From Candidatus Nitrosotenuis chungbukensis (lineage in GTDB: Archaea > Thermoproteota > Nitrososphaeria > Nitrososphaerales > Nitrosopumilaceae): 64,000 bases of DNA. A model generated the notes under the pieces. The model did not search any database. It had not been told where the DNA came from and saw only the letters and a list, made by a program, of their open reading frames with translations. Location: assembly GCF_000685395.1 (NCBI RefSeq), contig NZ_AVSQ01000009.1:62001-126000 (forward strand). The letters run 5' to 3'. The position numbers and the translations under genes are program-made. Positions within the stretch are counted from its first letter, which is position 1. Each line of letters begins with the position of its first letter. Below, piece after piece: positions 1 through 64,000 of this stretch.

Positions 1-198
1 AACGCGCAAGTTACCGCCGGAATCAAGGATGGAAACGTGCCAGACATTGACGCACTCACAATCGCATATCCTGATCCGTCAAGACCCTGGAATCTCATTT
101 TTGCAACAAAGATGTTCCTTGCAGGATTTTTGATCAGTGCCCATGCGTTCTATCTTAGCACAAAACCAAGAAAGTCAATTGACGACATAAACCCGTAA
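1..198 (+). CDS. C-terminal end of a membrane-anchored protein, cut by the window edge
   Basis: The frame is open from base 1 and stops with TAA at 196-198, giving the last 65 residues of a longer protein. A hydrophobic stretch around residues 32-52 (IFATKMFLAGFLISAHAFYL) looks like one membrane segment, followed by a short charged tail ending in DDINP. The rest of the protein is outside the window, so I cannot assign a family. The next gene on the same strand starts about 50 bases later behind its own TATA-like box, so this is probably the end of a transcription unit. Confidence 0.65.
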   Translation, partial: NAQVTAGIKDGNVPDIDALTIAYPDPSRPWNLIFATKMFLAGFLISAHAFYLSTKPRKSIDDINP

Positions 199-216
199 AT
201 CCAAACTCGGAAAATG

Positions 217-224
217 TTTTAAAC
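217..224 (+). promoter_or_regulatory. TATA-like box of the VOC gene
   Basis: TTTTAAAC is centred 27 bases before the ATG at 247. This is the spacing expected for a leaderless archaeal transcript and favours that ATG over the GTG at 229. Confidence 0.5.
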
Positions 225-246
225 ATATGTGAGAAAAGTCAAGCAT

Positions 247-717
247 ATGTCAGTAAAACCAATTCCGGATGGTTATGGTACAGTTACGCCTACCATAACG
301 GTACATGAGGCAGCAAAGGCAATTGAGTTTTATAAAAAAGCATTTGACGCACAAGAAATTTTTCGATTTCCAAGCCCTGATGGAAAAACAATAATGCATG
401 CAGAAATTAAAATTGGAAATTCAATTGTAATGCTAAATGATGAGTTTCCACAAATGAACTGCCGTTCTCCACAATCAATAGGTGGTACAGGCTCATCTAT
501 TTTTCTGTACGTCAATGATGCTGATGCAACATTTAACAAAGCGATTTCTGCTGGGGCAAAACCACTCGTGCCGTTAATGGATGCATTCTGGGGAGACAGA
601 TTTGGCTCAATTCAGGATCCTTTCGGACATGTTTGGAGCATTGCAACTCACAAAAAGGACATGACTCCTGAGGAAATAAAGACGGCCCAAGAAGCGTTCA
701 AAAACACATGCCAATAA
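247..717 (+). CDS. VOC-superfamily (PhnB/glyoxalase-like) protein
   Basis: About 156 residues with the PhnB-like vicinal oxygen chelate pattern: an N-terminal strand (TPTITVHEAAKAIEFYKKAF), a central metal-site region (MHAEIKIGNSIVML), and the C-terminal DRFGSIQDPFGHVWSIATHK, typical of VOC proteins of the 3-demethylubiquinone methyltransferase-like group. Such proteins bind a divalent metal and act on varied small molecules, so the substrate is unknown. GTG at 229 would add six residues, but the TATA-like box at 217-224 fits a leaderless start at 247. It is a single cytosolic gene with no evident operon partner. Confidence 0.85.
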   Translation: MSVKPIPDGYGTVTPTITVHEAAKAIEFYKKAFDAQEIFRFPSPDGKTIMHAEIKIGNSIVMLNDEFPQMNCRSPQSIGGTGSSIFLYVNDADATFNKAISAGAKPLVPLMDAFWGDRFGSIQDPFGHVWSIATHKKDMTPEEIKTAQEAFKNTCQ

Positions 718-749
718 TCTACGATTTTTCATAACGTCCAGTCATTAGC

Positions 750-756
750 TTTATAG
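750..756 (+). promoter_or_regulatory. TATA-like box of tyrS
   Basis: TTTATAG lies about 29 bases before the TTG start at 782, consistent with a leaderless transcript and with TTG as the real start codon. Confidence 0.45.
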
Positions 757-781
757 GGTTACAAGTAAAAGTTGAACCAAA

Positions 782-1822
782 TTGGATGTTACAACAAAGA
801 TAGATCTTGTCGCAAGGCCGCCAACTGAGGAAATAGTAACAAAAGAAGAACTGACAAATCTTTTTGAAACAAATTCAAAACCAAAGCACTACATTGGGCT
901 TGAGATTTCCGGGTTTCTCCACCTAGGCAGCCTGATCAGTACGGGGTTTAAGATTAATGACTTTATCAAAGCAGGCGTACAATGTAATGTCTTTTTGGCC
1001 GATTGGCACACGTTAATCAACGATAAGCTTGGCGGAAACTGGGAAACAATCTCCAAAGTTTCAAAGTATTATGAGGATGCATTCAAAACAGTATGCCCAG
1101 GCGTTGGAATAATCCGTGGAACCGAACTATACAACTCTACAAAAGAATACTGGAAAGACCTAGTTCAATTCACAAAACACATGTCACTTGCAAGAACCAT
1201 GAGAACGCTTACCATAATGGGAAGATCTGAAAGCGAGGAAAAAATAGACCTGGCAAAGCTTCTCTATCCGCCGATGCAGGCAGTGGACATTCATTCCATG
1301 GAAATTGATATTGCGCATGCGGGAATGGATCAGAGAAAAATCCACATGCTTGTTAGAGAAATTTTTCCAAAAATGAAGTGGAAGGTTCCAGTCGCGGTAC
1401 ACCACAGCCTGCTTCCGGGGTTGCTAGAGCCGGTACCAGACGATGATTTAGGATCAAAAATGAGCAAATCAAAGCCGGGATCAGGAATTTTCATTCATGA
1501 TTCTGATGAGGAAATAGGAAACAAAATAAAAAAGGCTTGGTGCGATGTTGCACAGATATCAAACAATCCAATTCTACAAATTGTAAAGAATGTGATTTTC
1601 CACGAATTCAACGAAATCTATATCGCACGGCCACAAAAATTCGGAGGAAACGTAACGTATGGTAATTATCCTCAACTCGAAGCAGACTTTGCCGCAGGAA
1701 AACTGCATCCGTCTGACCTAAAACAAACAGTTGCAGATCACTTGATAAAAATAATTGCCCCAATTCGTGACAAGATTGCGCTGGATCCGGAGCTATACTC
1801 CACAATAAAAAACAGTGTTTAG
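782..1822 (+). CDS. tyrS: Tyrosyl-tRNA synthetase (archaeal type)
   Basis: This 346-residue class I synthetase charges tRNA-Tyr. The HIGH-like signature is HLGS at residues 47-50, preceded by GLEISGF as in archaeal and eukaryotic TyrRS. The KMSKS loop (KMSKSKPGSG) is near residue 226. Length and the absence of an S4 domain fit the archaeal/eukaryotic short form rather than the bacterial one. The start is TTG, supported by the TATA-like box 29 bases upstream; no in-frame ATG is near. Its stop overlaps the stop of convergent cobJ by four bases (1819-1822). Confidence 0.95.
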   Translation: MDVTTKIDLVARPPTEEIVTKEELTNLFETNSKPKHYIGLEISGFLHLGSLISTGFKINDFIKAGVQCNVFLADWHTLINDKLGGNWETISKVSKYYEDAFKTVCPGVGIIRGTELYNSTKEYWKDLVQFTKHMSLARTMRTLTIMGRSESEEKIDLAKLLYPPMQAVDIHSMEIDIAHAGMDQRKIHMLVREIFPKMKWKVPVAVHHSLLPGLLEPVPDDDLGSKMSKSKPGSGIFIHDSDEEIGNKIKKAWCDVAQISNNPILQIVKNVIFHEFNEIYIARPQKFGGNVTYGNYPQLEADFAAGKLHPSDLKQTVADHLIKIIAPIRDKIALDPELYSTIKNSV

Positions 1823-2589
1823 CTTTGCAGATTATATTTCGATGTGTAGCCACGTGGATTAATCATTAAATTCTTAAAGTTATAGGTTGACGAGTTGCCA
1901 ATTATCACAGTACTGATCATGCCAAGCTTGTCTGCATGCTCTTCCATGTTTTCAAGATCTGTCATGACTATTGTCTGGGATTCACGGAACGCTCCTTTTA
2001 TTATTGCAACCGGAGTGTCTGGTTTGCGATATTTCAGCAGGAGCTTTCTTGTGTCTTGCAGCTGATGAATTCTTTTTTTGCTTGATGGATTGTATATTAC
2101 AATTACATAGTCGCCTTGCGCTGCAGCCTCTACTCTTTTCGTTATTATCTCCCATGGAACCAAAAGATCGCTCATTGACACAACTGCAAAATCCGTCATG
2201 AGTGGCGAGCCGACCAGAGATGCGCACGAGTTAAGAGCGGATACGCCTGGAATGATTTCCACCTGCAACCCTGTTTTCGGATCCCATCCTGCCTCTGCTA
2301 ATGTCTCGTAAATCAGCCCTGCCATGCCGTAGATTCCGGGATCTCCGCTTGATACTAGCGAGACTATCTTTCCCTCCTGTGCCAAATCTATGCACTGTTT
2401 GGCGCGCTCTACCTCTTGGGTCATTGCGTATCTGTAGATGTCTTTTCCCTTGATGAGATCCTCAACCAAAGTCACGTACGTATCGTATCCGACTATGGTA
2501 TCGCTTTCCTCAATTACCTCTTTTGCGCGAAATGTCATGTGGTCGTGACTTCCTGGTCCGACACCAACAATGTAGAGTTTTCCTGCCAA
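1819..2589 (-). CDS. cobJ: Precorrin-3B / cobalt-factor III C17-methyltransferase
   Basis: A 256-residue tetrapyrrole methylase that uses S-adenosylmethionine to methylate C17 and drive ring contraction in corrin synthesis. The fold signatures are visible: GVGPGS at residues 9-14 (SAM-binding loop), SGDPGIYGMA near 81-90, and the later IYNPSSKKR and IIGNSSTY motifs typical of CobJ/CbiH. Archaea mostly use the early-cobalt route, so CbiH is an equally valid name. No other cobalamin genes are in the window. Thaumarchaea are known cobalamin producers, which fits. It is convergent with tyrS. Confidence 0.92.
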   Translation of the reverse strand: MAGKLYIVGVGPGSHDHMTFRAKEVIEESDTIVGYDTYVTLVEDLIKGKDIYRYAMTQEVERAKQCIDLAQEGKIVSLVSSGDPGIYGMAGLIYETLAEAGWDPKTGLQVEIIPGVSALNSCASLVGSPLMTDFAVVSMSDLLVPWEIITKRVEAAAQGDYVIVIYNPSSKKRIHQLQDTRKLLLKYRKPDTPVAIIKGAFRESQTIVMTDLENMEEHADKLGMISTVIIGNSSTYNFKNLMINPRGYTSKYNLQS

Positions 2590-2634
2590 GCGATTCTAGT
2601 CTTCTGTAAGATAATTTATCCTTTGTTTTGGAAT

Positions 2635-4083
2635 TTAGCTGGGGGGTTCTATTAGCGGACAGTTTACAATATGGTCGCTGCTTAACGGTCTTGCAAGCTG
2701 AACAGTTATCATTTTTTCTGATTTTTTACTGTTAATATCAGAAACAGTTTCAAGAATTCCTGCATAGATAGGATCATTCCACTCCACTATGGATACTCGG
2801 CAAACTGGCACGTAGCTTCCTTCTTCTAAAGTTGATGACATAACACTTGCTTGATATCCCAAAGGCCCAGGTCCCTTGACTCCATTTTTAAACTGGTACA
2901 TTTCTGAGACGATCGAATTTGACAATGCGTTTGCAAGCTTTGGTACATTAGGTACTCCCAAAAGATTTGCAGGTCCCATCGGAGTTGCATCTGTTATGAT
3001 ATAGTATGTGGTCCTGCCGTCAGCCCCCCATCCTCTATGTGCAACAAAAGTTACTTTTTTTGTCTCGTTACTGACTGAAAGGACCTGTCCTTTGTCAAAT
3101 GATGATTCATCTGTTATGCTGGTGCTGTTTCTTAGCTGCATCTGTCCTCCAGGCCACAATATGTGTGGCATATTGATCACCACATTTGTTTTTACCAGTT
3201 TTACTCTGCTTTCTTTTTCTGCCTTTAGAATTGCCTCTGCAGAGTTTAGAACCTGTGCCTTTTGTCCCTGCTTCCACGATACGGTTACTAGGGAATGAAG
3301 CGGGCTGTACGAATCAGGCTGGGAAGGACTGCTTGAGAATACTTCGTTTTGATAGCCATGCAGGCCTTCTCCTTTGATACCGTTTGTGAACGAGTAAACC
3401 GTACTCTGTGCAGAAGATGATATCTTTGCAAGTCTTGGAGAAAATTCTACTGACCAATTTTGCTTGCCCGTTATTTTGTCACCAAATGTCTTGTTGCTCG
3501 AATCTGTAATGATATAGGAAACAGGTCCGCCTGCAAAAAATCCGGAATGCATTGGAATGATTACTGGAACGTGCGGCTTTGGAAGCGTAAATGACTGCTG
3601 TTTTGGCTCTATCTTCTGTACTTCCATCTGTTTTGGCTCGCCCCTTATCCACCCATCCACGCTTGCAGTAACGGTAAATGGCACTTTGCTCCTAAATCCA
3701 AGTGCTGCGCCGGTAAAGTCAAGCGAATCTGCCTTTGCTGGTGGCCCTATAATCGAAATCCCGTAGATGGTATTCCCATCAACGCTCCATGTTGCCTGCC
3801 CATTTACGTCCCGCTTGTCAAGATCATGCAGTACTATGATTTCAACTGGCACACTCGATGTGTATGTTACAGAGCCATGGTACAGACTTTTCTGGTTTGC
3901 AGATAAGAGCAGTGCAAATTGAAATCCTTCCTGTCCTATTCCGGGATCGTCAAACGAATCAAGTGTCTTTGTAAACTGGATCTTTGTTTGAGGTACTGCT
4001 ATTGCGAGCTGGTCAATGATGGACAACGATACTGCAACTGTTGAAATTATTAAAACTGCAAAAGCGATTATAATCTTATTCAC
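2635..4083 (-). CDS. Exported protein with an internally duplicated domain
   Basis: 482 residues starting with a signal peptide or N-terminal anchor (residues 1-28, MNKIIIAFAVLIISTVAVS). Two copies of one domain can be aligned by eye: YIITDSSN...PRLAKI...YSFTNGIKGEGLHGYQNEVFSS near residues 190-275, and YYIITDATP...PKLANAL...YQFKNGVKGPGPLGYQASVMSS near 355-440, each followed by a V(T/S)W-type strand. This resembles the DUF7482 type of archaeal surface protein as I remember it; the function is not known. The protein is probably attached outside the membrane. It is the last gene before cobJ on the minus strand, 34 bases downstream of lysC, so cotranscription with lysC is possible. Confidence 0.8.
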   Translation of the reverse strand: MNKIIIAFAVLIISTVAVSLSIIDQLAIAVPQTKIQFTKTLDSFDDPGIGQEGFQFALLLSANQKSLYHGSVTYTSSVPVEIIVLHDLDKRDVNGQATWSVDGNTIYGISIIGPPAKADSLDFTGAALGFRSKVPFTVTASVDGWIRGEPKQMEVQKIEPKQQSFTLPKPHVPVIIPMHSGFFAGGPVSYIITDSSNKTFGDKITGKQNWSVEFSPRLAKISSSAQSTVYSFTNGIKGEGLHGYQNEVFSSSPSQPDSYSPLHSLVTVSWKQGQKAQVLNSAEAILKAEKESRVKLVKTNVVINMPHILWPGGQMQLRNSTSITDESSFDKGQVLSVSNETKKVTFVAHRGWGADGRTTYYIITDATPMGPANLLGVPNVPKLANALSNSIVSEMYQFKNGVKGPGPLGYQASVMSSTLEEGSYVPVCRVSIVEWNDPIYAGILETVSDINSKKSEKMITVQLARPLSSDHIVNCPLIEPPS

Positions 4084-4117
4084 GAATGATCCAGTTTCTT
4101 AAACATCTTTAAGTTTT

Positions 4118-5533
4118 TCAATGATTGTTTGCAAGATTGAACTCGTCATGCAGTGCTTTTACTACGGATTCACAGTCGTTATCCTTTACGACAAATGCCA
4201 AATTTAGCTCGGACGAACCTTGTGCAATCATGATCACGTTTACCTTGTTTCTTGCAGCAGCTCCAAACACTTTGGAGGCAACGCCTACCATTCCACGCAT
4301 TCCAGAGCCGATTAGAGCTATTATGGCAACGTCTATTGTAACGTCAATTTTCTTTATGACCTTGCCAAGAAGGTTCATCTCAAGCGTGTTTACTGCCCTG
4401 TCAAGATCATTTTTCTTTACTACGATTGAAATGCTTGATTCTGAGGGGCTCTGAGAAATCATCATGATGTTTACACCTGCCTTTGCCAAAAGTGAAAATA
4501 TTGTAGCTGCAGTACCGGGCGCGCCAACCATGCTTCCGCCTCTGACGTCGATTAATCCGTTGTGTCGTATGGCACTAACGCACTTGACTGTCCTGTTTGT
4601 CGCCTCATCAGGCGTGGCAGTAACTAGGGTTCCCGGGTTTTCCACATTGAAGGTGTTTCGGATTCGCATTGGGATTTTCTTTGACAGGAGAGGCTCAAAC
4701 GAGCGGGGATGGATCTGTTTTGCGCCGAAAAGTGCCATCTCCATTGCCTCTACATATGAGACCTCCGGTATCACCTTTGCATTTTTGACCAGTTTTGGAT
4801 CAGCACTCATCAGCCCGTCAACGTCGCTCATCAGCCAAACCTCGTCTGCCTTGATACACGATGCGATTATGGTTGCAGTATAGTCTGATCCGCCCCTGCC
4901 AAAAGTCGTGATATGTCCGTGCTGATCCGCACCAGCAAAGCCGCCTATCACCGGAATGGCTTTCTTTCCAAGAAGTGGCTCCAAAGTCTTTGAGACCCTT
5001 AGTCTTGTTGTATCCATCAGTGGCTTTGATGAGCCAAAATTAGAATCAGTTACAATTCCTACATCCTTTCCTGTAAGAGTGACTGATTTTTCTTTTAGAT
5101 CAGACAATGCATGTGAAACAATTTCAATTGAGAGCCTTTCCCCGAACGATATTAGATAGTCAAGCGATCTGGGAGTGACCTCACCTAACAGTATCATTCC
5201 ATGGAGCAAGCCCTCCAGCTCCGACAGACTGGAGTCAAGTTTTTCAAAAAGCTTTTTCCTTATCTTTTGGCTTAAAACAGAATCCTTTGCTAGCTGTTTG
5301 TGCTCTTTTATTATTTTGAGCATCAGAGAATTCGCAGAATCCTTGTTTCCCTTTTGTATGAATTCTGATATGTCAAGCAGCTGGTCAGTTACATCGTTTA
5401 CTGCAGAGCAGACCACTATGACTTGATTTTTTCTGGAGAGTGAATGTATAAACCTGGCAACACTCCTGATGTTTTTTGCAGTAGAAATCGAGGTTCCGCC
5501 GAACTTTACTACTAATCTCAAACTAGATGTCAT
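4118..5533 (-). CDS. lysC: Aspartate kinase
   Basis: 471 residues. It phosphorylates aspartate, the first step towards lysine, threonine and methionine. The N-terminal kinase signature KFGGTS is at residues 10-15, with GRGGSDYTA near residue 215 for aspartate and ATP binding. Two ACT domains occupy the C-terminal third (IDVRGGSMVGAPGTAATIFS and VAIIALIGSGMRGMVGV), the usual site of allosteric feedback by end-product amino acids. It lies 23 bases downstream of pcn on the same strand, extending the rpoL-tfs-pcn block. Which product inhibits it cannot be read from the sequence. Confidence 0.95.
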   Translation of the reverse strand: MTSSLRLVVKFGGTSISTAKNIRSVARFIHSLSRKNQVIVVCSAVNDVTDQLLDISEFIQKGNKDSANSLMLKIIKEHKQLAKDSVLSQKIRKKLFEKLDSSLSELEGLLHGMILLGEVTPRSLDYLISFGERLSIEIVSHALSDLKEKSVTLTGKDVGIVTDSNFGSSKPLMDTTRLRVSKTLEPLLGKKAIPVIGGFAGADQHGHITTFGRGGSDYTATIIASCIKADEVWLMSDVDGLMSADPKLVKNAKVIPEVSYVEAMEMALFGAKQIHPRSFEPLLSKKIPMRIRNTFNVENPGTLVTATPDEATNRTVKCVSAIRHNGLIDVRGGSMVGAPGTAATIFSLLAKAGVNIMMISQSPSESSISIVVKKNDLDRAVNTLEMNLLGKVIKKIDVTIDVAIIALIGSGMRGMVGVASKVFGAAARNKVNVIMIAQGSSELNLAFVVKDNDCESVVKALHDEFNLANNH

Positions 5534-5556
5534 TTGGATCTAAACCTTAAATGCTT

Positions 5557-6300
5557 TTAACTTTCGACTCGCGGCGCTAGGTAAAAATGAATTCGTCCCA
5601 TGTTTGCCACCTTGAACTCTATACGCAACGGCTTGGCAGATGAATACTCACAAACAATCGAGCCTGAGGCTGTGCCCACTGCCTTTACTATTGGGTTTAG
5701 GTATTCGAGGCTGTAAGTGCCTATGCTTTCCTCTTTTACTGAAATTTCAGACAGCTCATCCTGCTGCTTTTGGAGTGATATCAGCACTTCGCCAGAATCG
5801 CCCTTGCCTGAAAATTCTGATTTTGTGGCATTTGTCTTTATTGTCAGATAATCGGAAACAACTTGGACATCTCCAAGAATTTTATCAAACAGGCCAGTTG
5901 CCAAACTAATTCTAGTGTCATATGGGATCTTTGGCAGTGGGGTATCTGTTGCAGAGCTCTCAATTAATCTCATCTTGTACTGTTTGTTTTTCCCAATTGA
6001 TATCAACAACATATTGTCCGAAAGACTGATCTCAATTGCCTCCGTCTTGTCTGATCTTTTGATTAATTTTGAGAACTCGTCGATTCTTACACCAAATTTT
6101 ATGTCGCCGTCACATTCGTATTTTTCAAAGGCAGAGTTTGGCCAAGAAATGTCGATTAGCGCAACGTGTGACGGATCCATTCCTCTAAATGAAATTCCTT
6201 CCGCGGTAGCTTCAAAGGTTGCCTCTTCTACCAGTGTAGAAATTGCTGAAAGTATTGCTTTCCATTCATCTGATCCGCTTGTTTTAGCTGAAAACACCAA
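5557..6300 (-). CDS. pcn: DNA polymerase sliding clamp (PCNA)
   Basis: 247 residues, the normal PCNA length. The protein forms a trimeric ring that tethers DNA polymerase, ligase and FEN1 to DNA. The N-terminal FRGMDPSHVALIDISW and the C-terminal strand RIEFKVANMGRIHFYLAPRVE are typical of archaeal PCNA, the latter lining the groove that takes PIP-box partners. It sits 36 bases downstream of tfs and 23 bases upstream of lysC on the same strand. Linkage of PCNA with TFS and RpoL is a known archaeal arrangement. Confidence 0.96.
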   Translation of the reverse strand: MVFSAKTSGSDEWKAILSAISTLVEEATFEATAEGISFRGMDPSHVALIDISWPNSAFEKYECDGDIKFGVRIDEFSKLIKRSDKTEAIEISLSDNMLLISIGKNKQYKMRLIESSATDTPLPKIPYDTRISLATGLFDKILGDVQVVSDYLTIKTNATKSEFSGKGDSGEVLISLQKQQDELSEISVKEESIGTYSLEYLNPIVKAVGTASGSIVCEYSSAKPLRIEFKVANMGRIHFYLAPRVES

Positions 6301-6336
6301 AGCTAAATGAAATGTCTTAAAGCTTCCAGTTAAACG

Positions 6337-6636
6337 TTATGCGTAGTTACGCCAAGTATGGTTGCATTGTATGCAACGATAAAATTGCGTGGTAGGCTCA
6401 TCTGCACTTCTTGTTTGCAACATCCACCAGACAGCTTCTGTGTGGCCGCATTTTTCACAATCTATTGTAATCGTAGGCAAAGTTTGCTTGGTATCGTTTT
6501 CATCCAAAATTGTCAGTTCTGATTTTTGTTCCTGTGATTTCTTTTTTGTGTCTTGCTTGGCTTCGTTTTCAGCATGACCGCATTTCTGACAAGTTCCTTT
6601 TTTTAGTCGTATGCCACACTTGGGGCAAAATTGCAT
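6337..6636 (-). CDS. tfs: Transcription factor S (TFS)
   Basis: 99 residues with two zinc ribbons: an N-terminal CPKC...CQKC pair (residues 4-19) like RPB9, and a C-terminal CEKC...CIQC ribbon like TFIIS. The catalytic hairpin RSADEPTTQFYRC is intact, including the D-E pair that enters the RNA polymerase secondary channel and stimulates transcript cleavage in stalled complexes. A lysine-rich linker joins the ribbons. Its ATG abuts the rpoL stop with no spacing, so the two are surely cotranscribed. Confidence 0.95.
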   Translation of the reverse strand: MQFCPKCGIRLKKGTCQKCGHAENEAKQDTKKKSQEQKSELTILDENDTKQTLPTITIDCEKCGHTEAVWWMLQTRSADEPTTQFYRCIQCNHTWRNYA

Positions 6637-6915
6637 CTAAACACCCTTGAATTTTGAATGAATAAGTTGTTTCATTTGTCCCGCAAACTCGATTGCCGAA
6701 TCAGTAGCCTTTACTATTTCCTTAATTGGACTGCTCTTTGCATTTACGCGCATCCAGTACTCGTTTGTGAGTGGATGTCTGAGAATTACCCCTGCAAAGT
6801 CAACTTGGTGATCCTTTAACAACTCGTGCTGTACTATGTACAAAGTACCAATGTCCGATCCCTTTAGCGAGATACTTGTCTCCTTTGTGGATGACTTTAT
6901 TATTTGGGCATTCAT
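6637..6915 (-). CDS. rpoL: RNA polymerase subunit L (Rpo11)
   Basis: About 92 residues. Rpo11 pairs with Rpo3 to form the assembly platform of archaeal RNA polymerase. The signature region DIGTLYIVQHELLKDHQVDFAG and the following HPLTNEYWMRV match the Rpo11/RPB11/AC19 family. The frame is open further upstream to 6951, but a TATA-like GATTTATATC lies about 28 bases before ATG 6915, which yields the normal N-terminus MNAQIIK. It heads the minus-strand rpoL-tfs-pcn-lysC block and is divergent from the gene at 6960. Confidence 0.92.
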   Translation of the reverse strand: MNAQIIKSSTKETSISLKGSDIGTLYIVQHELLKDHQVDFAGVILRHPLTNEYWMRVNAKSSPIKEIVKATDSAIEFAGQMKQLIHSKFKGV

Positions 6916-6959
6916 TCTATCGGAAAACCACTTATTGCGGATATAAATCATCGTGCATT

Positions 6960-7496
6960 ATGGGAAGCGAAAATACACTTTCAGACATAAGCCTGACTCC
7001 TGACAAGGAGGAATACTCACAAAATGACGAGATCACAATTGGAGTCAAATTTTCAATCCAGGGCGGACTCAGGGACGCATTTAATGAAAAAAACTGGACA
7101 GAGTCTTACAACAAATATGATAACCTATTCAAGCTAAAATACGGAATAAAGCTGGCCTCAGGCGGATTTAGAAAGCATGAGCTAAAGTCAATTGACACAT
7201 ACAGAAAAGCCTCGTTTTTTTGGACACGCAATCCTAAACTGGTAAACCCGATGAAGGAAAAAAGAGTCTGGGTCCAAGTTGCAAAAAACTTTGAGCCAAT
7301 CATAAGACTGACAGAGGACGAAGTACGACAGGAATTATTTGACTTTGAAGAAAAACTTACCTTTAAGGCATCAGAACTTGGATCGGGAAAACACAAAATT
7401 GGTGCCGAAGTATTTGCTTCTTGGCAAAAGCATCACTATACAGAACCTGACAATGTCAAATCAAACGCACAGGAAATTGAAATAAAAATCAATTAA
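6960..7496 (+). CDS. Conserved hypothetical protein, probably cytosolic
   Basis: 178 residues from ATG 6960; the frame extends upstream to 6876, but that part overlaps the rpoL start and its promoter. There is no signal peptide or membrane segment. The opening (LTPDKEEYSQNDEITIGVKFSI) and the closing alternating pattern (KHKIGAEVFASW...QEIEIKIN) suggest a beta-sandwich, like Ig-type or MG2-type surface domains but without an export signal. I do not recognise the family. It is followed 32 bases later by a 50-residue gene with its own TATA-like box. Confidence 0.7.
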   Translation: MGSENTLSDISLTPDKEEYSQNDEITIGVKFSIQGGLRDAFNEKNWTESYNKYDNLFKLKYGIKLASGGFRKHELKSIDTYRKASFFWTRNPKLVNPMKEKRVWVQVAKNFEPIIRLTEDEVRQELFDFEEKLTFKASELGSGKHKIGAEVFASWQKHHYTEPDNVKSNAQEIEIKIN

Positions 7497-7499
7497 GGA

Positions 7500-7508
7500 T
7501 TATAAAAC
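7500..7508 (+). promoter_or_regulatory. TATA-like box of the 50-residue gene
   Basis: TTATAAAAC is centred 25 bases before the ATG at 7529, and directly overlaps the end of the preceding gene. It supports a real leaderless small gene. Confidence 0.5.
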
Positions 7509-7528
7509 AGGAGAAATCGACAAAACCA

Positions 7529-7681
7529 ATGGCAAAATATGATGGACTTTTGGGCCAGCCTGTACTCGAAGTGGAAGAACCCGATTCAGAGGGCGGGATT
7601 ACTTTGATTTTCAAGGACAATAGATTTCTGTTTGTCAAACTGGTGGATGGAAAGATAGATACAATCTCTATTCCAGAATAA
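7529..7681 (+). CDS. Small hypothetical protein, 50 residues
   Basis: The frame ATG 7529 to TAA 7681 encodes MAKYDGLLGQPVLEVEEPDS and onward, ending DTISIPE. The predicted pattern is a small beta-rich fold with alternating hydrophobics (ITLIFKDNRFLFVKLVDGK). There is no cysteine or membrane segment. The TATA-like box at the correct distance is the main argument that it is expressed. Function unknown. Confidence 0.6.
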   Translation: MAKYDGLLGQPVLEVEEPDSEGGITLIFKDNRFLFVKLVDGKIDTISIPE

Positions 7682-7698
7682 ATTCAATTTTTTTATTG

Positions 7699-8199
7699 TC
7701 AGTCTTTGTGTTTTAGGTATTTTTCATACATGGATACCGCCATTTCCTGCACATCTGATTGGACGGAGCCAGGCCTTTCATTTCTTAGCTTTTCGATTGC
7801 GTCCTTTGCTGTCATTTTTTGGTACTTGATCAAATAACTTGCCAAAATAGTCCCAGTCCTTCCAATTCCAGCAGCACAGTGTACCATTACCGGTTCTTTG
7901 TTTTTGATTCGCTCATCGATATAATCAACTGCACTATCAATTTTTTCAAGATCCGGTGCGGTTAGGTCTTCGGTTGGAACGTGTAAGTATTCTATTTCGT
8001 CTAGCCATGAATTGGGTAGACTTTCTTCCGTCATTGTTACAATTGACTTGACACCCTGATTTCTAATCCAGTTCATTTCCTCAAAGCTTGTCGGCATTCC
8101 GCAGCCTGCCAGCTTGTTTTCTATAAGCCATGAAAAGTTTGTGGGTCTCTTTGTTATTTTGCCATGGATTTTGCGCCAAAGATTTCCCGGCTTGCTCAT
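7699..8199 (-). CDS. Dual-specificity / tyrosine-type protein phosphatase
   Basis: 166 residues with the complete CX5R phosphatase loop HCAAGIGRTG near residue 105, where the cysteine forms the phosphoenzyme and the arginine binds phosphate. The general-acid region upstream (EDLTAPDLEKIDSAVDYIDE) is in the usual place. The N-terminal PTNFSWLIENKLAGCGMPTS fits the archaeal DSP family that starts with a W-I-x-x-x-L-A-x-x-xxP motif. Substrate unknown: a phosphoprotein or a small phosphorylated molecule. It is divergent from the radical SAM gene at 8276. Confidence 0.9.
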   Translation of the reverse strand: MSKPGNLWRKIHGKITKRPTNFSWLIENKLAGCGMPTSFEEMNWIRNQGVKSIVTMTEESLPNSWLDEIEYLHVPTEDLTAPDLEKIDSAVDYIDERIKNKEPVMVHCAAGIGRTGTILASYLIKYQKMTAKDAIEKLRNERPGSVQSDVQEMAVSMYEKYLKHKD

Positions 8200-8243
8200 T
8201 TGATACGTATGGTATTTTTGGCATATTTAGACAATGAGATCTG

Positions 8244-8252
8244 TTTATATTA
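8244..8252 (+). promoter_or_regulatory. TATA-like box of the radical SAM gene
   Basis: TTTATATTA is centred 28 bases before the TTG at 8276. It lies inside the longer frame starting at ATG 8234, which argues that the longer frame is not the real protein start. Confidence 0.5.
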
Positions 8253-8275
8253 CAAATTGCTGTAATAGTGTAGTT

Positions 8276-9334
8276 TTGACCAGAGAGGCTATTCTTTATG
8301 AAAAGTTACCTGATGATAAGGTAAAGTGTACTGCATGTGCTAGATACTGTGAGATCAAAGATTCCCAGATAGGCCTTTGCGGGGTTAGGGGAAACGTCGG
8401 CGGCAAGCTTGAGCTCTTTGTCTATGGCAAAGTAATTGTAGGAAACGTCGACCCAATTGAAAAAAAACCGGTAATCCACTATCGACCCGGAACTAAGATA
8501 TTCTCAATAGCAACGACTGGCTGTAATTGGCTTTGCAAGTACTGCCAAAACTACGACATTTCCCAGCGAAGAAAAATAGAGGGAACCGATATGACACCAG
8601 AACAGGTGGCAGAATCTGCCGTATCTTGTGGTGCGGATGGAATTGCATATACGTACAACGAGCCCTCAATTTTCATCGAGTTTGCACGTGACTGCGGCAT
8701 TGCCGCAAGAAAAAGAGGGCTGTTTAACGTCTTTGTCTCAAATGGCTATGATACTCCCCAGAGTGTAAAAATGATGGGAGAATTTTTGGACTGCATCACA
8801 GTTGACTTTAAGGGAAGCGCAGAACCTGAATTTACAAGAAAATACATTGGAGTCCCAGACCCAAAACCAATCTTTGACTCTCTCTTAGAAATTAGGGATA
8901 CGACAAAAATTCATGTCGAGATAACGGATCTAATTGTGCCGCAGGTCGGCGACAGTTTGGAACATGCAAAAAAATTATCCAAATTTATCTACGATGAGTT
9001 TGGGCCGGAAATGCCGATTCATTTCCTGAGATTTCATCCGGACTACAAGATGATGGAATTTCCCTCAACCCCAATCGAAACTTTGGAAAAACATTACGAA
9101 ATTGCAAAAAAAGAGGGACTGCAATACGTGTATTTGGGAAACGTCCCAGGACACAAATACGAGCACACATACTGCCCAGAGTGTAAAAATATTGCAGTCG
9201 GGCGATACGGGTTTGACATTACACAGTGGAATTTAGATGATCATAACAGGTGCAAGTTTTGCTCAAAGCAAATCCCGATCATTGGGCCGCTGGACAAAAA
9301 ATACAAAAGAAACAGATTTCAGTTTGTAGTCTAA
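8276..9334 (+). CDS. amrS: AmmeMemoRadiSam-system radical SAM enzyme (AmrS-like)
   Basis: About 352 residues. The radical SAM cluster motif GCNWLCKYCQNYDIS gives the CxxxCxxC ligands; the family resembles pyruvate-formate-lyase activase. An N-terminal cysteine group (CTACARYCEIK...GLCGVRG) and a C-terminal CPEC...CKFC ribbon are typical of AmrS. The reaction is not established. The frame is open back to ATG 8234, but TTG 8276 (TREAILYEKL) matches the usual family start and has a TATA-like box 28 bases upstream. No Memo or AMMECR1 gene is within the window. The stop overlaps the convergent cyclase gene by four bases. Confidence 0.88.
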   Translation: MTREAILYEKLPDDKVKCTACARYCEIKDSQIGLCGVRGNVGGKLELFVYGKVIVGNVDPIEKKPVIHYRPGTKIFSIATTGCNWLCKYCQNYDISQRRKIEGTDMTPEQVAESAVSCGADGIAYTYNEPSIFIEFARDCGIAARKRGLFNVFVSNGYDTPQSVKMMGEFLDCITVDFKGSAEPEFTRKYIGVPDPKPIFDSLLEIRDTTKIHVEITDLIVPQVGDSLEHAKKLSKFIYDEFGPEMPIHFLRFHPDYKMMEFPSTPIETLEKHYEIAKKEGLQYVYLGNVPGHKYEHTYCPECKNIAVGRYGFDITQWNLDDHNRCKFCSKQIPIIGPLDKKYKRNRFQFVV

Positions 9335-9990
9335 AACGCGACTGCGCGAACAGGGGATCCTGTCGCGCCTTGAAGCTTCAATGGTAACGCGATTATCCCA
9401 AAATGTGTCTTTTTTATTCTGTCAAGGTTGCAGAGGTTCTCCAAAATCAAGACGTCTGATTTTAATAGTATCTTGTGAGCTGAAAAAGATGCATTTGAGC
9501 CAATGTCGATACTTGGCGAATCAATCCCAACAAGGCTTATTTTCTTCAAAGACAGGTATCTTGCAGCAGACTCTGTTATGCCCGGATTTTTCTCAAAAAA
9601 GTCCTTTCTTTCCAAGTTATCGTTCCACCCAGTGTGGAAAATGGCCGCAGATTTTGCAGGAATAGAGCCATGCTTGCTTTCAAACTCAATAATATCCCTT
9701 TTTGTGATTTTATAATTTGGTGTTCCCTTGACTCTGATCAGAATTGCGTTGCACACAAATCTCTCAGGACTAATTTGGTGAATTTTTCTTCCATTTTTTA
9801 TAAAGTGATATGGAGCATCGACATGGGTTCCAGTGTGGGTGCTCAAAAAAAGCATCTCTAGATTGTACTTTTCCTTTTTGATTTCAGCCCATGGCATAAA
9901 GTGGGGTCTTGGCGATCCTGGGAAACTAGGGATGTCTTGCGAAATGGTCAGCGTAAGATCTATTGGTTTCACAAAAAATCTAGAATCCAA
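9331..9990 (-). CDS. Cyclase-family metal-dependent hydrolase (kynurenine formamidase-like)
   Basis: 219 residues with the cyclase-family signature HTGTHVDAPYHF (HxGTHxDxPxH) near residue 51, which binds metal ions and forms the active site. The opening PIDLTLTISQDIPSFPG is also family-typical. Known members hydrolyse N-formylkynurenine or similar amides and cyclic compounds; no tryptophan-degradation gene is nearby, so the substrate is open. The start is TTG (MDSRFFVKP) with a TATA-like box 29 bases upstream shared with the divergent RAM gene. Confidence 0.85.
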   Translation of the reverse strand: MDSRFFVKPIDLTLTISQDIPSFPGSPRPHFMPWAEIKKEKYNLEMLFLSTHTGTHVDAPYHFIKNGRKIHQISPERFVCNAILIRVKGTPNYKITKRDIIEFESKHGSIPAKSAAIFHTGWNDNLERKDFFEKNPGITESAARYLSLKKISLVGIDSPSIDIGSNASFSAHKILLKSDVLILENLCNLDRIKKTHFGIIALPLKLQGATGSPVRAVAF

Positions 9991-10013
9991 GTTCTATTTG
10001 ATGATGATCAAAG

Positions 10014-10025
10014 ATATTAAATAAC
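10014..10025. promoter_or_regulatory. Single TATA-like element between divergent genes
   Basis: ATATTAAATAAC is centred 29 bases from the TTG start at 9990 on the minus strand and 29 bases from the TTG start at 10048 on the plus strand. The near-palindromic AT core can be read as a TATA box in either direction, so both genes may compete for one TBP site. Confidence 0.5.
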
Positions 10026-10047
10026 ACCCATTCAAAATACTTCTACG

Positions 10048-10308
10048 TTGCCAACCGCATTCATACTTTTGAACTCTGATCTGGGTTCGGACCAAGAAAT
10101 TATCGTGAAGCTAAAGGAGATTCTCGCAGTCGAAAAGGGCATCAAGTTTGAGGTTCAAGGAGTCTATGGAATCTACGATATTGTAGTCAAAATAGAAGCA
10201 GACAACCCAGACCACCTAAGAAGCATTATCACAAATAAGATAAGAAAAATCGAAAAAGTCCAGTCCACTCTTACCATGATGGTAATCGAAGAACAAGAAG
10301 GCCTATAG
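10048..10308 (+). CDS. Stand-alone Lrp/AsnC ligand-binding (RAM) domain protein
   Basis: 86 residues containing only the RAM fold: a first strand (TAFILLNSDLG), helix, strand with the glycine-rich turn VQGVYGIYDIVVKIEAD, then helix and final strand (VQSTLTMMVIEE). No helix-turn-helix precedes it. Such single-domain Lrp relatives bind amino acids or form mixed oligomers with full Lrp regulators. The start is TTG, 29 bases after the shared TATA-like element. Its stop overlaps the end of the convergent aminotransferase gene by six bases. Confidence 0.85.
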   Translation: MPTAFILLNSDLGSDQEIIVKLKEILAVEKGIKFEVQGVYGIYDIVVKIEADNPDHLRSIITNKIRKIEKVQSTLTMMVIEEQEGL

Positions 10309-11454
10309 CTTCTTTATCGCGTCAACCGTTTTTAGAATATCCGTTTCTGTGTTAAAAAAATGCGGTGCCGCACGCACGATTTTTGTGTCTGATATTTCCC
10401 TTACTGCCAAGACGATGCCGCGTTTTTCCAGCTGTTCTACTACTTCTTGCGGTAATTTTTTGCCTATGGAAAACGGTACAATGCTGGTCCTTCTTTCCTG
10501 ATCTTCTGGACCATACAGAGTTACATCTGGAATTTTCGCAATTTCATCTCTGAACAAGTTTGCAAGACTGATGACTTTTTTCCTAATGTTGTCTAGTCCC
10601 AAATGCAACAAATATGAAACAGACGTTTCCAACCCGATAACTGCAGGGTAATTTCTAAACCCTGCCTGAAATTTATCGGGAATGTCCTTGTATGCTATTT
10701 TGTCATTGTCGTATATCATTGCCGATTCTCCTCCTATCTGGGTTGGCTCTAGCAAATTGGCAGAGTCTTTTTTGCAGTAAAATATCCCAATACCCATTGG
10801 GCCGCAGAGCCACTTGTAACCATTAAAGGCCATAAAGCTGCACTTCGTTCTACTAAAATCATAATCGCCAATGCAGCCAACCGTTTGAGCTGCATCTAAA
10901 AAGTATGGGATGTTTTTCTCTTCTAGGATTTTACCGATTTGCTCAACTGGCATGATTGCCCCAGTATTGTACAATGCATGACTCAATGAAACTAGCCTTG
11001 TATTTTCGTCTAGCAGTTTTTCAAATTCAGAAATCTCGAAAAACCCATTTGTGTCATTAGATACGCTGCGTAACTCGACTGACTTGGCGAGGCGTAACCA
11101 CGGATAATAATTAGAATGATGCTCATGAGTGGTGCCTCTAATTACGATGTTGGAATTTTTTGGAAAAGACAGTCCGCCTGCAACCGTATTGATTCCTTCT
11201 GTGGTACTCTGGGTCAAAATCACTTCTTCCGGTCTGCATCGTATCAGCTTGGAAATGGTTTGCCTTAGCTGATTGTATCTTTCTGCAAGATTGACTCCAA
11301 AATCAATCGAATCTGGCCCTGATTCATTATACTGTATGATAAAGTCAGTCATAGCCTTGATGCTTTTTAGGGGAAGTAGAGACGAAGACGCATTGTTCAG
11401 ATAGATCTTGTTTGAGCCGATAAACGCGCCATATGTGTCCAGATCGAAATTCAT
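10303..11454 (-). CDS. Class V aminotransferase / cysteine desulfurase-like protein
   Basis: 383 residues of the fold-type I PLP family. The cofactor lysine is in MAFNGYKWLCGPMG near residue 220, the PLP-contacting aspartate in YFLDAAQTVG near residue 188, and QSTTEGINTVAGGL near residue 87 forms the phosphate-binding cup. A SufS/NifS-type Cys loop with the catalytic RxCAS motif is not evident, so it may be an aminotransferase, lyase or epimerase-like member and not a true sulfur donor. It is divergent from the gene at 11484. Confidence 0.82.
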   Translation of the reverse strand: MNFDLDTYGAFIGSNKIYLNNASSSLLPLKSIKAMTDFIIQYNESGPDSIDFGVNLAERYNQLRQTISKLIRCRPEEVILTQSTTEGINTVAGGLSFPKNSNIVIRGTTHEHHSNYYPWLRLAKSVELRSVSNDTNGFFEISEFEKLLDENTRLVSLSHALYNTGAIMPVEQIGKILEEKNIPYFLDAAQTVGCIGDYDFSRTKCSFMAFNGYKWLCGPMGIGIFYCKKDSANLLEPTQIGGESAMIYDNDKIAYKDIPDKFQAGFRNYPAVIGLETSVSYLLHLGLDNIRKKVISLANLFRDEIAKIPDVTLYGPEDQERRTSIVPFSIGKKLPQEVVEQLEKRGIVLAVREISDTKIVRAAPHFFNTETDILKTVDAIKKL

Positions 11455-11483
11455 TATTATATCTCACATGAAACTATCTGCTG

Positions 11484-12098
11484 TTGGATAAAAATCATCA
11501 GGCAAATATCATGAAAGATATTCAAAAGGTGATTTCTTCTGAAAGTCTCAACTCCATATCGTTTGACGACGCAATAACAAAGACGTATTTTTTTCATAAA
11601 CTGATTTCCTCAATAGATATTCCGACAATTTATCTTGATTTTGATCTGTTGTACAGCGGGTATGTTGCGGCAAACATTTTGCCACAGTCTGACGATATCC
11701 GACTTTTCCAGCCAACAGAGCAGACGTGGAGCAAACTGCTCGTACAAATACTAGATGAGATATCAAAAGAACAACATATTGTAATAATTGATTCGCTAAA
11801 CGGCTTTTACAACATATTTACGAATGAAAAAGACGCCGGCAGGCTGATCAACAGCTTTATCATGCTTCTAGTCAGTATTGGGCAAAAAACAAAATCTATT
11901 GTTCTAGTTGGAAGTCTTGCTAAATTCAAAAAGGACGAGGGCTGGGTTTTGTTAGCTATTGGACGCCATGTAATTGAAGCCAACAAAATGAATCGGCTAG
12001 TTTTGCAAAAACAAAACTCGGAGCTTTATCTTACCTTATTGGATCAAAACAACTCAAAAAAGTCCACTCTAAAATTATCTGATCTTGATTTGTTTTAG
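11484..12098 (+). CDS. RecA-like fold protein with degenerate P-loop
   Basis: 204 residues. The strand-rich layout, YLDFDLLYSGYVAA after the first helix, and a Walker B-like strand HIVIIDSLNGFYNIF near residues 97-111 resemble RecA/KaiC-type ATPases. Where a Walker A would lie (about residues 27-36) the sequence reads SFDDAITKTYF: the lysine-threonine pair is kept but both glycines are lost, so ATP binding is doubtful. It starts with TTG, with TTATTATATC about 27 bases upstream. Possibly a regulatory or structural relative of the KaiC/RadA family. Function unknown. Confidence 0.6.
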   Translation: MDKNHQANIMKDIQKVISSESLNSISFDDAITKTYFFHKLISSIDIPTIYLDFDLLYSGYVAANILPQSDDIRLFQPTEQTWSKLLVQILDEISKEQHIVIIDSLNGFYNIFTNEKDAGRLINSFIMLLVSIGQKTKSIVLVGSLAKFKKDEGWVLLAIGRHVIEANKMNRLVLQKQNSELYLTLLDQNNSKKSTLKLSDLDLF

Positions 12099-12135
12099 TA
12101 TGATTTTCAAAAACCAAAAACTAGCGATCAGAATT

Positions 12136-12172
12136 TTATAACAGCGTTAAAAATTGCCTAACGCCGTTATAA
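12136..12172. repeat. Inverted repeat upstream of the ferredoxin promoter
   Basis: Arms of 14 bases at 12136-12149 (TTATAACAGCGTTA) and 12159-12172 (TAACGCCGTTATAA) match at 13 positions around a 9-base loop. The repeat lies 20-55 bases before the TATA-like box of the ferredoxin gene and 38 bases after the previous stop. It may be an operator or a terminator of the previous gene; there is no T-run directly after it, which favours an operator. Confidence 0.5.
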
Positions 12173-12190
12173 TTCGAACTTTTTAGGGAA

Positions 12191-12201
12191 ATTATATTAA
12201 G
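12191..12201 (+). promoter_or_regulatory. TATA-like box of the ferredoxin gene
   Basis: ATTATATTAAG lies about 34 bases before ATG 12230, which would give a transcript with a leader of about 9 bases. Confidence 0.45.
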
Positions 12202-12229
12202 ATCTAAAATCAAGTTAATTTGAAATAAA

Positions 12230-12529
12230 ATGCCAGTAGCAATTTTACCAGACATTGGTGAACAAATGTGCATCGGATGCGCACTATGCGTTGAAATCTG
12301 CACAACATTGGGACCAGATGTACTCAGAGTAAAACCAGTCGAAGGCTGGAAAAGAGGAAAGGCATTCGTCTTTTACCCAGAAAGATGCATCTCCGACGGA
12401 GCATGCATTGGAGTTTGCCCAACAAAAGCAATCTTCTGGATGAGACCAATGGACTTCACCGTAGGTCAACCAGTTCCTCTGTACAAGAACTCAGTCTTCG
12501 TTAAGGGCTGGACTGAACTCATCGATTAA
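12230..12529 (+). CDS. Dicluster ferredoxin, 7Fe-type (3Fe-4S plus 4Fe-4S)
   Basis: 99 residues carrying electrons between cytosolic redox enzymes. The first motif is complete: C14, C17, C20, C24 (CIGCALCVEIC). In the second, CISDGACIGVCP, the middle cysteine is replaced by aspartate (C53-x2-D56-x2-C59-x3-C63). This is the pattern of the 3Fe-4S or Asp-ligated site in Sulfolobus-type ferredoxins, so a 7Fe protein is likely. Length also fits. It is a single gene with its own promoter, an upstream inverted repeat and a hairpin at its stop codon. Confidence 0.9.
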   Translation: MPVAILPDIGEQMCIGCALCVEICTTLGPDVLRVKPVEGWKRGKAFVFYPERCISDGACIGVCPTKAIFWMRPMDFTVGQPVPLYKNSVFVKGWTELID

Positions 12530-12537
12530 GTTCAGTC
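12511..12537 (+). terminator. Hairpin across the ferredoxin stop codon
   Basis: GACTGAACT (12511-12519) and AGTTCAGTC (12529-12537) form a perfect 9-base stem with a 9-base loop that contains the stop codon. A T-rich tract follows (12546-12560). This looks like a terminator or a 3'-end stabilising hairpin for an abundant message. Confidence 0.55.
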
Positions 12538-12841
12538 ATCATAATTTCTTTTTAATTTCTATGTGCTGGTGGAAACTAGGTTTTTGATATGGATTCTGTA
12601 ACCAAGTCTTGTACTGTAGATTTTCCAAAAACCCACGTCTTTGATTTTTGTCCAATATAGAAAACCCCCAAAATAGTTCACTGATTTATCCAAAAAATAA
12701 TGTCAGTTTACGGCAAATACAAGGCCATCACTCCAATAGGCTTGGTGCGCATGATTCCATTTGGCAGATGTTCTGTGAGTGGATAAAATTTGAAGTAGGA
12801 AATATCAAAAAAATATTTCCTACTTTTAAAAAAGAAAAAGA
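12538..12841. other. Intergenic region without a convincing gene
   Basis: About 300 bases between convergent ferredoxin and CDC48 genes. One 65-codon TTG frame at 12648-12845 crosses a perfect hairpin and ends inside CDC48, so I do not accept it. Apart from the T-rich tract after the ferredoxin gene and the hairpin at 12794-12824, I see no further signal. Confidence 0.6.
12794..12824 (-). terminator. Perfect 12-base hairpin downstream of CDC48
   Basis: AGTAGGAAATAT (12794-12805) and ATATTTCCTACT (12813-12824) form a perfect 12-base stem around a 7-base loop, followed by TTTTAAAAAAG (12824-12834). Seen from the minus strand it comes about 18 bases after the CDC48 stop, preceded by a pyrimidine-rich run. 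It probably ends or protects the CDC48 transcript and may act in both directions. Confidence 0.55.
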
Positions 12842-14977
12842 TTAGGCTACTGCCGATGTAGACGTTGGGGCGACTCGAACTTTTCGAACTGCCTCTACTA
12901 GGTCGTTCTGTGTGATCTTGATTTCTTTGACTGACTTTTTCTCACTGCTGACATATCTTCTTAGTGCAGCAAATGCAGCCCTATCGCATACTGCGGCAAT
13001 CTCTGCCCCGCTGTATCCGTTTGTCATTTCTACGATCTTTGCCAAGTCAACGTTTGATTCAAGTGGTTTTTTCTTTGTGTGAATCTCAAAGATGTGCTTT
13101 CGTCCTTTTTCGTCTGGTTTTGGAACCTCGATTATCCTGTCAAATCTTCCAGGTCTTAACAAGGCAGAATCTACCATGTCTAACCTGTTTGTCGCACCAA
13201 TCACCAGTACGTCGTTTAACTCTTCAAGGCCATCGATTTCTGTGAGTATTTGTGATACTACATTTTCTGAAACGTGCGAAGAATCCATTCCACTTCTTGT
13301 TGGAATGAGCGCATCTATCTCATCGAAGAATATGATGCATGGCGCAGCCTGCCTTGCTTTTCTGAATATCTCTCGTACTCCCTTCTCTGACTCGCCAACC
13401 CACTTTGATAGCAGCTCAGGCCCCTTTACGCTGATAAAGTTAGATTCGGTCATCTTTGCAATTGCCTTTGCGATCAGGGTTTTTCCAGTACCTGGTGGAC
13501 CATGTAGGAGAATTCCCTTTGGCGCTGCAACGTCGACATATTCTAGTGCCTCTTTGTGCTTTAGTGGCCACTCGATTGCCTCGTGTAACTCTTCTTTGAG
13601 CGACTCTAATCCACCTACGTCATCCCATGTTACGTTTGGCACCTCTACTAGGACCTCTCTTAGCGCGGATGGCTTTACCTCTTTGAGAGCTTCTTTAAAG
13701 TCGTCAGACGTTATCTTGATTTTCTGCAGTATTTCAGCTGAAATCTTGTCCTGTGCAAGGTCGATTTCTGGCAAAATTTTTCGAAGCGATCTGATTGCAG
13801 CTTCTTTTGCCAATACCTCAAGATCCGCTCCGACAAATCCATGCGTTACCTTTGCAATTTGTTGTAGGTTTACGTTCTCCTCAACTGGCATTCCACGGGT
13901 ATGGATGTTTAGAATTTCCAGCCTTCCTTCCTCGTCTGGAATTCCTATCTCAATTTCCCTGTCAAATCGTCCTGGCCTTCTAAGTGCCGGGTCAATTGAG
14001 TCTGGCCTGTTTGTTGCGGCAATCACTACAACTTTGCCCCTTGATTTCATCCCGTCCATCAGTGTCAAAAGCTGGGAAACGATTCTTTTTTCTACCTCGC
14101 CTGATACCTCGTCACGCTTTGGCGCAATGGAGTCGATTTCGTCGATAAATATTATGCTTGGAGTGTTTTCTTCTGCCTGCTTGAACACATCACGTAGTCT
14201 TTCCTCGCTTTCTCCATAGTATTTTCCAAAGATTTCAGGGCCGGAAATTGAAGTAAAGTGCGCGTTTGTCTCGCCTGCAACTGCCTTTGCAAGAAGGGTT
14301 TTTCCCGTGCCCGGAGGTCCGTACAAAAGGACACCTTTTGGAGCCTCGATTCCTAGCTTTTCGAAGAGCTCAGGATGTCGCATTGGCAACTCTACCATTT
14401 CTCTAATCTTTATGACCTCTTTTCTTAGTCCGCCCAGATCGTCATATGTTATCCTTGGTACGGAATTGTCAACTGCCTTTGTCATGGAGCCTAGCTTGAA
14501 TGTGGTATCCTCAGTTACAATTACCGGCTTTGCGGGTGTGGTTGCAGTTACAACAAGCTGAGTTTTTCCACCAAGCTGTGTATTTACTATGATGGTATCG
14601 CCAGTTGTAAAGACATGTCCCTCATACAAAGAAGACATGTATTCCTGTAGCCCTTCAATCGATATTTTCTCAATTGGGGACAAGACAACCTGTTCTGCCT
14701 CTGCGGCGTTTACACCTTTGACTGAAACCTTTTCGCCGATTCCTGCGCCAATATTGTGCCTTGTCAAGCCGTCAATTCTGATAATCCCAGTACCAAAATC
14801 ATCGCCCGAGCTTGGCCAGATTTTCACATGGGTCTTCTTGTTTGCCATGAGCTCTACGATTTGGCCTGCCTGCCACTTGTTGTCCTTTACTACTTTGGGA
14901 TCGATTACAGCTATTCCCTTTCCAACATGTCGTTGGGAAATCTCATCAATTTTTAATATTATTTCACTCATTTTCAT
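12842..14977 (-). CDS. CDC48/VCP-like AAA+ ATPase
   Basis: About 711 residues: an N-terminal double-psi barrel region (residues 1-180), a D1 ATPase with Walker A GPPGTGKT near 222 and [10 protein letters not shown], then a D2 ATPase with Walker A GPPGTGKT near 495 and [10 protein letters not shown]. The arginine-finger motifs [10 protein letters not shown] and [10 protein letters not shown] are in place. Hexameric CDC48 unfolds or extracts proteins, in archaea often feeding the proteasome. TTG and GTG codons lie just upstream, but ATG 14977 gives the usual start MKMSEIILK. It follows hsp20 by about 20 bases, so the two form an Hsp20-CDC48 proteostasis operon. Confidence 0.95.
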
Positions 14978-14996
14978 CACCAAAAAAATTAGAGGT

Positions 14997-15503
14997 TTAG
15001 TTAACCTCCACTGTTTTGCCCTTTGGCTTTTGCTCCTTTAGCTTAAAGACCATCTCCAAGATCCCATTTGTATATGTGGCCTTTACCGAGTCCTCATCTA
15101 CCTCATGCCTTATCGGTGCATTGCCGTGGTACTTTTTCTCACCGTGTTCTGCATCAATGTGTACTGTTTTGCCCTCAACTACAACGCTGATGTCTTTCTT
15201 CTCGACACCTGGCATTTCCGCAATCAGTTTGAGGGTTTTTTCCTTTTCGTCAATAATCGCATCGATTAGTGGCTCCCTGGATTCTGAGCTTGGGAGTAAC
15301 CCGGGCTTTACATTTCCATATTCTTTTATCACAGGCTTGCCGTCTTGTCCAACGGTCATTGAATAACCGTAATAGAATGGACCAAAAGTCGTGCTACCTG
15401 ATTTTCCAGATTCCTCAAAGACATTGTCTAGATCCATAAAGGAGCTGGACATTTTCTTGAAGATTCTGTCAAATTCGTCGTCGAATAACACTGTCATATT
15501 CAC
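14997..15503 (-). CDS. Hsp20 / alpha-crystallin family chaperone
   Basis: 168 residues. The alpha-crystallin domain covers about residues 80-168: KTLKLIAEMPGVEKKDISVVVEGKTVHIDAEH, then VKATYTNGILEMVFKLKE with the conserved G-I-L motif. The N-terminal arm has a flexible, glycine-rich stretch. It acts as a holdase for unfolding proteins. GTG 15503 and ATG 15497 are both possible starts; the TATA-like box at 15527-15537 is 28 bases from the GTG. It is the first gene of an operon with CDC48, with a palindrome-like element overlapping the expected transcription start. Confidence 0.92.
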   Translation of the reverse strand: MNMTVLFDDEFDRIFKKMSSSFMDLDNVFEESGKSGSTTFGPFYYGYSMTVGQDGKPVIKEYGNVKPGLLPSSESREPLIDAIIDEKEKTLKLIAEMPGVEKKDISVVVEGKTVHIDAEHGEKKYHGNAPIRHEVDEDSVKATYTNGILEMVFKLKEQKPKGKTVEVN

Positions 15504-15508
15504 CTAGG

Positions 15509-15524
15509 GTATGTAATATACATG
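15509..15524 (-). promoter_or_regulatory. Candidate operator overlapping the hsp20 transcription start
   Basis: Read on the minus strand this is CATGTATATTACATAC, between the TATA-like box (15527-15537) and the start codon. Almost the same sequence, CATGAAATTACATAC, occupies the same position before the gene at 16586 (16589-16603). Confidence 0.5.
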
Positions 15525-15538
15525 ACATTATTTAAAGA

Positions 15539-15568
15539 TTATGTAATTTCTTAGATAAAATTACATAA
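15539..15568. promoter_or_regulatory. Inverted repeat between divergent hsp20 and ACT-domain promoters
   Basis: TTATGTAATTT (15539-15549) and AAATTACATAA (15558-15568) are perfect 11-base inverted arms with an 8-base spacer. The repeat sits just upstream of the hsp20 TATA-like box on one side and of CTAATAAATC (15571-15580, 26 bases before GTG 15601) on the other, so one regulator could control both genes. Confidence 0.55.
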
Positions 15569-15600
15569 GACTAATAAATCTGACACCACATAAAGTTCTT

Positions 15601-16263
15601 GTGAGAACAACCATTGCTTCCGTGCCAGAAGCGGTAAGGGAGATCATAACTAAGAATCGCTCAATTTATGACTGCATGAAAATGGACGTCATTAACTATA
15701 CTGCGCTTGCAGTCAAAATCCAGCCAGATGTTGAACGCCAGATTGGCAATCCTGTGAATCTCAATACTATCGTGGTTGCGATAAAGCGCTACGCTGATTC
15801 ATTTTTAGAAAAAGACGAAATCAAGACAGAGTCCATACTGAAAAACGCTAGGCTTTCTTTGACTGATGGAATACTGAACATACGATTCTCAACAAACGAG
15901 CTTGATGCAAACGAGGCGGCATCCCTTATGAACAAGTTTTCAGAGATGGACTCCGATTACGAGTTCTTTAGACTGGCTGATTCGTTTAGGGTCCTAACCG
16001 AGGATCTAGTTGATGTCAGAAAACTCTTCGAGTCATTCCCACACGAAAAGGAGCTGTTTAGTACGGGACTTGCAAAAATCAAAATCAGAATATCGCAGGA
16101 GCAAAATCGCTCCGACGTGGTATCGTATGTTGCAGAACTACTCCACAGCAACGGAATCGAGCTTGAAAATGCATTTTTTTCCCAAGACGACATAGTGTTG
16201 GTCCTAAAGGAAGAGGATGCATCAAAGGCATATGAAATTTTGAGAACAGAAATTTCTAGATGA
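15601..16263 (+). CDS. ACT-domain-containing archaeal protein
   Basis: 220 residues from a GTG start. The N-terminal half (VREIITKNRSIYDCMKMDVINYTALAVKIQPDVERQIG) resembles the helical domain found in archaeal proteins of the DUF7523 type as I recall them. The C-terminal part (LAKIKIRISQEQNRSDVVSYVAELLHSNGIELENAFFSQDDIVLVLKEEDASKAYEIL) has the ACT fold pattern for small-ligand sensing. Function is not known; a regulatory role is likely. It is divergent from hsp20 and shares the inverted repeat at 15539-15568. Confidence 0.7.
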   Translation: MRTTIASVPEAVREIITKNRSIYDCMKMDVINYTALAVKIQPDVERQIGNPVNLNTIVVAIKRYADSFLEKDEIKTESILKNARLSLTDGILNIRFSTNELDANEAASLMNKFSEMDSDYEFFRLADSFRVLTEDLVDVRKLFESFPHEKELFSTGLAKIKIRISQEQNRSDVVSYVAELLHSNGIELENAFFSQDDIVLVLKEEDASKAYEILRTEISR

Positions 16264-16265
16264 GC

Positions 16266-16586
16266 TTATACACCAGATAATTCGGCTTTAGAGATCTCAA
16301 GGTAAACCTTGTCGCCTACTGATATGCCAAGATCCTTGTATTCCCGCATGTCTACCTTGAGTGATGTAAGGCCGCTTTGTCCCCCAAATGCCCCTCCAGA
16401 TAACATCTTGTTTAGGTTTTTCATCATGTCGTCCATGTTTGTAAATCCCATCACTCCTCCACCAAATGGAGACTGGAGCGGCTGATTGCTTTCCTTAAAA
16501 TCCTTGGTTAGCGACAATGACAGTATGACATATGGCGCGCCGTCTGGTGCTGCGTCAATTCTGACCACGACATATTCTTTCTTCAT
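16266..16586 (-). CDS. Small conserved hypothetical protein with glycine/methionine-rich linker
   Basis: 106 residues. The start (KEYVVVRIDAAPDGAPYVILSLSL) and the end (LKVDMREYKDLGISVGDKVYLEISKAEL) look like beta strands of a small barrel, the end resembling AbrB/OB-like edges. The middle (about residues 38-75) is rich in Gly, Met and Phe (GGGVMGFTNMDDMMKNLNKML). There is no signal peptide. It converges with the ACT-domain gene, two bases apart. Its promoter has a TATA-like box near 16606-16616 and the CATGAAATTACATAC element shared with hsp20, so it may belong to the same stress regulon. Confidence 0.7.
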   Translation of the reverse strand: MKKEYVVVRIDAAPDGAPYVILSLSLTKDFKESNQPLQSPFGGGVMGFTNMDDMMKNLNKMLSGGAFGGQSGLTSLKVDMREYKDLGISVGDKVYLEISKAELSGV

Positions 16587-16588
16587 GA

Positions 16589-16603
16589 GTATGTAATTTC
16601 ATG
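16589..16603 (-). promoter_or_regulatory. Second copy of the hsp20-type candidate operator
   Basis: On the minus strand CATGAAATTACATAC lies between a TATA-like box (16606-16616) and ATG 16586. It matches the hsp20 element CATGTATATTACATAC in both sequence and placement. Confidence 0.5.
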
Positions 16604-16705
16604 TGCAATATTTATGCGCTTCAGCACCTAGATAGCAAAAATTATAGGAAAAGTTGATGAATTTAGTGAATCAACCGTTATATCGATTGATCTGGAAGAA
16701 TAAAG

Positions 16706-18058
16706 ATGACAAACAAGCGTATCTTGGTCTTAGGCGGCGGGTTTGCCGGAATAGACTGCACAAGAGCACTTGAATCTCATTTTAAAAAGGACAAGGAGGC
16801 CGAAATTACGCTAGTTTCTGAGGACAATTTTCTGCTTTTTACGCCCATGCTGCCGCAGGTGGCATCAGGAATGATTGAAACCCGACACATTGTAATGCCG
16901 ATAAGGCAGCTTTGCAAAAAGGCAAGATTTTACGAGGGCAAAGTCAAAAACATAGACCCGTATGGAAAACGGGTCACCCTATACGGGACTAATGAAAAGA
17001 GGGGAATTTCCCTAGGTTATGATTATTTGATAGTGGCGCTGGGAAGTCAGACGAATTTCTTTGGAAACAAGAGTGTTGAAATTTATGCATACACAATGAA
17101 GACACTCAACGACGCAGTCGTATTGCGAAACAGGGTGATAGACATGCTGGAGCAGGCTGAAAATGAAAATGATCCTATCTTGCGACAGAGCTTGCTGACA
17201 TTTGTCATAGTTGGTGGCGGATTTGCAGGAATTGAGACTGCTGGGGAACTGCTTGACTTTGTACACGATACAAAAAAACACTATCCGCATATTCATGAAA
17301 ATGAAATCAAGGTGATTATCCTAGAGGCCATGCCTGCCATACTTCCTGGATTTAGCGAAAGACTTGCGCAGTTTACAAAGGACAAGATGATTCAGCGCGG
17401 AATCGAAATCATGCTGAACACTTTGGTTGTAAACTTTGATGGCTCCGAGGTAATAATAAAGGACGCAGTTGATCCAACAAAAACTCCTGTCAAGGACAAA
17501 ACATTATCATCAATACAAACAAAGACACTCGTCTGGACTGCTGGTGTTACACCGGTTGATACCATCAAGAACTCGGTATTCAAGACTGAGAGGGGTAGAA
17601 TAATTGTTAACGAATTTTTAGAAACCCCTGACTTTCCAGGAGTATACGTGATTGGCGACTGCAGTCTTGCAATTGATCCTAGTACAAAAAAACCATATCC
17701 GCCAACTGCGCAAAATGCAGAAGCACAAGGGAAAACTGCAGCATACAATATTTTTGCAGGCATAAATGGCCAACAAAAAAAGAAAATTGAATATTACTCA
17801 AAGGGCCAGATGGCAATAATTGGAAAACGAACTGGAATAGCGTCCATATTTGGCATGAACATTCATGGGTTTTTGGCCTGGTGGATCTGGAGATCGATAT
17901 ACCTTAGCAAAATTCCGAGATTAGACAAAAGACTGAGGGTTTTGCTCGACTGGACTGCAGACCTGTTTTTTGACAGGGACATCTCGAGATTGAAAATCTT
18001 TCGCAAAGAGCCTCCAGTTGACTATCGAGAACTAGACGAAGTTGACGATGTATGGTAA
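16706..18058 (+). CDS. ndh: Type II NADH dehydrogenase-like FAD oxidoreductase
   Basis: 450 residues. The FAD-binding GGGFAGID motif is at residues 9-16, a second dinucleotide fold (VIVGGGFAGIETAGEL) near residue 168, and the FAD-contacting VYVIGDCSLAID near residue 312. DNFLLFTPMLPQVASGMIE and TLVWTAGVTP are typical of NDH-2/sulfide:quinone reductase relatives; the cysteine pair needed for sulfide oxidation is not evident, so NADH:quinone oxidation is more likely. The C-terminus has an amphipathic segment (FLAWWIWRSIYLSKIPRLDKRL) that can attach to the membrane. Monocistronic. Confidence 0.85.
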   Translation: MTNKRILVLGGGFAGIDCTRALESHFKKDKEAEITLVSEDNFLLFTPMLPQVASGMIETRHIVMPIRQLCKKARFYEGKVKNIDPYGKRVTLYGTNEKRGISLGYDYLIVALGSQTNFFGNKSVEIYAYTMKTLNDAVVLRNRVIDMLEQAENENDPILRQSLLTFVIVGGGFAGIETAGELLDFVHDTKKHYPHIHENEIKVIILEAMPAILPGFSERLAQFTKDKMIQRGIEIMLNTLVVNFDGSEVIIKDAVDPTKTPVKDKTLSSIQTKTLVWTAGVTPVDTIKNSVFKTERGRIIVNEFLETPDFPGVYVIGDCSLAIDPSTKKPYPPTAQNAEAQGKTAAYNIFAGINGQQKKKIEYYSKGQMAIIGKRTGIASIFGMNIHGFLAWWIWRSIYLSKIPRLDKRLRVLLDWTADLFFDRDISRLKIFRKEPPVDYRELDEVDDVW

Positions 18059-18146
18059 AAAGGGAAAACCACTTGTCAGGTGTTTACACGAGATCACCAT
18101 GTCTAAAAAAGTGTTATTTACCGATCTCATTCCTTTAAGATAGAAA

Positions 18147-19046
18147 ATGCCGTTTTTTTTAGATGTACACAAGCTTGGAGATTACAGTAGACATGAGCTT
18201 GAAAAATCGATAAGTGAAGGCATAGATGAATTTGGCGTCAAGGTTTATCAATTACTGTTTAACAAAGATGAAGACGTTTTGTATTGTATTTGTGAGGCTC
18301 CGTCAAAAGAATCGATAATCAATCACCATAAAAAATTCGATTGTATTTGCGATAGGATAGTAGAAACTGATTACATAAAAACAGCAGAGATGCTAAAATC
18401 AGAAAAGCTGCAGACAATAGGTGAACTTGCAGCAAGAATTGCTCATGATCTTAGGAATCCACTATCGGTAATCAAAGGTTCCTTGGAGATAATGCACCTC
18501 AAAAATCCGGAATTATACGAAAAATCTCATGATGATTTTGACAGAATAAACAAATCAATGATCAGAATCATGCATCAAGTTGACAACGTACTCGATTTTG
18601 TAAAGCCAAAACAGCTGCGTTTAGAAAAAATGAAAATTTGTAGAATAATTGAAAATTCACTTCTAAAGTTAAATATTCCAGACGGAATAAAGATCACTTT
18701 TACAAAACTTGACTATGAATTAATTTGCGACGAAGAAAAACTCGAAATCGTGTTTGTCAATCTCATTTCAAACGCAATTCAGGCGATCAATGATAAAGGA
18801 AAAATTGATATCAGAGTTTTTGATAATGGACAAAACATCGTAATAGAAATCGAAGATTCAGGTCATGGAATTCCGGAGTACATAGTACCAAGAATTTTTG
18901 AGCCATTGTTTACCACTAGACAAATTGGAACAGGACTTGGATTACCAAGCTGCAAAACCATTGTAGAGCAACATGGTGGAAAAATTAGCGTTAAAACAAT
19001 GTTAGACAAAGGAACTACATTTATCATTGAACTGCCAAAATTGTAA
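18147..19046 (+). CDS. Histidine kinase fused to an N-terminal DUF4242 (SCO4226-like) domain
   Basis: 299 residues. Residues 1-75 (MPFFLDVHKLGDYSRHELEK..., CICEAPSKESIINHHKK) match DUF4242, the family of the SCO4226 nickel-binding protein, here apparently as the sensor. Then comes a HisKA domain with H100 in IAHDLRNPLSVIKG, an N box (NLISNAIQAI), a G1 box (DSGHGIP) and a G2 box (GTGLGLPSC). There is no membrane segment, so it is a soluble kinase. No response regulator is adjacent, so it is an orphan kinase. A metal or small ligand may be the signal; this is inference. Confidence 0.85.
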   Translation: MPFFLDVHKLGDYSRHELEKSISEGIDEFGVKVYQLLFNKDEDVLYCICEAPSKESIINHHKKFDCICDRIVETDYIKTAEMLKSEKLQTIGELAARIAHDLRNPLSVIKGSLEIMHLKNPELYEKSHDDFDRINKSMIRIMHQVDNVLDFVKPKQLRLEKMKICRIIENSLLKLNIPDGIKITFTKLDYELICDEEKLEIVFVNLISNAIQAINDKGKIDIRVFDNGQNIVIEIEDSGHGIPEYIVPRIFEPLFTTRQIGTGLGLPSCKTIVEQHGGKISVKTMLDKGTTFIIELPKL

Positions 19047-19297
19047 ATTTGTCCTAAAATTATCGATGACGTACTCTATTTTCATTCCTCTGGAAATATA
19101 TTGGTAAATTCCAGAACTTGTTTTTTAAGGATTTTATCGCATAAAAATTCCTATATAATATGTTGCCAGTTTATTGTAAAAACCAAACAAATTTTCAATT
19201 AACCGATAATCTTCTTTATTAGATTGGCAAGTGATAATACGATAGGCGTTTTACTTGTCATTGTTTAGATATCTCCTGAAGGGAAGATGATTCCAAA
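19047..19297. other. AT-rich intergenic region
   Basis: About 250 bases between the histidine kinase and a zinc-ribbon gene. I see AT-rich tracts (for example around 19150-19165) and no open frame of note or strong hairpin with a T-run. It may hold the promoter of the next gene. Confidence 0.5.
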
Positions 19298-19492
19298 TTG
19301 AACATATATGATACAAAGGTAATACGATGTACCAGATGTAACAAATGCATTGGGGAAGTAGAATATGATGCAGAAATTGTTTTTCCAAAATGTGGTAATT
19401 GCGCAAATCCAATGCCAGACGGTTTTGACAAACTAACATACACCGTAAACAGTTTTAATAATAAAAAAGAAAACCCCGTATTCGTAGAATAG
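19298..19492 (+). CDS. Small zinc-ribbon protein
   Basis: 64 residues from TTG. Cysteines in CTRCNKC (residues 11-17) and CGNC (residues 32-35) make a four-cysteine zinc ribbon. The tail is acidic and polar. No DNA-binding helix is apparent. Comparable single-ribbon proteins are frequent in thaumarchaeal genomes; the role is unknown. The start codon is uncertain, because no ATG in frame precedes the first cysteine pair. Confidence 0.6.
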   Translation: MNIYDTKVIRCTRCNKCIGEVEYDAEIVFPKCGNCANPMPDGFDKLTYTVNSFNNKKENPVFVE

Positions 19493-19536
19493 CCAAGTAC
19501 GAATATTTTATTATTGATAATTTTGGTAAGGTGATG

Positions 19537-19650
19537 CTGTTCTTGTTAGAAGCTATGAACTCAATAATGTGTAAGGCAAACAGGTTCACATCGTGCTAGG
19601 AGATTTCTGGCAAGAGATCGTCCTATTTGCCTGAGTACACATTTAGTTTT
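19537..19650 (+). ncRNA. Possible structured small RNA
   Basis: In a stretch with no gene, AGGCAAACAGG (19574-19584) pairs with CCTATTTGCCT (19622-19632) with one G-T-type change, enclosing 37 bases that can fold further. A TATA-like AT-rich box lies near 19505-19520 and a T-rich run (TTTAGTTTTTC) at 19640-19650, as expected for a small transcript. There is no tRNA or box C/D signature. Weakly supported. Confidence 0.3.
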
Positions 19651-19719
19651 TCTGATTAAAAAGGAACACGTAGAATTCCTAACTAAATACATAACTAGTT
19701 CAGAGAGAATAAATCATTA

Positions 19720-19881
19720 ATGGAAAAATATCATGGAGTAGAGCTAATCAAGACAGAAGACGAGACATCCCCGAGGAACATTGAGATAATGAAGATCAAC
19801 TCGTTAATTTTCATTGCAAACGAACTAGCAGAAGCAAATGAGCTAAAACGAAGAGAGTTGGTAAGGGCCAATCAATTATAG
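19720..19881 (+). CDS. Small hypothetical protein, 53 residues
   Basis: ATG 19720 to TAG 19881. It begins MEKYHGVELIKTEDETSPRN and ends in a charged helix (LIFIANELAEANELKRRELVRANQL). The amphipathic C-terminal helix suggests a coiled-coil or protein-binding peptide. There is no cysteine or membrane segment. Family not recognised; kept because codon use and length look real and the region has no competing frame. Confidence 0.5.
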   Translation: MEKYHGVELIKTEDETSPRNIEIMKINSLIFIANELAEANELKRRELVRANQL

Positions 19882-19933
19882 TCAAAACCGCCCTGTAACA
19901 ACAAACTCACTAGTTTGCAGAATTCATCAAAAT

Positions 19934-20149
19934 TTACTTGAGATTCTCTTCCCTTATTCCACTAGTTTCTATTTCAAATCGTAATGGTGCAGGCAGCTCT
20001 TGGTACGACTTGTTTACTAGAATCTTGATTTGTTCGTCTGGAACCTGGACTGCCCTAAGTAAATTTCCACGTTGATGTGCAAACGCCCTTTTCCAAAACC
20101 CGGCTCCGTCAAATGTTCCTATCTTTGGCAAGTATTTTCCAGTCTTCAA
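19934..20149 (-). CDS. Small conserved hypothetical protein, 71 residues
   Basis: 71 residues starting MKTGKYLPKIGTFDGAGFWK, basic in the first half and acidic at the end (ETSGIREENLK). The middle (LLRAVQVPDEQIKILVNKSYQELPAPLRFEIET) looks like a helix-rich fold. There is no signal peptide or metal motif. It is divergent from the DUF1059 gene, with a TATA-like GCTATAAAAAGC at 20172-20182 between them. Function unknown. Confidence 0.6.
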   Translation of the reverse strand: MKTGKYLPKIGTFDGAGFWKRAFAHQRGNLLRAVQVPDEQIKILVNKSYQELPAPLRFEIETSGIREENLK

Positions 20150-20256
20150 AACTTCTCTGACTTTATTTTCGTGCTATAAAAAGCCAAAGCCACAAACATC
20201 AACCCACTAGTTGGATTTTGAACAAAGGTTATTTGTCAGCCAATAAACATACAGCT

Positions 20257-20421
20257 ATGAAGCTTATATGCCGTGACTATGGTTTTGACTGTGATTTTAT
20301 TGCAGAAGGCAAAGAAATTCCAGTTGTCCTAGATGAGTTTGGAAAACATACACTAGATGAGCACGGAATAGAATACAGCAAAGAAGCTCTAATGCAATTT
20401 ATACTCCGAAAAGGCGGATAA
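20257..20421 (+). CDS. DUF1059 family protein
   Basis: 54 residues from ATG 20257. It starts MKLICRDYGFDCDFIAEG, the DUF1059 signature (CRDxGxxCxFxxxG), followed by an acidic helix with HTLDEHG where related proteins have HxxxxH. The two cysteines could bind metal or form a disulfide. TTG 20218 would add 13 residues, but the family normally starts at the position chosen. It is followed 13 bases later by a DUF6659-like gene, probably cotranscribed. Role unknown. Confidence 0.75.
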   Translation: MKLICRDYGFDCDFIAEGKEIPVVLDEFGKHTLDEHGIEYSKEALMQFILRKGG

Positions 20422-20434
20422 TATTAGATAAATC

Positions 20435-20800
20435 ATGAATAATGATGAGATCTGCAATACATTACTCAAAACAAACGAAGCTATACGATTTGTAGGTGTT
20501 CTCGGAAGAAACGGCGATCTTGTAGCTGGGGGCCATAACTCTGGCATAGAACAACTACTTACACCCGACGAAGTAAAAATGTCGATTCACTATGCGGCAA
20601 AAAGGTGGGAAACTCGAAGAAACATGTCTCATAGAGTCGGCAACGCAAAATATTCCATTACGGAATATGACAAGGTAAAGCAAATTAGTATTCCATTAAG
20701 TGACAGTGAATTGCTGTTGATAAGCACAGACACAAAAACAGATTTTAAAGAAATCATTGACTCCGTCAATCAAATACTGGGCAAAAACTACTCTCTTTAA
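20435..20800 (+). CDS. DUF6659-like thaumarchaeal protein (roadblock-like)
   Basis: 121 residues. The pattern IRFVGVLGRNGDLVAGGHNSG, then LLTPDEVKMSIHYAAKRWETR, then YSITEYDKVKQISIPL and LLLISTDTK matches what I recall of DUF6659, a family abundant in ammonia-oxidising archaea with a roadblock/longin-like alternation of strands and helices. These may be small sensory or scaffold proteins. It lies 13 bases after the DUF1059 gene on the same strand. Confidence 0.7.
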   Translation: MNNDEICNTLLKTNEAIRFVGVLGRNGDLVAGGHNSGIEQLLTPDEVKMSIHYAAKRWETRRNMSHRVGNAKYSITEYDKVKQISIPLSDSELLLISTDTKTDFKEIIDSVNQILGKNYSL

Positions 20801-20845
20801 AATCAACTGGATAGTCTTAAAAATTAGGCTTCAGGAAAATCCTTG

Positions 20846-21184
20846 ATGAAAATATATCTCAAGCCAACCTGCATAACGTGTAGAAGGGCTGTAACGGAAC
20901 TGGACAGGTTAAAGCTGGACGTGCAAAAGCGGGACATCTTCAAAGACAAGCTAACTGAGTCTGAAATTAAAAAAATCATACAACTGACAGGAATAAAACC
21001 GCGCGATCTTATCAGAAAAAAAGATAAAATGTTCAAGGAATTGCATTTAGACGACTCACGGTTTACAGATTCCCAAATAATCAAAATCCTATCAGAACAT
21101 CCCGGCTTGATACGACGACCCATCGTTTTTGCAAAAAATAAGATTCTTATCGGAAAGTTTGATTCTAAAGAACTAAAGCACTAG
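20846..21184 (+). CDS. ArsC/Spx-family thioredoxin-fold protein
   Basis: About 112 residues from ATG 20846 (a TTG lies one codon earlier). The N-terminal strand MKIYLKPTCITCRRA has a C-x2-C redox motif at the ArsC position; EHPGLIRRPIVFAKNKILIGKF near the end is the ArsC signature with the conserved arginine pair before the cis-proline-like RRPI. Members reduce arsenate or act as Spx-like regulators; the helical insert GIKPRDLIRKKDKMF is typical. There is no arsenic gene nearby, so a general thiol-disulfide role is possible. Confidence 0.82.
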   Translation: MKIYLKPTCITCRRAVTELDRLKLDVQKRDIFKDKLTESEIKKIIQLTGIKPRDLIRKKDKMFKELHLDDSRFTDSQIIKILSEHPGLIRRPIVFAKNKILIGKFDSKELKH

Positions 21185-21262
21185 TTATCCATTCAAAACG
21201 AGATGTGTGCACATTATACACCAATCTTCATCTAATCTGAAACTGGCGATTCAGGCATTAAC

Positions 21263-22753
21263 TTATTTCATAAATCCAAATATGTTGACGCCTAGAAAAG
21301 AGAACACGCTTCCAATCTGCTCTAGTATGCTTGATGGTTTTTCTTCTTTCTGTACTTTTACTACAGTCTCTAGCTGTTTCTCAGACACCTGAATTATGGA
21401 ACTACTTGCTGGTTCTTGTTTTTGATTCTTATTAAGCATGAGAATTTTTGCACTTGCCTTCTCGAGGTTGTCCTGCGCTACAGCATATGTTGGTTCATGA
21501 TCCAAGACCAAATTGTACAGCGATATTGCTTCCTTGAAGTTACCAAGCTCCGCTAGAACGTTTGCCTTGTTGTTTATTGCCGGTAAATAATCCGGATCAA
21601 TTTTGAGCACCGAGTCATAGTAAGTTATTGCCTCATTGTAATGGCCAAGCTTGACTAGGGCAGATCCTTTGTTGGTAAGAACTTCGATGTTTTCTGGGTT
21701 CTCCTCTAGGGATTCGTCAAAAAATGTAATGGCTGAATCATACTTGCATAACCGCATTAGGGCAGGACCCATTCCATCATAATACGAGATTGAATCGACA
21801 TATTCGCTGTTATCGCAGTTCAAAGTCATCTGGTTTAGCATCTTTCCTAACTCGACGTCTTCTACTGTAAGATTATCCTGCTTCTCTGGTTCTTTCTCTT
21901 GGATTTTTACAGATTCCTTAGTTTCAACTGTTTTTGAGTTGCTGCTTTGGATAACTGGAGTGAGGGCTACTGGGTTGGTGTTTTGAATGGATGTAGTTTT
22001 TGGTACCATTTTGATTTCCGGTTTTTTCTCAGGAATGTTGTTTATGGGAGGATTTTCTTTGGGCGGTTCTGTTATGCCGCTGAATCCAAAACTAATCTCA
22101 CGCTTTGACTCTTCGTAATGGGCCTTGACCATATACGACCCTTGAGTCTTGAAATTAATCCCGTATTTTGCCAAAAATGAAACTGAAAACTTGAGATCCG
22201 AACCTATATCTCCAAAATAAAATCCAGTCGGAGTGCCAAATGGATCGTATATTCCAACCAGAACCGATGGCTCACCAGCTGCGGAAACAGTTCCGGAAAT
22301 TGTAATGAAATCATTGTCTTGGTACGTGGGTTTGTCCGTAGCAAGTGTAAGTACCTCTGGAATGATTTTTTCAGTATTTACTTCTGGCTGATCTGCTTGG
22401 CTGCCAAATACCTCAAAAGTTATCTCAGCCTCTGTCTTTCCGTAATCAAACTTGATCAGATACATTCCGGACTTGTCATAAAATGGCGAATCCAAAGATA
22501 TGGTCCTTGAAAAGGAATTAAACTCATCAATTTCCACACTGTTTGCAGAAATTATCACCCCATCCGGATCATACATTCTCACTGCAATTACTGGCATCTT
22601 TTTCTCTTCAATGAATCCAGATACTGTTAGAACTTCTCCGGTGTGGTATTGCTCCTTGTCCGTTAGAACCGTTATGCTCTGATTGTCTGCGGAAACAGGA
22701 ATAACTGCAAAAGCGATCAGAATTGGGAAGAACAACAGCTGTTTTTTGCTCAA
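21263..22753 (-). CDS. Exported protein with two Ig-like domains and TPR repeats
   Basis: 496 residues from TTG. A signal peptide is seen at residues 1-22 (LLFFPILIAFAVIPVSA). Two similar beta domains follow: ITVLTDKEQYHTGEVLTVSGF (about 27-115) and LTLATDKPTYQDNDFITISGT (about 135-225), each ending in a V/ISFGFSG-type strand. A proline-rich, charged linker (230-300) leads to three or four TPR units (ENPENIEVLTNKGSALVKLG, PDYLPAINNKANVLAELG). A short hydrophobic C-terminal end may anchor it. It is probably a cell-surface scaffold. Confidence 0.82.
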   Translation of the reverse strand: MSKKQLLFFPILIAFAVIPVSADNQSITVLTDKEQYHTGEVLTVSGFIEEKKMPVIAVRMYDPDGVIISANSVEIDEFNSFSRTISLDSPFYDKSGMYLIKFDYGKTEAEITFEVFGSQADQPEVNTEKIIPEVLTLATDKPTYQDNDFITISGTVSAAGEPSVLVGIYDPFGTPTGFYFGDIGSDLKFSVSFLAKYGINFKTQGSYMVKAHYEESKREISFGFSGITEPPKENPPINNIPEKKPEIKMVPKTTSIQNTNPVALTPVIQSSNSKTVETKESVKIQEKEPEKQDNLTVEDVELGKMLNQMTLNCDNSEYVDSISYYDGMGPALMRLCKYDSAITFFDESLEENPENIEVLTNKGSALVKLGHYNEAITYYDSVLKIDPDYLPAINNKANVLAELGNFKEAISLYNLVLDHEPTYAVAQDNLEKASAKILMLNKNQKQEPASSSIIQVSEKQLETVVKVQKEEKPSSILEQIGSVFSFLGVNIFGFMK

Positions 22754-22877
22754 ATCACGTACGCAAGCGTGATTTTGTATTTAATAATCTCGTAGAAATC
22801 ATACTCCTAGCTTTTAAACAAATTGTGAGAAAACAAATCAGTCATTTGCAAAGAGATTCAACTAGGGTGCATTGTCA

Positions 22878-23282
22878 ATGTTAAAACAAAACCAGCGATC
22901 AGAAAAAATACCTCAAAAACCACATCACTTTCACCTGAACAAATCTCTTTTGATGGGTGTGATTGCATGTTTTCTTTCTATTTCATTGATGACGTCGGCA
23001 TCTGCAAAAGAGCTCCGCATCAACCTGACCGAATCTCTTGACATGAGTAACAACGACAAAAAGCCAAAAGATCTAGCTCAAAAAGTAAAACCAAAAGAAA
23101 AAGCAAAATTGGACAAAAAAGAAGTCAAAAAACCGGAAAAACCTAAACCAAAACCGACTGTAAAAGCAAAGCTAGCTGACACAAAGAAAAAACCAGCCGA
23201 CGTAAAAGCAAAGCTCCCTCAGGCAAACAGTGCGAAGACAAAATACAATACCATAAAGAACTCAATCAATAACGTCAAATAA
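22878..23282 (+). CDS. Exported lysine/proline-rich protein
   Basis: About 134 residues from ATG 22878 (TTG at 22872 is two codons upstream). A hydrophobic segment at residues 26-45 (LLMGVIACFLSISLMTSASA) is a signal peptide or anchor. The mature part has extreme Lys-Pro-Ala composition with repeats such as KPKPTVKAKLADTKKKPADVKAKL, which looks disordered and polycationic. It may bind the surface layer, nucleic acid or polyphosphate; this is not established. It is divergent from the TPR gene. Confidence 0.65.
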   Translation: MLKQNQRSEKIPQKPHHFHLNKSLLMGVIACFLSISLMTSASAKELRINLTESLDMSNNDKKPKDLAQKVKPKEKAKLDKKEVKKPEKPKPKPTVKAKLADTKKKPADVKAKLPQANSAKTKYNTIKNSINNVK

Positions 23283-23318
23283 CAAGAAACATAATTTACC
23301 AAACACTAAATCATAAAG

Positions 23319-24113
23319 TTGCAAATTCGAAAAGCTACCAAATCCGATAAAAAACCAGTTTTGGATTTTTGTCAAAGCCCATATTCAGGAATTGATTATA
23401 TTGCAAATGTCTGGGATTTCTGGCTAAAAGATGGAGTATTTCTTACAATGGAGCATGAAGGAAAACCAATTGGCGTCTGCCATGCCTCATTCTCAAAAAA
23501 CCAAGTCTGGGTTGAAGGATTGAGAATTAATCCAAAATTTTGGCAAAGGGGATATGGAAGCAGCCTTGTTTTAAAGACTGAACAAATTGCCAAAAGAAAA
23601 AACTACAAAATTTCAAGGATGATAATATCAAATGGCAACAAAAAATCAATCAAGCTTGCAAAATCCCTTGGCTATAAAATTGAAGATAAGTGGTATCTGT
23701 ATAACATAAGACCAAAAAGAAAACAATCTCTCGTCATTCCAGCTATCAATTCGAAACAGATTGAAAACCTAATTGACTCCGATACATATTCAAAGTCATG
23801 GAAATGGTTCGAATTTGACAAACCTGCTATGTCTGAGCTAATAAAAAAGAAAAAGATACTTGTTTTCACACAAAACAAAAAAACTCTGGCAGTCGGCATC
23901 TGGAATGACTCTGAAATAGATGATGATGTACTACAAGTTGGTTATCTGAACGGCACAAAAGCTGGTATGAAAAAGATTTTGTCTTATATGCAAAACAAAG
24001 GATATGAACAAAACTCAAGACGAATCCAGATCTTGGCTCAGCAAAAAATCAAGTTAAAAATGAAAGACTTGGACAAGAGAATGCTCTTCTGCCTTATGAA
24101 AAAAGAATTATGA
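23319..24113 (+). CDS. GNAT-family N-acetyltransferase
   Basis: 264 residues from TTG. The N-terminal half has the GNAT fold: VWVEGLRINPKFWQRGYGSSLVLKTEQIAKRK, where RGYGSS replaces the usual R-G-x-G-x-G/A acetyl-CoA loop, followed by SNGNKKSIKLAKSLGYK. The C-terminal half (from about 145) is a second, more divergent domain, as in tandem GNAT proteins. Substrate unknown. It converges with the helicase gene, one base apart (24113/24115). Confidence 0.8.
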   Translation: MQIRKATKSDKKPVLDFCQSPYSGIDYIANVWDFWLKDGVFLTMEHEGKPIGVCHASFSKNQVWVEGLRINPKFWQRGYGSSLVLKTEQIAKRKNYKISRMIISNGNKKSIKLAKSLGYKIEDKWYLYNIRPKRKQSLVIPAINSKQIENLIDSDTYSKSWKWFEFDKPAMSELIKKKKILVFTQNKKTLAVGIWNDSEIDDDVLQVGYLNGTKAGMKKILSYMQNKGYEQNSRRIQILAQQKIKLKMKDLDKRMLFCLMKKEL

Positions 24114-24114
24114 A

Positions 24115-26034
24115 TTATTTTGAAAAAGAAATTCCGTCACACGCCTCAATAAACCATTTTGGAAGATCATTTTTCTGGTGATATACCATTCTTTCTGCCT
24201 TTGAATCAAGAACATATGTCATTGCATAATCTTTCACATGCCTGACTGAACGTCCTGCCATTTGCAATAGCCTGAAAGCGGATTTCAAGTAATATCTACG
24301 GTGGTCAGGTTCTGAGTTGTAAATTTTCTTCATTCGCATATCGTCCATTGTGGGATAGTATGGCGCCTTTACAATAATCTGGAATCTACTCTCATCATCA
24401 GGCAAATTCACGCCAGACTCCAATCCTGGCGATATCAGGACAGAGTTCTTTGTGTTTCGGTGAAGCTCCAACGCCTCCCCTTTGTCTTGGCCTTTGTATA
24501 GCGGAAGCAGTCTTGTTTTTAAATGCGGTGCAATATTTTCCAAAATATAGTCCATTTGGGAATAACTCGTAAGCAGAATTACTCCACGTTGCTCCGATCT
24601 AATCTTCAAAATAGCCTCAATCTGTGATATGATTTTCTGTGGAAGAACCGACTCTGTATCGCCTGATTCTATATATTCAGTTTTGAGAAAAACAATTTTC
24701 CTATTTTCTTTTGGAATGTTGGAATCTTCATTGATAAAGAAAACCTCATCTTTTCTAAATCCGGTTTCCTTGCAGAATAATTCTAGATTTATTGTAGCTG
24801 ACATGAATAATGTAATGTCAAAATTTCCCGTAAGCTCATCCATAAACCAGTGTATGTGCCACGGTTTGATTGTGATTTCATCAAAATTATACGGGAGGTT
24901 TTTTCCTTGATCCTGTGTTTTTGACTGGATGTCGGTAATGATGTAGTTTTGATCAGATGACGACAGTCCCTTTTGTAGGATTTTCATTTTTGTAGTATAA
25001 TTCTTCAGCTCGTTTAGCACAAAATGGTTAATGTATCTGTGATCGTTTTCACAGTCAACATGTTCTTTACATTTTAGGAATTCCTTTGTCTTGATGTACT
25101 CTCGCACCTTACCGCAGGAAGTGCAGCCGTCTTTGATTTTGACGCCGTGTCTGATGCAGGAATAGTGTTTTTTGATATGATCCTCTGACTGTAAGAATAA
25201 TGTGTGCTCTGCACAGTTTTTCATGATAGATTCTCTTTTTTGAAACGTGTCTGAAAACGAATTTACATAATTTCTGATGCTGTCTATATTGGAATCAACT
25301 GAAAACTTGGGCATCTCTATTCCCAAAATTTCACCATAGAATCCGTTAAGATTGGTTGCAAGCTGATTTGCTAGCTCTTCGTCTAGCTCATGCGCCTCAT
25401 CACACACCAATAATTTTCTCTTTGGCATTTCTTCCCCTGATAACAAATGCGAAAGATATGATGCGTACGAATATGCAACAAAGCTTGATTTTTTTCCAAT
25501 CTCTATTTGGTCATAATACGGGCACTTTCTTGGAAGGTCGTCACCTGTTATTGTTTCAGCCATAGTTCCGCGCTTGAAAATCGTATATGATTCCGGCTGC
25601 GGTCTGTATGCACAGTCGTTACAGTAGCCTTGTGTGCAATCAAAAACTCGGTTTGACTGTTCACACAAAAACCGCTTTTTTCCCCGCACCGTATTAAAAA
25701 AGCCAAACTCATTTTTGTACTGGTCCTGCAAAAGAACAGTAGAAGTAAGAACAGTAGAAGACTTGAGATATAATGACAATGCGATCGCAATCCAGCTTTT
25801 CCCAGTACCTGTCGGGGCAGAAAGAAGAATTTTCTTGTAGCCTGATCCCATCGCATGCTGGATCTTTTTGATTATATCTCGCTGTTTCTGGGTCGGCTCC
25901 TTTCCCACATATTTTCCGACCAGATCCAGCGCGTCCATCAGGGAGAGTGGCTCATGCATACTTGCCTTTTTAAAATCTACATCAGAAACACTTGAACCAG
26001 TCCGTATTCTGTTGCCGTAAGAATCAAACTGCAT
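24115..26034 (-). CDS. XPD/DinG-like superfamily 2 helicase with Fe-S cysteines
   Basis: About 639 residues. Walker A APTGTGKS near residue 75 and the DEAH box in VCDEAHEL, with Q-x-x-GRSVR motif VI near the C-terminus (MAGRSVRHVKDYAM), mark an SF2 Rad3/XPD-type DNA helicase. Cysteines after motif Ia (CEQSNRVFDCTQGYCNDC and CPYYDQ) fit the iron-sulfur domain. A cysteine-rich insertion (CIRHGVKIKDGCTSCGK) near residue 255 is unusual. TTTTATAAAT at 26057-26066 lies 27 bases before ATG 26034, which favours this start over TTG 26046. Role: DNA repair or unwinding. Confidence 0.88.
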   Translation of the reverse strand: MQFDSYGNRIRTGSSVSDVDFKKASMHEPLSLMDALDLVGKYVGKEPTQKQRDIIKKIQHAMGSGYKKILLSAPTGTGKSWIAIALSLYLKSSTVLTSTVLLQDQYKNEFGFFNTVRGKKRFLCEQSNRVFDCTQGYCNDCAYRPQPESYTIFKRGTMAETITGDDLPRKCPYYDQIEIGKKSSFVAYSYASYLSHLLSGEEMPKRKLLVCDEAHELDEELANQLATNLNGFYGEILGIEMPKFSVDSNIDSIRNYVNSFSDTFQKRESIMKNCAEHTLFLQSEDHIKKHYSCIRHGVKIKDGCTSCGKVREYIKTKEFLKCKEHVDCENDHRYINHFVLNELKNYTTKMKILQKGLSSSDQNYIITDIQSKTQDQGKNLPYNFDEITIKPWHIHWFMDELTGNFDITLFMSATINLELFCKETGFRKDEVFFINEDSNIPKENRKIVFLKTEYIESGDTESVLPQKIISQIEAILKIRSEQRGVILLTSYSQMDYILENIAPHLKTRLLPLYKGQDKGEALELHRNTKNSVLISPGLESGVNLPDDESRFQIIVKAPYYPTMDDMRMKKIYNSEPDHRRYYLKSAFRLLQMAGRSVRHVKDYAMTYVLDSKAERMVYHQKNDLPKWFIEACDGISFSK

Positions 26035-26056
26035 TGATGAAAGCAAAAGCTGTTGT

Positions 26057-26066
26057 TTTATAAATC
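26057..26066 (-). promoter_or_regulatory. TATA-like box of the helicase gene
   Basis: On the minus strand ATTTATAAAA is centred about 27 bases before ATG 26034, consistent with a leaderless start at that codon. Confidence 0.45.
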
Positions 26067-26153
26067 TGGAGGCAAGAGAATCTCAGATTATTTTGTGACG
26101 AATTGCAGGTAATAACATAATAACCGTCATCACAAATCTAACGAATTCATAAT

Positions 26154-26345
26154 ATGCACATGTCAGAGCTAGGCAAAGTGGAAGAACGTCATGGTATTGA
26201 TATGAACTTTTACCTGTTACCATGTAAAGCCGAAACAGGATTGGGTTCAGACATATTACCACAGGGACTGCGGGAATGCACGCCTGTAGAGATCAGAAAC
26301 TCGGTCGCTGAAGCAGGAAGCTGTTATGGACTTGTCCTGCAGTAG
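26154..26345 (+). CDS. Small hypothetical protein, 61-63 residues
   Basis: ATG 26154 or 26160 to stop 26345. It contains two or three scattered cysteines (YLLPCKAETG, LRECTPVE, GSCYGLVLQ) and no membrane segment. I do not recognise it. It lies between the helicase gene and a second tiny cysteine-containing gene, just outside the accessory island. Confidence 0.45.
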   Translation: MHMSELGKVEERHGIDMNFYLLPCKAETGLGSDILPQGLRECTPVEIRNSVAEAGSCYGLVLQ

Positions 26346-26438
26346 TTCACAATTGTAGACTGCGTGATTTTTAGCTAACCACTAATCAATACTCAATCAA
26401 TGATACCGTTGATAAAGAATACAAACCATACTGGAATC

Positions 26439-26570
26439 ATGAAAGCAAAATTCAAAACATCCTGCGTCGAATGCGGCGACCAGATCTCACCGGGTAAAGA
26501 GATAGCTAAAAACGGATCAGGAACTTGGGTCCACAAGCACTGTGCACCAGAAGCACTAGAATTTGCCTAA
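26439..26570 (+). CDS. Small zinc-finger-like protein, 43 residues
   Basis: ATG 26439 to TAA 26570. CVECGDQISPGKEI...GTWVHKHC forms a C-x2-C...H-x2-C metal site, as in treble-clef or LIM-like single fingers (W-x-H-x2-C). An upstream in-frame ATG at 26400 would add 13 residues. Such short proteins are common in Nitrosopumilales; the function is unknown. It is the last gene before the integrase region. Confidence 0.6.
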   Translation: MKAKFKTSCVECGDQISPGKEIAKNGSGTWVHKHCAPEALEFA

Positions 26571-26598
26571 ATTTTTTCTAAACAGCTAAATCAATCAA

Positions 26599-26651
26599 TA
26601 TACAATGTATATTATATATAATGAATAAACATTATATATACAAAGTGTATA
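26599..26651. promoter_or_regulatory. Cluster of palindromes directly before the integrase start
   Basis: Two palindromes of the form TATACA-TGTATA occur at 26599-26611 (spacer of 1) and 26637-26651 (spacer of 3). Between them TATATATAATG (26613-26623) and CATTATATATA (26630-26640) form a perfect 11-base inverted repeat with a 6-base loop. The last palindrome touches ATG 26652. This looks like an operator for autoregulation, or recombinase arm sites. Confidence 0.5.
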
Positions 26652-27776
26652 ATGTATATTGTGCAAGCAAGCCAGGCGGATTTATTCCTAGATTCAGTTT
26701 ATGTGATGTCTCATAGTAGGAGCACGGTTATTTCGTATCGTCTATCAATCAAAGTCCTACGGGAATTTCTCAATGAAAGATATTCAATAGATGAGATACA
26801 ACTCATTGAGAAGGTCAAAAATGATGAGATTGACATCTATTCTTTTTTACGTGACCTTGTAGTGTATAGGGACAAAAAAGGCAACACTGCAAGAACTATC
26901 AGAACCTACATGAGTGGTATCAAAGGATATTTGCGATATCTGGGAATAAAAATAAGCACAGATGAATACAAACAGCTAGTAAAATCTCCTAGAATAGTCA
27001 CTGTACGAGATGAACCAATAACAAAGGAGATGATTGTACGTTTACTACATAATTCACCACCAAAGCTTCAGACAGCAATATTAGTTGCAGTTGCAAGCGG
27101 TATGAGAATTGGTGAAATTGTACAGTTACGATTATCCGATATTGATTTTAGATCTATTCCAACAAAGATCAAGATCAGATCAGACACTACAAAGACAAGA
27201 CAATCAAGGGAGACATTTATCACAGCAGAGGCCACAAAAGCACTCAAGGACTATCTGACAAGTAATTTTGGCTGGAAAGAAAATGAAAACAATTCTCATT
27301 TGTTGAATCAGATAATATTCTCAAGGACGATGAGCAATAAAATAAAGTACAAGCATCCTGAAAACGAGAAGAGCTGCGCACAGTTATGCCTGCAAAAGTC
27401 ATTGCAAACCCATGTTGAAAAGATCCCAGAACTTGATATGAGAAATGAGAACGGTCGTAAGACAATTCATTTTCATGGATTCCGCAAATACTTTAGGACA
27501 ACTGTAGGAAATGTTTGTGGAAGAGACTTTGCAGAAGCATTGATTGGTCATGGATTCTATATGGATACTTACTATGTCTTGTCAGAAGAACAGAAGAGAG
27601 AACTGTACTTGAAGGCAGAACCATATCTTACAATTTCTGATTTTAAAGCAGTTGAGCAAAACATCAAAGATCTATCTGAAAAGTATGTAAAGCTAGAGAA
27701 AGTGGTTAGTAATCTTCAAGACTATCTCAGGACAAACAGTATCGAAGTTCCTTCTTCAATTATATCATTGAATTAA
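26652..27776 (+). CDS. Tyrosine recombinase (integrase)
   Basis: 374 residues. An N-terminal SAM-like core-binding domain (about 5-110) precedes the catalytic domain, which has R151 in SGMRIGEIVQL, HGFR (H275, R278) and H300 in IGHGFYMDTYY with the nucleophilic tyrosine at 307 or 308. A C-terminal coiled-coil tail (about 330-365, VEQNIKDLSEKYVKLEKVVSNL) is an addition to the minimal fold. An insert between R151 and H275 is rich in polar residues. It most likely moved the island; the gene stands at its left edge behind a palindrome cluster. Confidence 0.92.
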   Translation: MYIVQASQADLFLDSVYVMSHSRSTVISYRLSIKVLREFLNERYSIDEIQLIEKVKNDEIDIYSFLRDLVVYRDKKGNTARTIRTYMSGIKGYLRYLGIKISTDEYKQLVKSPRIVTVRDEPITKEMIVRLLHNSPPKLQTAILVAVASGMRIGEIVQLRLSDIDFRSIPTKIKIRSDTTKTRQSRETFITAEATKALKDYLTSNFGWKENENNSHLLNQIIFSRTMSNKIKYKHPENEKSCAQLCLQKSLQTHVEKIPELDMRNENGRKTIHFHGFRKYFRTTVGNVCGRDFAEALIGHGFYMDTYYVLSEEQKRELYLKAEPYLTISDFKAVEQNIKDLSEKYVKLEKVVSNLQDYLRTNSIEVPSSIISLN

Positions 27777-27777
27777 A

Positions 27778-28020
27778 TTGACAGTTGAAAAAGCTATTAG
27801 GATTTTGGATTCATTGATTAAAATCAGAAAAGAAGGTTTAGATCGATTGAAGGAAATGACAAAAGATTGGGAATTAGATTCTACGAGCCTAGAACAATCT
27901 ATTATTAATTTACTTGAACAGGAAATAGAAGTTTCTCAATTTTTACAAAAAGAAATCCAAACACCTTCAATCATAAAAAATAATTCTAAATTGATACATA
28001 ATAGGAAGAAAACTAAATGA
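27778..28020 (+). CDS. Small coiled-coil protein, 80 residues
   Basis: TTG 27778, starting directly after the integrase stop. Charged amphipathic helices throughout (LDSLIKIRKEGLDRLKEMTKDWE, QSIINLLEQEIEVSQFLQKEIQ) and a basic tail (IHNRKKTK). Probably a helical adaptor. The position, one base after the integrase stop, suggests cotranscription and perhaps a partner of the recombinase (such as a directionality factor); this is a guess from position only. Confidence 0.55.
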   Translation: MTVEKAIRILDSLIKIRKEGLDRLKEMTKDWELDSTSLEQSIINLLEQEIEVSQFLQKEIQTPSIIKNNSKLIHNRKKTK

Positions 28021-28117
28021 TGCGTTATTCACTTTGTAATTTATATCGAAATTTATGCCTGAAAATAACTGAAAATAGAAGATCAGTTTTAAGTCATATT
28101 ATTTTTATTCATAATAA

Positions 28118-30655
28118 TTGGCAAAAATTAGAAGAAAAAAATCATCAAAAAAAGCCAAAAATATTCCAATTGAAGGAACTCAGCCAAGTGATAAAATTAA
28201 ACAATATTTTCATAATTATACGAAACGAGTCAATAACCCGCCAGTGGGTTTAGTTACACCTGAAACAGATATGGAATTACCAACAAAACACTATTCTTAT
28301 GATCCTCATCTAGATCCACAGCTTATTTGGGCCGGTAAAAAAGAACATAATAATTTTGAAGTAGATACAGTTTCTCTTCATGTTCATGAAAGAATTGATC
28401 CAATGACGATTATTGAGAAAGTCCTTAAACACCCGAGAAGTGAATATGTTCAGAGAACATTATTTCCATTTTTTGGTTCTCCTGAAAATAATCCACCATT
28501 AAGGGAAGCAATCGAATTTTACAAACATGATCAAAGTTGGTCCAATCGACTAATTGCAGGAGATTCACGGATAGTAATGAACTCATTATTGGAAAAAGAA
28601 GGCATGAAAGAAAAAATACAAATGATCTACATCGATCCTCCATATGGTATCAAATATGGTTCCAATTTCCAACCCTTTGTAAATAAAAAAAATGTAGTAG
28701 ATGGAAAGGATGAGGACCTTACTCAAGAACCAGAAACAATTAGGGCATTTCGGGATACTTGGGAACTTGGAATCCATTCATACTTAACATATCTCCGTGA
28801 TCGTTTATTGCTAGCACGTGAATTGCTTACGGAATCAGGTTCAATCTTTGTGCAAATTAGTGATGAGAATGTACATCATGTACGAGAACTGATGGATGAG
28901 GTATTTCAGGCAAATAATTTTGTTAGTCTTATTGTGATTAGAACTAGGAGTACATCTACAAGTAAATTTGTTTCTACTCTAAATGACTATATTGTTTGGT
29001 ATGCAAAGAATATTGAACAATTAAAATATCACCAATTGTACGAAGAAAAAGAAGCTGATTATTCTAGATTTTGCTTTGCAGAGATAAAAGAGAAAATAAT
29101 TAATGTCAACACCTTTGATGAAAATGAAAGAAAAAAACTTAACCCTTTTTCAAGTAGTAGTCTAAACTCAACAACAGGCGGAACATCTTCAAATATAGGT
29201 TTTAACTATAAAGGTAAAACCTATTTTCCTGCACCTGGAAGAAGTTGGCGTTGTTCAATTGAAGGATTAGAAAAATTAGCAAAAAACGATAGGATTTTTG
29301 TACAAGGTAATAACATTCGTTACAAGTACTATTATGATGATTTTCCATTTACTCCACTAACAAACCTATGGATTGAACAAATATCAGAACAAAACAAAAT
29401 ATTTGTGGTTCAAACAGGAACCGAAGCTATTCGTCGCTGTATGCTAATGACAACGGATCCAAGCGATCTTGTATTCGACCCTACTTGTGGCTCAGGTACA
29501 ACTGCATTTACCGCTGAAAAATGGGGACGACGATGGATTACATGTGACTCATCAAGAGTAGCGATTACTCTGGCAAAACAACGTCTTATGACATCTTTGT
29601 TTGATTACTATGAATTTGCTCATCCAAATGAGGGTTCAAGATCTGGTTTCAAATACAAAACAGTGCCGCATATTACCTTAAAATCAATTGCAAACAATGA
29701 ACTACCACCGCAAGAAATACTATATGATCACCCATTAATAGATAAAACAAAAACTAGAGTTACAGGTCCATTTACAGTAGAAGCTGTTCCATCACCAATT
29801 GTTAAATCATTTGACTCTGATCCAAAATTAGAGTCTGAAATAGATATCTCATTATCTCGTGTTGGTGAAACGCTACGTCAAGATGAATGGAGAAACGAAC
29901 TTCTAAAAACAGGAATCCGCGGTAAGAGTGGCCAAAAAATTGAATTTAGTAGAGCAGAAATACTTTCTGGAACACAATGGTTACAGGTAGATGCAGAAAC
30001 AAAAGAAAAAGAACCAAAACGAGTAGTTGTATCATTTGGACCAGAATATGCACCTTTAGAACAAAGACAAGTATCTCTTGCTATTGATGAGGCACAAAAA
30101 CTTGTACCTAAACCAAAAATCATTGTTTTTGCAGCCTTTCAATTTGATCCCGAAGCAGCAAAGGATATTGATGAACTCAATTGGCCTGGTGTGACTATCT
30201 TAAAAGTTCAAATGAATGCAGATCTACTCACTGGAGATCTTAAAAAGGAAAGATCTAACAATGAATCATTTTGGCTAATGGGACAACCCGATGTTGAATT
30301 AAAGAAAGATCAAGATAACAAATATGTTGTAGAAGTTAATGGTTTTGACTACTATAACACTAAAACAGGTGAAATTGAATCCGGCGATTCTTCACGAATA
30401 TCCATGTGGATGCTTGATACTGATTATGATGGAAGAAGTTTGTATCCACAACAAGTTTTCTTCCCAATGTCGAGAGCTACTGATGTGTGGGGCAAGTTAG
30501 GAAAAACTCTCAAAACAGAAATCAATGAAGAATTACTTGAACAATATAGTGGTACAATATCATTACCATTTATTCCAGGTGCAAATAAGCAAATGGCAGT
30601 AAAAATCATTGACGATCGCGGTATTGAGTCATTAAGAATTCTACAGGTTGAATAA
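28118..30655 (+). CDS. mod: Type III-like DNA methyltransferase (Mod subunit)
   Basis: 845 residues from TTG. The adenine N6-methyltransferase motifs are in beta-class order: the catalytic DPPYG near residue 172 (YIDPPYGIKYGSNFQ) and the SAM-binding DPTCGSGTTAF near residue 454. The N-terminal NNPPVGLVTPETDM, YDPHLDPQLIWAGKKEHNNFEV and VSLHVHERIDP match the large Mod proteins that pair with BPTD_3080-type Res, as I remember them. It is longer than classic Mod (about 650), with a long C-terminal extension, probably target recognition. Stop and res start overlap by one base. Confidence 0.9.
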   Translation: MAKIRRKKSSKKAKNIPIEGTQPSDKIKQYFHNYTKRVNNPPVGLVTPETDMELPTKHYSYDPHLDPQLIWAGKKEHNNFEVDTVSLHVHERIDPMTIIEKVLKHPRSEYVQRTLFPFFGSPENNPPLREAIEFYKHDQSWSNRLIAGDSRIVMNSLLEKEGMKEKIQMIYIDPPYGIKYGSNFQPFVNKKNVVDGKDEDLTQEPETIRAFRDTWELGIHSYLTYLRDRLLLARELLTESGSIFVQISDENVHHVRELMDEVFQANNFVSLIVIRTRSTSTSKFVSTLNDYIVWYAKNIEQLKYHQLYEEKEADYSRFCFAEIKEKIINVNTFDENERKKLNPFSSSSLNSTTGGTSSNIGFNYKGKTYFPAPGRSWRCSIEGLEKLAKNDRIFVQGNNIRYKYYYDDFPFTPLTNLWIEQISEQNKIFVVQTGTEAIRRCMLMTTDPSDLVFDPTCGSGTTAFTAEKWGRRWITCDSSRVAITLAKQRLMTSLFDYYEFAHPNEGSRSGFKYKTVPHITLKSIANNELPPQEILYDHPLIDKTKTRVTGPFTVEAVPSPIVKSFDSDPKLESEIDISLSRVGETLRQDEWRNELLKTGIRGKSGQKIEFSRAEILSGTQWLQVDAETKEKEPKRVVVSFGPEYAPLEQRQVSLAIDEAQKLVPKPKIIVFAAFQFDPEAAKDIDELNWPGVTILKVQMNADLLTGDLKKERSNNESFWLMGQPDVELKKDQDNKYVVEVNGFDYYNTKTGEIESGDSSRISMWMLDTDYDGRSLYPQQVFFPMSRATDVWGKLGKTLKTEINEELLEQYSGTISLPFIPGANKQMAVKIIDDRGIESLRILQVE

Positions 30656-33567
30656 TGTCACAGATTGATCATTTAATAATTAATAGTCCATTTGAGGAAC
30701 CAAAATCTCATTGGAAATACGATCGAGAAAAACGTAAATTTGTTTTGGAACAAGGACGAAGACCTGCAGGCTATCTTGTAGCGTCTAAAGATTCTAAATC
30801 GTTTGATGATCCAGGAGAATTTCGTGAATTACCGCTAGTTAACCAAATTAGAAATCGCGTTGATGATTGGAGAAAAAATGGTTATTCTAACGTTACGGGA
30901 ATCACAAAACGATTGTTAGAATTTTGGAACGATCCGCAAGAAAGAACTAATCCATTCTTTTTTTGTCAATTAGAAGCCATTGAAACCATAATCTGGTTAA
31001 CTGAAGCTACAGACAACGAAAAACAAGGAATTTTCATTCCTTCAGATGGAGGTCCTTTTCAAAGAATCTGCTCAAAGATGGCCACAGGTTCTGGCAAAAC
31101 TATGGTCATGGGAATGTTAACTGCATGGCAAATTCTTAACAAAGTTACTTATCCGACAGATACTAGATTCTCAAAAAACATTCTTGTAATTGCACCAGGT
31201 TTAACCGTAAAAAATCGACTAGAAGTTCTAAAGCCATCCGTAGATGATAGTGTCTACATACAGTTCAGAATAGTGCCTGATTCTTTGTTTGATAAATTAA
31301 GGCAAGGCCGTGTTGTAGTACATAATTGGCATACTCTAATGCCATTGGAGGCAAGTAAACGAAGTGTTGTCAAAAAAGGGAGAGAAAGTAACGAAGCATT
31401 CACAAGAAGAATTCTTGGTGAAATGTCATCTGCAACAAACATCACCGTAATAAATGATGAAGCACATCACGCATGGAGAATAAAACCAGAAATTCAATTG
31501 GATGCTGATGAAGAAATTATTGAAGAAGCTACACGATGGATGGAAGGACTAGACAAAATTCATGCTACCAGAAATATTTCAAAGTGCTACGATCTTTCTG
31601 CTACTCCATTTATACCATCAGGAAAAAATGTATCAGAAGAACTTCTCTTTGAATGGGTTGTTTCAGATTTTTCTCTTAATGATGCTATTGAATCTGGTTT
31701 GGTAAAAACTCCAAGAATTGCAATTCGAGATGATAGTGGAAAATTCAGTAAAGATTATCGTTCAAGATTTTATCATATCTACAAAGATCCTGATGTCAAA
31801 GAAGATATCAACAGAAGGGCAAAACCCGAAGAACCACTGCCAGATTTAATAAAAAATGCATATTACTTATTAGGAGAAGATTGGCTTGCAACAAAGAAAA
31901 AATGGGACGAAAATAAATCGCAAGTTCCTCCAGTCATGATCACCGTATGCAACAGAACCGAGACAGCTGCTAGAATAAAATTCTCTTTTGAAAACAAAAA
32001 ATTTGAATTAGAAGAACTTACTGATCCTACAAAAATCCTTCATATTGATTCCAAAGTTCTCAAAGCCGCTGAGGAAAAGGAATCCATAGAAAAAGATAAC
32101 ACGACAGATTCAGAAAATGATACAAAAATATCTAGTAAGTCTAAAGAGGAAGAATTACGTGAAAAAGTAGACACTGTAGGGAAAATAGGCAAACCTGGAG
32201 AACAAATTCAGAATATTATCGCAGTTTCGATGCTTTCTGAAGGCTGGGATGCAAGAACCGTTACTCAGATTATGGGTTTGAGAGCCTTTACCAGTCAATT
32301 ATTATGTGAACAAGTAGTAGGTAGAGGACTTAGAAGAACTTCATATGAAATTAATCCAGAAACAGGCTTTTTTGATCCTGAGTATGTGAATATTTTTGGT
32401 GTGCCGTTTACCTTTTTACCGCATGAAGGAAGTACTGATGCACCTCCACCACCTCCATCACCACAAACAAGAATTGAAGCGGATTCCGACAAAATAGAAC
32501 ACAAAATTTCATGGCCTAACGTTGATCGAATAGAACGAGTTTACTCTCCAAAATTATCCCTTGATTGGAGTAAAGTAAAAACATTAGAACTCAGACCTGA
32601 CGAAGTAAGTGTTACCGTAGATATGGCACAAGTAATAGATGGAAAACCTGCAATTGACAAAATGTCCGATATTGATCTTGAAAAATTAGGAAAGAAAGTT
32701 AGAATGCAGTGGTTAATCTTTCATGCCGCAAGAGATGTTTATGATAATTTTAACCATGAATGGAAAGGAAACAAAGAAGAACTAATGTTACAACTAGTAA
32801 ATCTTGTTGAAGGATTTATCAAGTCTGGAAAAATCCAAGTCTTGAATATTTTAGAAAGTGAAGAATTACGAAAGCGACTCACTATTGCATTTAATATGAC
32901 AAAAGTAGCCCAGCATATTTTTGAAGCAATAAAATTTGAAAACACAGAAAAACGAACACTAGTATTCAACAAAGAAAAGCCAATCAAATCAACATCAGAC
33001 ATGCAACCTTGGTACACCAAAAAACCAAATGAGTGGACCAAAAAATCCCATATCAGCCATGCTGTACACGATAGTCGATGGGAGATGAGTACTGCTTATG
33101 AGCTCGAACGAAATTCTGAGGTTGAATCTTGGGCAAAAAATGACCACATTGGATTTGAAATACAATATGTGTACAATGGTACAGTTCACAAGTATTATCC
33201 AGATTATCTGATTCGACTTGCTAATGGAGTTACACTTGTTTTAGAAATCAAAGGTGAAGATTCGCAACAAAACCAAGCAAAAAGGAAGGCGCTTGATGAA
33301 TGGATAAATGCCGTAAATGAAGATGGCAGATTTGGCACTTGGGTATGGGATGTAGCCTTTGGTCCGTCGGAAGTAAAACCAAAAATTACACAACACTCAA
33401 AGATGGAAGTCAAAAGTGAAATTAACGCAAAATGTCCTGTATGTAGCAAAGTAGCTAATTCAAGAGAACAAATTGACACCATGTTTGGTTTTAGAAACAT
33501 GGATGGAATAGTACGACCTCAATCATGGTGTAGAGATTGTCGCAAAAACAAAAAAGTGACTGTTTGA
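30655..33567 (+). CDS. res: Type III-like restriction endonuclease (Res helicase-nuclease)
   Basis: 970 residues. SF2 helicase motifs: Walker A MATGSGKTM at 142-150, DEAH near 268 (INDEAHHAW), LSATPF near 313, motif VI QVVGRGLRR near 560. The C-terminal PD-(D/E)xK nuclease is visible as YYPDYLIRLANGVTLVLEIKGED near 845-868. A four-cysteine ribbon (CPVCSK...CRDC) closes the protein. It cleaves DNA lacking the Mod mark after translocation or switching by ATP. The start overlaps the mod stop (ATGTC in TAATGTC), showing tight coupling. Confidence 0.92.
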   Translation: MSQIDHLIINSPFEEPKSHWKYDREKRKFVLEQGRRPAGYLVASKDSKSFDDPGEFRELPLVNQIRNRVDDWRKNGYSNVTGITKRLLEFWNDPQERTNPFFFCQLEAIETIIWLTEATDNEKQGIFIPSDGGPFQRICSKMATGSGKTMVMGMLTAWQILNKVTYPTDTRFSKNILVIAPGLTVKNRLEVLKPSVDDSVYIQFRIVPDSLFDKLRQGRVVVHNWHTLMPLEASKRSVVKKGRESNEAFTRRILGEMSSATNITVINDEAHHAWRIKPEIQLDADEEIIEEATRWMEGLDKIHATRNISKCYDLSATPFIPSGKNVSEELLFEWVVSDFSLNDAIESGLVKTPRIAIRDDSGKFSKDYRSRFYHIYKDPDVKEDINRRAKPEEPLPDLIKNAYYLLGEDWLATKKKWDENKSQVPPVMITVCNRTETAARIKFSFENKKFELEELTDPTKILHIDSKVLKAAEEKESIEKDNTTDSENDTKISSKSKEEELREKVDTVGKIGKPGEQIQNIIAVSMLSEGWDARTVTQIMGLRAFTSQLLCEQVVGRGLRRTSYEINPETGFFDPEYVNIFGVPFTFLPHEGSTDAPPPPPSPQTRIEADSDKIEHKISWPNVDRIERVYSPKLSLDWSKVKTLELRPDEVSVTVDMAQVIDGKPAIDKMSDIDLEKLGKKVRMQWLIFHAARDVYDNFNHEWKGNKEELMLQLVNLVEGFIKSGKIQVLNILESEELRKRLTIAFNMTKVAQHIFEAIKFENTEKRTLVFNKEKPIKSTSDMQPWYTKKPNEWTKKSHISHAVHDSRWEMSTAYELERNSEVESWAKNDHIGFEIQYVYNGTVHKYYPDYLIRLANGVTLVLEIKGEDSQQNQAKRKALDEWINAVNEDGRFGTWVWDVAFGPSEVKPKITQHSKMEVKSEINAKCPVCSKVANSREQIDTMFGFRNMDGIVRPQSWCRDCRKNKKVTV

Positions 33568-33605
33568 CAGAAAAAACTATAACAAATTACTAGTGTTAAC
33601 TTGAT

Positions 33606-34343
33606 GTGAAGGCTTCAGAAAAAACATTAGAACTTAATGTTAGTGAAAATCTTTTACAAGATATACGTGATCTCTATCCAAATGCATTCTTACAGGGATT
33701 CACATTACATCATGAGGCAATAAATGGTTTAGATGTTTCTATTTCTGTACCTAATGTACAAATTGGCTTAGGATTACAATTTAAAAGACCAACCAGTCAA
33801 AGGAATGGAATTTACAAATTCTCTATCAATAATAACAGGAAACATGATCAGCATGTCATACTTTATGAATTAGTCGAACTCTTTACTCTCTTACTTGGTC
33901 GTCAACCTCCATTTTATTATGCATTTCCAACAATACTGGACGATACAGAAGTTCTACAAGCAACTCCTAATTTCTATGCTAGAACGTATTTGGTTAGTCC
34001 GTTAGACATTCCTTTTCACATCATAGATGGTAATATTCATCACGTTGAAATAGATACAAGACATAATGAAATCACCGTTCATTCCGAATCCTCTAAAATT
34101 GTAAATTTTTTTACAGCCGATAAATTAATTTCAAAATATCGTAATCCAAGAAAAAAAATACAAGAAGTAAAAGAAAAACTAGATCCAATTCATGTGGGTA
34201 AATTACGAGAATTAATACATAATAAACAAAAAAAGCAAATCTTAGAATCAGTTTATACAAAAAATACAGATAAAGAGATTGTACTGACAAAATTATTCAA
34301 AGGAAATTGGCATATTGATATGCATGGAATAATGTTGCCATGA
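33606..34343 (+). CDS. Unassigned companion of the restriction genes; possible nuclease-like core
   Basis: 245 residues from GTG (33606). The order of motifs GLDVSISVPNVQIGLGLQFKRP, then KFSINNNRKHDQHVILYELVELF, then PFYYAFPTILDDTEVLQ recalls a nuclease-like pattern I have seen in defence-associated hypothetical proteins, with QFK as the ExK/QxK strand and a preceding acidic residue (D in GLDVSI). This is inference; no family name is claimed. It begins 38 bases after res on the same strand, so it likely belongs to the operon. The C-terminus is basic and helical. Confidence 0.55.
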   Translation: MKASEKTLELNVSENLLQDIRDLYPNAFLQGFTLHHEAINGLDVSISVPNVQIGLGLQFKRPTSQRNGIYKFSINNNRKHDQHVILYELVELFTLLLGRQPPFYYAFPTILDDTEVLQATPNFYARTYLVSPLDIPFHIIDGNIHHVEIDTRHNEITVHSESSKIVNFFTADKLISKYRNPRKKIQEVKEKLDPIHVGKLRELIHNKQKKQILESVYTKNTDKEIVLTKLFKGNWHIDMHGIMLP

Positions 34344-34490
34344 GACGTACGGTATTATGAATAAAACAAAGTCGAATGCTTAATTGTTGGGGATCCGCAA
34401 TTTTCGTTCGTCATATAATCATCAAAATTTCTCAATTTACTACCTCTATACACAATTGCAAGACCTAATTGTGATATGACGTACCGTATT
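34344..34490. repeat. Direct repeat GACGTAC(G/C)GTATT flanking a gene-free stretch
   Basis: GACGTACGGTATT (34344-34356), directly after the last stop of the restriction operon, and GACGTACCGTATT (34478-34490) agree at 12 of 13 bases and are 134 bases apart. The ACGTAC core recurs at 34741. The stretch between has no gene; it includes short AT-rich complementary runs. It may hold binding sites, an attachment site or a module junction. Confidence 0.4.
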
Positions 34491-34530
34491 TTCAGGAACA
34501 ATTCCAATTAAATAATCGATTCACCATACT

Positions 34531-34662
34531 ATGGGAATGTTCATCAGGAAAAACCAAGTCAAGGCATGCAATCGATGCGGCTGTATCTATTCCAATACAA
34601 TATCTACCAAATGTCCTGTATGTAACAGCATAATCCAAAATACCATCGAAGGGTTCCAGTAG
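34531..34662 (+). CDS. Small zinc-ribbon protein, 43 residues
   Basis: ATG 34531 to TAG 34662. CNRCGC (C13, C16) and CPVC (C28, C31) make a one-ribbon fold with a basic N-terminus (MGMFIRKNQVKA). It resembles the short ribbon proteins typical of thaumarchaeal genomes and may bind nucleic acid or another protein. It sits in the junction between the restriction module and the ATPase module. Confidence 0.6.
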   Translation: MGMFIRKNQVKACNRCGCIYSNTISTKCPVCNSIIQNTIEGFQ

Positions 34663-34741
34663 GAATTCTCCACGCTACATGCTGTACAGTAATAATCCCT
34701 CACTTGGTCGACATACAAAATATAAAAAATGGTAAAAGTCA

Positions 34742-34787
34742 CGTACCAAACTTCGAACAATATCGAATTTCCGAACAATTTGGTACG
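34742..34787. repeat. Inverted repeat with inner direct repeats, 3' of the ATPase gene
   Basis: CGTACCAAA (34742-34750) and TTTGGTACG (34779-34787) are perfect inverted 9-base arms. Within the 28-base spacer CGAACAAT occurs twice (34753-34760 and 34772-34779) with a related CGAATTT between. It lies 10 bases before the 3' end of the ATPase gene at 34797. Possible replication origin, recombination site or bidirectional terminator. Confidence 0.45.
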
Positions 34788-34796
34788 CTCATGCTT

Positions 34797-36344
34797 TCAC
34801 GCCTGAGCTGAACTTGTAACATTCGTCTGGTTCTGGCCTAACAGTATTTCCTGTAGGTGCTCTTTTGGCAAAGTGTTCCTGCCCTTGTCAATTATGTATA
34901 GCGTGTAACCCGTCGAATGTTTTTCAAGTTCGTCTATTCCTGTTTTTACGAATAAAGGATCCGCCTTCGATTGTTCGATTATCTTCTCCCTTATGTAATC
35001 AAACTCTCTTTTAATGATGTCTGATATCTTTTTGTAAAGATACCCCCTTGCATCGTTGGGGTTTGTCCTTGAGGCTAGCACTCCTGCATAGTAGAGTGGC
35101 GTTAGGTAATTTTCCAGAATCTTTTTTGGGTTCGTGCTTTTGCCAGTGATCTCCCTGTACTTGACGGCAAGATCCGCGCTGGTGATCTCCCCGTCTATTT
35201 TGCCCGCTACTGCCTTCTCAAAGACCTGTTCAAAGAACTTTACCTTATCCGGTGGAAGGTGGCTTGGCTTTCCCAAAAGTAGAATGGTTCTCTCTATCTC
35301 ATGAAGGGATACTATAGGACATTCTTTTTTGGTCTGATCCTTCTCATAGACAATCTTGCATCTTTGATATGAGTTGATGAATGTCTCTAGATTGCACAAT
35401 GCAAAGAATTGTTTTGCAACTCTCATCATTGCCCCCTCATTGCTTGGGAGTAATTCTGCAATTATCCTGTAAAATGGGTTGTATACCCCATTGCCGTCTT
35501 GCGAGATCTCACAGATCATCTTCTTTAGCAAGCCCACGTAACACTTTGACCTGTCTTTTCCTCTGGGATCCGAACACAGCATTGTCTCGGCAAAATGCGG
35601 AATGCTTTGTTTTGTAGCGGTGAGATGGTTTGCTTTTTTATATTTTGCAATCTCTGTGTTTGGACTGGCAATGAGAAATCTTGTCTCTATTTCTGCCCAG
35701 TCTGGAAACCCCTCCTCATTTTTTGCAGAGCAGTATATCACCGCAGGCCATCCACGGATAATTGTGTTTTTCGTCATCAGAGTGCCCTTACCAGTCTTGT
35801 CTGTTACTTTGAATTGTATGGATTCCCTGTCGTGGGAAAGGATTGGCTTTAGTTTTCTCCATAGATTCCAGTCAGGCGTGTCCAAAAACACGAGTATCTT
35901 TCCGCCCATATCTATTAGGTTCCTTGAATTATTCAGGAGGGCTCTCTTTTGCTGTTCAAGTTCTCTTTTTCTGTTGGTATCATGGCATTGCCTGATCTCA
36001 TTATCCAGAGTGTCTACTCTATCTTCTATTGGATGATCATTTTCATCAACAATGATGCCCCTTTCATGGATCAGAGCTGACGGTGACATGCCGCCAAGGA
36101 ACAACACATCCTCGTTTGGAAACAGTGAGATCACTTGGTTGACCGCATATGATTTGCCCTCAGATGATGGTGCCTTTACCATTAGGTTGAGAGGATTTTT
36201 TGTGTATGCGGAAAGCCCGACGCGCAGAATTATGCTGACAAGATCCTTGTCGTCAACTATCTCAGTGTCAAGATAATTCTCAATGTCTTCAATAAATGTG
36301 GTCAATTTGATCTCACCATTTTTTGCAATTTTAGATTTGAACAA
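34797..36344 (-). CDS. P-loop ATPase of a mobile element, replication-helicase-like
   Basis: 515 residues. The Walker A-like APSSEGKS is at residues 58-65, a Walker B-like strand (GGKILVFLDTPDW) near 150, and TKNTIIRGWPAVIYCSAKNE near 200 fits a sensor strand. The C-terminal part (EITSADLAVKYREITGKSTNPKKILENYLTPLYYAGVLAS, about 395-440) looks like a winged helix, as at the ends of MCM-like helicases. A role in element replication is inferred, not shown. It is the last gene of a four-gene minus-strand operon, overlapping its predecessor by 43 bases. Its base composition is more core-like than that of the neighbours. Confidence 0.65.
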   Translation of the reverse strand: MFKSKIAKNGEIKLTTFIEDIENYLDTEIVDDKDLVSIILRVGLSAYTKNPLNLMVKAPSSEGKSYAVNQVISLFPNEDVLFLGGMSPSALIHERGIIVDENDHPIEDRVDTLDNEIRQCHDTNRKRELEQQKRALLNNSRNLIDMGGKILVFLDTPDWNLWRKLKPILSHDRESIQFKVTDKTGKGTLMTKNTIIRGWPAVIYCSAKNEEGFPDWAEIETRFLIASPNTEIAKYKKANHLTATKQSIPHFAETMLCSDPRGKDRSKCYVGLLKKMICEISQDGNGVYNPFYRIIAELLPSNEGAMMRVAKQFFALCNLETFINSYQRCKIVYEKDQTKKECPIVSLHEIERTILLLGKPSHLPPDKVKFFEQVFEKAVAGKIDGEITSADLAVKYREITGKSTNPKKILENYLTPLYYAGVLASRTNPNDARGYLYKKISDIIKREFDYIREKIIEQSKADPLFVKTGIDELEKHSTGYTLYIIDKGRNTLPKEHLQEILLGQNQTNVTSSAQA

Positions 36345-36487
36345 GTTAGTACAAGCTTGTCATTATCTATTGCAACCTCAAATTCTGGAATGCCATTACA
36401 GACATGAATCCATTTTGAATCCAAAGATAGTATGAGATGTTCACCCATGAGGTAGGGAGAGGCTTTTGCAATTTGTTTGACTGTCAT
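36302..36487 (-). CDS. Small hypothetical protein in the ATPase operon
   Basis: 61 residues from ATG 36487 (GTG 36526 is possible and would overlap the previous gene). Sequence MTVKQIAKASPYLMGEHLIL, then LDSKWIHVCNGIPEFEVAIDNDKLVL; a short helix followed by strands. It may be a swapped-hairpin (AbrB-like) or small beta protein; not recognised. It starts 10 bases after the preceding small gene's stop and overlaps the ATPase gene start by 43 bases. Confidence 0.55.
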   Translation of the reverse strand: MTVKQIAKASPYLMGEHLILSLDSKWIHVCNGIPEFEVAIDNDKLVLTCSNLKLQKMVRSN

Positions 36488-36497
36488 TTGTTTTCCC

Positions 36498-36662
36498 CTA
36501 ATGCCTCTTTTCCCAAAACCGATCACAATAGTCTGCGTGATTCATTAGCTCATTGACAACTGAATCCCACGTGCTTCCTTTGATACCAAATTTGGCCAAC
36601 TTTTCCTTGGTCTCCTTTTTGAGCCAAATTGCTGATATTTTTCTGATTCTCTCATTGCTCAA
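36498..36662 (-). CDS. Ribbon-helix-helix-like small protein (second of a tandem pair)
   Basis: 54 residues from TTG 36662, sharing TTGA with the stop of the previous gene. MSNERIRKISAIWLKKETKE, then KLAKFGIKGSTWDSVVNELM, then NHADYCDRFWEKRH. It aligns with the gene just upstream (36659-36811): L-x-TK-x-x-L-x-K-F-G-x-K-x-x-T-(W/Y)-D, and the ending HxxxC(D/E)(R/K)F. The family looks like the archaeal VapB/DUF7557 type. Likely a DNA-binding regulator or antitoxin-like protein. Confidence 0.6.
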   Translation of the reverse strand: MSNERIRKISAIWLKKETKEKLAKFGIKGSTWDSVVNELMNHADYCDRFWEKRH

Positions 36663-36811
36663 ATCGTTTTCACCTCTGCAAATTTTTCACATTTTTCCAC
36701 ATGCAATAAAATCTTGGAAATTAACTGGTCATAGGTTTCGTTCTTCTGACCAAATTTATCCAACAAATTTTTTGTATTTGTTGAAAGAGTTACTGTAGTA
36801 ATTTTTTCCAT
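36659..36811 (-). CDS. Ribbon-helix-helix-like small protein (first of a tandem pair)
   Basis: 50 residues from ATG 36811 (an upstream start at 36844 would cross the inverted repeat). TTVTLSTNTKNLLDKFGQKNETYDQLISKIL is typical of DUF7557/VapB-type regulators: a short strand, then two helices with the T-Y-D turn. It ends HVEKCEKFAEVKTI. It heads the minus-strand operon that leads to the ATPase. The adjacent perfect inverted repeat at 36839-36861 is a natural candidate for its binding site. No toxin with a PIN motif follows. Confidence 0.6.
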   Translation of the reverse strand: MEKITTVTLSTNTKNLLDKFGQKNETYDQLISKILLHVEKCEKFAEVKTI

Positions 36812-36838
36812 GTCTACTATAAGTTTAATTAAAATATA

Positions 36839-36861
36839 GGCCATATTTCGATAATATGGCC
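36839..36861. promoter_or_regulatory. Perfect inverted repeat at a divergent promoter
   Basis: GGCCATATT (36839-36847) and AATATGGCC (36853-36861) with a 5-base spacer TCGAT. It includes the ATG of the plus-strand gene at 36856 and lies 28 bases upstream of the minus-strand ribbon-helix-helix gene. AT-rich TATA-like sequence (36823-36838) serves both directions. Probable autoregulatory operator. Confidence 0.55.
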
Positions 36862-37791
36862 ACTAAGCATAGTCAATACGTACCTAAACAAGGACGGTTT
36901 TTAGGAGGATCCATATCACCAGCATATCAATCTGATTTTGATTCATCTATTGTGCCTATTTTTGGGCATAAGCAAAAGGGTAAACACAAAAAAGATATTC
37001 TTTCGGGCTTGGCATTAATAGGATCATCTACTCTTTACGGAGTTGCAAAATTTGTATTAGAAAAAGAAAATGAAACATTTATCTTAAAACGGGGGGAAGA
37101 TTCGGGAAAGCCTAAGCATATTGGACAAAGAGCAAAATCATATCAGAATCTTGTAGAAGGTAGACATGATGCAAATAATCCAACTAAATTAAAAGACGAT
37201 TATGTGTTTTTGACCGGAATACAAAATGGGAAAAAGTATTTTTTAACATTAAAGGGATGTTTTGTAGCTTTAGGGTTTCAATTTAATGATGCTGAATTTA
37301 CAATCTTCGTAAAAAATGCTTCAAAATATCACCTATTTTTTGCATTTCTACAACATTTTCTCAATAATGAAATTCCAATTAGATTTGTAAAGGAAATTTT
37401 TATCAAGCCACTTCACGAAAAGTTGATAAAAAATGGGAAATTTATTTTTGATGAAAGCCTGTCATTTTATTTTACAAAGATCGCGGAGTTGTATGGTGAA
37501 GAAGTTTTGAGAAAAATTAGTGATATTTTGGGAAATGTATCACCAACATCGAAACCATTAGAGTTCGAAATTGGACCACTGGAATGTATCCCAGATGGTA
37601 AAGTATTGACACAGATCTATAAAATAAATAAAAAATTATACAAGAAAAATCCTAACGAAAACTGGAGTACAAAAATGATGATCTTATTTGGTGTTAACAT
37701 TATTGGAACTGATGACGACTTGTGTATGGAATCTCGTTTATTGTGGTTGGTAATGAGAGAATTAGATCAGGCCTTCTCTTATGCATTATAG
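36856..37791 (+). CDS. Unassigned island protein, 311 residues
   Basis: ATG 36856. The N-terminal third has a basic patch (GHKQKGKHKKD) followed by LSGLALIGSSTLYGVAKFVLEKENETFIL, which resembles a winged helix with a wing turn (residues 50-80). The middle (NGKKYFLTLKGCFVALGFQF) and a long helical C-terminal region (FFAFLQHFLNN..., EEVLRKISDILG) have no motif known to me. There is no membrane segment or catalytic signature. It is divergent from the ATPase operon across the inverted repeat. It may be a regulator or a defence/immunity component. Confidence 0.55.
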   Translation: MATKHSQYVPKQGRFLGGSISPAYQSDFDSSIVPIFGHKQKGKHKKDILSGLALIGSSTLYGVAKFVLEKENETFILKRGEDSGKPKHIGQRAKSYQNLVEGRHDANNPTKLKDDYVFLTGIQNGKKYFLTLKGCFVALGFQFNDAEFTIFVKNASKYHLFFAFLQHFLNNEIPIRFVKEIFIKPLHEKLIKNGKFIFDESLSFYFTKIAELYGEEVLRKISDILGNVSPTSKPLEFEIGPLECIPDGKVLTQIYKINKKLYKKNPNENWSTKMMILFGVNIIGTDDDLCMESRLLWLVMRELDQAFSYAL

Positions 37792-37798
37792 GTTAAAA

Positions 37799-37945
37799 TC
37801 ACCTGTTAGCTTTTTTGTAAGACTTAATCATTTCTGCAAGAGCATCATCCATGGTTGTTAATTTGCCTGTTTCAGCCTGAATTTCACCCTGAATTTTGAG
37901 CATTTCTTTGTGGTTTTCGTCAGAAATACGGAGAGTTTTGACCAT
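37799..37945 (-). CDS. Small ribbon-helix-helix-like protein, 48 residues
   Basis: ATG 37945 (MVKTLRISDENHKEMLKIQG) to the stop at 37799. A short strand KTLRIS followed by two helices and DDALAEMIKSYKKA is the ribbon-helix-helix arrangement seen in archaeal antitoxin-like proteins. The frame is open to 38011 upstream but the extra residues are hydrophobic and unlikely. It lies after the 485-residue gene on the same strand and converges with the gene at 36856. An AT-rich palindromic promoter (TATATGTAATATATG, about 37961-37976) precedes it. Confidence 0.6.
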   Translation of the reverse strand: MVKTLRISDENHKEMLKIQGEIQAETGKLTTMDDALAEMIKSYKKANR

Positions 37946-38003
37946 AATGCATATTTTGTATATGTAATATATGAAATCAACTATCAAGAAAAGGAACTTC
38001 AGC

Positions 38004-39461
38004 TCATCCATATATGCTCAATTTGTCCTTTGATCTTATTGCAGTCTGTATGAATTTTTGTCCCTGCTGATCACCAAGCATTACATTTTTGTCTACAGAT
38101 TCCTGTGATATTGAAATTCCATTTTTTGCTAAACCTTTTGCAATATTTTTGAAATCAAAATAATATTTACTATCTTTTGGCATTTTAAAAGAGAGTGTGA
38201 ATGCAGCAGCTTTGATAGCTTTGTCTATATCAGAGGCTTTTACATTCTCTCGCAAAAGATTTACTACTTTACTTAGTAATCTTTCGTACTTGATTTTTTT
38301 CTTTACTTCATAAAATGCATAACGCACATCAACTGAATCCCCATTCTCATCAATTTCTTTTTCAATTATGCGTTTTTCATCAGTTGGTTTTGTTTTACCT
38401 AAATATTCATCAGTAAATTGTTCATCGTCTAAAAAGTCTAATATTTTTCTTTTATACCATCCAGTCTTTAATTCACCGCTTTCAAATTGTTCGATATTTT
38501 TTGCAAATAGATCTATATGATAAAGATATGGCAATACATTTTGACCGTATTTGTATTCCAAATAATATGCCTTAATTTCATTTATTTTGTTTGTTGAAAG
38601 ATATGTTAACTCATCAATGGTTTTTACAATAATTGGCTGTTCATGAAAATTAACTAGCTCAAATATTATTTTTCCAATCGCTAGATTTTTTTTAACTGCT
38701 TTTTCTAGGTATGCAGCAATCTTTCTCTTATCTGATAACTCATCTAGATCATCTATTCTATGTGTTGTCAATAAAGCAAATTCATTACCTATTTTACGTG
38801 GCCTTTCTCCTTCCTGCTCATATTTCTTACTAGTTTCAGCCTTAATTTTTTTGAGTAATGCAAGAATCTTGTCTCTAGCATCAGGGTACCCATGCAGAGA
38901 ACGTGTCATGCGTGAAATTTCATCAAATAAATTTTCATTTGAAAGACCGTCATGATCCTCACCTACTATCTGACCTAGATAATATGGCAGTAGTTCTAAC
39001 ATGACCTCTCTTGAATATGACCAATCAAAAGTTGGAGTGTTATTTTCCCACATCATCATAGAATCAATGGCACGAGAAAGTTCTGACAATCTTGCAAAAA
39101 GGATTTCCAGCATTTCTTCTTTCCATTGTGGAAGTTTTTTTGGAGAAACTCCAAACATAATGAATTGAGCATGAGTAGTATAGAAACCTCCATATGTCCA
39201 ACTCCAAACTTTTTTATTTTTTTTACATTTATCAATAAACTGTGCTGTAATGTCAATCTCATCAACATTTGTTGGAAGCGTTTTTTGATAACGAGCAGTG
39301 CTAATTTTTTTAATTAATCCCTTGCTTGCTAGAGATTCTAAAATGTTTGAAACATCTCTTGGTTTTATATCGTCTGCCTTACTCTGTAGACAATTTCTAA
39401 ATTCAGTATTTGTGAACTCATTCTTCATGTTCTGAAGACAATCTTTTGCTGACTGTTTCAT
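38004..39461 (-). CDS. Unassigned island protein with N-terminal winged helix, 485 residues
   Basis: The first 60 residues (EFTNTEFRNCLQSKADDIKPRDVSNILESLASKGLIKKISTARYQ) have the look of a winged-helix domain. The rest is mostly helical and charged, with motifs such as FALLTTHRIDDLDELSDKRK, YYLEYKYGQNVLPYLYHIDLF and KAAAFTLSFKMPKDSKYYFDF that I do not recognise. There is no P-loop, nuclease or membrane signature. AT-rich codon use. It may sense or bind DNA within a defence or maintenance module. Confidence 0.5.
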   Translation of the reverse strand: MKQSAKDCLQNMKNEFTNTEFRNCLQSKADDIKPRDVSNILESLASKGLIKKISTARYQKTLPTNVDEIDITAQFIDKCKKNKKVWSWTYGGFYTTHAQFIMFGVSPKKLPQWKEEMLEILFARLSELSRAIDSMMMWENNTPTFDWSYSREVMLELLPYYLGQIVGEDHDGLSNENLFDEISRMTRSLHGYPDARDKILALLKKIKAETSKKYEQEGERPRKIGNEFALLTTHRIDDLDELSDKRKIAAYLEKAVKKNLAIGKIIFELVNFHEQPIIVKTIDELTYLSTNKINEIKAYYLEYKYGQNVLPYLYHIDLFAKNIEQFESGELKTGWYKRKILDFLDDEQFTDEYLGKTKPTDEKRIIEKEIDENGDSVDVRYAFYEVKKKIKYERLLSKVVNLLRENVKASDIDKAIKAAAFTLSFKMPKDSKYYFDFKNIAKGLAKNGISISQESVDKNVMLGDQQGQKFIQTAIRSKDKLSIYG

Positions 39462-39694
39462 GGATATAGTATGTAGTGTCTTGTTGGTAAATTTTGTTAC
39501 TTAAGAAAATTCTGAGAATCTTTGTTTAAATACGGATTAATGTAATTCTGTCTCATCTGATAATCAAACTCTGATCCATGTTTTCCAAATTTGTTAACTT
39601 GCATTTCTCTTGTTTTGGAATAAAGTTTACCGTGGGATACAGTAAAAAGTTAACCAAGAGCTAATTTATTTACCGTTAGTTGATAATAATAGGC
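39462..39694. other. Divergent intergenic region
   Basis: About 230 AT-rich bases between two divergent unassigned genes. Short repeated GTTAAC-type runs are present (near 39595 and 39648), but I see no gene and no long inverted repeat. Confidence 0.4.
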
Positions 39695-40525
39695 ATGGTT
39701 GATAAGGCAAAAGGAGCAAAAACCGATATCAAGTCTCTTATAGTCTTAGAGGACTATCTTTCGATCTTACTTGAGGCTTATCCAAATCCTATACGTGCAA
39801 CAGATCTAGCAAAAAAAACCGATAAAAGTAAAGCAGCTATCTCTAAGATCCGGAAACGAATTCTACAAGTTTGTGATCCAAAAACAATGATTTTTGGAAG
39901 GAGTTTTCTCCTATCTGACGATCTAAATACTCTCCAAACGCTGTTTGTAGTATTTGCAGCAGCGGGAAAACATAGGCAGTTTCTCTCAAGTAAACTTGTA
40001 AGGCATTTTCTTAGTAGAAAAGCCATTCATCCTAGAATTATTGAACAATTTCCTACCTATGCTAAATATTTTGAAGTGGGTGATACCGAGTTTCTTTTTG
40101 ATAAACTACTTGGTATGATCTCAAAAGTAGATCCAAAAGATCTTGAGAGCCTAATAAAGGGTTATTATATTAATGGCTCAGTTCTAGATCCAAGAAATCT
40201 ACCATATTTCTCAAAAGTTCTTAATAAAATCCAACTTGAATTTAAAAATGACAAGGAATTATTACGCATGCTTTCTATTCGTGACAAATTCTTCTATCTC
40301 ATAAGAGACACTCTTTGGTCGCATATTGAAAAAATGTCAATCTTGGATAATCTTACACAGCAAGAACGAGAAACTTATCTTAATGTTTACAAGCATACCG
40401 TTGATTTCTATTTAAAAAAGATCTTTAGTCAACTAAATGAGCCTCTTGTTAATGCTGCAATAACAATTGGCCTGAATAAGAATACACTTCCATTAGAAGT
40501 AGGATCGACTGCATTGGTGAAATAA
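39695..40525 (+). CDS. Unassigned island protein with N-terminal helix-turn-helix, 276 residues
   Basis: ATG 39695 gives MVDKAKGAKTDIKSLIVLED; ATA-rich upstream codons in the longer frame are less likely. Residues 15-65 (YLSILLEAYPNPIRATDLAKKTDKSKAAISKIRKRI) form a MarR/winged-helix-like domain. The remainder is helical, with QFLSSKLVRHFLSRKAI and a C-terminal helix (VYKHTVDFYLKKIFSQL). No enzymatic motif seen. It is followed 6 bases later by the next gene, so the two are a pair. Confidence 0.5.
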   Translation: MVDKAKGAKTDIKSLIVLEDYLSILLEAYPNPIRATDLAKKTDKSKAAISKIRKRILQVCDPKTMIFGRSFLLSDDLNTLQTLFVVFAAAGKHRQFLSSKLVRHFLSRKAIHPRIIEQFPTYAKYFEVGDTEFLFDKLLGMISKVDPKDLESLIKGYYINGSVLDPRNLPYFSKVLNKIQLEFKNDKELLRMLSIRDKFFYLIRDTLWSHIEKMSILDNLTQQERETYLNVYKHTVDFYLKKIFSQLNEPLVNAAITIGLNKNTLPLEVGSTALVK

Positions 40526-40531
40526 TGAGAA

Positions 40532-41374
40532 ATGAACCTAATATCTACACCTCAAAAGGAGGAAACATCTGACATTGATGCTAAATTTCTATATGATCTA
40601 GTTTCTCAATGTCTTGGTAGAAAACTTGATCCATGTGTGGATAAATTAGCCTTGTCGAAGCCAGATTGGAACTCTCGTAGTGCTCAATTACACACTATAC
40701 TATGCCAAATTAATCAGGATGGGTATGTTATGCTAAAGCGTTGCGCCGATAATCCATGTTATATACGACGTGAATATGTTATCGCAAAGATCAAAGAGAA
40801 AATAAAATGGCTTCCAAATTATAATGGCATTAAACAAAGTGGTATCAAATTAAGAGTAAATTCAGCTGATAATAATTGTGAATTACTATTAGGTTGGGAG
40901 AACAAAGAATTTGTTGTAATTGACATTGGAAATTATAAACTTACAAAAAGAATTTTTGAATTAGAACTAGCTGATATTGAAGATTTGGGAAGATTTTGTT
41001 TTGAATATGGGAGATGGGCCGCTTTTAATTATTTATTTGTAATTCGTGATAGAAATAATGCTAATTTCGTTTTCTTTACTAATACACACATACTTCATTC
41101 AATTGATAACGAAGATGGACCATTTGATTCAAATGGAAATAATGCTGGAACTGCAGATATTGTTACTAGTACAAGACAACACATTGAGAGATTAATTGTA
41201 GGACAAAATAGACCGCAATATATTCAAAAATTAATTGAAGGTTTTATAGATGGATGGAAAATGATAAGTGAACATATAGAATGCATTGATAATCTGGAAC
41301 CAAATGAATTTGATTTACTAAAGAAAATGTTAAAAGATCCTGCTAGTGAAATAGCAGAAGCTATTTTTGTTTAG
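40532..41374 (+). CDS. Unassigned island protein, 280 residues
   Basis: ATG 40532, 6 bases after the previous stop. N-terminal helical part (FLYDLVSQCLGRKLDPCVDKLAL), then a strand-rich region (CELLLGWENKEFVVIDIG, YLFVIRDRNNANFVFFTNTHI). Cysteines at several places do not form a clear metal motif. There is no signal peptide. Its three-base overlap with the end of the convergent small gene (41371) and tight spacing with the upstream helix-turn-helix gene suggest one two-gene unit. Function unknown. Confidence 0.5.
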   Translation: MNLISTPQKEETSDIDAKFLYDLVSQCLGRKLDPCVDKLALSKPDWNSRSAQLHTILCQINQDGYVMLKRCADNPCYIRREYVIAKIKEKIKWLPNYNGIKQSGIKLRVNSADNNCELLLGWENKEFVVIDIGNYKLTKRIFELELADIEDLGRFCFEYGRWAAFNYLFVIRDRNNANFVFFTNTHILHSIDNEDGPFDSNGNNAGTADIVTSTRQHIERLIVGQNRPQYIQKLIEGFIDGWKMISEHIECIDNLEPNEFDLLKKMLKDPASEIAEAIFV

Positions 41375-41637
41375 GAGAGTTTGTACGATGAATACTGTGT
41401 AGATTTATCTTTTGGATTGAATACACCGACACATGCAGTTTTGAAATTTGTGGTTTCTAATTCTTTTTCGAATTTTTGTTTTTGTTGATTAATTTCTACC
41501 CATTCAAAAGAACGCTTGTCTGTAATTAACCAAGATATTTCGCTTTGTTTCTGAACATCTTTTATGTATTTTAGAAATTCTTTTTTTGCTATAGATGTTT
41601 GCTCTCCTACAAGAAACCTTGAAGTTGTGTCAGTCAT
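41371..41637 (-). CDS. Small island protein, 88 residues
   Basis: ATG 41637. MTDTTSRFLVGEQTSIAKKE, then a helical centre (YIKDVQKQSEISWLITDKRSF) and a tail rich in Lys and Tyr. No motif recognised. It overlaps the end of the convergent 280-residue gene by four bases. It is the last accessory gene before the core aldehyde dehydrogenase. Confidence 0.5.
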   Translation of the reverse strand: MTDTTSRFLVGEQTSIAKKEFLKYIKDVQKQSEISWLITDKRSFEWVEINQQKQKFEKELETTNFKTACVGVFNPKDKSTQYSSYKLS

Positions 41638-41873
41638 ACATCAATTATTACAGTATTACCTTATAATCTGATCCAAAATTCACTTGTTTGATCAACTGTT
41701 TATAGACTTAAAATCAACTTCAAATTATCTGTTGTAGCCATTTCATGCCTGAAAATATACCATTCAAAATTTGAAATTATAAAATATTACGGGCGACGGC
41801 ATAGTATGAATTTTATCTATAATTTTTCTTATAGTTAAATCAATTTATTGGATGATACGGTAAACCATACATC
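41638..41873. other. Right border of the island, gene-free
   Basis: About 236 AT-rich bases. No tRNA, no long repeat shared with the left side; the 9-base TAAATCAAT at 41836-41844 also occurs at 26587-26595, which is too short to call. TATA-like runs near 41845 may belong to the aldehyde dehydrogenase gene. Confidence 0.4.
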
Positions 41874-43445
41874 TTGATTGAGAACGAAAACACCTGGGCA
41901 AACGCAGTAAAAAACAACACGACTGACGAATTTCACAAAAAATTTGATCATGCACTAGAGTCATTTCAAAAAGATCTTGGAAAAACCTACCCTATGATAA
42001 TTGGAGGGAAAGAAGTGTTTTCAGATGATTACTTTGAGGTAAAATCGCCATCTGATACAAAAATTATACTAGGGAAATTTCCGCTTGCAACAAAGGAACA
42101 AACGCAAAATGCAATCGAGTCTGCACACGATGCGTTTCCCAAATGGAGCCAAACCCCATACCAGGAGCGCGTTTCCTTATTTCGGGATATGGCGAGTCAG
42201 TTTTCAGCGCAAAAATTCATACTAGCTGCTATAGTTAGCATGGAAAACGGCAAAAACAGAACTGAGGCAATGGGAGAAATTGACGAAACGATAGACTTTC
42301 TCAGATTTTACGCAGAGCAGCTGGAAGCAAACTATGGATTTGTAAAACCAACGAAAAGCGCAAATCCGAAAGAAAGGACACAGAGTGTTTTAAAGCCATA
42401 CGGAGTATGGGGTATAATTTCTCCGTTTAACTTTCCATCGGCTATTGCAATTGGAATGAGCAGCGGCGCGTTGATCACGGGAAATGCTGTTGTGCTAAAA
42501 CCTGCAAGCGATACACCAATTTCCGCATTCCAGTTTGTCAATGCAATCTACAAAAGAATCCCATCATCTGCAATAAACTTGGTCACAGGTAGGGGTGGAG
42601 TAGTCGGACAAGCGATAGTTGAAAGTCCCCTAGTAAGTGGAATCGCATTTACAGGATCAAAGGAGGTAGGCATTTCAGGATTCAGGACATTTACCCGCGA
42701 ATCCCCAAGGCCATTCATATCAGAGATGGGAGGAAAGAATCCCGTCATAGTGACGGAGTCGGCTGATCTAGAAAAGGCAACAGATGGTGTCTTACGAGCT
42801 GCATTTGGTTATGGCGGACAAAAATGCAGTGCGTGCTCTAGAGTTTACGTGCAAAAAAATATCGCCCCTCAGTTTACAGAAAAACTAGTCAGCAAAGTAA
42901 AAGAGCTTAAAATTGGCAAGCCATGGGAAAAGGACACCTATCTTGGACCAATCATAAATGATGCAGCGCAAAAAAAATTCGAAAGAGCAGTAGAAGTTGC
43001 AAAAAAGGACGGGAAAATAGCATATGGGGGGTCTGTCCTAAAAAACGGAATATACCAAAATGGCTACTATGTCCAGCCGACAGTTGTGACAAATCTACCA
43101 CTGAATCATCAGTTGGTAAAAGAAGAGTTATTCCTGCCGTTTCTGTGTGTTGAAGAATTTGAAAACTTTGATGACGCAATAAAACAGGCAAACGAATCAG
43201 AATACGGCCTTACCGCAGGCATATTCAGCCAAGACAAAAAGCAAATTGACGAATTTTTCTCAAAAATAGAAGCGGGTGTAACATATGCAAACAGAGCTCA
43301 AAGCGCAACTACAGGTGCAATGGTACAATCTCAGCCATTTGTTGGATGGAAGAACTCTGGAATCTCAGGAAAGGGTGCAGGTGGGCAATACTATCTGACA
43401 CAGTTTTTGCGGGAGCAAACCCAGACTATCTGCAATGAGTCATAG
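41874..43445 (+). CDS. Aldehyde dehydrogenase, probable 1-pyrroline-5-carboxylate dehydrogenase
   Basis: 523 residues from TTG. The NAD-binding PFNFPSAIAIGMSSGALITGNAVVLKPASDT, catalytic glutamate in EMGGKNPVIV near residue 284, and catalytic cysteine in FGYGGQKCSACSR near residue 318 are typical; the QKCSACSR signature and length point to the P5C dehydrogenase (PruA/RocA) branch, which turns glutamate semialdehyde into glutamate. Succinate-semialdehyde or other aldehydes are alternatives. No proline dehydrogenase is adjacent. It is the first gene past the island and converges with coaBC. Confidence 0.85.
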   Translation: MIENENTWANAVKNNTTDEFHKKFDHALESFQKDLGKTYPMIIGGKEVFSDDYFEVKSPSDTKIILGKFPLATKEQTQNAIESAHDAFPKWSQTPYQERVSLFRDMASQFSAQKFILAAIVSMENGKNRTEAMGEIDETIDFLRFYAEQLEANYGFVKPTKSANPKERTQSVLKPYGVWGIISPFNFPSAIAIGMSSGALITGNAVVLKPASDTPISAFQFVNAIYKRIPSSAINLVTGRGGVVGQAIVESPLVSGIAFTGSKEVGISGFRTFTRESPRPFISEMGGKNPVIVTESADLEKATDGVLRAAFGYGGQKCSACSRVYVQKNIAPQFTEKLVSKVKELKIGKPWEKDTYLGPIINDAAQKKFERAVEVAKKDGKIAYGGSVLKNGIYQNGYYVQPTVVTNLPLNHQLVKEELFLPFLCVEEFENFDDAIKQANESEYGLTAGIFSQDKKQIDEFFSKIEAGVTYANRAQSATTGAMVQSQPFVGWKNSGISGKGAGGQYYLTQFLREQTQTICNES

Positions 43446-43446
43446 A

Positions 43447-44673
43447 TTAGATTCTGTTTTCAATTTGCTTTCTAATAAATTTTGAAATTTCAACCTTATT
43501 CTTTCTTCCAGAACTGGTCACTTTTCCAGAGCTGTCTACTATCAAGATTTCGTTGTACTGGGGATCTTTTTGGTATTTGTAGCCGATGTCATTTGCGATT
43601 ATCATATCTGCATCTGACTCGCGGAGCTTTTTTCTTGCAGATTCGATGAGTGATTTTTTGGAAATGTCAGTTTCTGCCTTGAACCCAACAAGAAAAACAT
43701 CTGGCTGCATTTTCTTGACATGATCTATGATTTTTGGCGCCCTGTGTAATTTTATGACCAAGTTTTTGTTTGTGCTTTTTATTTTGGATCTTGCTTTTAG
43801 TGTGGTATAATCAGATGCGGCCGCTGATAAAATTACAATGTCATATTTTTTTTTCATTTCCTTTTTTACTGCACCAAACATTTCATTTACGGTTTTGACT
43901 GGTATGATTTTGGCCCCCTTTGGCGGCTCTTCTCTTCCAGGACCGTACACCAGTGTTACCTTTGCTCCTGCAGAAACAAGCTGGGATGCAAGCAATACGC
44001 CTGTTTTCCCAGTGCTCTGGTTTGTAATCACGCGAACGGGGTCAATGTATTCTATTGTCGGGCCTGCAGTGATCAGAATTTTTTTCCCATCTAGTATGGG
44101 GGAATGACCAAACTTTTTCAAAACATATTCCAAGACATCTTCAGGTTCGGCGACCTTTGCCTTTCCCTCAATCATTTGAGGCGAAATAAACCCGATTTTA
44201 TCTTTGAGAAACCCGATATTTCGTAATACTGCAGAGTTTTCATACATTGCCTCATGCATTGCAAGTGCCATCAAAATTGGAATCTTTGCACCAAACCCGA
44301 CAGTCAGGACAGTTGATACTGGAGTATCATCAATTCCATTTGCAAGCTTACCAAGCGTGTTTGCAGTAGCTGGGTACACCACAATGATATCTGACTGTCT
44401 GTAATCTGCTAGTTTGATGTGCTCCAGATCCCCAGTAAGCTTTGTAATTACCTCATTTCCAGTTGCCCACTTGAAGTAGTCTGGCTGGATCAGCTTGGTC
44501 ACTGCATCGCTTGCAACACAAATCACATCCGCACCATGTCTCATCAAAAGTCTTGCAAGCTCAAGTGCCTTGTATGCTGCAACGCTTCCTGATATACACA
44601 GAACAATTTTTTTCCCTGACAGCTCTGTTCCGTATGACTCCACTATATCTAAAGATGGGTGCTTATTTGCCAA
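43447..44673 (-). CDS. coaBC: Bifunctional phosphopantothenoylcysteine synthetase/decarboxylase
   Basis: 408 residues. CoaC domain (about 20-185) binds FMN: CISGSVAAYKALELARLL, the histidine in GDLEHIKLAD near residue 85, and VYPATANTLGKLANG. CoaB domain (about 195-405) has ILITAGPTIEYIDPVRVITNQSTGKTG and VGFKAET. Together they convert 4'-phosphopantothenate to 4'-phosphopantetheine using cysteine and a nucleotide. It is last in a tightly packed four-gene operon, overlapping panB by 11 bases. Confidence 0.95.
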   Translation of the reverse strand: MANKHPSLDIVESYGTELSGKKIVLCISGSVAAYKALELARLLMRHGADVICVASDAVTKLIQPDYFKWATGNEVITKLTGDLEHIKLADYRQSDIIVVYPATANTLGKLANGIDDTPVSTVLTVGFGAKIPILMALAMHEAMYENSAVLRNIGFLKDKIGFISPQMIEGKAKVAEPEDVLEYVLKKFGHSPILDGKKILITAGPTIEYIDPVRVITNQSTGKTGVLLASQLVSAGAKVTLVYGPGREEPPKGAKIIPVKTVNEMFGAVKKEMKKKYDIVILSAAASDYTTLKARSKIKSTNKNLVIKLHRAPKIIDHVKKMQPDVFLVGFKAETDISKKSLIESARKKLRESDADMIIANDIGYKYQKDPQYNEILIVDSSGKVTSSGRKNKVEISKFIRKQIENRI

Positions 44674-45502
44674 TTTCCTTTCTTAATTTTTCAAGCTCGG
44701 ATTTGTCCATTGAAAACCAGTTTTCCTCTGCAGGAAATTTTCCAGATTCAACATCTGTTCTATAGTTTGATACTGCCTTTGTTATCTGATCTGATAATGA
44801 CAAGTATTGCTTTACAAATTTTGGTTTGAGCTTATCATACATGCCCAAAATATCGTGAACCACAAGCACCTGACCGTCACAATACTTTCCTGAGCCAATT
44901 CCAATTGTCGGAACGGAAATGGCTTCTGAAATTATCTTTGATACCTCATCTGTCACCATTTCAAGAGCTATGCTGAATACGCCTGCTTCTTCTAGCGCCT
45001 TTGCGTCCTCGATTAGTCTTACAGCGGCATCCTTGGTTCTTCCCTGAACTTTGTAGCCTTGTGCAAGCGTGGTGGTCTGGGGCTGAAACCCAATGTGCCC
45101 CATCACGGGAATGCCTGTTTCTACTATTGCCTTGATTGTACCTGACATTGCTTTTCCGCCTTCAAGCTTTACTGCATCTGCTCCCGCCTTTACCAGTCTG
45201 CCAGAGTTTGCGATTGCATCGCTAGTGCTTGCCTGGTACGACATAAATGGAAGATCGGAAACTATGAGTGCATTTTGGCGCGCCCTACTTACTGCCTCTG
45301 TAAACAAAACCATTTGATCCATGGTAACTGGAATGGTACTCTCATATCCTAACATCACCATGCCTGCACTATCGCCAACAAGCAGAATGTCAATTCCCGC
45401 CTTGTCACATAATGATGCCATGGTATAGTCATATGCGGTGATTACGGAAATTTTTGTTCCAGACTGTCTTTTTTCCAAGATGTCTCTTACTGACTTATGC
45501 AA
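44663..45502 (-). CDS. panB: Ketopantoate hydroxymethyltransferase
   Basis: 279 residues. It transfers a hydroxymethyl group from methylene-tetrahydrofolate (or archaeal analogue) to 2-oxoisovalerate, giving ketopantoate. The family motifs are present: VITAYDYTMASLCDKAGIDILLVGDS, GADAVKLEGG, and GHIGFQPQTTTLAQGYKVQGR. Metal-binding aspartates lie in the first and third motifs. Overlaps of 8 bases with PPS and 11 bases with coaBC show coupled translation in the CoA operon. Confidence 0.95.
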   Translation of the reverse strand: MHKSVRDILEKRQSGTKISVITAYDYTMASLCDKAGIDILLVGDSAGMVMLGYESTIPVTMDQMVLFTEAVSRARQNALIVSDLPFMSYQASTSDAIANSGRLVKAGADAVKLEGGKAMSGTIKAIVETGIPVMGHIGFQPQTTTLAQGYKVQGRTKDAAVRLIEDAKALEEAGVFSIALEMVTDEVSKIISEAISVPTIGIGSGKYCDGQVLVVHDILGMYDKLKPKFVKQYLSLSDQITKAVSNYRTDVESGKFPAEENWFSMDKSELEKLRKEIGK

Positions 45503-46247
45503 TCCTTGCCCTCCTTGTCAAGTAATTTCTTATTTCAGAGATGGATTTTGCAAGATTTTTTTTGTTATCAAACGGCATGTTGCGCAGTTTTTTCTTTTGC
45601 GTTTTTTCACAAGCGTCAATCAACTCCCTTATTCCACGAACGACATTGTCCACAATAGTAATGTCTGCTGTTTGTGCGGTCCTGGATAGTGGATTTAGGT
45701 CAAACGTAATGACTTTCTTTCCTGCTTTTTTGAGTGCTATAGTTCTGTCGCCGTCTTCCAGTGGGACCAACACTACGTCTGCAATGTAAATTCCATCCCT
45801 GTCTACAATTCTTCTTGCACTGTCTAGGCCAGAAATTCTAGTGGAGTTTTTCTTGTCCACACCAAGGATTTCTTTTGCACCGTTTTTGTGCAATACCTTC
45901 AAAATGGTTTGCTTTCTTTTTTCGTTGGCATAAAACAGATTTATCTCAATTTTTGCATTTGCTACCTTTGATAGTTCTATTATCTCCCTTGGACACAGCC
46001 CTGCAATGTTGCCGTTTACCGAGATAACAGGATGTTTTGCAGAAACAAGCGCAAATGCGGCTGCCTTTATCGCGTTTTTTGCAGATTTTGATGTTTTTTC
46101 ACCTATCAAATAATCAAATGCCTCGCCACGGCCATGCGCCATGAGGCCTTCTTTTGCAACCAGTCCGTCATCAAACGCATTGACAAGTCGTTCCCTAACA
46201 TACAGAGAATGAGCTCTTGGATGATTCTTTGGAATTAGATTTGTCAT
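45495..46247 (-). CDS. 4-phosphopantoate-beta-alanine ligase (phosphopantothenate synthetase, PPS)
   Basis: 250 residues. This archaeal enzyme joins 4-phosphopantoate and beta-alanine using ATP. Recognisable features are IPKNHPRAHSLYVRERLV at the start, GLMAHGRGEAFDYLIGEKT near residue 38, and DLNPLSRTAQTADITIVDNVVR near residue 200, as in the Thermococcus PPS family. It abuts the pantoate kinase gene with no gap, which fits the pathway order: pantoate is phosphorylated first, then ligated. Confidence 0.92.
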   Translation of the reverse strand: MTNLIPKNHPRAHSLYVRERLVNAFDDGLVAKEGLMAHGRGEAFDYLIGEKTSKSAKNAIKAAAFALVSAKHPVISVNGNIAGLCPREIIELSKVANAKIEINLFYANEKRKQTILKVLHKNGAKEILGVDKKNSTRISGLDSARRIVDRDGIYIADVVLVPLEDGDRTIALKKAGKKVITFDLNPLSRTAQTADITIVDNVVRGIRELIDACEKTQKKKLRNMPFDNKKNLAKSISEIRNYLTRRARIA

Positions 46248-47144
46248 TTAGCTAACTAGTCTTGCTCCAAGATCATCAATTTTTGACTTGATAATGATTC
46301 CGTCATTGTACTTTTCCAATATTTTCAAAACTTTGTCTTTCAAATCTTGTGAAACAAGTGTGAAAATCGTCTCACCAAAAAGTGCAACACCACATTTTAT
46401 TCCGTTTTTGTGCAGATCATCTATCACTGCTTTCATTTTGGGGGTTATGATGTTCACATAGTTTGCAAATTCTACAGATGAATCATGGAACTCATTGATG
46501 TCTTCTGACTGTACCAGTTTGTTTACCATTTTTCCGCCAAGACCGTTTATCGACGACATTCTCTCCTTCATGAACTGTTTTGTCGAAATTGGAGCAAAGC
46601 AAATCATGATTGCAGAATATGATTCGGTTGATATTTTTTTAATGGATCCAATTCCTGGAGCACCGCCTTTAACTCTGATCTCGAATCCGCCGTGATATGA
46701 CGCCAAGACATCACCAAGACCTGTCTGGCAAGACACTTCTGCAACATGGGCAATCCTTCCGAGTTTTTCATTTGAAAATCCAGTTCCAAATGCTTGGTTT
46801 AGTGCAAAGGCAAGTGACAATGCAACCGCGGCGGAGCAGCCAAATCCATATCCAACTGGAACTTTGATGTCGTGGTGTATGCTGAGAAAATAACTTCCCT
46901 TGATATTTTTCAAAAATTCCCTGATCACAAATTCAGAGACTTGTGTGTTATCTGACTGATATCCTGTAACTCTGATCTTAAAATCAGTGTAATCAGATTC
47001 CTCGATTTCTACCGTAGTGATGACGCCTGATTGAATTGAAAACCCGGCCCCCAAAGACCCTTGAAATTCAGGCCTTTGTTTTTCATCTAACTCTGCCTTG
47101 AAAAATCCCGTTATGTGTGCAGGACTGAACGCCATTCCCCTCAT
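46248..47144 (-). CDS. Pantoate kinase (PoK, GHMP family)
   Basis: 298 residues; ATG 47144 or 47135. The GHMP phosphate-binding loop VPVGYGFGCSAAVALSLAFAL is near residue 100, the N-terminal SPAHITGFF motif marks archaeal pantoate kinases, and the C-terminal GVALFGETIFTLV resembles the family glycine motif. It phosphorylates pantoate to 4-phosphopantoate in the archaeal CoA route that replaces pantothenate kinase. First gene of the operon PoK-PPS-panB-coaBC; divergent from the PhoU-like gene across 64 AT-rich bases. Confidence 0.9.
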   Translation of the reverse strand: MRGMAFSPAHITGFFKAELDEKQRPEFQGSLGAGFSIQSGVITTVEIEESDYTDFKIRVTGYQSDNTQVSEFVIREFLKNIKGSYFLSIHHDIKVPVGYGFGCSAAVALSLAFALNQAFGTGFSNEKLGRIAHVAEVSCQTGLGDVLASYHGGFEIRVKGGAPGIGSIKKISTESYSAIMICFAPISTKQFMKERMSSINGLGGKMVNKLVQSEDINEFHDSSVEFANYVNIITPKMKAVIDDLHKNGIKCGVALFGETIFTLVSQDLKDKVLKILEKYNDGIIIKSKIDDLGARLVS

Positions 47145-47208
47145 GATCGCAGTTTAAATTTTACTAAAAATATAAGAATATGGCTTAAATTAATTATATT
47201 AGTATAAA

Positions 47209-48186
47209 TTGACTAAATTCATTCGACGCCTGCAAAAGATTGGAAGCAGCATTCTGGTATCACTCCCAAAGGAATGGGTGGATGCAAACAAGCTTGAAAA
47301 AAGTACCGAAGTAGAAATTGAAACAAACGAAAACACCATCTCAATCACAGTAAACAAAACGGAAAGGCCCTCAAAGGAGGTGGTGATTTCGTATCCGCTT
47401 CCGCAGGACGAAAACATTGTTGCAGATATCACGGGCGCATATCTTCTTGGATATGACATAATTCGAATAAAGGGAAAGACTAGCATCCCAGTTGAGGACA
47501 GGGAAAAAATTCGTAACTCCATGAGAAGACTGGTCGGAATGGAAATAGTAGAGGAGGATTCTTCTAACATAAATGTCCAATTTCTCTTGGATGCAACCAC
47601 ACTAAATCCCGATAAAATTCTAAAACGAATTAGCTCAATTGCGCTAGGCATGTTCAATGACATCTCGCTGGCGCTAATCTCCGATGACAAGTCAAATCTT
47701 CAGACCCTTCCAAATAGGGACGACGAGGTAGACAGACAGTATTTCTTGCTTGTCAGATTAATTCGAAGCACAATGCTTGACAAAAGGCTTGCAACCACGT
47801 TTCATCTTGAAAACATTGATGTCTTGGATTATAGAATAGCTGCAAACATTTTGGAAACAGCCTGCGATACTCTGGTGGAAATTGCAAACACTATATCAAA
47901 TACACATCTGTCTAAAAACGACCTTCGCAAAATTTACGATCTCACAAAGGACATTGAAAGCATACACCAAAAATCAATTGACGCATTCATTGGGCATAAT
48001 AGAAGGCTAGCAATAGATGCAATATCACATCATAGAAAATTTCAGAGAAAAATATCTGATATTCGTTCCTCAATTGAGGAAAAAAACCAACTTCCGATAG
48101 ATCTGGTGGATCTCATCTATATGTTTGAAAGAGTTTCAAGATCTTGGGCAGATATCTCGGATCTGGTAAAACCCATCTATAACTAG
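47209..48186 (+). CDS. AbrB-PhoU domain phosphate-uptake-type regulator
   Basis: 325 residues from TTG. Residues 1-45 ([38 protein letters not shown]) form a SpoVT/AbrB swapped-hairpin DNA-binding domain; the remaining region has two helical PhoU-like bundles ([20 protein letters not shown] and [20 protein letters not shown]). These archaeal proteins are thought to link phosphate status to gene control; pst genes are not nearby. Its end overlaps the convergent NUDIX gene by four bases. Confidence 0.85.
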
Positions 48187-48698
48187 TATATCTTATTTTT
48201 TAGCGCATAGGTCAAAACCGCACATATGGTTTTAGAGTCAATGATCTTGCCGTTTTTTATCATGCCTAGTAATTTTTTCATATCTATTTTTACCACCGAC
48301 ATGATTTCATCGTCATCTAACATTTGGTCGCTGACTTTCTGTAGATTCTTTGCCACAAAACAGTGTATTGCCTCCTTGTTGTAGCCAACAGATGGATAAT
48401 ACGTGATAAGATGAGTCAGTTTCCTTGCCTTGTAGCCGGTTTCTTCTTGGATTTCGCGAAATGCGCATTTTTCAGGCTTTTCTCCCTTTTCAAGTGTGCC
48501 TGCAGGAATTTCTAAAATGTAGCCATGAGGAAATCTATGCTGCTTTACCAAAATTACCCTGCCTTTCTCATCAAAACCAAGTATTGCTGCTGCCCCACGG
48601 TGCTCAATTACCTCTCGTCTTACCTTTCTACCGTTTATGGTTAGATCGTATATGGTCAGACCTAGAATTTTCCCCTCATAGATTGTTTTTTTCTTCAA
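48183..48698 (-). CDS. NUDIX hydrolase, ADP-ribose pyrophosphatase-like
   Basis: 171 residues. The Nudix box G-x5-E-x7-R-E-x-x-E-E-x-G is seen as [23 protein letters not shown] near residues 75-97. The N-terminal strand [32 protein letters not shown] is typical of the ADP-ribose pyrophosphatase subgroup, which cleaves ADP-ribose and similar nucleotide sugars to limit their build-up. It converges with the PhoU-like gene and lies 27 bases downstream of the Lrp-type gene on the same strand. Confidence 0.88.
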
Positions 48699-48725
48699 CT
48701 GATGATTTTTTAGTTGAATGCTATT

Positions 48726-49646
48726 TTAATTTGTCTGGTACATCAAATGCAGCTTTCCAGAAGATTTTGAGCTCTTGATGGTATCCTTGATCCATTGCTG
48801 TGGCAGTTCTATCTTTTTTGGGATAAACAAATCTGCAATGGATACTCCTTTTACCATTCTTACCTGCTGCGTTATGTTGTCAAGCTCAAATATGTTATTG
48901 CTGTACAAGAATAGCACAATTTGGTTTTTTGCAATGAATGGCTTTTGCAAAAAATAGCCTGAAAATTCTTTTTTCAATCTGTTTAGGGTTTCATTTAGGT
49001 TTCCATCAATCCATGCCAATACAGCAAACGGTATGTACTGATCAAATTTTGAAGGATTGAAAATTAGAGTAAACTGGATTGCCTCGTCATTTTGTAATTT
49101 CTTTAATGATCTTGCAACTGTTTTTGTGGACAGCTTGGCGGTCTTTGCAAGATCTTCAATTTTCATTCTTGGGTTTTTCATGAGCTGGTTTATTATTTCA
49201 AGATCCGTTTTTATCAAATCTGATCTCACGCCAGGATTGACAGCTTCAAAAATGCTGAGAACTCTAACATCTTTCATGAGATTTTTCATGATCTCTATTT
49301 TTTGCTGCACGTCTTCTTTTACCACGATGCCGCAAACTGTAATTCCGCCAACACAAGGAACCATGAAAAATGGTTCGCCGATTAGTTTTACCTGCTTTAG
49401 GATTTCATCGGAATCTTGGCCTGTCGTTACGATGTAGATTAGATTGTAACCTAACACCGGCGGCTCTATCTTTAATGTGAAATTTTCAATCATTTTGCTC
49501 TGAATCATCTTTTCAATTCTGGACTTCACCGCAGCACCAGAAATTCCGATTCTATTGCCTATTTGCCTGTCTGATTCCCTACAGTTGTCCAGCAATGAGC
49601 CTAGGATTTTTAGGTCTAATTTGTCCAATTTGTTATTTTTAGGCAT
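48726..49646 (-). CDS. Lrp/AsnC-type regulator with two helix-turn-helix domains
   Basis: 306 residues from ATG 49646. The first HTH (LDLKILGSLLDNCRESDRQIGNRIGISGAAVKSRI, about 8-45) is followed by a RAM-like region; the second HTH (TDLEIINQLMKNPRMKIEDLAKTAKLSTKTVARSLKKL) is near residue 150 with a further ligand-binding-like region. The frame is open upstream to 49847, but that part runs through the divergent promoter. It is divergent from the ABC export operon, so it may regulate that operon; this is inference from layout. Confidence 0.82.
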   Translation of the reverse strand: MPKNNKLDKLDLKILGSLLDNCRESDRQIGNRIGISGAAVKSRIEKMIQSKMIENFTLKIEPPVLGYNLIYIVTTGQDSDEILKQVKLIGEPFFMVPCVGGITVCGIVVKEDVQQKIEIMKNLMKDVRVLSIFEAVNPGVRSDLIKTDLEIINQLMKNPRMKIEDLAKTAKLSTKTVARSLKKLQNDEAIQFTLIFNPSKFDQYIPFAVLAWIDGNLNETLNRLKKEFSGYFLQKPFIAKNQIVLFLYSNNIFELDNITQQVRMVKGVSIADLFIPKKIELPQQWIKDTIKSSKSSGKLHLMYQTN

Positions 49647-49745
49647 TAATTTCTTATTAAAGGATACTATTCTTATGTAAAAGTGTCTATTATATTCAAA
49701 ATATGTAGATAATATATTAAATATCGGACTATTCTGTATTAATCG
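49647..49745. promoter_or_regulatory. Divergent promoter between the Lrp-type and ABC export genes
   Basis: About 100 very AT-rich bases with several TATA-like runs (for example AATATATTAAATATC near 49713-49727, about 25 bases before TTG 49746). It is a likely target of the neighbouring regulator, though I see no clean palindrome. Confidence 0.4.
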
Positions 49746-50936
49746 TTGGATTACAGGATTCAGCTGGCAACTAGAATGCTTGCAAACAAGAGGGGCAGTT
49801 TGCTTGGCGCAATCATGGCAGTATCCATTGGAATTTTGGTAATTCATGTTAATTTTGTAATATTTCAGGGATTGTATGACGCAATAATTCGTGACTTGTC
49901 AGGATATAGGTTTGGAGACGTGCTTGTGACAAACAGAGAAGACGTCATTACGGAAAAATCCGACGTTTTTTTAGTAAATTGGTTTGAGAGAATACCGTAT
50001 GTAGAGGCTGCTGCCCCTAGGATGTCCTCATCAGCCTCAATCAATGTTACCAAGTCTGGAAAAATAATTCAAGATTTTCAGGTTCCAGTTGTTGGAGTTG
50101 ACCCATTTCAGGACACCAGAGTGTCAACCGTCCATGAAACAGTAAGTGAGGGACAGTACGTCTTTTCAAGAAACTCAATTGTTGTTGGTTCTATTGTAGC
50201 GCGTGATCTTGGTGGTGTAACTGTTGGGGATAATCTGCAGCTAAAGATAGTAAACAGGCATGGTGAGGACGCAATAAAGCGTTTTATTGTAACTGGCATA
50301 GCAAGATCACCCGGTGGACAAGGGTTTGACTCTGACGTTGTCATACATATTGATACACTACGAGATATGCTGGATCGTAACAAAGAAACCGGCCAGATTC
50401 TTGTCAAACTAAACGATCCAACAAAAGCTGACGAGGTAAAGGATCTCTTTTTGCGTTCTTTTCCAAACGATGACTTTAAGGCAGAAACAATAGAAGAATC
50501 CGCCGAGCAAACTCTGAGTGGATTCAGATCAGGAATCGCAATGATCAACATGATTGGTTATTTTGGAATGATGTCGTCTGCTTTTGCAGTGGTGACAATT
50601 CAGATAATGCTGGTGTCAAGCAAGACACGTGAAGTGGGAATTATGAGGGCAATCGGAGCAAAAAGGAAGGATATTCTCATAATCTTCTTGTTTCAGGGCA
50701 TGATTATAGGCATGGTGGGCGCAGGAGTGGGAACGGCCTTTGGCCTGAGCTACACATTTTATGCAAAGGAGACCAAAATGTCATTTCAAGGAAGTCTTCC
50801 GCTTCAGGTAAGCTATGATTGGTCCAAGATAACACAGACTGCAATCATGGCATTCGGACTTGCAGTTATCGCTTCAATTTATCCTGCATTCAAGGCGACA
50901 AAACTTCAACCAGTGGAGGCGATGCGCTCTGTCTAG
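49746..50936 (+). CDS. MacB/LolC-like ABC transporter permease
   Basis: 396 residues from TTG. One N-terminal membrane segment (GSLLGAIMAVSIGILVIHVNFVIF), a large extracytoplasmic domain (about 45-265), and three C-terminal segments (MINMIGYFGMMSSAFAVVTIQIMLV, ILIIFLFQGMIIGMVGAGVGTAF, AIMAFGLAVIASIYPAF) give the FtsX/MacB fold. The cytoplasmic motif KTREVGIMRAIGAKR is typical. These transporters act as mechanotransmission devices or exporters of lipids or peptides, not importers. First gene of the ABC export operon; no bacterial MacA is expected or seen. Confidence 0.88.
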   Translation: MDYRIQLATRMLANKRGSLLGAIMAVSIGILVIHVNFVIFQGLYDAIIRDLSGYRFGDVLVTNREDVITEKSDVFLVNWFERIPYVEAAAPRMSSSASINVTKSGKIIQDFQVPVVGVDPFQDTRVSTVHETVSEGQYVFSRNSIVVGSIVARDLGGVTVGDNLQLKIVNRHGEDAIKRFIVTGIARSPGGQGFDSDVVIHIDTLRDMLDRNKETGQILVKLNDPTKADEVKDLFLRSFPNDDFKAETIEESAEQTLSGFRSGIAMINMIGYFGMMSSAFAVVTIQIMLVSSKTREVGIMRAIGAKRKDILIIFLFQGMIIGMVGAGVGTAFGLSYTFYAKETKMSFQGSLPLQVSYDWSKITQTAIMAFGLAVIASIYPAFKATKLQPVEAMRSV

Positions 50937-51636
50937 TGTTCTAGAAGTAAAAAACTTGAACAAAACTTATGGTGAGGGCGATACCAAGGTTCGTGCCTTA
51001 ACCGATGTTTCGTTTTCCATAAAGAAAGGAGAATTTGTATTGATTGTTGGAAGCTCAGGATCCGGCAAATCCACACTACTAAACATGATAGGACTGCTTG
51101 ATAAGCCGACAAGTGGGCAGGTATTGATCGATGGTACAAACACAATAACTCTTGGCGACAATCAAGTATCATCGTTTAGGAATTCAAAGCTCGGATTCAT
51201 ATTCCAATTTTCTAATCTTCTAACTGATCTTACAGTTTTAGAAAATGTCTTGCTACCGCGTAACATCCAACACTCAAACCAGAATGTGATGACTGAAGCT
51301 AAAAACTTGCTAAAGGCAGTAGGCCTTGAAAGCCAAATGAATAAACGCGCAAACAAAATTTCTGGAGGACAGGCTCAAAGAGCAGCAATAGCAAGAGGCC
51401 TGATAAATAATCCAGCTATAGTTTTGGCTGACGAGCCAACAGGAAACTTGGATTCTATTACCGCAGAAACCATTGTACAACTAATGAAGTCGATGGCAAA
51501 AAAACTCAACCAAACTTTCATTATTGTTACACACGACAGGCAACAGTTTGGCGAGGTGGATAGAGTTATTACAATTAGAGACGGCCGTGCATTTGAAGGC
51601 GAAGACTTGCCTCACGAAATGGAGATCAAGGTATGA
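50929..51636 (+). CDS. LolD/MacB-type ABC transporter ATP-binding protein
   Basis: About 236 residues of a complete ATPase: Walker A GSSGSGKST near residue 43, signature ISGGQAQRAAIARGL, Walker B ADEPTGNLD, H-loop VTHDRQ. The protein should begin near SSVLEVKNLNKTYGEG, but no ATG, GTG or TTG lies at that place. The only canonical upstream start in frame is TTG 50860, deep in the permease gene; CTG at 50929 gives the natural N-terminus and overlaps the permease stop, so a non-AUG coupled start is likely. Partner of the permease upstream and the exported protein downstream. Confidence 0.85.
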   Translation: MSSVLEVKNLNKTYGEGDTKVRALTDVSFSIKKGEFVLIVGSSGSGKSTLLNMIGLLDKPTSGQVLIDGTNTITLGDNQVSSFRNSKLGFIFQFSNLLTDLTVLENVLLPRNIQHSNQNVMTEAKNLLKAVGLESQMNKRANKISGGQAQRAAIARGLINNPAIVLADEPTGNLDSITAETIVQLMKSMAKKLNQTFIIVTHDRQQFGEVDRVITIRDGRAFEGEDLPHEMEIKV

Positions 51637-52937
51637 ATTATTCTAAATTACTTGTTTTATTCTCAGTACTCGTATTGGGCCAGTTTGTAGCCTTGAATGC
51701 GTTTGGCCAAGTCAGCTCAAACGAGTCTCCGTTCAAGCGAGAATTTGGAGCAGTGAAAATCCTTGACGCCTACTTTGGAACCCTAGAGCAAAAAATTGAG
51801 GTGGCTCCAGGCGACAAAAATGTTCCATTTACCGTAGTGTTTGCAAATGTAGGAACCCAGGATATCACTGGAATAAAGGGGCAATTACAGCTTCCTCAGG
51901 GATTTAGCTCCGCAGATGGAAAGGACGCACTTATTGTGGCAGATAGTGACAGTGAATCACAGGCAGGAGATAATTTCTCTTTGACATTTTTCGTTAATCT
52001 TGATTCACATATTCTAATCCAGCAATATCCAGGAACAGTAAAAGTTGACTATTCAAGACTTCGTGAATCCGGTCAAAGAAACGAATTTTTTGATTTCAAG
52101 TTCAAAGTAACCGGAGATAGTACTCTAAATCTAAAGGCAGTTGATCCGTTTCTAACTTCTATCAAAAATAACAAAGCTACCATAGAGATATCAAATTCTG
52201 GAACGGCACCAATATCTAATGTAAAAATTATTCTAGGAAATACGCAAAATACCATATCTTCAACCCAAGTGTCGCTCACCAATGTTGAAAATGTAGTTTT
52301 TGATCAAAATAGCTGGGATGTTGGAACAATTGAGCCAAAATCATCAAAATACATTTCATTTCAGGTGTATATCCCAGAAAACATACACACCGAAACACTG
52401 CACACTCCGATGGAAATAACTTACTTTAATGCCCACGGAGACAAGGTTGAGACAACACAAAACGTAGATTTTTACATTAATGGACTAATCGATCTAAGGA
52501 TTTACGATGTAAATGTGATCGATCTCTCGGGAAAACAAACTGTAATAGGTGAAATCATCAACGAAGGAAACACTAATGCCTTGTTTGGATTTGTAACCTT
52601 GGAACCACTGGGTGATTCCAACATCAAAAAAACAACACAATTCATAGATGAAATCGAAACTGATTCGCCAGTACCGTTTAACATCCCAGTAGAGTTTGAC
52701 GGAGAGCCGAAGTTTGGCAAACATGATATCAAAATCACACTGCGATACAAGGACGACTCGCGAATAGAGCATTTGTTTGATTATGACACCGCTGTATTTC
52801 TAAAAGATACAACAGTAATCCCAGAACCTACAATATCTGATTACATGCCAGGTATGATTGGCTTGGTAATTGCAGCAATTGTAGGCGTGATTATTTTCAA
52901 AAAAATTAGGAAAAAGAAAGAGCTAGTTACAAGCTAA
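51633..52937 (+). CDS. Exported beta-domain protein of the ABC operon
   Basis: 434 residues; ATG overlaps the ATPase stop (ATGA). Signal peptide at 1-24 (LLVLFSVLVLGQFVALNAFG). Repeating beta domains (NVPFTVVFANVGTQDITGIKGQL, KATIEISNSGTAPISNVKIILGN, VIGEIINEGNTNALFGFVTLEPL) of the CARDB/NEW3-like surface type follow, with a C-terminal membrane anchor (MPGMIGLVIAAIVGVIIFKKI). Probably faces the outside and works with the permease, perhaps as a receptor or accessory of the exporter. Tight coupling suggests an obligate partner. Confidence 0.82.
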   Translation: MNYSKLLVLFSVLVLGQFVALNAFGQVSSNESPFKREFGAVKILDAYFGTLEQKIEVAPGDKNVPFTVVFANVGTQDITGIKGQLQLPQGFSSADGKDALIVADSDSESQAGDNFSLTFFVNLDSHILIQQYPGTVKVDYSRLRESGQRNEFFDFKFKVTGDSTLNLKAVDPFLTSIKNNKATIEISNSGTAPISNVKIILGNTQNTISSTQVSLTNVENVVFDQNSWDVGTIEPKSSKYISFQVYIPENIHTETLHTPMEITYFNAHGDKVETTQNVDFYINGLIDLRIYDVNVIDLSGKQTVIGEIINEGNTNALFGFVTLEPLGDSNIKKTTQFIDEIETDSPVPFNIPVEFDGEPKFGKHDIKITLRYKDDSRIEHLFDYDTAVFLKDTTVIPEPTISDYMPGMIGLVIAAIVGVIIFKKIRKKKELVTS

Positions 52938-52977
52938 AACACACTAGAATTATAAGCAATTAGCAGCATTGCGGATC

Positions 52978-53370
52978 ATGACTTGGGATGAAATCGAGGT
53001 CCCCAAAGAACTAAGGCCGTTCATGCTTGAAAAAGCAGAAGAAACCCTACTTGGCCACAAAAACGGCTCAATCAAGCAGTATCGTTATGGAAATTTACAC
53101 ATAAGGGAATACAACGACAAGTATTTGGTTCACATGGACAAGATAGACCCGAGAAAAAACCCACTTGGACACCTGGCACTTGATGCGCCCGAAGTACTAG
53201 TCGGGCTTGCAAGTGGAGCATTCGGCGGGGCAAAGGTGGCGTCATACCTATACAAAAACAGCAAAAAAACAAAAAAAGATATGCAAGTTTCTGCAGCTGC
53301 GGGAGTGATATCATCTCTGGTAATAGGTTATGTTGGATACAAGCTTGCCAAAAAAATCAAAAACGAGTGA
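52978..53370 (+). CDS. Small conserved protein with two C-terminal membrane segments
   Basis: About 130 residues from ATG 52978 (MTWDEIEVPKELRPFMLEKA). The N-terminal half is soluble and charged; glycine-rich ALDAPEVLVGLASGAFGGAKVASYLY and VSAAAGVISSLVIGYVGYKLAKKI are hydrophobic and may insert into the membrane. Not recognised. It precedes the UbiB-like kinase with the stop of one and the open frame of the next only bases apart, so both are probably on one message. Confidence 0.6.
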   Translation: MTWDEIEVPKELRPFMLEKAEETLLGHKNGSIKQYRYGNLHIREYNDKYLVHMDKIDPRKNPLGHLALDAPEVLVGLASGAFGGAKVASYLYKNSKKTKKDMQVSAAAGVISSLVIGYVGYKLAKKIKNE

Positions 53371-53381
53371 GGTAATCAATC

Positions 53382-54932
53382 ATAACTGCTTTTAGAACAA
53401 TCAAGGTACTTGGCAAATTAATCCCAATAATCATTTCATTACGAAAGGACAGAAGGGAGTGGGTACGCCGAGAGGGAAAAAACATTGACAATGAAAAATT
53501 CCAGAAAAATGCAAGAAAAGTTCTTGATACCTTTGTGTCACTTGGACCAGTCTACATAAAACTTGGTCAGTGGCTGTCATCTAGGGCAGACATTTTGCCG
53601 CAGCCATACATGGAGGAGCTAGCAAAACTGCAAGATGATGTGCCGGCATCCTCGTTTGAACAGGTAAGACCAATTATTGAAAATGATCTGGGCCCACTTG
53701 ACAAAGTATTTTCCTCAATTAACAAGACGGCGATCTCTGGCGCGTCTCTTGGGCAGGTTTATCTTGCAAAAGTAGAACAAAAAAACGTCATAGTGAAGGT
53801 CAAGCGGCCAGGAATTGAAAAAATAATTGAACAGGACATCAGAATTCTAAAAAAAATACTGCCACTTGCAATGAAATTCGTAGATCCAAATCTTCGCTTT
53901 TCTGCACAATCAATGCTAAAACAGTTCATAGAGACGATACATGAGGAGCTTGACTACACCATAGAATCAAAAAACCTCAAGACCATCAAAAAAAATCTTA
54001 CTCGACACGACAACGTAATGATACCTGAGGTTTACGATGACTATTCCTCAAAAAACGTACTCACAATGGAATACATTCCCGGAATCAAAATCACAAACAT
54101 CGAGGACCTTGACAAAAAGGGAATTGACAGGCAAAAAATTGTAATTGACGTGCACAAGGTGTTCTTTACTATGCTCTTGCGCGATTCCATATTTCACGCA
54201 GATCCGCATCCTGGGAACATTTCGGTTGCAGATGACGGTTCTTTGATTTTGTATGATTTTGGAATGGTTGGAAGAATAGACAATGAAACCCGGTTGAGGC
54301 TGATTCGGTTGTACCTTGCCCTGGTGGAAAAAGACCCAGCAAGGACAGTAAACGCAATGAATGATCTCGGGATGCTGACTCCTGACTTTAACCGCTCAGT
54401 GATAGAGCAGGGAATAGACATGTCAATTCGCACAATGCATGGAAGAAAGCCAGACGAAATGGAAGTAAGAGCACTCATGGAACTTGCAAATAAAACAATG
54501 AGCCGTTTTCCATTCATGCTTCCAAAAAATCTTGCATTATATCTTAGGATGAGCTCAATTATTGAAGGAATCTACAAGACACACAAAGTAGATTTCAAGT
54601 TTGTAAAAGTGCTAAAAAATATCTTAGAGGAAGAGCATCTAATCAAGGATGCCTATATCGAGGAACTGAAATACTCATTTGTACGTTTTGCAAAATCAAT
54701 TGACGCGACAATTTCAATTGCTCCTGAGCTAAAGAAATTTTTGGAGGAAAACAGATCACTTCAGCTAAACACAAAACCGAAAAATAACACCCTGCTTTCC
54801 GGAAGCATACTTGCATCCTCAATGTTTATTGGATCTGCATTGGTATATTCGTCAAACCAAACATATGGATTGTTTGGAATGGTTGGAGCACTGATTGTTA
54901 TGGGGATATTTGCTGCGTTTAGAAAGCGATAA
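53382..54932 (+). CDS. ABC1/AarF/UbiB-family atypical kinase
   Basis: Up to 516 residues. The family motifs: KxGQ in VYIKLGQWLSSRADILP, the A-rich loop ISGASLGQVYLAK, lysine in VIVKVKRPG, HADPHPGNI and LYDFGMVG. Two C-terminal membrane segments (SGSILASSMFIGSALVYS, GLFGMVGALIVMGIFAAF). The first canonical start is GTG 53535, just before KxGQ, which would cut off the upstream helix (IISLRKDRREWVRREGKNID...) that reads on in frame to 53376. ATA 53382 or ATC 53379 is therefore the probable non-canonical start. It is thought to act in quinone or lipid metabolism. Confidence 0.85.
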   Translation: MTAFRTIKVLGKLIPIIISLRKDRREWVRREGKNIDNEKFQKNARKVLDTFVSLGPVYIKLGQWLSSRADILPQPYMEELAKLQDDVPASSFEQVRPIIENDLGPLDKVFSSINKTAISGASLGQVYLAKVEQKNVIVKVKRPGIEKIIEQDIRILKKILPLAMKFVDPNLRFSAQSMLKQFIETIHEELDYTIESKNLKTIKKNLTRHDNVMIPEVYDDYSSKNVLTMEYIPGIKITNIEDLDKKGIDRQKIVIDVHKVFFTMLLRDSIFHADPHPGNISVADDGSLILYDFGMVGRIDNETRLRLIRLYLALVEKDPARTVNAMNDLGMLTPDFNRSVIEQGIDMSIRTMHGRKPDEMEVRALMELANKTMSRFPFMLPKNLALYLRMSSIIEGIYKTHKVDFKFVKVLKNILEEEHLIKDAYIEELKYSFVRFAKSIDATISIAPELKKFLEENRSLQLNTKPKNNTLLSGSILASSMFIGSALVYSSNQTYGLFGMVGALIVMGIFAAFRKR

Positions 54933-55388
54933 TCATTCTATTGAAATCTGTTTTCCTTTTTGAGAGATTGGAATCCTGATTATCAACACGCCCTGGGAAA
55001 ATTTTGCAGAGCTAATTGCGTCTTCTCCCTCCTTAATGTGAGCCGGAAGCAGGATTTTTTTATCAATCATACTTGGTCGCTGCTTGCAAACCATGTTTTC
55101 TTTTTCGGGTTCGTGTTTCTCTGCCCTAATTGATAGTATATTCTTGTGTAATGTGATCTTGATGTCTTTTTTATCAAATCCAGGCAAATCAATTACTGCA
55201 ACAAGATGGCTGTCCTCCAGATACATGTCTATTGGGGGAAGCACTAACTCGTAAAATTCGCGCGACTTGTTACCTATCTCCCTCATCATTTCCCCTGCCA
55301 TGTATCGTACTATGCCCATTGTGCTTAATTTGTGTTTTTTAGTTATAAGTTTTGGTGGATTTACCAGATCATTTTCTAGTCTGGACAA
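54933..55388 (-). CDS. Second Hsp20/alpha-crystallin family protein
   Basis: 151 residues from TTG 55388, or about 128 from ATG 55319 (MGIVRYMAGEMMREIG). The alpha-crystallin domain begins at DMYLEDSHLVAVIDLPGFDKKDIKITLHKNILSIRAEK; the G-V-L motif (SQGVLIIRIPI) is near the end. It is a shorter, more divergent member than the Hsp20 at 15 kb. It is convergent with the UbiB-like gene and abuts its stop. No ATGTAAT-type element is seen before it. Confidence 0.85.
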   Translation of the reverse strand: MSRLENDLVNPPKLITKKHKLSTMGIVRYMAGEMMREIGNKSREFYELVLPPIDMYLEDSHLVAVIDLPGFDKKDIKITLHKNILSIRAEKHEPEKENMVCKQRPSMIDKKILLPAHIKEGEDAISSAKFSQGVLIIRIPISQKGKQISIE

Positions 55389-55435
55389 TATCCCAAATTC
55401 AATATACTAAAATGATTTGACAAAAATCAACTATT

Positions 55436-56800
55436 ATGAAAATAATTTATGCATTAGTTTCACTGTTAATTGTTTTTTCAAGTTTTGAAATTTTTGCCTT
55501 TGGGCAAAGTATGACCGAGGTTGACAATGACAAGTACATTTTTAGAATTTTTGTTGATCAAAAATATTATGATTCAGAAAAAGGATTCTATACCAAGATA
55601 TCAGTTCAACCAAGAGTAGATTACTCTAATTTGTATGACTTGTTAAAAAATGAGGAAAACGCGGTGGTGATTTACCCAATTTTTACCCAGAGTGCATATT
55701 CTGAAAATGGATTTTATGACTATTATCACAAATTATGTGATGAGCAATGTCTTGAAGTACCGATCCGGCAAATAGGAGATGGCAATTACAATTCATCTGA
55801 TATTTCATACCAAGTTCTGAAAATTCTTGGATATCCAGTCATAACAGATGTGGATGTAGATAGGGATCCAACAATACTTGACTCATACGACAAGGTAATA
55901 GTCCTGCACAACGAATATGTTACAAAAAAAGAATTCAATGCAATAACTAGTCATACAAATGTCATCTACTTGTATCCAAACGCACTATATGCCGAAGTAC
56001 AATATGACGAGAGTTCAAACAAGATCAAACTAATCCGAGGACACAATTATCCTGAACAAAGTATAACAAACGGATTTGATTGGGAGTCTGATAATTCATC
56101 ACAAGAATATGATACGGAGTGTTTCAGCTGGCAAATGTATGAAATAAAAAATGGTTTGATGCTTAACTGTTATCCGGAGCAAATAATTTTCAAGGATGCA
56201 TTTATCTTGATGGCAATAAAACACTCTGATGATCCATTCTGGTGGAATATTTCTCAAAAATACGGTACAATGATCCCAAGCGATGAGTACCAAAAACTCA
56301 AACCTGTTCTAGATAGCCTGAATACTAATATCCGAAATACAGAAAGCCAAAACATCCAAAACACAGAGAATCAGAACATTCCAAAAAATACGAGCGACGG
56401 CGGTTGCCTAATTGCAACCGCTACATATGGCTCAGAGCTAGCTCCCCAAATACAACAGCTCAGGGAATTAAGAGACGAACAATTGTTACGAACCGAATCT
56501 GGCTCTAATTTCATGTATGGATTCAACCAATTCTATTATTCGTTTTCGCCAACAATTGCAGATTGGGAAAGAGAGAGCCCAGTGTTCAAAGAATCTGTTA
56601 GGATTGCTATAACTCCAATGATCTACTCCATTTCAATGCTAAACTATGTAGACATGGACTCCGAAGCTAAAGTGTTAGGATATGGGATATCTTTGATTTT
56701 ACTAAACGTAGGAATGTATTTGGTAGCTCCTGCAGTCGTAATTTACAAAGTTAGGAAGTTTAAATTCAAAAGAACCCATCTTGGAGTTTTAAAAATATAA
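55436..56800 (+). CDS. Exported protein with C-terminal CFI-box-like anchor
   Basis: 454 residues. Signal peptide at 1-23 (ALVSLLIVFSSFEIFAFG). A mixed region with NAVVIYPIFTQSAYSENGFYDYYHK and TDVDVDRDPTILDSYDKVIVLHNEYVT follows. From residue ~325 GGCLIATATYGSELAPQIQQ, LRELRDEQLL, FNQFYYSFSPTIADWERESP and AITPMIYS match the CFI-box-CTERM type found at the end of archaeal surface proteins, with a last membrane segment (ISLILLNVGMYLVAPAVVIYK). Likely an anchored surface protein. The function of the main domain is unknown. Confidence 0.78.
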   Translation: MKIIYALVSLLIVFSSFEIFAFGQSMTEVDNDKYIFRIFVDQKYYDSEKGFYTKISVQPRVDYSNLYDLLKNEENAVVIYPIFTQSAYSENGFYDYYHKLCDEQCLEVPIRQIGDGNYNSSDISYQVLKILGYPVITDVDVDRDPTILDSYDKVIVLHNEYVTKKEFNAITSHTNVIYLYPNALYAEVQYDESSNKIKLIRGHNYPEQSITNGFDWESDNSSQEYDTECFSWQMYEIKNGLMLNCYPEQIIFKDAFILMAIKHSDDPFWWNISQKYGTMIPSDEYQKLKPVLDSLNTNIRNTESQNIQNTENQNIPKNTSDGGCLIATATYGSELAPQIQQLRELRDEQLLRTESGSNFMYGFNQFYYSFSPTIADWERESPVFKESVRIAITPMIYSISMLNYVDMDSEAKVLGYGISLILLNVGMYLVAPAVVIYKVRKFKFKRTHLGVLKI

Positions 56801-56890
56801 AAATTTCTAAAAATCATGCCTGTGACATATGGCTAATTCATCTATAGACCTTGATAGATTTTTAATTACTGGGATTTCATCTCATTACAA

Positions 56891-57475
56891 TTGATTATCG
56901 TAATTGAAGGAAGTGATCAGGCAGGGAAAAAAACACAGTCTGATCTTTTGGCAAAAGCACTAAAAGCAAGAAAGCTAAAGGTAAAAATCTTCAGCTTTCC
57001 TGACTACACCACCCCACTTGGAAAAGAAATTGACAATTTTTTGCATGGAAAGAGAAAGTTTTCCCCACAAGTAATCCACTGTCTTTTAGCTGCAAACAGA
57101 TGGGAAAAACTTCAAGAAATCAAAAAGGCACATTCTGAAAACTCGGTTCTAATCATGAACCGATACTATCAATCTAATCTTGTTTATGGTGCTGTGAATA
57201 AGCTTAATTTGAAATGGCTTCAAAACTTGGACGAAGGCCTTCCAAAATCTGACTTGGTTATAGTTCTCGATGTTTCCCAAAAAGAATCCTTTAATCGTAA
57301 AAAATCAAAACGGGACAAATTCGAAAAGGACAGAAAATTCCTAGACCAGATATCAAAAACCTACAGAAAGCTTGCAAAGAAGCTAGGTTGGAAACTAGTC
57401 GATGCTTCACGTCCAAAAGAAGAAGTACATCAATCCATAATGGAAATAATTGCAAAAAAGATTGTAAAACTATGA
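56891..57475 (+). CDS. tmk: Thymidylate kinase
   Basis: 194 residues from TTG. The P-loop reads EGSDQAGKKTQ (residues 5-15), the second lysine replacing the usual T/S before TQ, a variant compatible with the fold. The DRYY-like region is MNRYYQSNLVYG, and the LID-type basic stretch NRKKSKRDKFEKD near residue 137 covers the active site. It phosphorylates dTMP to dTDP. First gene of an operon with the HD hydrolase and pyrH; the stop overlaps the next ATG (ATGA). Confidence 0.9.
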   Translation: MIIVIEGSDQAGKKTQSDLLAKALKARKLKVKIFSFPDYTTPLGKEIDNFLHGKRKFSPQVIHCLLAANRWEKLQEIKKAHSENSVLIMNRYYQSNLVYGAVNKLNLKWLQNLDEGLPKSDLVIVLDVSQKESFNRKKSKRDKFEKDRKFLDQISKTYRKLAKKLGWKLVDASRPKEEVHQSIMEIIAKKIVKL

Positions 57476-58698
57476 AACCATTTCTTGATATCGTAGATCC
57501 AATTCACAACTTTATTCGAGTCTATGAAACAGAACTAAAGATAATAGATTCACCGATCTTTCAACGATTACGAAGAATACGGCAGCTCTCAGGGGCGCAC
57601 CTTACCTATCCAAGTGCTCAGCATTCCAGATTTGAACACTCACTTGGAGTAATGCACATTGCAGGCCAGGCAGCAAATGCGCTAAAAGAAAAAGGACTAC
57701 TAAACCCAGATCAAATACAAAACATCCGGCTTGCAGCATTACTCCATGATGTTGGACACGGGCCATTTTCGCATCTATTTGAAGAAGTGCTACAGGAAAA
57801 AAGAAAAATCTCGCATGAAGAAATGGGAAAAAAAATTATTTTAAAATCTGAGATTGGAGACATCTTGTCAAAATCTGGGTTTGATAAAAAATTCATAACA
57901 AAGCTTGCCTTTGGCGATACCAAATACAAATTTGTCAACGAAATCATCTCAGGCTCGCTTAGCGCAGATATGATGGATTACCTGCAGCGGGACGGGTATT
58001 TTACGGGAGCAGAGCATGCAAAAATAGATCACCAAAGAATCATCCAGTCCCTAGACGTATACAAGGGAAGACTCGCGCTTGACAGGTCTGCACTGTATTC
58101 ATTTGAATCCATGGTTCTATCTAGGTATCAAATGTTCAAGGCAGTCTACTTTCACAAAACTGTAAGGTCAGCAGAAGTAATGATGCTAGAATCAATCAGA
58201 CTTGCAGACAACCAGCTGAACTTTACCTCGCTAAATCTAGACGAATACGTCAAGATGACAGACGAGTTTGTCGTGGCGCAAATTCTTTCACTATCAACTT
58301 ACACAGACGAGCTAAAAAGGGCAAAACAGTTTGCAGAGGACTACCAAAACCGCAGACTGCTAAAATGCGTACACGAACAACTAACAAACAGAAAATTCAC
58401 CAAAACCCACGAAAACAAGATAAAACAAGATATTGCAAAAAGATCCAAAGTAAGCACAAACGAGATATTTGTAGACACCACTACAACTTCATCTCTGCCA
58501 CTCACACCGTCTAAGGAAAAATCAAAGTCAATCATACTTGTCACAGAAGGTACTACAAAGTCAATTAAGGAAATACCGTTTTCAAAAATACCCGTGGTTT
58601 CATCAATAGCGGGTTCCATGAACATTATACGAATTTACACCCCTGCGCGGTACAGAAAAAAAGTTGAAATTGCAGCAAAATTGATTCTTGGTGATTAG
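57472..58698 (+). CDS. HD-domain phosphohydrolase (SAMHD1/dGTPase-like)
   Basis: 408 residues from ATG 57472. Metal motif: H in HSRFEHSLGVMHIA, HD in LLHDVGHGPFSHLFEE, and a later D in SADMMDYLQRD, as in dNTP triphosphohydrolases of the SAMHD1/YwfO group. The opening FLDIVDPIHNFIRVYETELKIIDSPIFQRLRRIRQL is typical. Located between tmk and pyrH with overlap or zero gaps, so it likely sets nucleotide pools. Actual substrate not established. Confidence 0.9.
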   Translation: MKPFLDIVDPIHNFIRVYETELKIIDSPIFQRLRRIRQLSGAHLTYPSAQHSRFEHSLGVMHIAGQAANALKEKGLLNPDQIQNIRLAALLHDVGHGPFSHLFEEVLQEKRKISHEEMGKKIILKSEIGDILSKSGFDKKFITKLAFGDTKYKFVNEIISGSLSADMMDYLQRDGYFTGAEHAKIDHQRIIQSLDVYKGRLALDRSALYSFESMVLSRYQMFKAVYFHKTVRSAEVMMLESIRLADNQLNFTSLNLDEYVKMTDEFVVAQILSLSTYTDELKRAKQFAEDYQNRRLLKCVHEQLTNRKFTKTHENKIKQDIAKRSKVSTNEIFVDTTTTSSLPLTPSKEKSKSIILVTEGTTKSIKEIPFSKIPVVSSIAGSMNIIRIYTPARYRKKVEIAAKLILGD

Positions 58699-59379
58699 AT
58701 GGCAAAAAGAAGAGTTGTAATCAAGCTTTCCGGGCGAATCTTTGGAATAGAAAACAACGAAAAGTTGCTCAAGGATTATGCGACATTCCTTGTAAAAATT
58801 AGCAAAATTTGCCAGCCAATAATAATAGCAGGCGGAGGTAAAATTGCACGACACTACATCTCACATGCCCGCTCTTCTGGCGCAGACGAATCAACCCTTG
58901 ATGAGCTGGGAATTGAGGTCTCTAGGCTTAACGCAAAGCTCCTAATCTACGCACTAAAGGACAAGGCCTATCCGCACCCGCCAACCACACTTGCCGAGAC
59001 AAGGCACGCAGTAGACAGCGGACTAATTGTCGTGGCAGGAGGACTGCATCCAGGACAAAGCACAAACGGAACCGCTGCTCTGATTGCCGAAAAGGTACAG
59101 GCATCAGAATTTCTAAACGCAACAGACGTGGATGGAATCTATGATTCGGACCCGAACAAAAATCCCAAGGCAAAAAAGTTCAAGAGAATCGAACTAAGGA
59201 ATCTTCGCAATATTTTGGTGCATGAGGATTCCCATGCAGGCGGCTATGACCTGATGGATATAGTTGCACTCAAAGTAATTGAGCGCTCTAAAATCAAGAC
59301 GCGCGTACTAAAGGCAGACATTTCTATTCTGGAAAAGGCGATCAAAGGCTCGCCGGTAGGAACCGAAATCATAATTTAA
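58699..59379 (+). CDS. pyrH: UMP kinase (archaeal PyrH)
   Basis: 226 residues of the amino-acid-kinase fold. [11 protein letters not shown] at 6-16, [11 protein letters not shown] near 46, [22 protein letters not shown] near 141 and [18 protein letters not shown] near 178 match archaeal UMP kinases, which convert UMP to UDP. Isopentenyl phosphate kinase is the nearest alternative, but the [13 protein letters not shown] motif and length favour PyrH. It begins one base after the HD hydrolase stop. Confidence 0.92.
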
Positions 59380-59382
59380 AAA

Positions 59383-59739
59383 TCACTTTAGCTCGTTTTG
59401 CACAGTTGGATATTGCTCTGTCCAAATTTCCACTTTCTCACCCGCGTACTCTTCTATTCCAGATTCTTTTGCTTTTTTGAAAATTTCCATTGCGGCATCT
59501 TTCTCAAGTGCCTTTGACTGTGCCTTTGTATATCCTTCCGCATCAACCAGTATGGTAACGTATCCATCGGCCGTATGAATCACCGCAACAAGGTTTTCTT
59601 CCCCGATTGGAATAAACTGGCCGTCCTTCTTTTTTGTAGTCAGCGTCAACATTGCAAACCCGCCAAGCTTGAATAGAAGCATTTGGGATTTGCTTGATCG
59701 CTCCTTCCCAATTCTGACTGCCTGAAAATACTGCAACAA
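59383..59739 (-). CDS. Small conserved hypothetical protein
   Basis: 118 residues at most (start 59739; ATG 59682 or 59652 possible). A strand-rich domain (MLTLTTKKKDGQFIPIGEENLVAVIHTADGYVTILVDAEG) is followed by a helix (KALEKDAAMEIFKKAKESGI). It may be a small PilZ- or barrel-like fold; not recognised. It converges with pyrH, three bases apart. No signal peptide. Confidence 0.6.
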   Translation of the reverse strand: MLQYFQAVRIGKERSSKSQMLLFKLGGFAMLTLTTKKKDGQFIPIGEENLVAVIHTADGYVTILVDAEGYTKAQSKALEKDAAMEIFKKAKESGIEEYAGEKVEIWTEQYPTVQNELK

Positions 59740-59812
59740 TGTTTACAAAAAAATTATTCCTATAAGCATTTCATCTTAACGTTTAGATAGACAAAAACAA
59801 CGAAAATTATCG

Positions 59813-60358
59813 TTGAACTCTAGACTCATTCTTGCAATAGTTGGAGCAGGAATAGCGGGAATAATAGGACTTGTTGCGTTTTCTGGCTCACAGTTTATCA
59901 ACGACATATCAAAGGACGGCTTGGGCAAACTATCGCCTGCCCCAATTGAGGTAATTCCTCTTCAAATTGAGCTTGCGAACCTATCTGTGATAGAGGTCAC
60001 AGACGAGCAAGCAACCATACAAATTGATTTTAGGGTCACCGATCTTAACTACAAATCTATCATTTTACAGCTAATCAAGTACGAACTATATGAAAATGGA
60101 GTGAGAATAACAACGGAGGAAATCGGGCAAAGACCAGAGGGAATGGTTGATGTGTCAAACTACTTTACCATACTAAGCAACAGCCCGCAAATAATAGGCG
60201 AGAAAATCACAATTAAAAACACCGGCAACATGCCAGAGCTTTGGTCAGCATTAACAAACAATACCGCAAAATGGACAGTCAAGGGGGAAGCCTACTATAA
60301 TTTGAGTTCGATGACAAGCGGCCACGAGAACATCACGCCGTTTGAGTTCACAAGATAA
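59813..60358 (+). CDS. Membrane-anchored protein, 181 residues
   Basis: TTG 59813. An N-terminal membrane segment (LILAIVGAGIAGIIGLVAF, residues 5-25) is followed by a single extracytoplasmic beta-rich domain (IPLQIELANLSVIEVTDEQATIQIDFRVTDLNYKSI...). The pattern fits a LEA/WHy-like domain. It may be a surface or membrane-associated protein. Followed by a hairpin with T-run and then a separate coiled-coil gene. Confidence 0.65.
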   Translation: MNSRLILAIVGAGIAGIIGLVAFSGSQFINDISKDGLGKLSPAPIEVIPLQIELANLSVIEVTDEQATIQIDFRVTDLNYKSIILQLIKYELYENGVRITTEEIGQRPEGMVDVSNYFTILSNSPQIIGEKITIKNTGNMPELWSALTNNTAKWTVKGEAYYNLSSMTSGHENITPFEFTR

Positions 60359-60376
60359 CGATCGTTTAGTATAAAC

Positions 60377-60400
60377 AAACATAGATTTAGTATGTTTTTT
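60377..60400 (+). terminator. Short hairpin and T-run after the 181-residue gene
   Basis: AAACATA (60377-60383) and TATGTTT (60391-60397) pair around a 7-base loop, followed by TTT. The place, 19 bases after the stop at 60358, fits a terminator. Confidence 0.4.
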
Positions 60401-60417
60401 GGGCCGAAAATAACAGA

Positions 60418-61005
60418 ATGTTACTAAGTCAGTACTCTGTAAATAATCTCATTCATGCAACAGAATCCCTCTTGGACATAACCAGAGTCCTTAACGTTGA
60501 GCTTGCCAGCCTTCAAAGACTAAAGGACGAAGTAATACAACAACAACAAGAAGCACACAAACAAGGGCAGCTTGTCAAAAAAATGACAAACTATCTGAGT
60601 ACTGAGCTTGGAAGATTGGAACTAGAGACTGACAAAATTGACAGTCCATCGTTTTCTATGAACAGTGACTTGGATAAATTTTCAGAAACAGAAACAAAAT
60701 TGCGAGTTCTCAGGGGCAGACTGAGTGAATTTGTCGATGAAGAAGATACTGAGAATCTCAAAAAAGCCGACTCGACTATCTCAAATGATCTAAAGGGCTT
60801 TGAATCATTCTTGCTTGATCTGACCAGCCTGCTAAACCAAAGAATACCAAATCTTGAAAAAGTAATAGACCGACTAAGGGGGGAAAGCAGAGAAGCCCAG
60901 CAACAAAAGGTTCTGCTAAAGGAAATGGTTGATCTATTCAACACAGAAATGGAGGAGCTTGATTCCACCTTCACCAAACTAAAATCCAAGCTTACTGTAT
61001 CATAG
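60418..61005 (+). CDS. Coiled-coil protein, 195 residues
   Basis: ATG 60418. Long heptad stretches: VLNVELASLQRLKDEVIQQQQ, LEKVIDRLRGESREAQQQKVLL and EMVDLFNTEMEELDSTFTKLKSKL. No signal, membrane segment or metal site. It may be a cytoskeletal or chromosome-associated coiled-coil protein; function unknown. Confidence 0.6.
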   Translation: MLLSQYSVNNLIHATESLLDITRVLNVELASLQRLKDEVIQQQQEAHKQGQLVKKMTNYLSTELGRLELETDKIDSPSFSMNSDLDKFSETETKLRVLRGRLSEFVDEEDTENLKKADSTISNDLKGFESFLLDLTSLLNQRIPNLEKVIDRLRGESREAQQQKVLLKEMVDLFNTEMEELDSTFTKLKSKLTVS

Positions 61006-61054
61006 AATTGTAAAATTATGATAATTTGCCTGTATGGAAAAAATTTTGGAGAAA

Positions 61055-61063
61055 TTATATATG
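61055..61063 (+). promoter_or_regulatory. TATA-like box of the 36-residue membrane protein gene
   Basis: TTATATATG is centred 28 bases before ATG 61087, a strong leaderless layout and one of the clearest promoter matches in the window. Confidence 0.5.
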
Positions 61064-61086
61064 ATTCGGGATACGAATGCAAGCAA

Positions 61087-61197
61087 ATGGCAGAAGCAGC
61101 ATTAGCAGCATATGGCTCAGTAATTGGTGTTGGCATTGCCTTTGCAGTAGTATTATTTGCATTACGTGGCAAGGGTCATCCAGAATCAGCCGAATAA
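61087..61197 (+). CDS. 36-residue single-span membrane protein
   Basis: ATG 61087 to TAA 61197: MAEAALAAYGSVIGVGIAFA, then VVLFALRGKGHPESAE. One glycine/alanine-rich membrane helix with a short basic/acidic tail. Such peptides can be subunits of respiratory or ammonia-oxidising complexes or small membrane regulators; I cannot name it. The consensus-like TATA box at the right distance argues that it is expressed. Confidence 0.6.
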   Translation: MAEAALAAYGSVIGVGIAFAVVLFALRGKGHPESAE

Positions 61198-61227
61198 ATC
61201 AAAAGATCAAAAGATCTTTCACTCTTT

Positions 61228-61878
61228 TTACTTGTCTTTTTTGACTCCGAGCAGTTCTGAAATTGAGAACTGTTTTCCTTCGTGCTTCTTTATGAAACAA
61301 CGCTCGTAATACTGACAGGTAGAGCATTCTGTGGATGGCTCTAAAATTGGAGTCTTTTTGTCGCTTATCAGGTTGCTAAAAACCCGTACTCTGCGTATTA
61401 CCTCTTCAAACATTTTTTTCTCCCTGATTAGTGCAAATGATGACTCTTTTCCACCATCTGTAATGTAGATTATGACTCCTTCGGATTTATTAAAAATCCA
61501 CAGGCACGCGTTTAGGTGCAAAACGTCGCTTGCAAATGGAACGTCTGGGGAGACGGGGACTGTCTTGAAGATAATCACAACATCGTCTACTATCATGTCT
61601 GGCTGGCCCTTGAGAGTTATCTCGTCAATGGCGAACTGGCCTACTTTGGAACCATAAGGCAACTTTCTAATTAATCCGCCAAACAAATTTCCAAAAGTCT
61701 TGTCTTCTTGTTCTTCCCTGTCAAACCTATCGAAATAGGATCTTCGCATACAGCGTACAATTTCGTGCAGAAAAATTATCTTGCTGTCGTTTGGATCTGT
61801 TGCCTGTAGTTCTACCTCCCTTGTGATGGCATCTATTGCGGTAGTGATCGTCTTTCTGTAGTCCCTATCACCCATCAT
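61228..61878 (-). CDS. Cas4/RecB-like nuclease-fold protein lacking the catalytic Glu
   Basis: 216 residues. The N-terminal EIVRCMRRSYFDRF (about residue 40) is the Cas4-type cysteine plus arginine pair, and the C-terminal STECSTCQYYERC gives three more cysteines for an iron-sulfur cluster. The core motif GQPDMIVDDVVIIFKTV keeps the motif II aspartate and the lysine but has isoleucine where the ExK glutamate normally is. So it may be inactive as a nuclease, or use another residue. No CRISPR genes or array are near; it lies among ATP synthase-side genes. Confidence 0.7.
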   Translation of the reverse strand: MMGDRDYRKTITTAIDAITREVELQATDPNDSKIIFLHEIVRCMRRSYFDRFDREEQEDKTFGNLFGGLIRKLPYGSKVGQFAIDEITLKGQPDMIVDDVVIIFKTVPVSPDVPFASDVLHLNACLWIFNKSEGVIIYITDGGKESSFALIREKKMFEEVIRRVRVFSNLISDKKTPILEPSTECSTCQYYERCFIKKHEGKQFSISELLGVKKDK

Positions 61879-61896
61879 GGGAATTTCTCCTCCATA

Positions 61897-62133
61897 CTAG
61901 CTCAAAATCTCCGTCAGTCTCTTTGAGATCCTATCAGAAAAGGCAAGTGTCACAAAATGAATTCCAAACCCGATTACTGCCCCAACTACAAGATTTGTTG
62001 TCGTAAAGTAAATTCCTAAAAATATCCCAAGCGGTGGAATTGTGAGAATTAATGCAAGAAAGGTGCTGACCCAAACCGTATTGACCAATGCCTCTGTTGT
62101 AATGTCCTGCTTTTTCCTGTGAATCTTGATCAT
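61897..62133 (-). CDS. Small two-span membrane protein
   Basis: 78 residues. Two hydrophobic segments (VWVSTFLALILTIPPLGIFLGIYF and LVVGAVIGFGIHFVTLAF) after a short basic start. It sits 43 bases downstream of the ATP synthase subunit C gene on the same strand, so it may be an accessory membrane protein of that cluster, though this is a guess from position. Confidence 0.6.
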   Translation of the reverse strand: MIKIHRKKQDITTEALVNTVWVSTFLALILTIPPLGIFLGIYFTTTNLVVGAVIGFGIHFVTLAFSDRISKRLTEILS

Positions 62134-62176
62134 TGTTGAACGTACGGAAGTTTTACTATATATAATTACACGCGTG

Positions 62177-63217
62177 TTATTCTTCTGATTCTATTATCAG
62201 CCTTGACATTGTCGTTTGTGGAGAAATTTTCTGCTCGACGGCAAACGCAATTGCCGCAATGTTTCTCACCTCATATGCAGTCAGCTTTGTTATTCCGACA
62301 ATGGTTGAGAAACTAAACATCTTGGAAAATGATCTGTTTACTGCCTTGTAGATTGCCATTTCAAATGCATGCTCAAACTGAGAGATTGCCTCGATCTCAT
62401 TTTCTGTTTGTGGCACCAGTTCTCTGTATCGCGTAGTTGCAAGCTCATCAAATATGCTTTTTACAGAATCAGCAGACATCATTTTTCCAAGAAGATCCTT
62501 TGGTATGCTTGGTGTATGCGTCACGATGAGATTTTTTATCTGCTCTTCATCAAGTCCCCAAAACTTTCCTCTAATGATGCTAAGTATGTTGTAAAAATCA
62601 ATATCCATTCCCGCAAGTCGCATCAAATCTCTGTCACGTGAATTCCTAATTGCCCTGCCGAGTTGCTGATACAAAATTTTATCCAAGAACACGTCAAAAA
62701 CCTGGATGTTCTTTTTGTCATTGTATATGGTTACTGCCTTTGCTACTTCGTCTCCAAATTCTATTCCGCCAAGACTTGCTACTGCTTCCTCGAGATCCTT
62801 TGCTACTAGGGCCTTTAGAATGACATCTCGCTGGTTTATCAGCTCCTCTGCATGCAAATTCAGGTTTGGCTCTATCTCCTCTTGGGTTTTTCCAAGGGCC
62901 TTTCCTTTTAGAATTAGCTTCAAGTTTGATATTACAAATTTCAAATAATATGCATCCAAAACATCAGACTGGCCAGCAGATTTTGCAATGGAATAATGAA
63001 TGTCTGCAAGTTCGCTTCTTAGGGCAGATTCTATATTTCCTGCAGTAAACGGCTTTTGAAGCTTTGATACGGCATCGGCATACTTTGTGTTCTTTATTCT
63101 CGTTAGTAGTTCCTCTAAATCACGAGATTCTGCCAGGGTTTGCAGTTCCGTCTTGGTTAGGAGTCTTCCTCTTTGGCTAAACGACTTTACTGATGAAAAA
63201 ACCTTCTGCGAACCCAT
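62177..63217 (-). CDS. atpC: A-type ATP synthase subunit C
   Basis: 346 residues, mostly helical, matching subunit C/d of archaeal A-type ATP synthase, which joins the rotor central stalk to the membrane ring. The repeats characteristic of three similar helical bundles are visible: LLTRIKNTKYADAVSKL, DLEEAVASLGGIEFGDEVAKAV and FDELATTRYRELV. The conserved LRLAGMDIDFYNILSIIRGKFW-type region is present near residue 213 (LMRLAGMDIDFYNILSIIRG). Other ATP synthase genes are presumably outside the window. Gene start ATG 63217. Confidence 0.88.
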   Translation of the reverse strand: MGSQKVFSSVKSFSQRGRLLTKTELQTLAESRDLEELLTRIKNTKYADAVSKLQKPFTAGNIESALRSELADIHYSIAKSAGQSDVLDAYYLKFVISNLKLILKGKALGKTQEEIEPNLNLHAEELINQRDVILKALVAKDLEEAVASLGGIEFGDEVAKAVTIYNDKKNIQVFDVFLDKILYQQLGRAIRNSRDRDLMRLAGMDIDFYNILSIIRGKFWGLDEEQIKNLIVTHTPSIPKDLLGKMMSADSVKSIFDELATTRYRELVPQTENEIEAISQFEHAFEMAIYKAVNRSFSKMFSFSTIVGITKLTAYEVRNIAAIAFAVEQKISPQTTMSRLIIESEE

Positions 63218-63270
63218 AATTTTGCCGAGTTTGCCTAGCGGATTTTAATGTTTGGGGAAAATTTACAAAA

Positions 63271-63960
63271 TTAATTGACACTTTTTAGAAAATTCAGAGT
63301 TTTTTCCTTTTCTGTTTTTCCCATGTTGACAAAACTCTCAAGGAATTCCTTTTGAATTCGGATTATTTCGTCTGACTCCTCTATGAATCTAGCCTGGTTC
63401 AGAGGTAACGGATTGTCCAATCTGCCCTCGCAATATGCCCTGACATAACCCTTAAACAGCGAATAGGTAAACCGCGGAACAAATTTTAGCAAAGTCTCAA
63501 TCTCCTCTTGAAAATCCTTGTCAATGTGTTTGGTTTCTTTAAAAAATTTCTCTAAAATTTTCTCTCTACCAATAATTTCATCAAGCGCAAGTGACACCAG
63601 AAGGCCTTTTTGAGTAAGCTGGTAGTATGGAATTCCTTTTTCTTGTAATGCCTTCGGTCCTCGTTTGAGTGGCAGTCTTCCCGCCTCGATCGCGATTCCC
63701 ATTGGAATCAGTATTTCGTCAAGATCGCGAAATATTCCAGAGTAAATATTCTTCCAGATGGTCCCGTTTTCCTGCGCAATTTTTTGTGCAATTGCAGTTC
63801 TGGTCATTTGAGAAGGATTGGTCTGCGTTGCCAAGTTCACGATTATTGCTCTTTGCCTTTGTGCTTCTCCTGTAAGCTCCTCCTGCTTTGTTTTGAACGT
63901 CTCAAAAATTGCAAGCCTTGGCGTGTCTTTCAAGATCCATCTCTCCATATTATATGACAT
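63271..63960 (-). CDS. Conserved hypothetical protein with winged-helix-like region
   Basis: 229 residues from ATG 63960. The region IIVNLATQTNPSQMTRTAIAQKIAQENGTIWKNIYSGIFRDLDEILIPMG (about 40-90) reads like a winged helix-turn-helix; IPYYQLTQKGLLVSLAL near 130 is a typical wHTH wing ending. The C-terminal half is helical. Likely a DNA-binding or DNA-adjacent protein. It is 53 bases upstream of atpC on the same strand; function unknown. Confidence 0.6.
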   Translation of the reverse strand: MSYNMERWILKDTPRLAIFETFKTKQEELTGEAQRQRAIIVNLATQTNPSQMTRTAIAQKIAQENGTIWKNIYSGIFRDLDEILIPMGIAIEAGRLPLKRGPKALQEKGIPYYQLTQKGLLVSLALDEIIGREKILEKFFKETKHIDKDFQEEIETLLKFVPRFTYSLFKGYVRAYCEGRLDNPLPLNQARFIEESDEIIRIQKEFLESFVNMGKTEKEKTLNFLKSVN

Positions 63961-64000
63961 AATTTCATAATTCTATGTTATTATCCTAAAAACTCAATAT

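Follow-up and report, generated by a model that had tools for sequence, protein, structure and literature searches.

A conserved palindrome at the hsp20-cdc48 promoter of Candidatus Nitrosotenuis chungbukensis: a putative heat-shock operator and its candidate repressor

Ammonia-oxidizing archaea dominate nitrification in the sea and in soil, and the locus described here raises the question of how such organisms might control the synthesis of their chaperones and unfoldases. The hsp20 gene serves as a field stress marker for this group (PMC11334935), and our literature search found no description of heat-shock regulation of the kind considered below in ammonia-oxidizing archaea. Reviews name only two heat-shock regulators in archaea; both come from Euryarchaeota, and neither controls thermosome genes (PMC9133787, PMC10653856). 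The window, a stretch of 64,000 nucleotides of Candidatus Nitrosotenuis chungbukensis, contains hsp20, encoding a small heat-shock protein [14997..15497, minus strand; NCBIfam NF041800 equivalog, 185.6 bits for a cut-off of 140; PF00011, 34.8 bits]. It is followed on its 3′ side, in the same direction, by a gene for a CDC48-type AAA+ unfoldase (12842..14974, minus strand; Pfam CDC48_N, AAA twice and CDC48_2), and a gene for a protein with two ACT domains (15601..16263, plus strand) is divergent from it. An earlier note on this DNA proposed that a repeated ATGTAAT-type element, found before hsp20, in an inverted repeat between the divergent genes and before a downstream gene for a 106-residue protein, lets one repressor control all three units. 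A defined operator together with a named candidate repressor would make proteostasis control in these archaea directly testable, and the operator sequence would offer a handle for predicting stress-responsive chaperones.

The palindrome at the hsp20 promoter

All three sequences singled out in the earlier note are present where it placed them, and the one nearest to hsp20 is a real element with wrongly drawn edges. The stretch 15509-15524 reads GTATGTAATATACATG (minus strand CATGTATATTACATAC), and the true element is an 18-bp palindrome, ATGTAATATACATGACAT (15511..15528, unstranded; consensus ATGTAATR-nn-YATKACAT), which abuts the hsp20 TATA box, as an alignment of the DNA between hsp20 and the ACT gene in 30 genomes (seven genera) shows. 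We assign this TATA box, TTTAAATA (15529..15536, minus strand; family consensus TTATATAA), from its position; TATATAA is kept in the sequence logo. Direct reading of the sequence gives the layout TTTAAATA-ATGTCATGTATATTACAT-(5)-AGGTGA-(2)-ATG on the hsp20 strand, where AGGTGA (15500..15505, minus strand) is a Shine-Dalgarno-like motif before the ATG at 15497, and AGGTG is kept before hsp20 in most aligned loci.

The core of the palindrome occurs with at most one mismatch at 76 of the 80 named Nitrosopumilaceae loci (exactly in 71 and with one mismatch in 5), so that the comparison with relatives proposed earlier finds the hsp20 site conserved across genera. Its distance to the ACT start is nearly fixed across the 80-locus set, mostly 87-92 bases. 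TGTAAT and ATkACA show practically no variation across the 75 loci aligned, with an information content of 1.9-2.0 bits except at the G/T position, an invariance that is slightly flattering because this logo set was selected at ≤1 mismatch, which leaves the 76/80 count unaffected; in the intergenic stretch 33-47 bases from the palindrome the information content falls to 0.1-1.0 bits. With a position matrix built from 71 other loci, the palindrome reaches 27.8 bits; the second-best site of the window reaches 10.9. The palindrome is far beyond chance, unlike the shorter words first noted, and looks like the place where a heat-shock repressor not described before would bind.

Distribution of the palindrome and the second hsp20 locus

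We searched 66 Nitrosopumilaceae genomes for the 16-mer TGTMATRNNYATKACA and compared the matches with all Hsp20 domains found there. The palindrome occurs one to three times per genome, and its placement, for which a genome-wide search had been suggested, is non-random: 76 of 97 sites lie ≤800 bp from an Hsp20 start, for a chance expectation of ~0.3%, the 97 sites sharing descent and thus not being independent, which does not affect the direction of the enrichment. The 21 sites away from an annotated Hsp20 comprise the hsp20/ACT site of one genome (G016), a canonical site whose hsp20 escaped the Pfam scan, one site that precedes a thermosome gene, seven repeat copies from G016, located close to transposase-like genes and masked DNA, and 12 remaining sites, to be compared with 12 for a reversed-pattern control in the 66 genomes. 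The link of the operator to chaperone genes is near-exclusive. By hand count, all 53 ACT-bearing genomes among the 66 carry the palindrome at 0-1 mismatch.

Two further occurrences deserve mention on their own. In G016, TGTCATAAATATGACA recurs beside transposase-like genes (L138, L140-L142) as a mobile repeat carrying the same core palindrome. In the genome under study, a near-perfect palindrome with a perfect core, TTGTAATAAATATTACAT, is found on another contig (C16:71581; L040 1501-1518), some 30 bases ahead of a gene for a winged-helix-like protein of 93 residues; this third site is absent in the close relative G076, and we take it as due to chance and not as a regulon member.

The same genome has a second operator (contig C2:139023) between a second hsp20 gene, hsp20-2, and a divergent thermosome paralog. 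This arrangement, palindrome included, is also found in five relatives (G034, G076, G050, G062 and G022), and in G065 the palindrome precedes the thermosome paralog. In Nitrosopumilus-like genomes the divergent partner at the second locus is a ~69-residue Cys/His zinc-finger-like protein, and a second palindrome often lies directly upstream of the TATA box of its gene; this small protein could be a regulon member or a co-regulator. This conserved protein is seen divergent from or beside the operator at second hsp20 loci of several Nitrosopumilaceae (L295-L300, L302). The main thermosome genes and the other hsp20 genes of the genome under study have no operator upstream. At the level of sequence, an operator and a chaperone regulon of ammonia-oxidizing archaea are well supported.

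The ACT-domain protein and the proposed circuit

The protein encoded by 15601..16263 appears to have an N-terminal helical domain resembling DUF7523 and, after it, two ACT domains. It falls just below the curated Pfam cut-off for DUF7523, a family without known function (26.6 bits for a cut-off of 27), and below that for ACT_7 (22.9 for 27); DUF7523 (PF24367) weakly matches the N-terminal ~80 residues in 12 of 16 class-wide members, with E 1.4e-6 for the best one. The AlphaFold2 model (pLDDT 81.7) predicts four helices in the N-terminal domain and then the two ACT domains, and its secondary structure, together with Foldseek, agrees with the beta-alpha-beta-beta-alpha ACT fold. The ACT pair (residues ~84-219) resembles the regulatory domains of aspartokinase (Foldseek E 1e-6, TM ≤0.69 by target); unlike in aspartokinase, it comes without a kinase domain and is fused to a conserved helical domain. 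This N-terminal domain is the best-conserved part of the protein class-wide (0.49 vs 0.25 and 0.35). It gave no significant PDB match by fold, the protein has no HTH family match in Pfam, and a PDB sequence search for relatives returned nothing. With the ACT protein as measure, the closest named loci are those of a groundwater Thaumarchaeota MAG (96%) and of Candidatus Nitrosotenuis (91-92%), which marks the window as part of a Nitrosotenuis-like genome.

The ACT-domain gene is present class-wide, in 255 of 300 genomes. Outside the family its homologs adjoin hsp20-cdc48, either divergently or in a single ACT-hsp20-cdc48 operon (L248, L250), cdc48 alone (L261, L265) or a thermosome gene (L254, L257, L260). 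The exact 14-mer GTMATRNNYATKAC lies ≤170 bp upstream of 13 of 25 such homologs, for 0.015 in dinucleotide shuffles; the other 12 are without an exact palindrome upstream. In some distant relatives (L256, L258) the divergent neighbour of the ACT gene encodes a ~170-residue protein, Lrp/AsnC-like by eye, and at L258 a perfect palindrome, TGTCATACCTATGACA, lies between the two genes. One genome, G015, has several operators, and no ACT gene was found in it; we do not count it as a case against the ACT protein, since its contig C187 breaks off directly behind NDH2, at the point where the ACT gene follows in the sister genome G033 (L155, L293).

The ACT gene starts at the GTG at 15601 and is probably leaderless. 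Its TATA-like box, CTAATAAAT (15571..15579, plus strand; consensus CTATTATAA in relatives), is preceded by the conserved half-site ATTACAT (15560..15566, plus strand), which is the right arm of the inverted repeat, and followed by a second half-site, TGACAC (15581..15586, plus strand; consensus TGACAT, logo positions 70-75). Such TKACAT half-sites flank the box as a direct repeat in 66 of the 80 loci, which would fit with autoregulation; the ACT promoter itself carries half-sites only and no full palindrome.

From these elements the following circuit may be proposed. The operator would fill the stretch between the hsp20 TATA box and the expected transcription start, a position that points to repression via the palindrome: with a dimeric repressor on it, polymerase would not be recruited to hsp20-cdc48 until unfolded protein, heat or another stress displaced the repressor and allowed Hsp20 and the CDC48 unfoldase to be produced. 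This operator would also control hsp20-2 together with the divergent thermosome paralog or the small zinc-finger gene. The palindrome sits where the regulator Phr has been reported to block polymerase recruitment (PMC9133787), and the natural reading is a repression that stress lifts. It is fairly probable, in our judgement, that the DUF7523-like/ACT protein is the repressor of this presumably autoregulated heat-shock circuit. Its helical N-terminal domain would bind the DNA, and the two ACT domains would serve in dimerisation and in sensing a ligand or the state of a protein. Autoregulation would act through the half-sites on either side of the TATA box of its own gene. ACT domains often bind amino acids, and for this reason a ligand for the candidate repressor is possible. 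Tentatively, the Nitrososphaeria might possess a third, unrelated type of archaeal heat-shock repressor, an ACT protein through which chaperone, unfoldase and a thermosome gene are coupled to a signal from a small molecule or amino acid, in place of temperature or alongside it.

The operator and its regulon could also be real and the repressor encoded elsewhere, the ACT protein being merely controlled, for example as a signalling or modulating subunit. We hold this to be rather unlikely, even if the ACT protein has no recognised DNA-binding fold, its promoter bears half-sites and not the palindrome, and operators occur at loci without an ACT gene, the zinc-finger-like ones among them. Against it, the ACT gene is the constant class-wide neighbour of the operator, even where no hsp20 is adjacent; and the zinc-finger-like gene is missing from the second locus of the genome under study, where a thermosome gene stands in its place. 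It is very improbable that the palindrome is instead a core-promoter element or an activator site of hsp20 promoters, recognised by variants of TBP/TFB or RNA polymerase. The palindrome does abut the TATA box, and the heat response of haloarchaeal hsp5 requires BRE and TATA only (PMC9133787), but the dyad symmetry, the lack of the motif at other promoters and, unlike what holds for a core element, its presence, at second loci, on the upstream side of the TATA box of the divergent gene speak against such a role.

The original proposal, a single repressor that reads ATGTAAT-type half-sites at hsp20, at the inverted repeat and before the 106-residue gene, has become the least probable of these readings. 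In its favour, GTATGTAATT or GTATGTAATA precedes both hsp20 and the 106-residue gene in the window, and the site before the latter, GTATGTAATTTCATG (16589..16603, unstranded), is kept in the five closest genomes examined (L010-L014); it is, however, a lone half-site, absent from 18 other loci of the genus and of other genera, which have an unrelated promoter there, and on this ground we reject the 106-residue gene as a regulon member. Its position relative to TATA box and start, said to equal that at hsp20, does so only roughly (2 bases from motif to ATG, 11 at hsp20). The inverted repeat (15539..15568, unstranded), with perfect 11-bp arms TTATGTAATTT/AAATTACATAA and an 8-base spacer, has its left arm in the closest relatives only; in L016-L025 and other genera this arm is absent and the right arm kept. 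The repeat is a lineage-specific pairing of two half-sites and is not supported as an operator of its own. Both elements score at background with the palindrome matrix, the word ATGTAAT shows no enrichment over the window (17 occurrences vs 13.4 expected), and the pattern ATGTAATNNNCAT, with nine scattered matches, was not informative. What stands of the proposal is the common cis-element at the chaperone and unfoldase genes. It overlooked the true palindrome and the hsp20/thermosome pair elsewhere in the genome, and it described the ACT protein as controlled and sensor-like, when this protein is more likely the regulator itself.

The 106-residue protein itself (16266-16586) has no Pfam or NCBIfam match, is strongly conserved across the family and is mostly encoded with the ACT gene on one side and an NDH2-like gene on the other. 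Note also that the window encodes, at 18147-19046, a soluble histidine kinase with an N-terminal SCO4226-like (nickel-responsive) domain, which is an unusual pairing.

Comparison with HSR1 and Phr

Returning to the ACT protein as candidate repressor, the proposed circuit shares several traits with that of HSR1 of Archaeoglobus fulgidus: what appears to be repressor-type control of hsp20, a regulon of small heat-shock protein and AAA+ ATPase, a palindromic site that may serve autoregulation, and a regulator gene linked to hsp20, in places within one regulator-hsp20-cdc48 operon. It differs in its operator, which is TGTAAT-N4-ATTACA and not the CTAAC-N5-GTTAG of HSR1 (PMC9133787), and in a candidate regulator without an HTH family match. 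With Phr of Pyrococcus furiosus it has in common a small regulon in which hsp20 is joined by an AAA+ ATPase, presumed autoregulation and, judging by position, a site that overlaps the transcription start and would block polymerase recruitment. The Phr site is made of TTTA, TGGTAA and AAAA over 29 bp (PMC9133787); reading the promoter directly, TGGTAA is absent from the hsp20 start region here, and, unlike Phr, the candidate regulator carries two ACT domains. Thermosome genes lie outside the HSR1 and Phr regulons (PMC10653856), whereas a thermosome paralog is included here. The joint control of hsp20 and an AAA+ ATPase that marks both known systems would be exerted at the hsp20-cdc48 operator, which is kept across genera. 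Judged by its genes and promoters, the circuit thus seems to be a member of neither family and to work like both, with an operator of its own.
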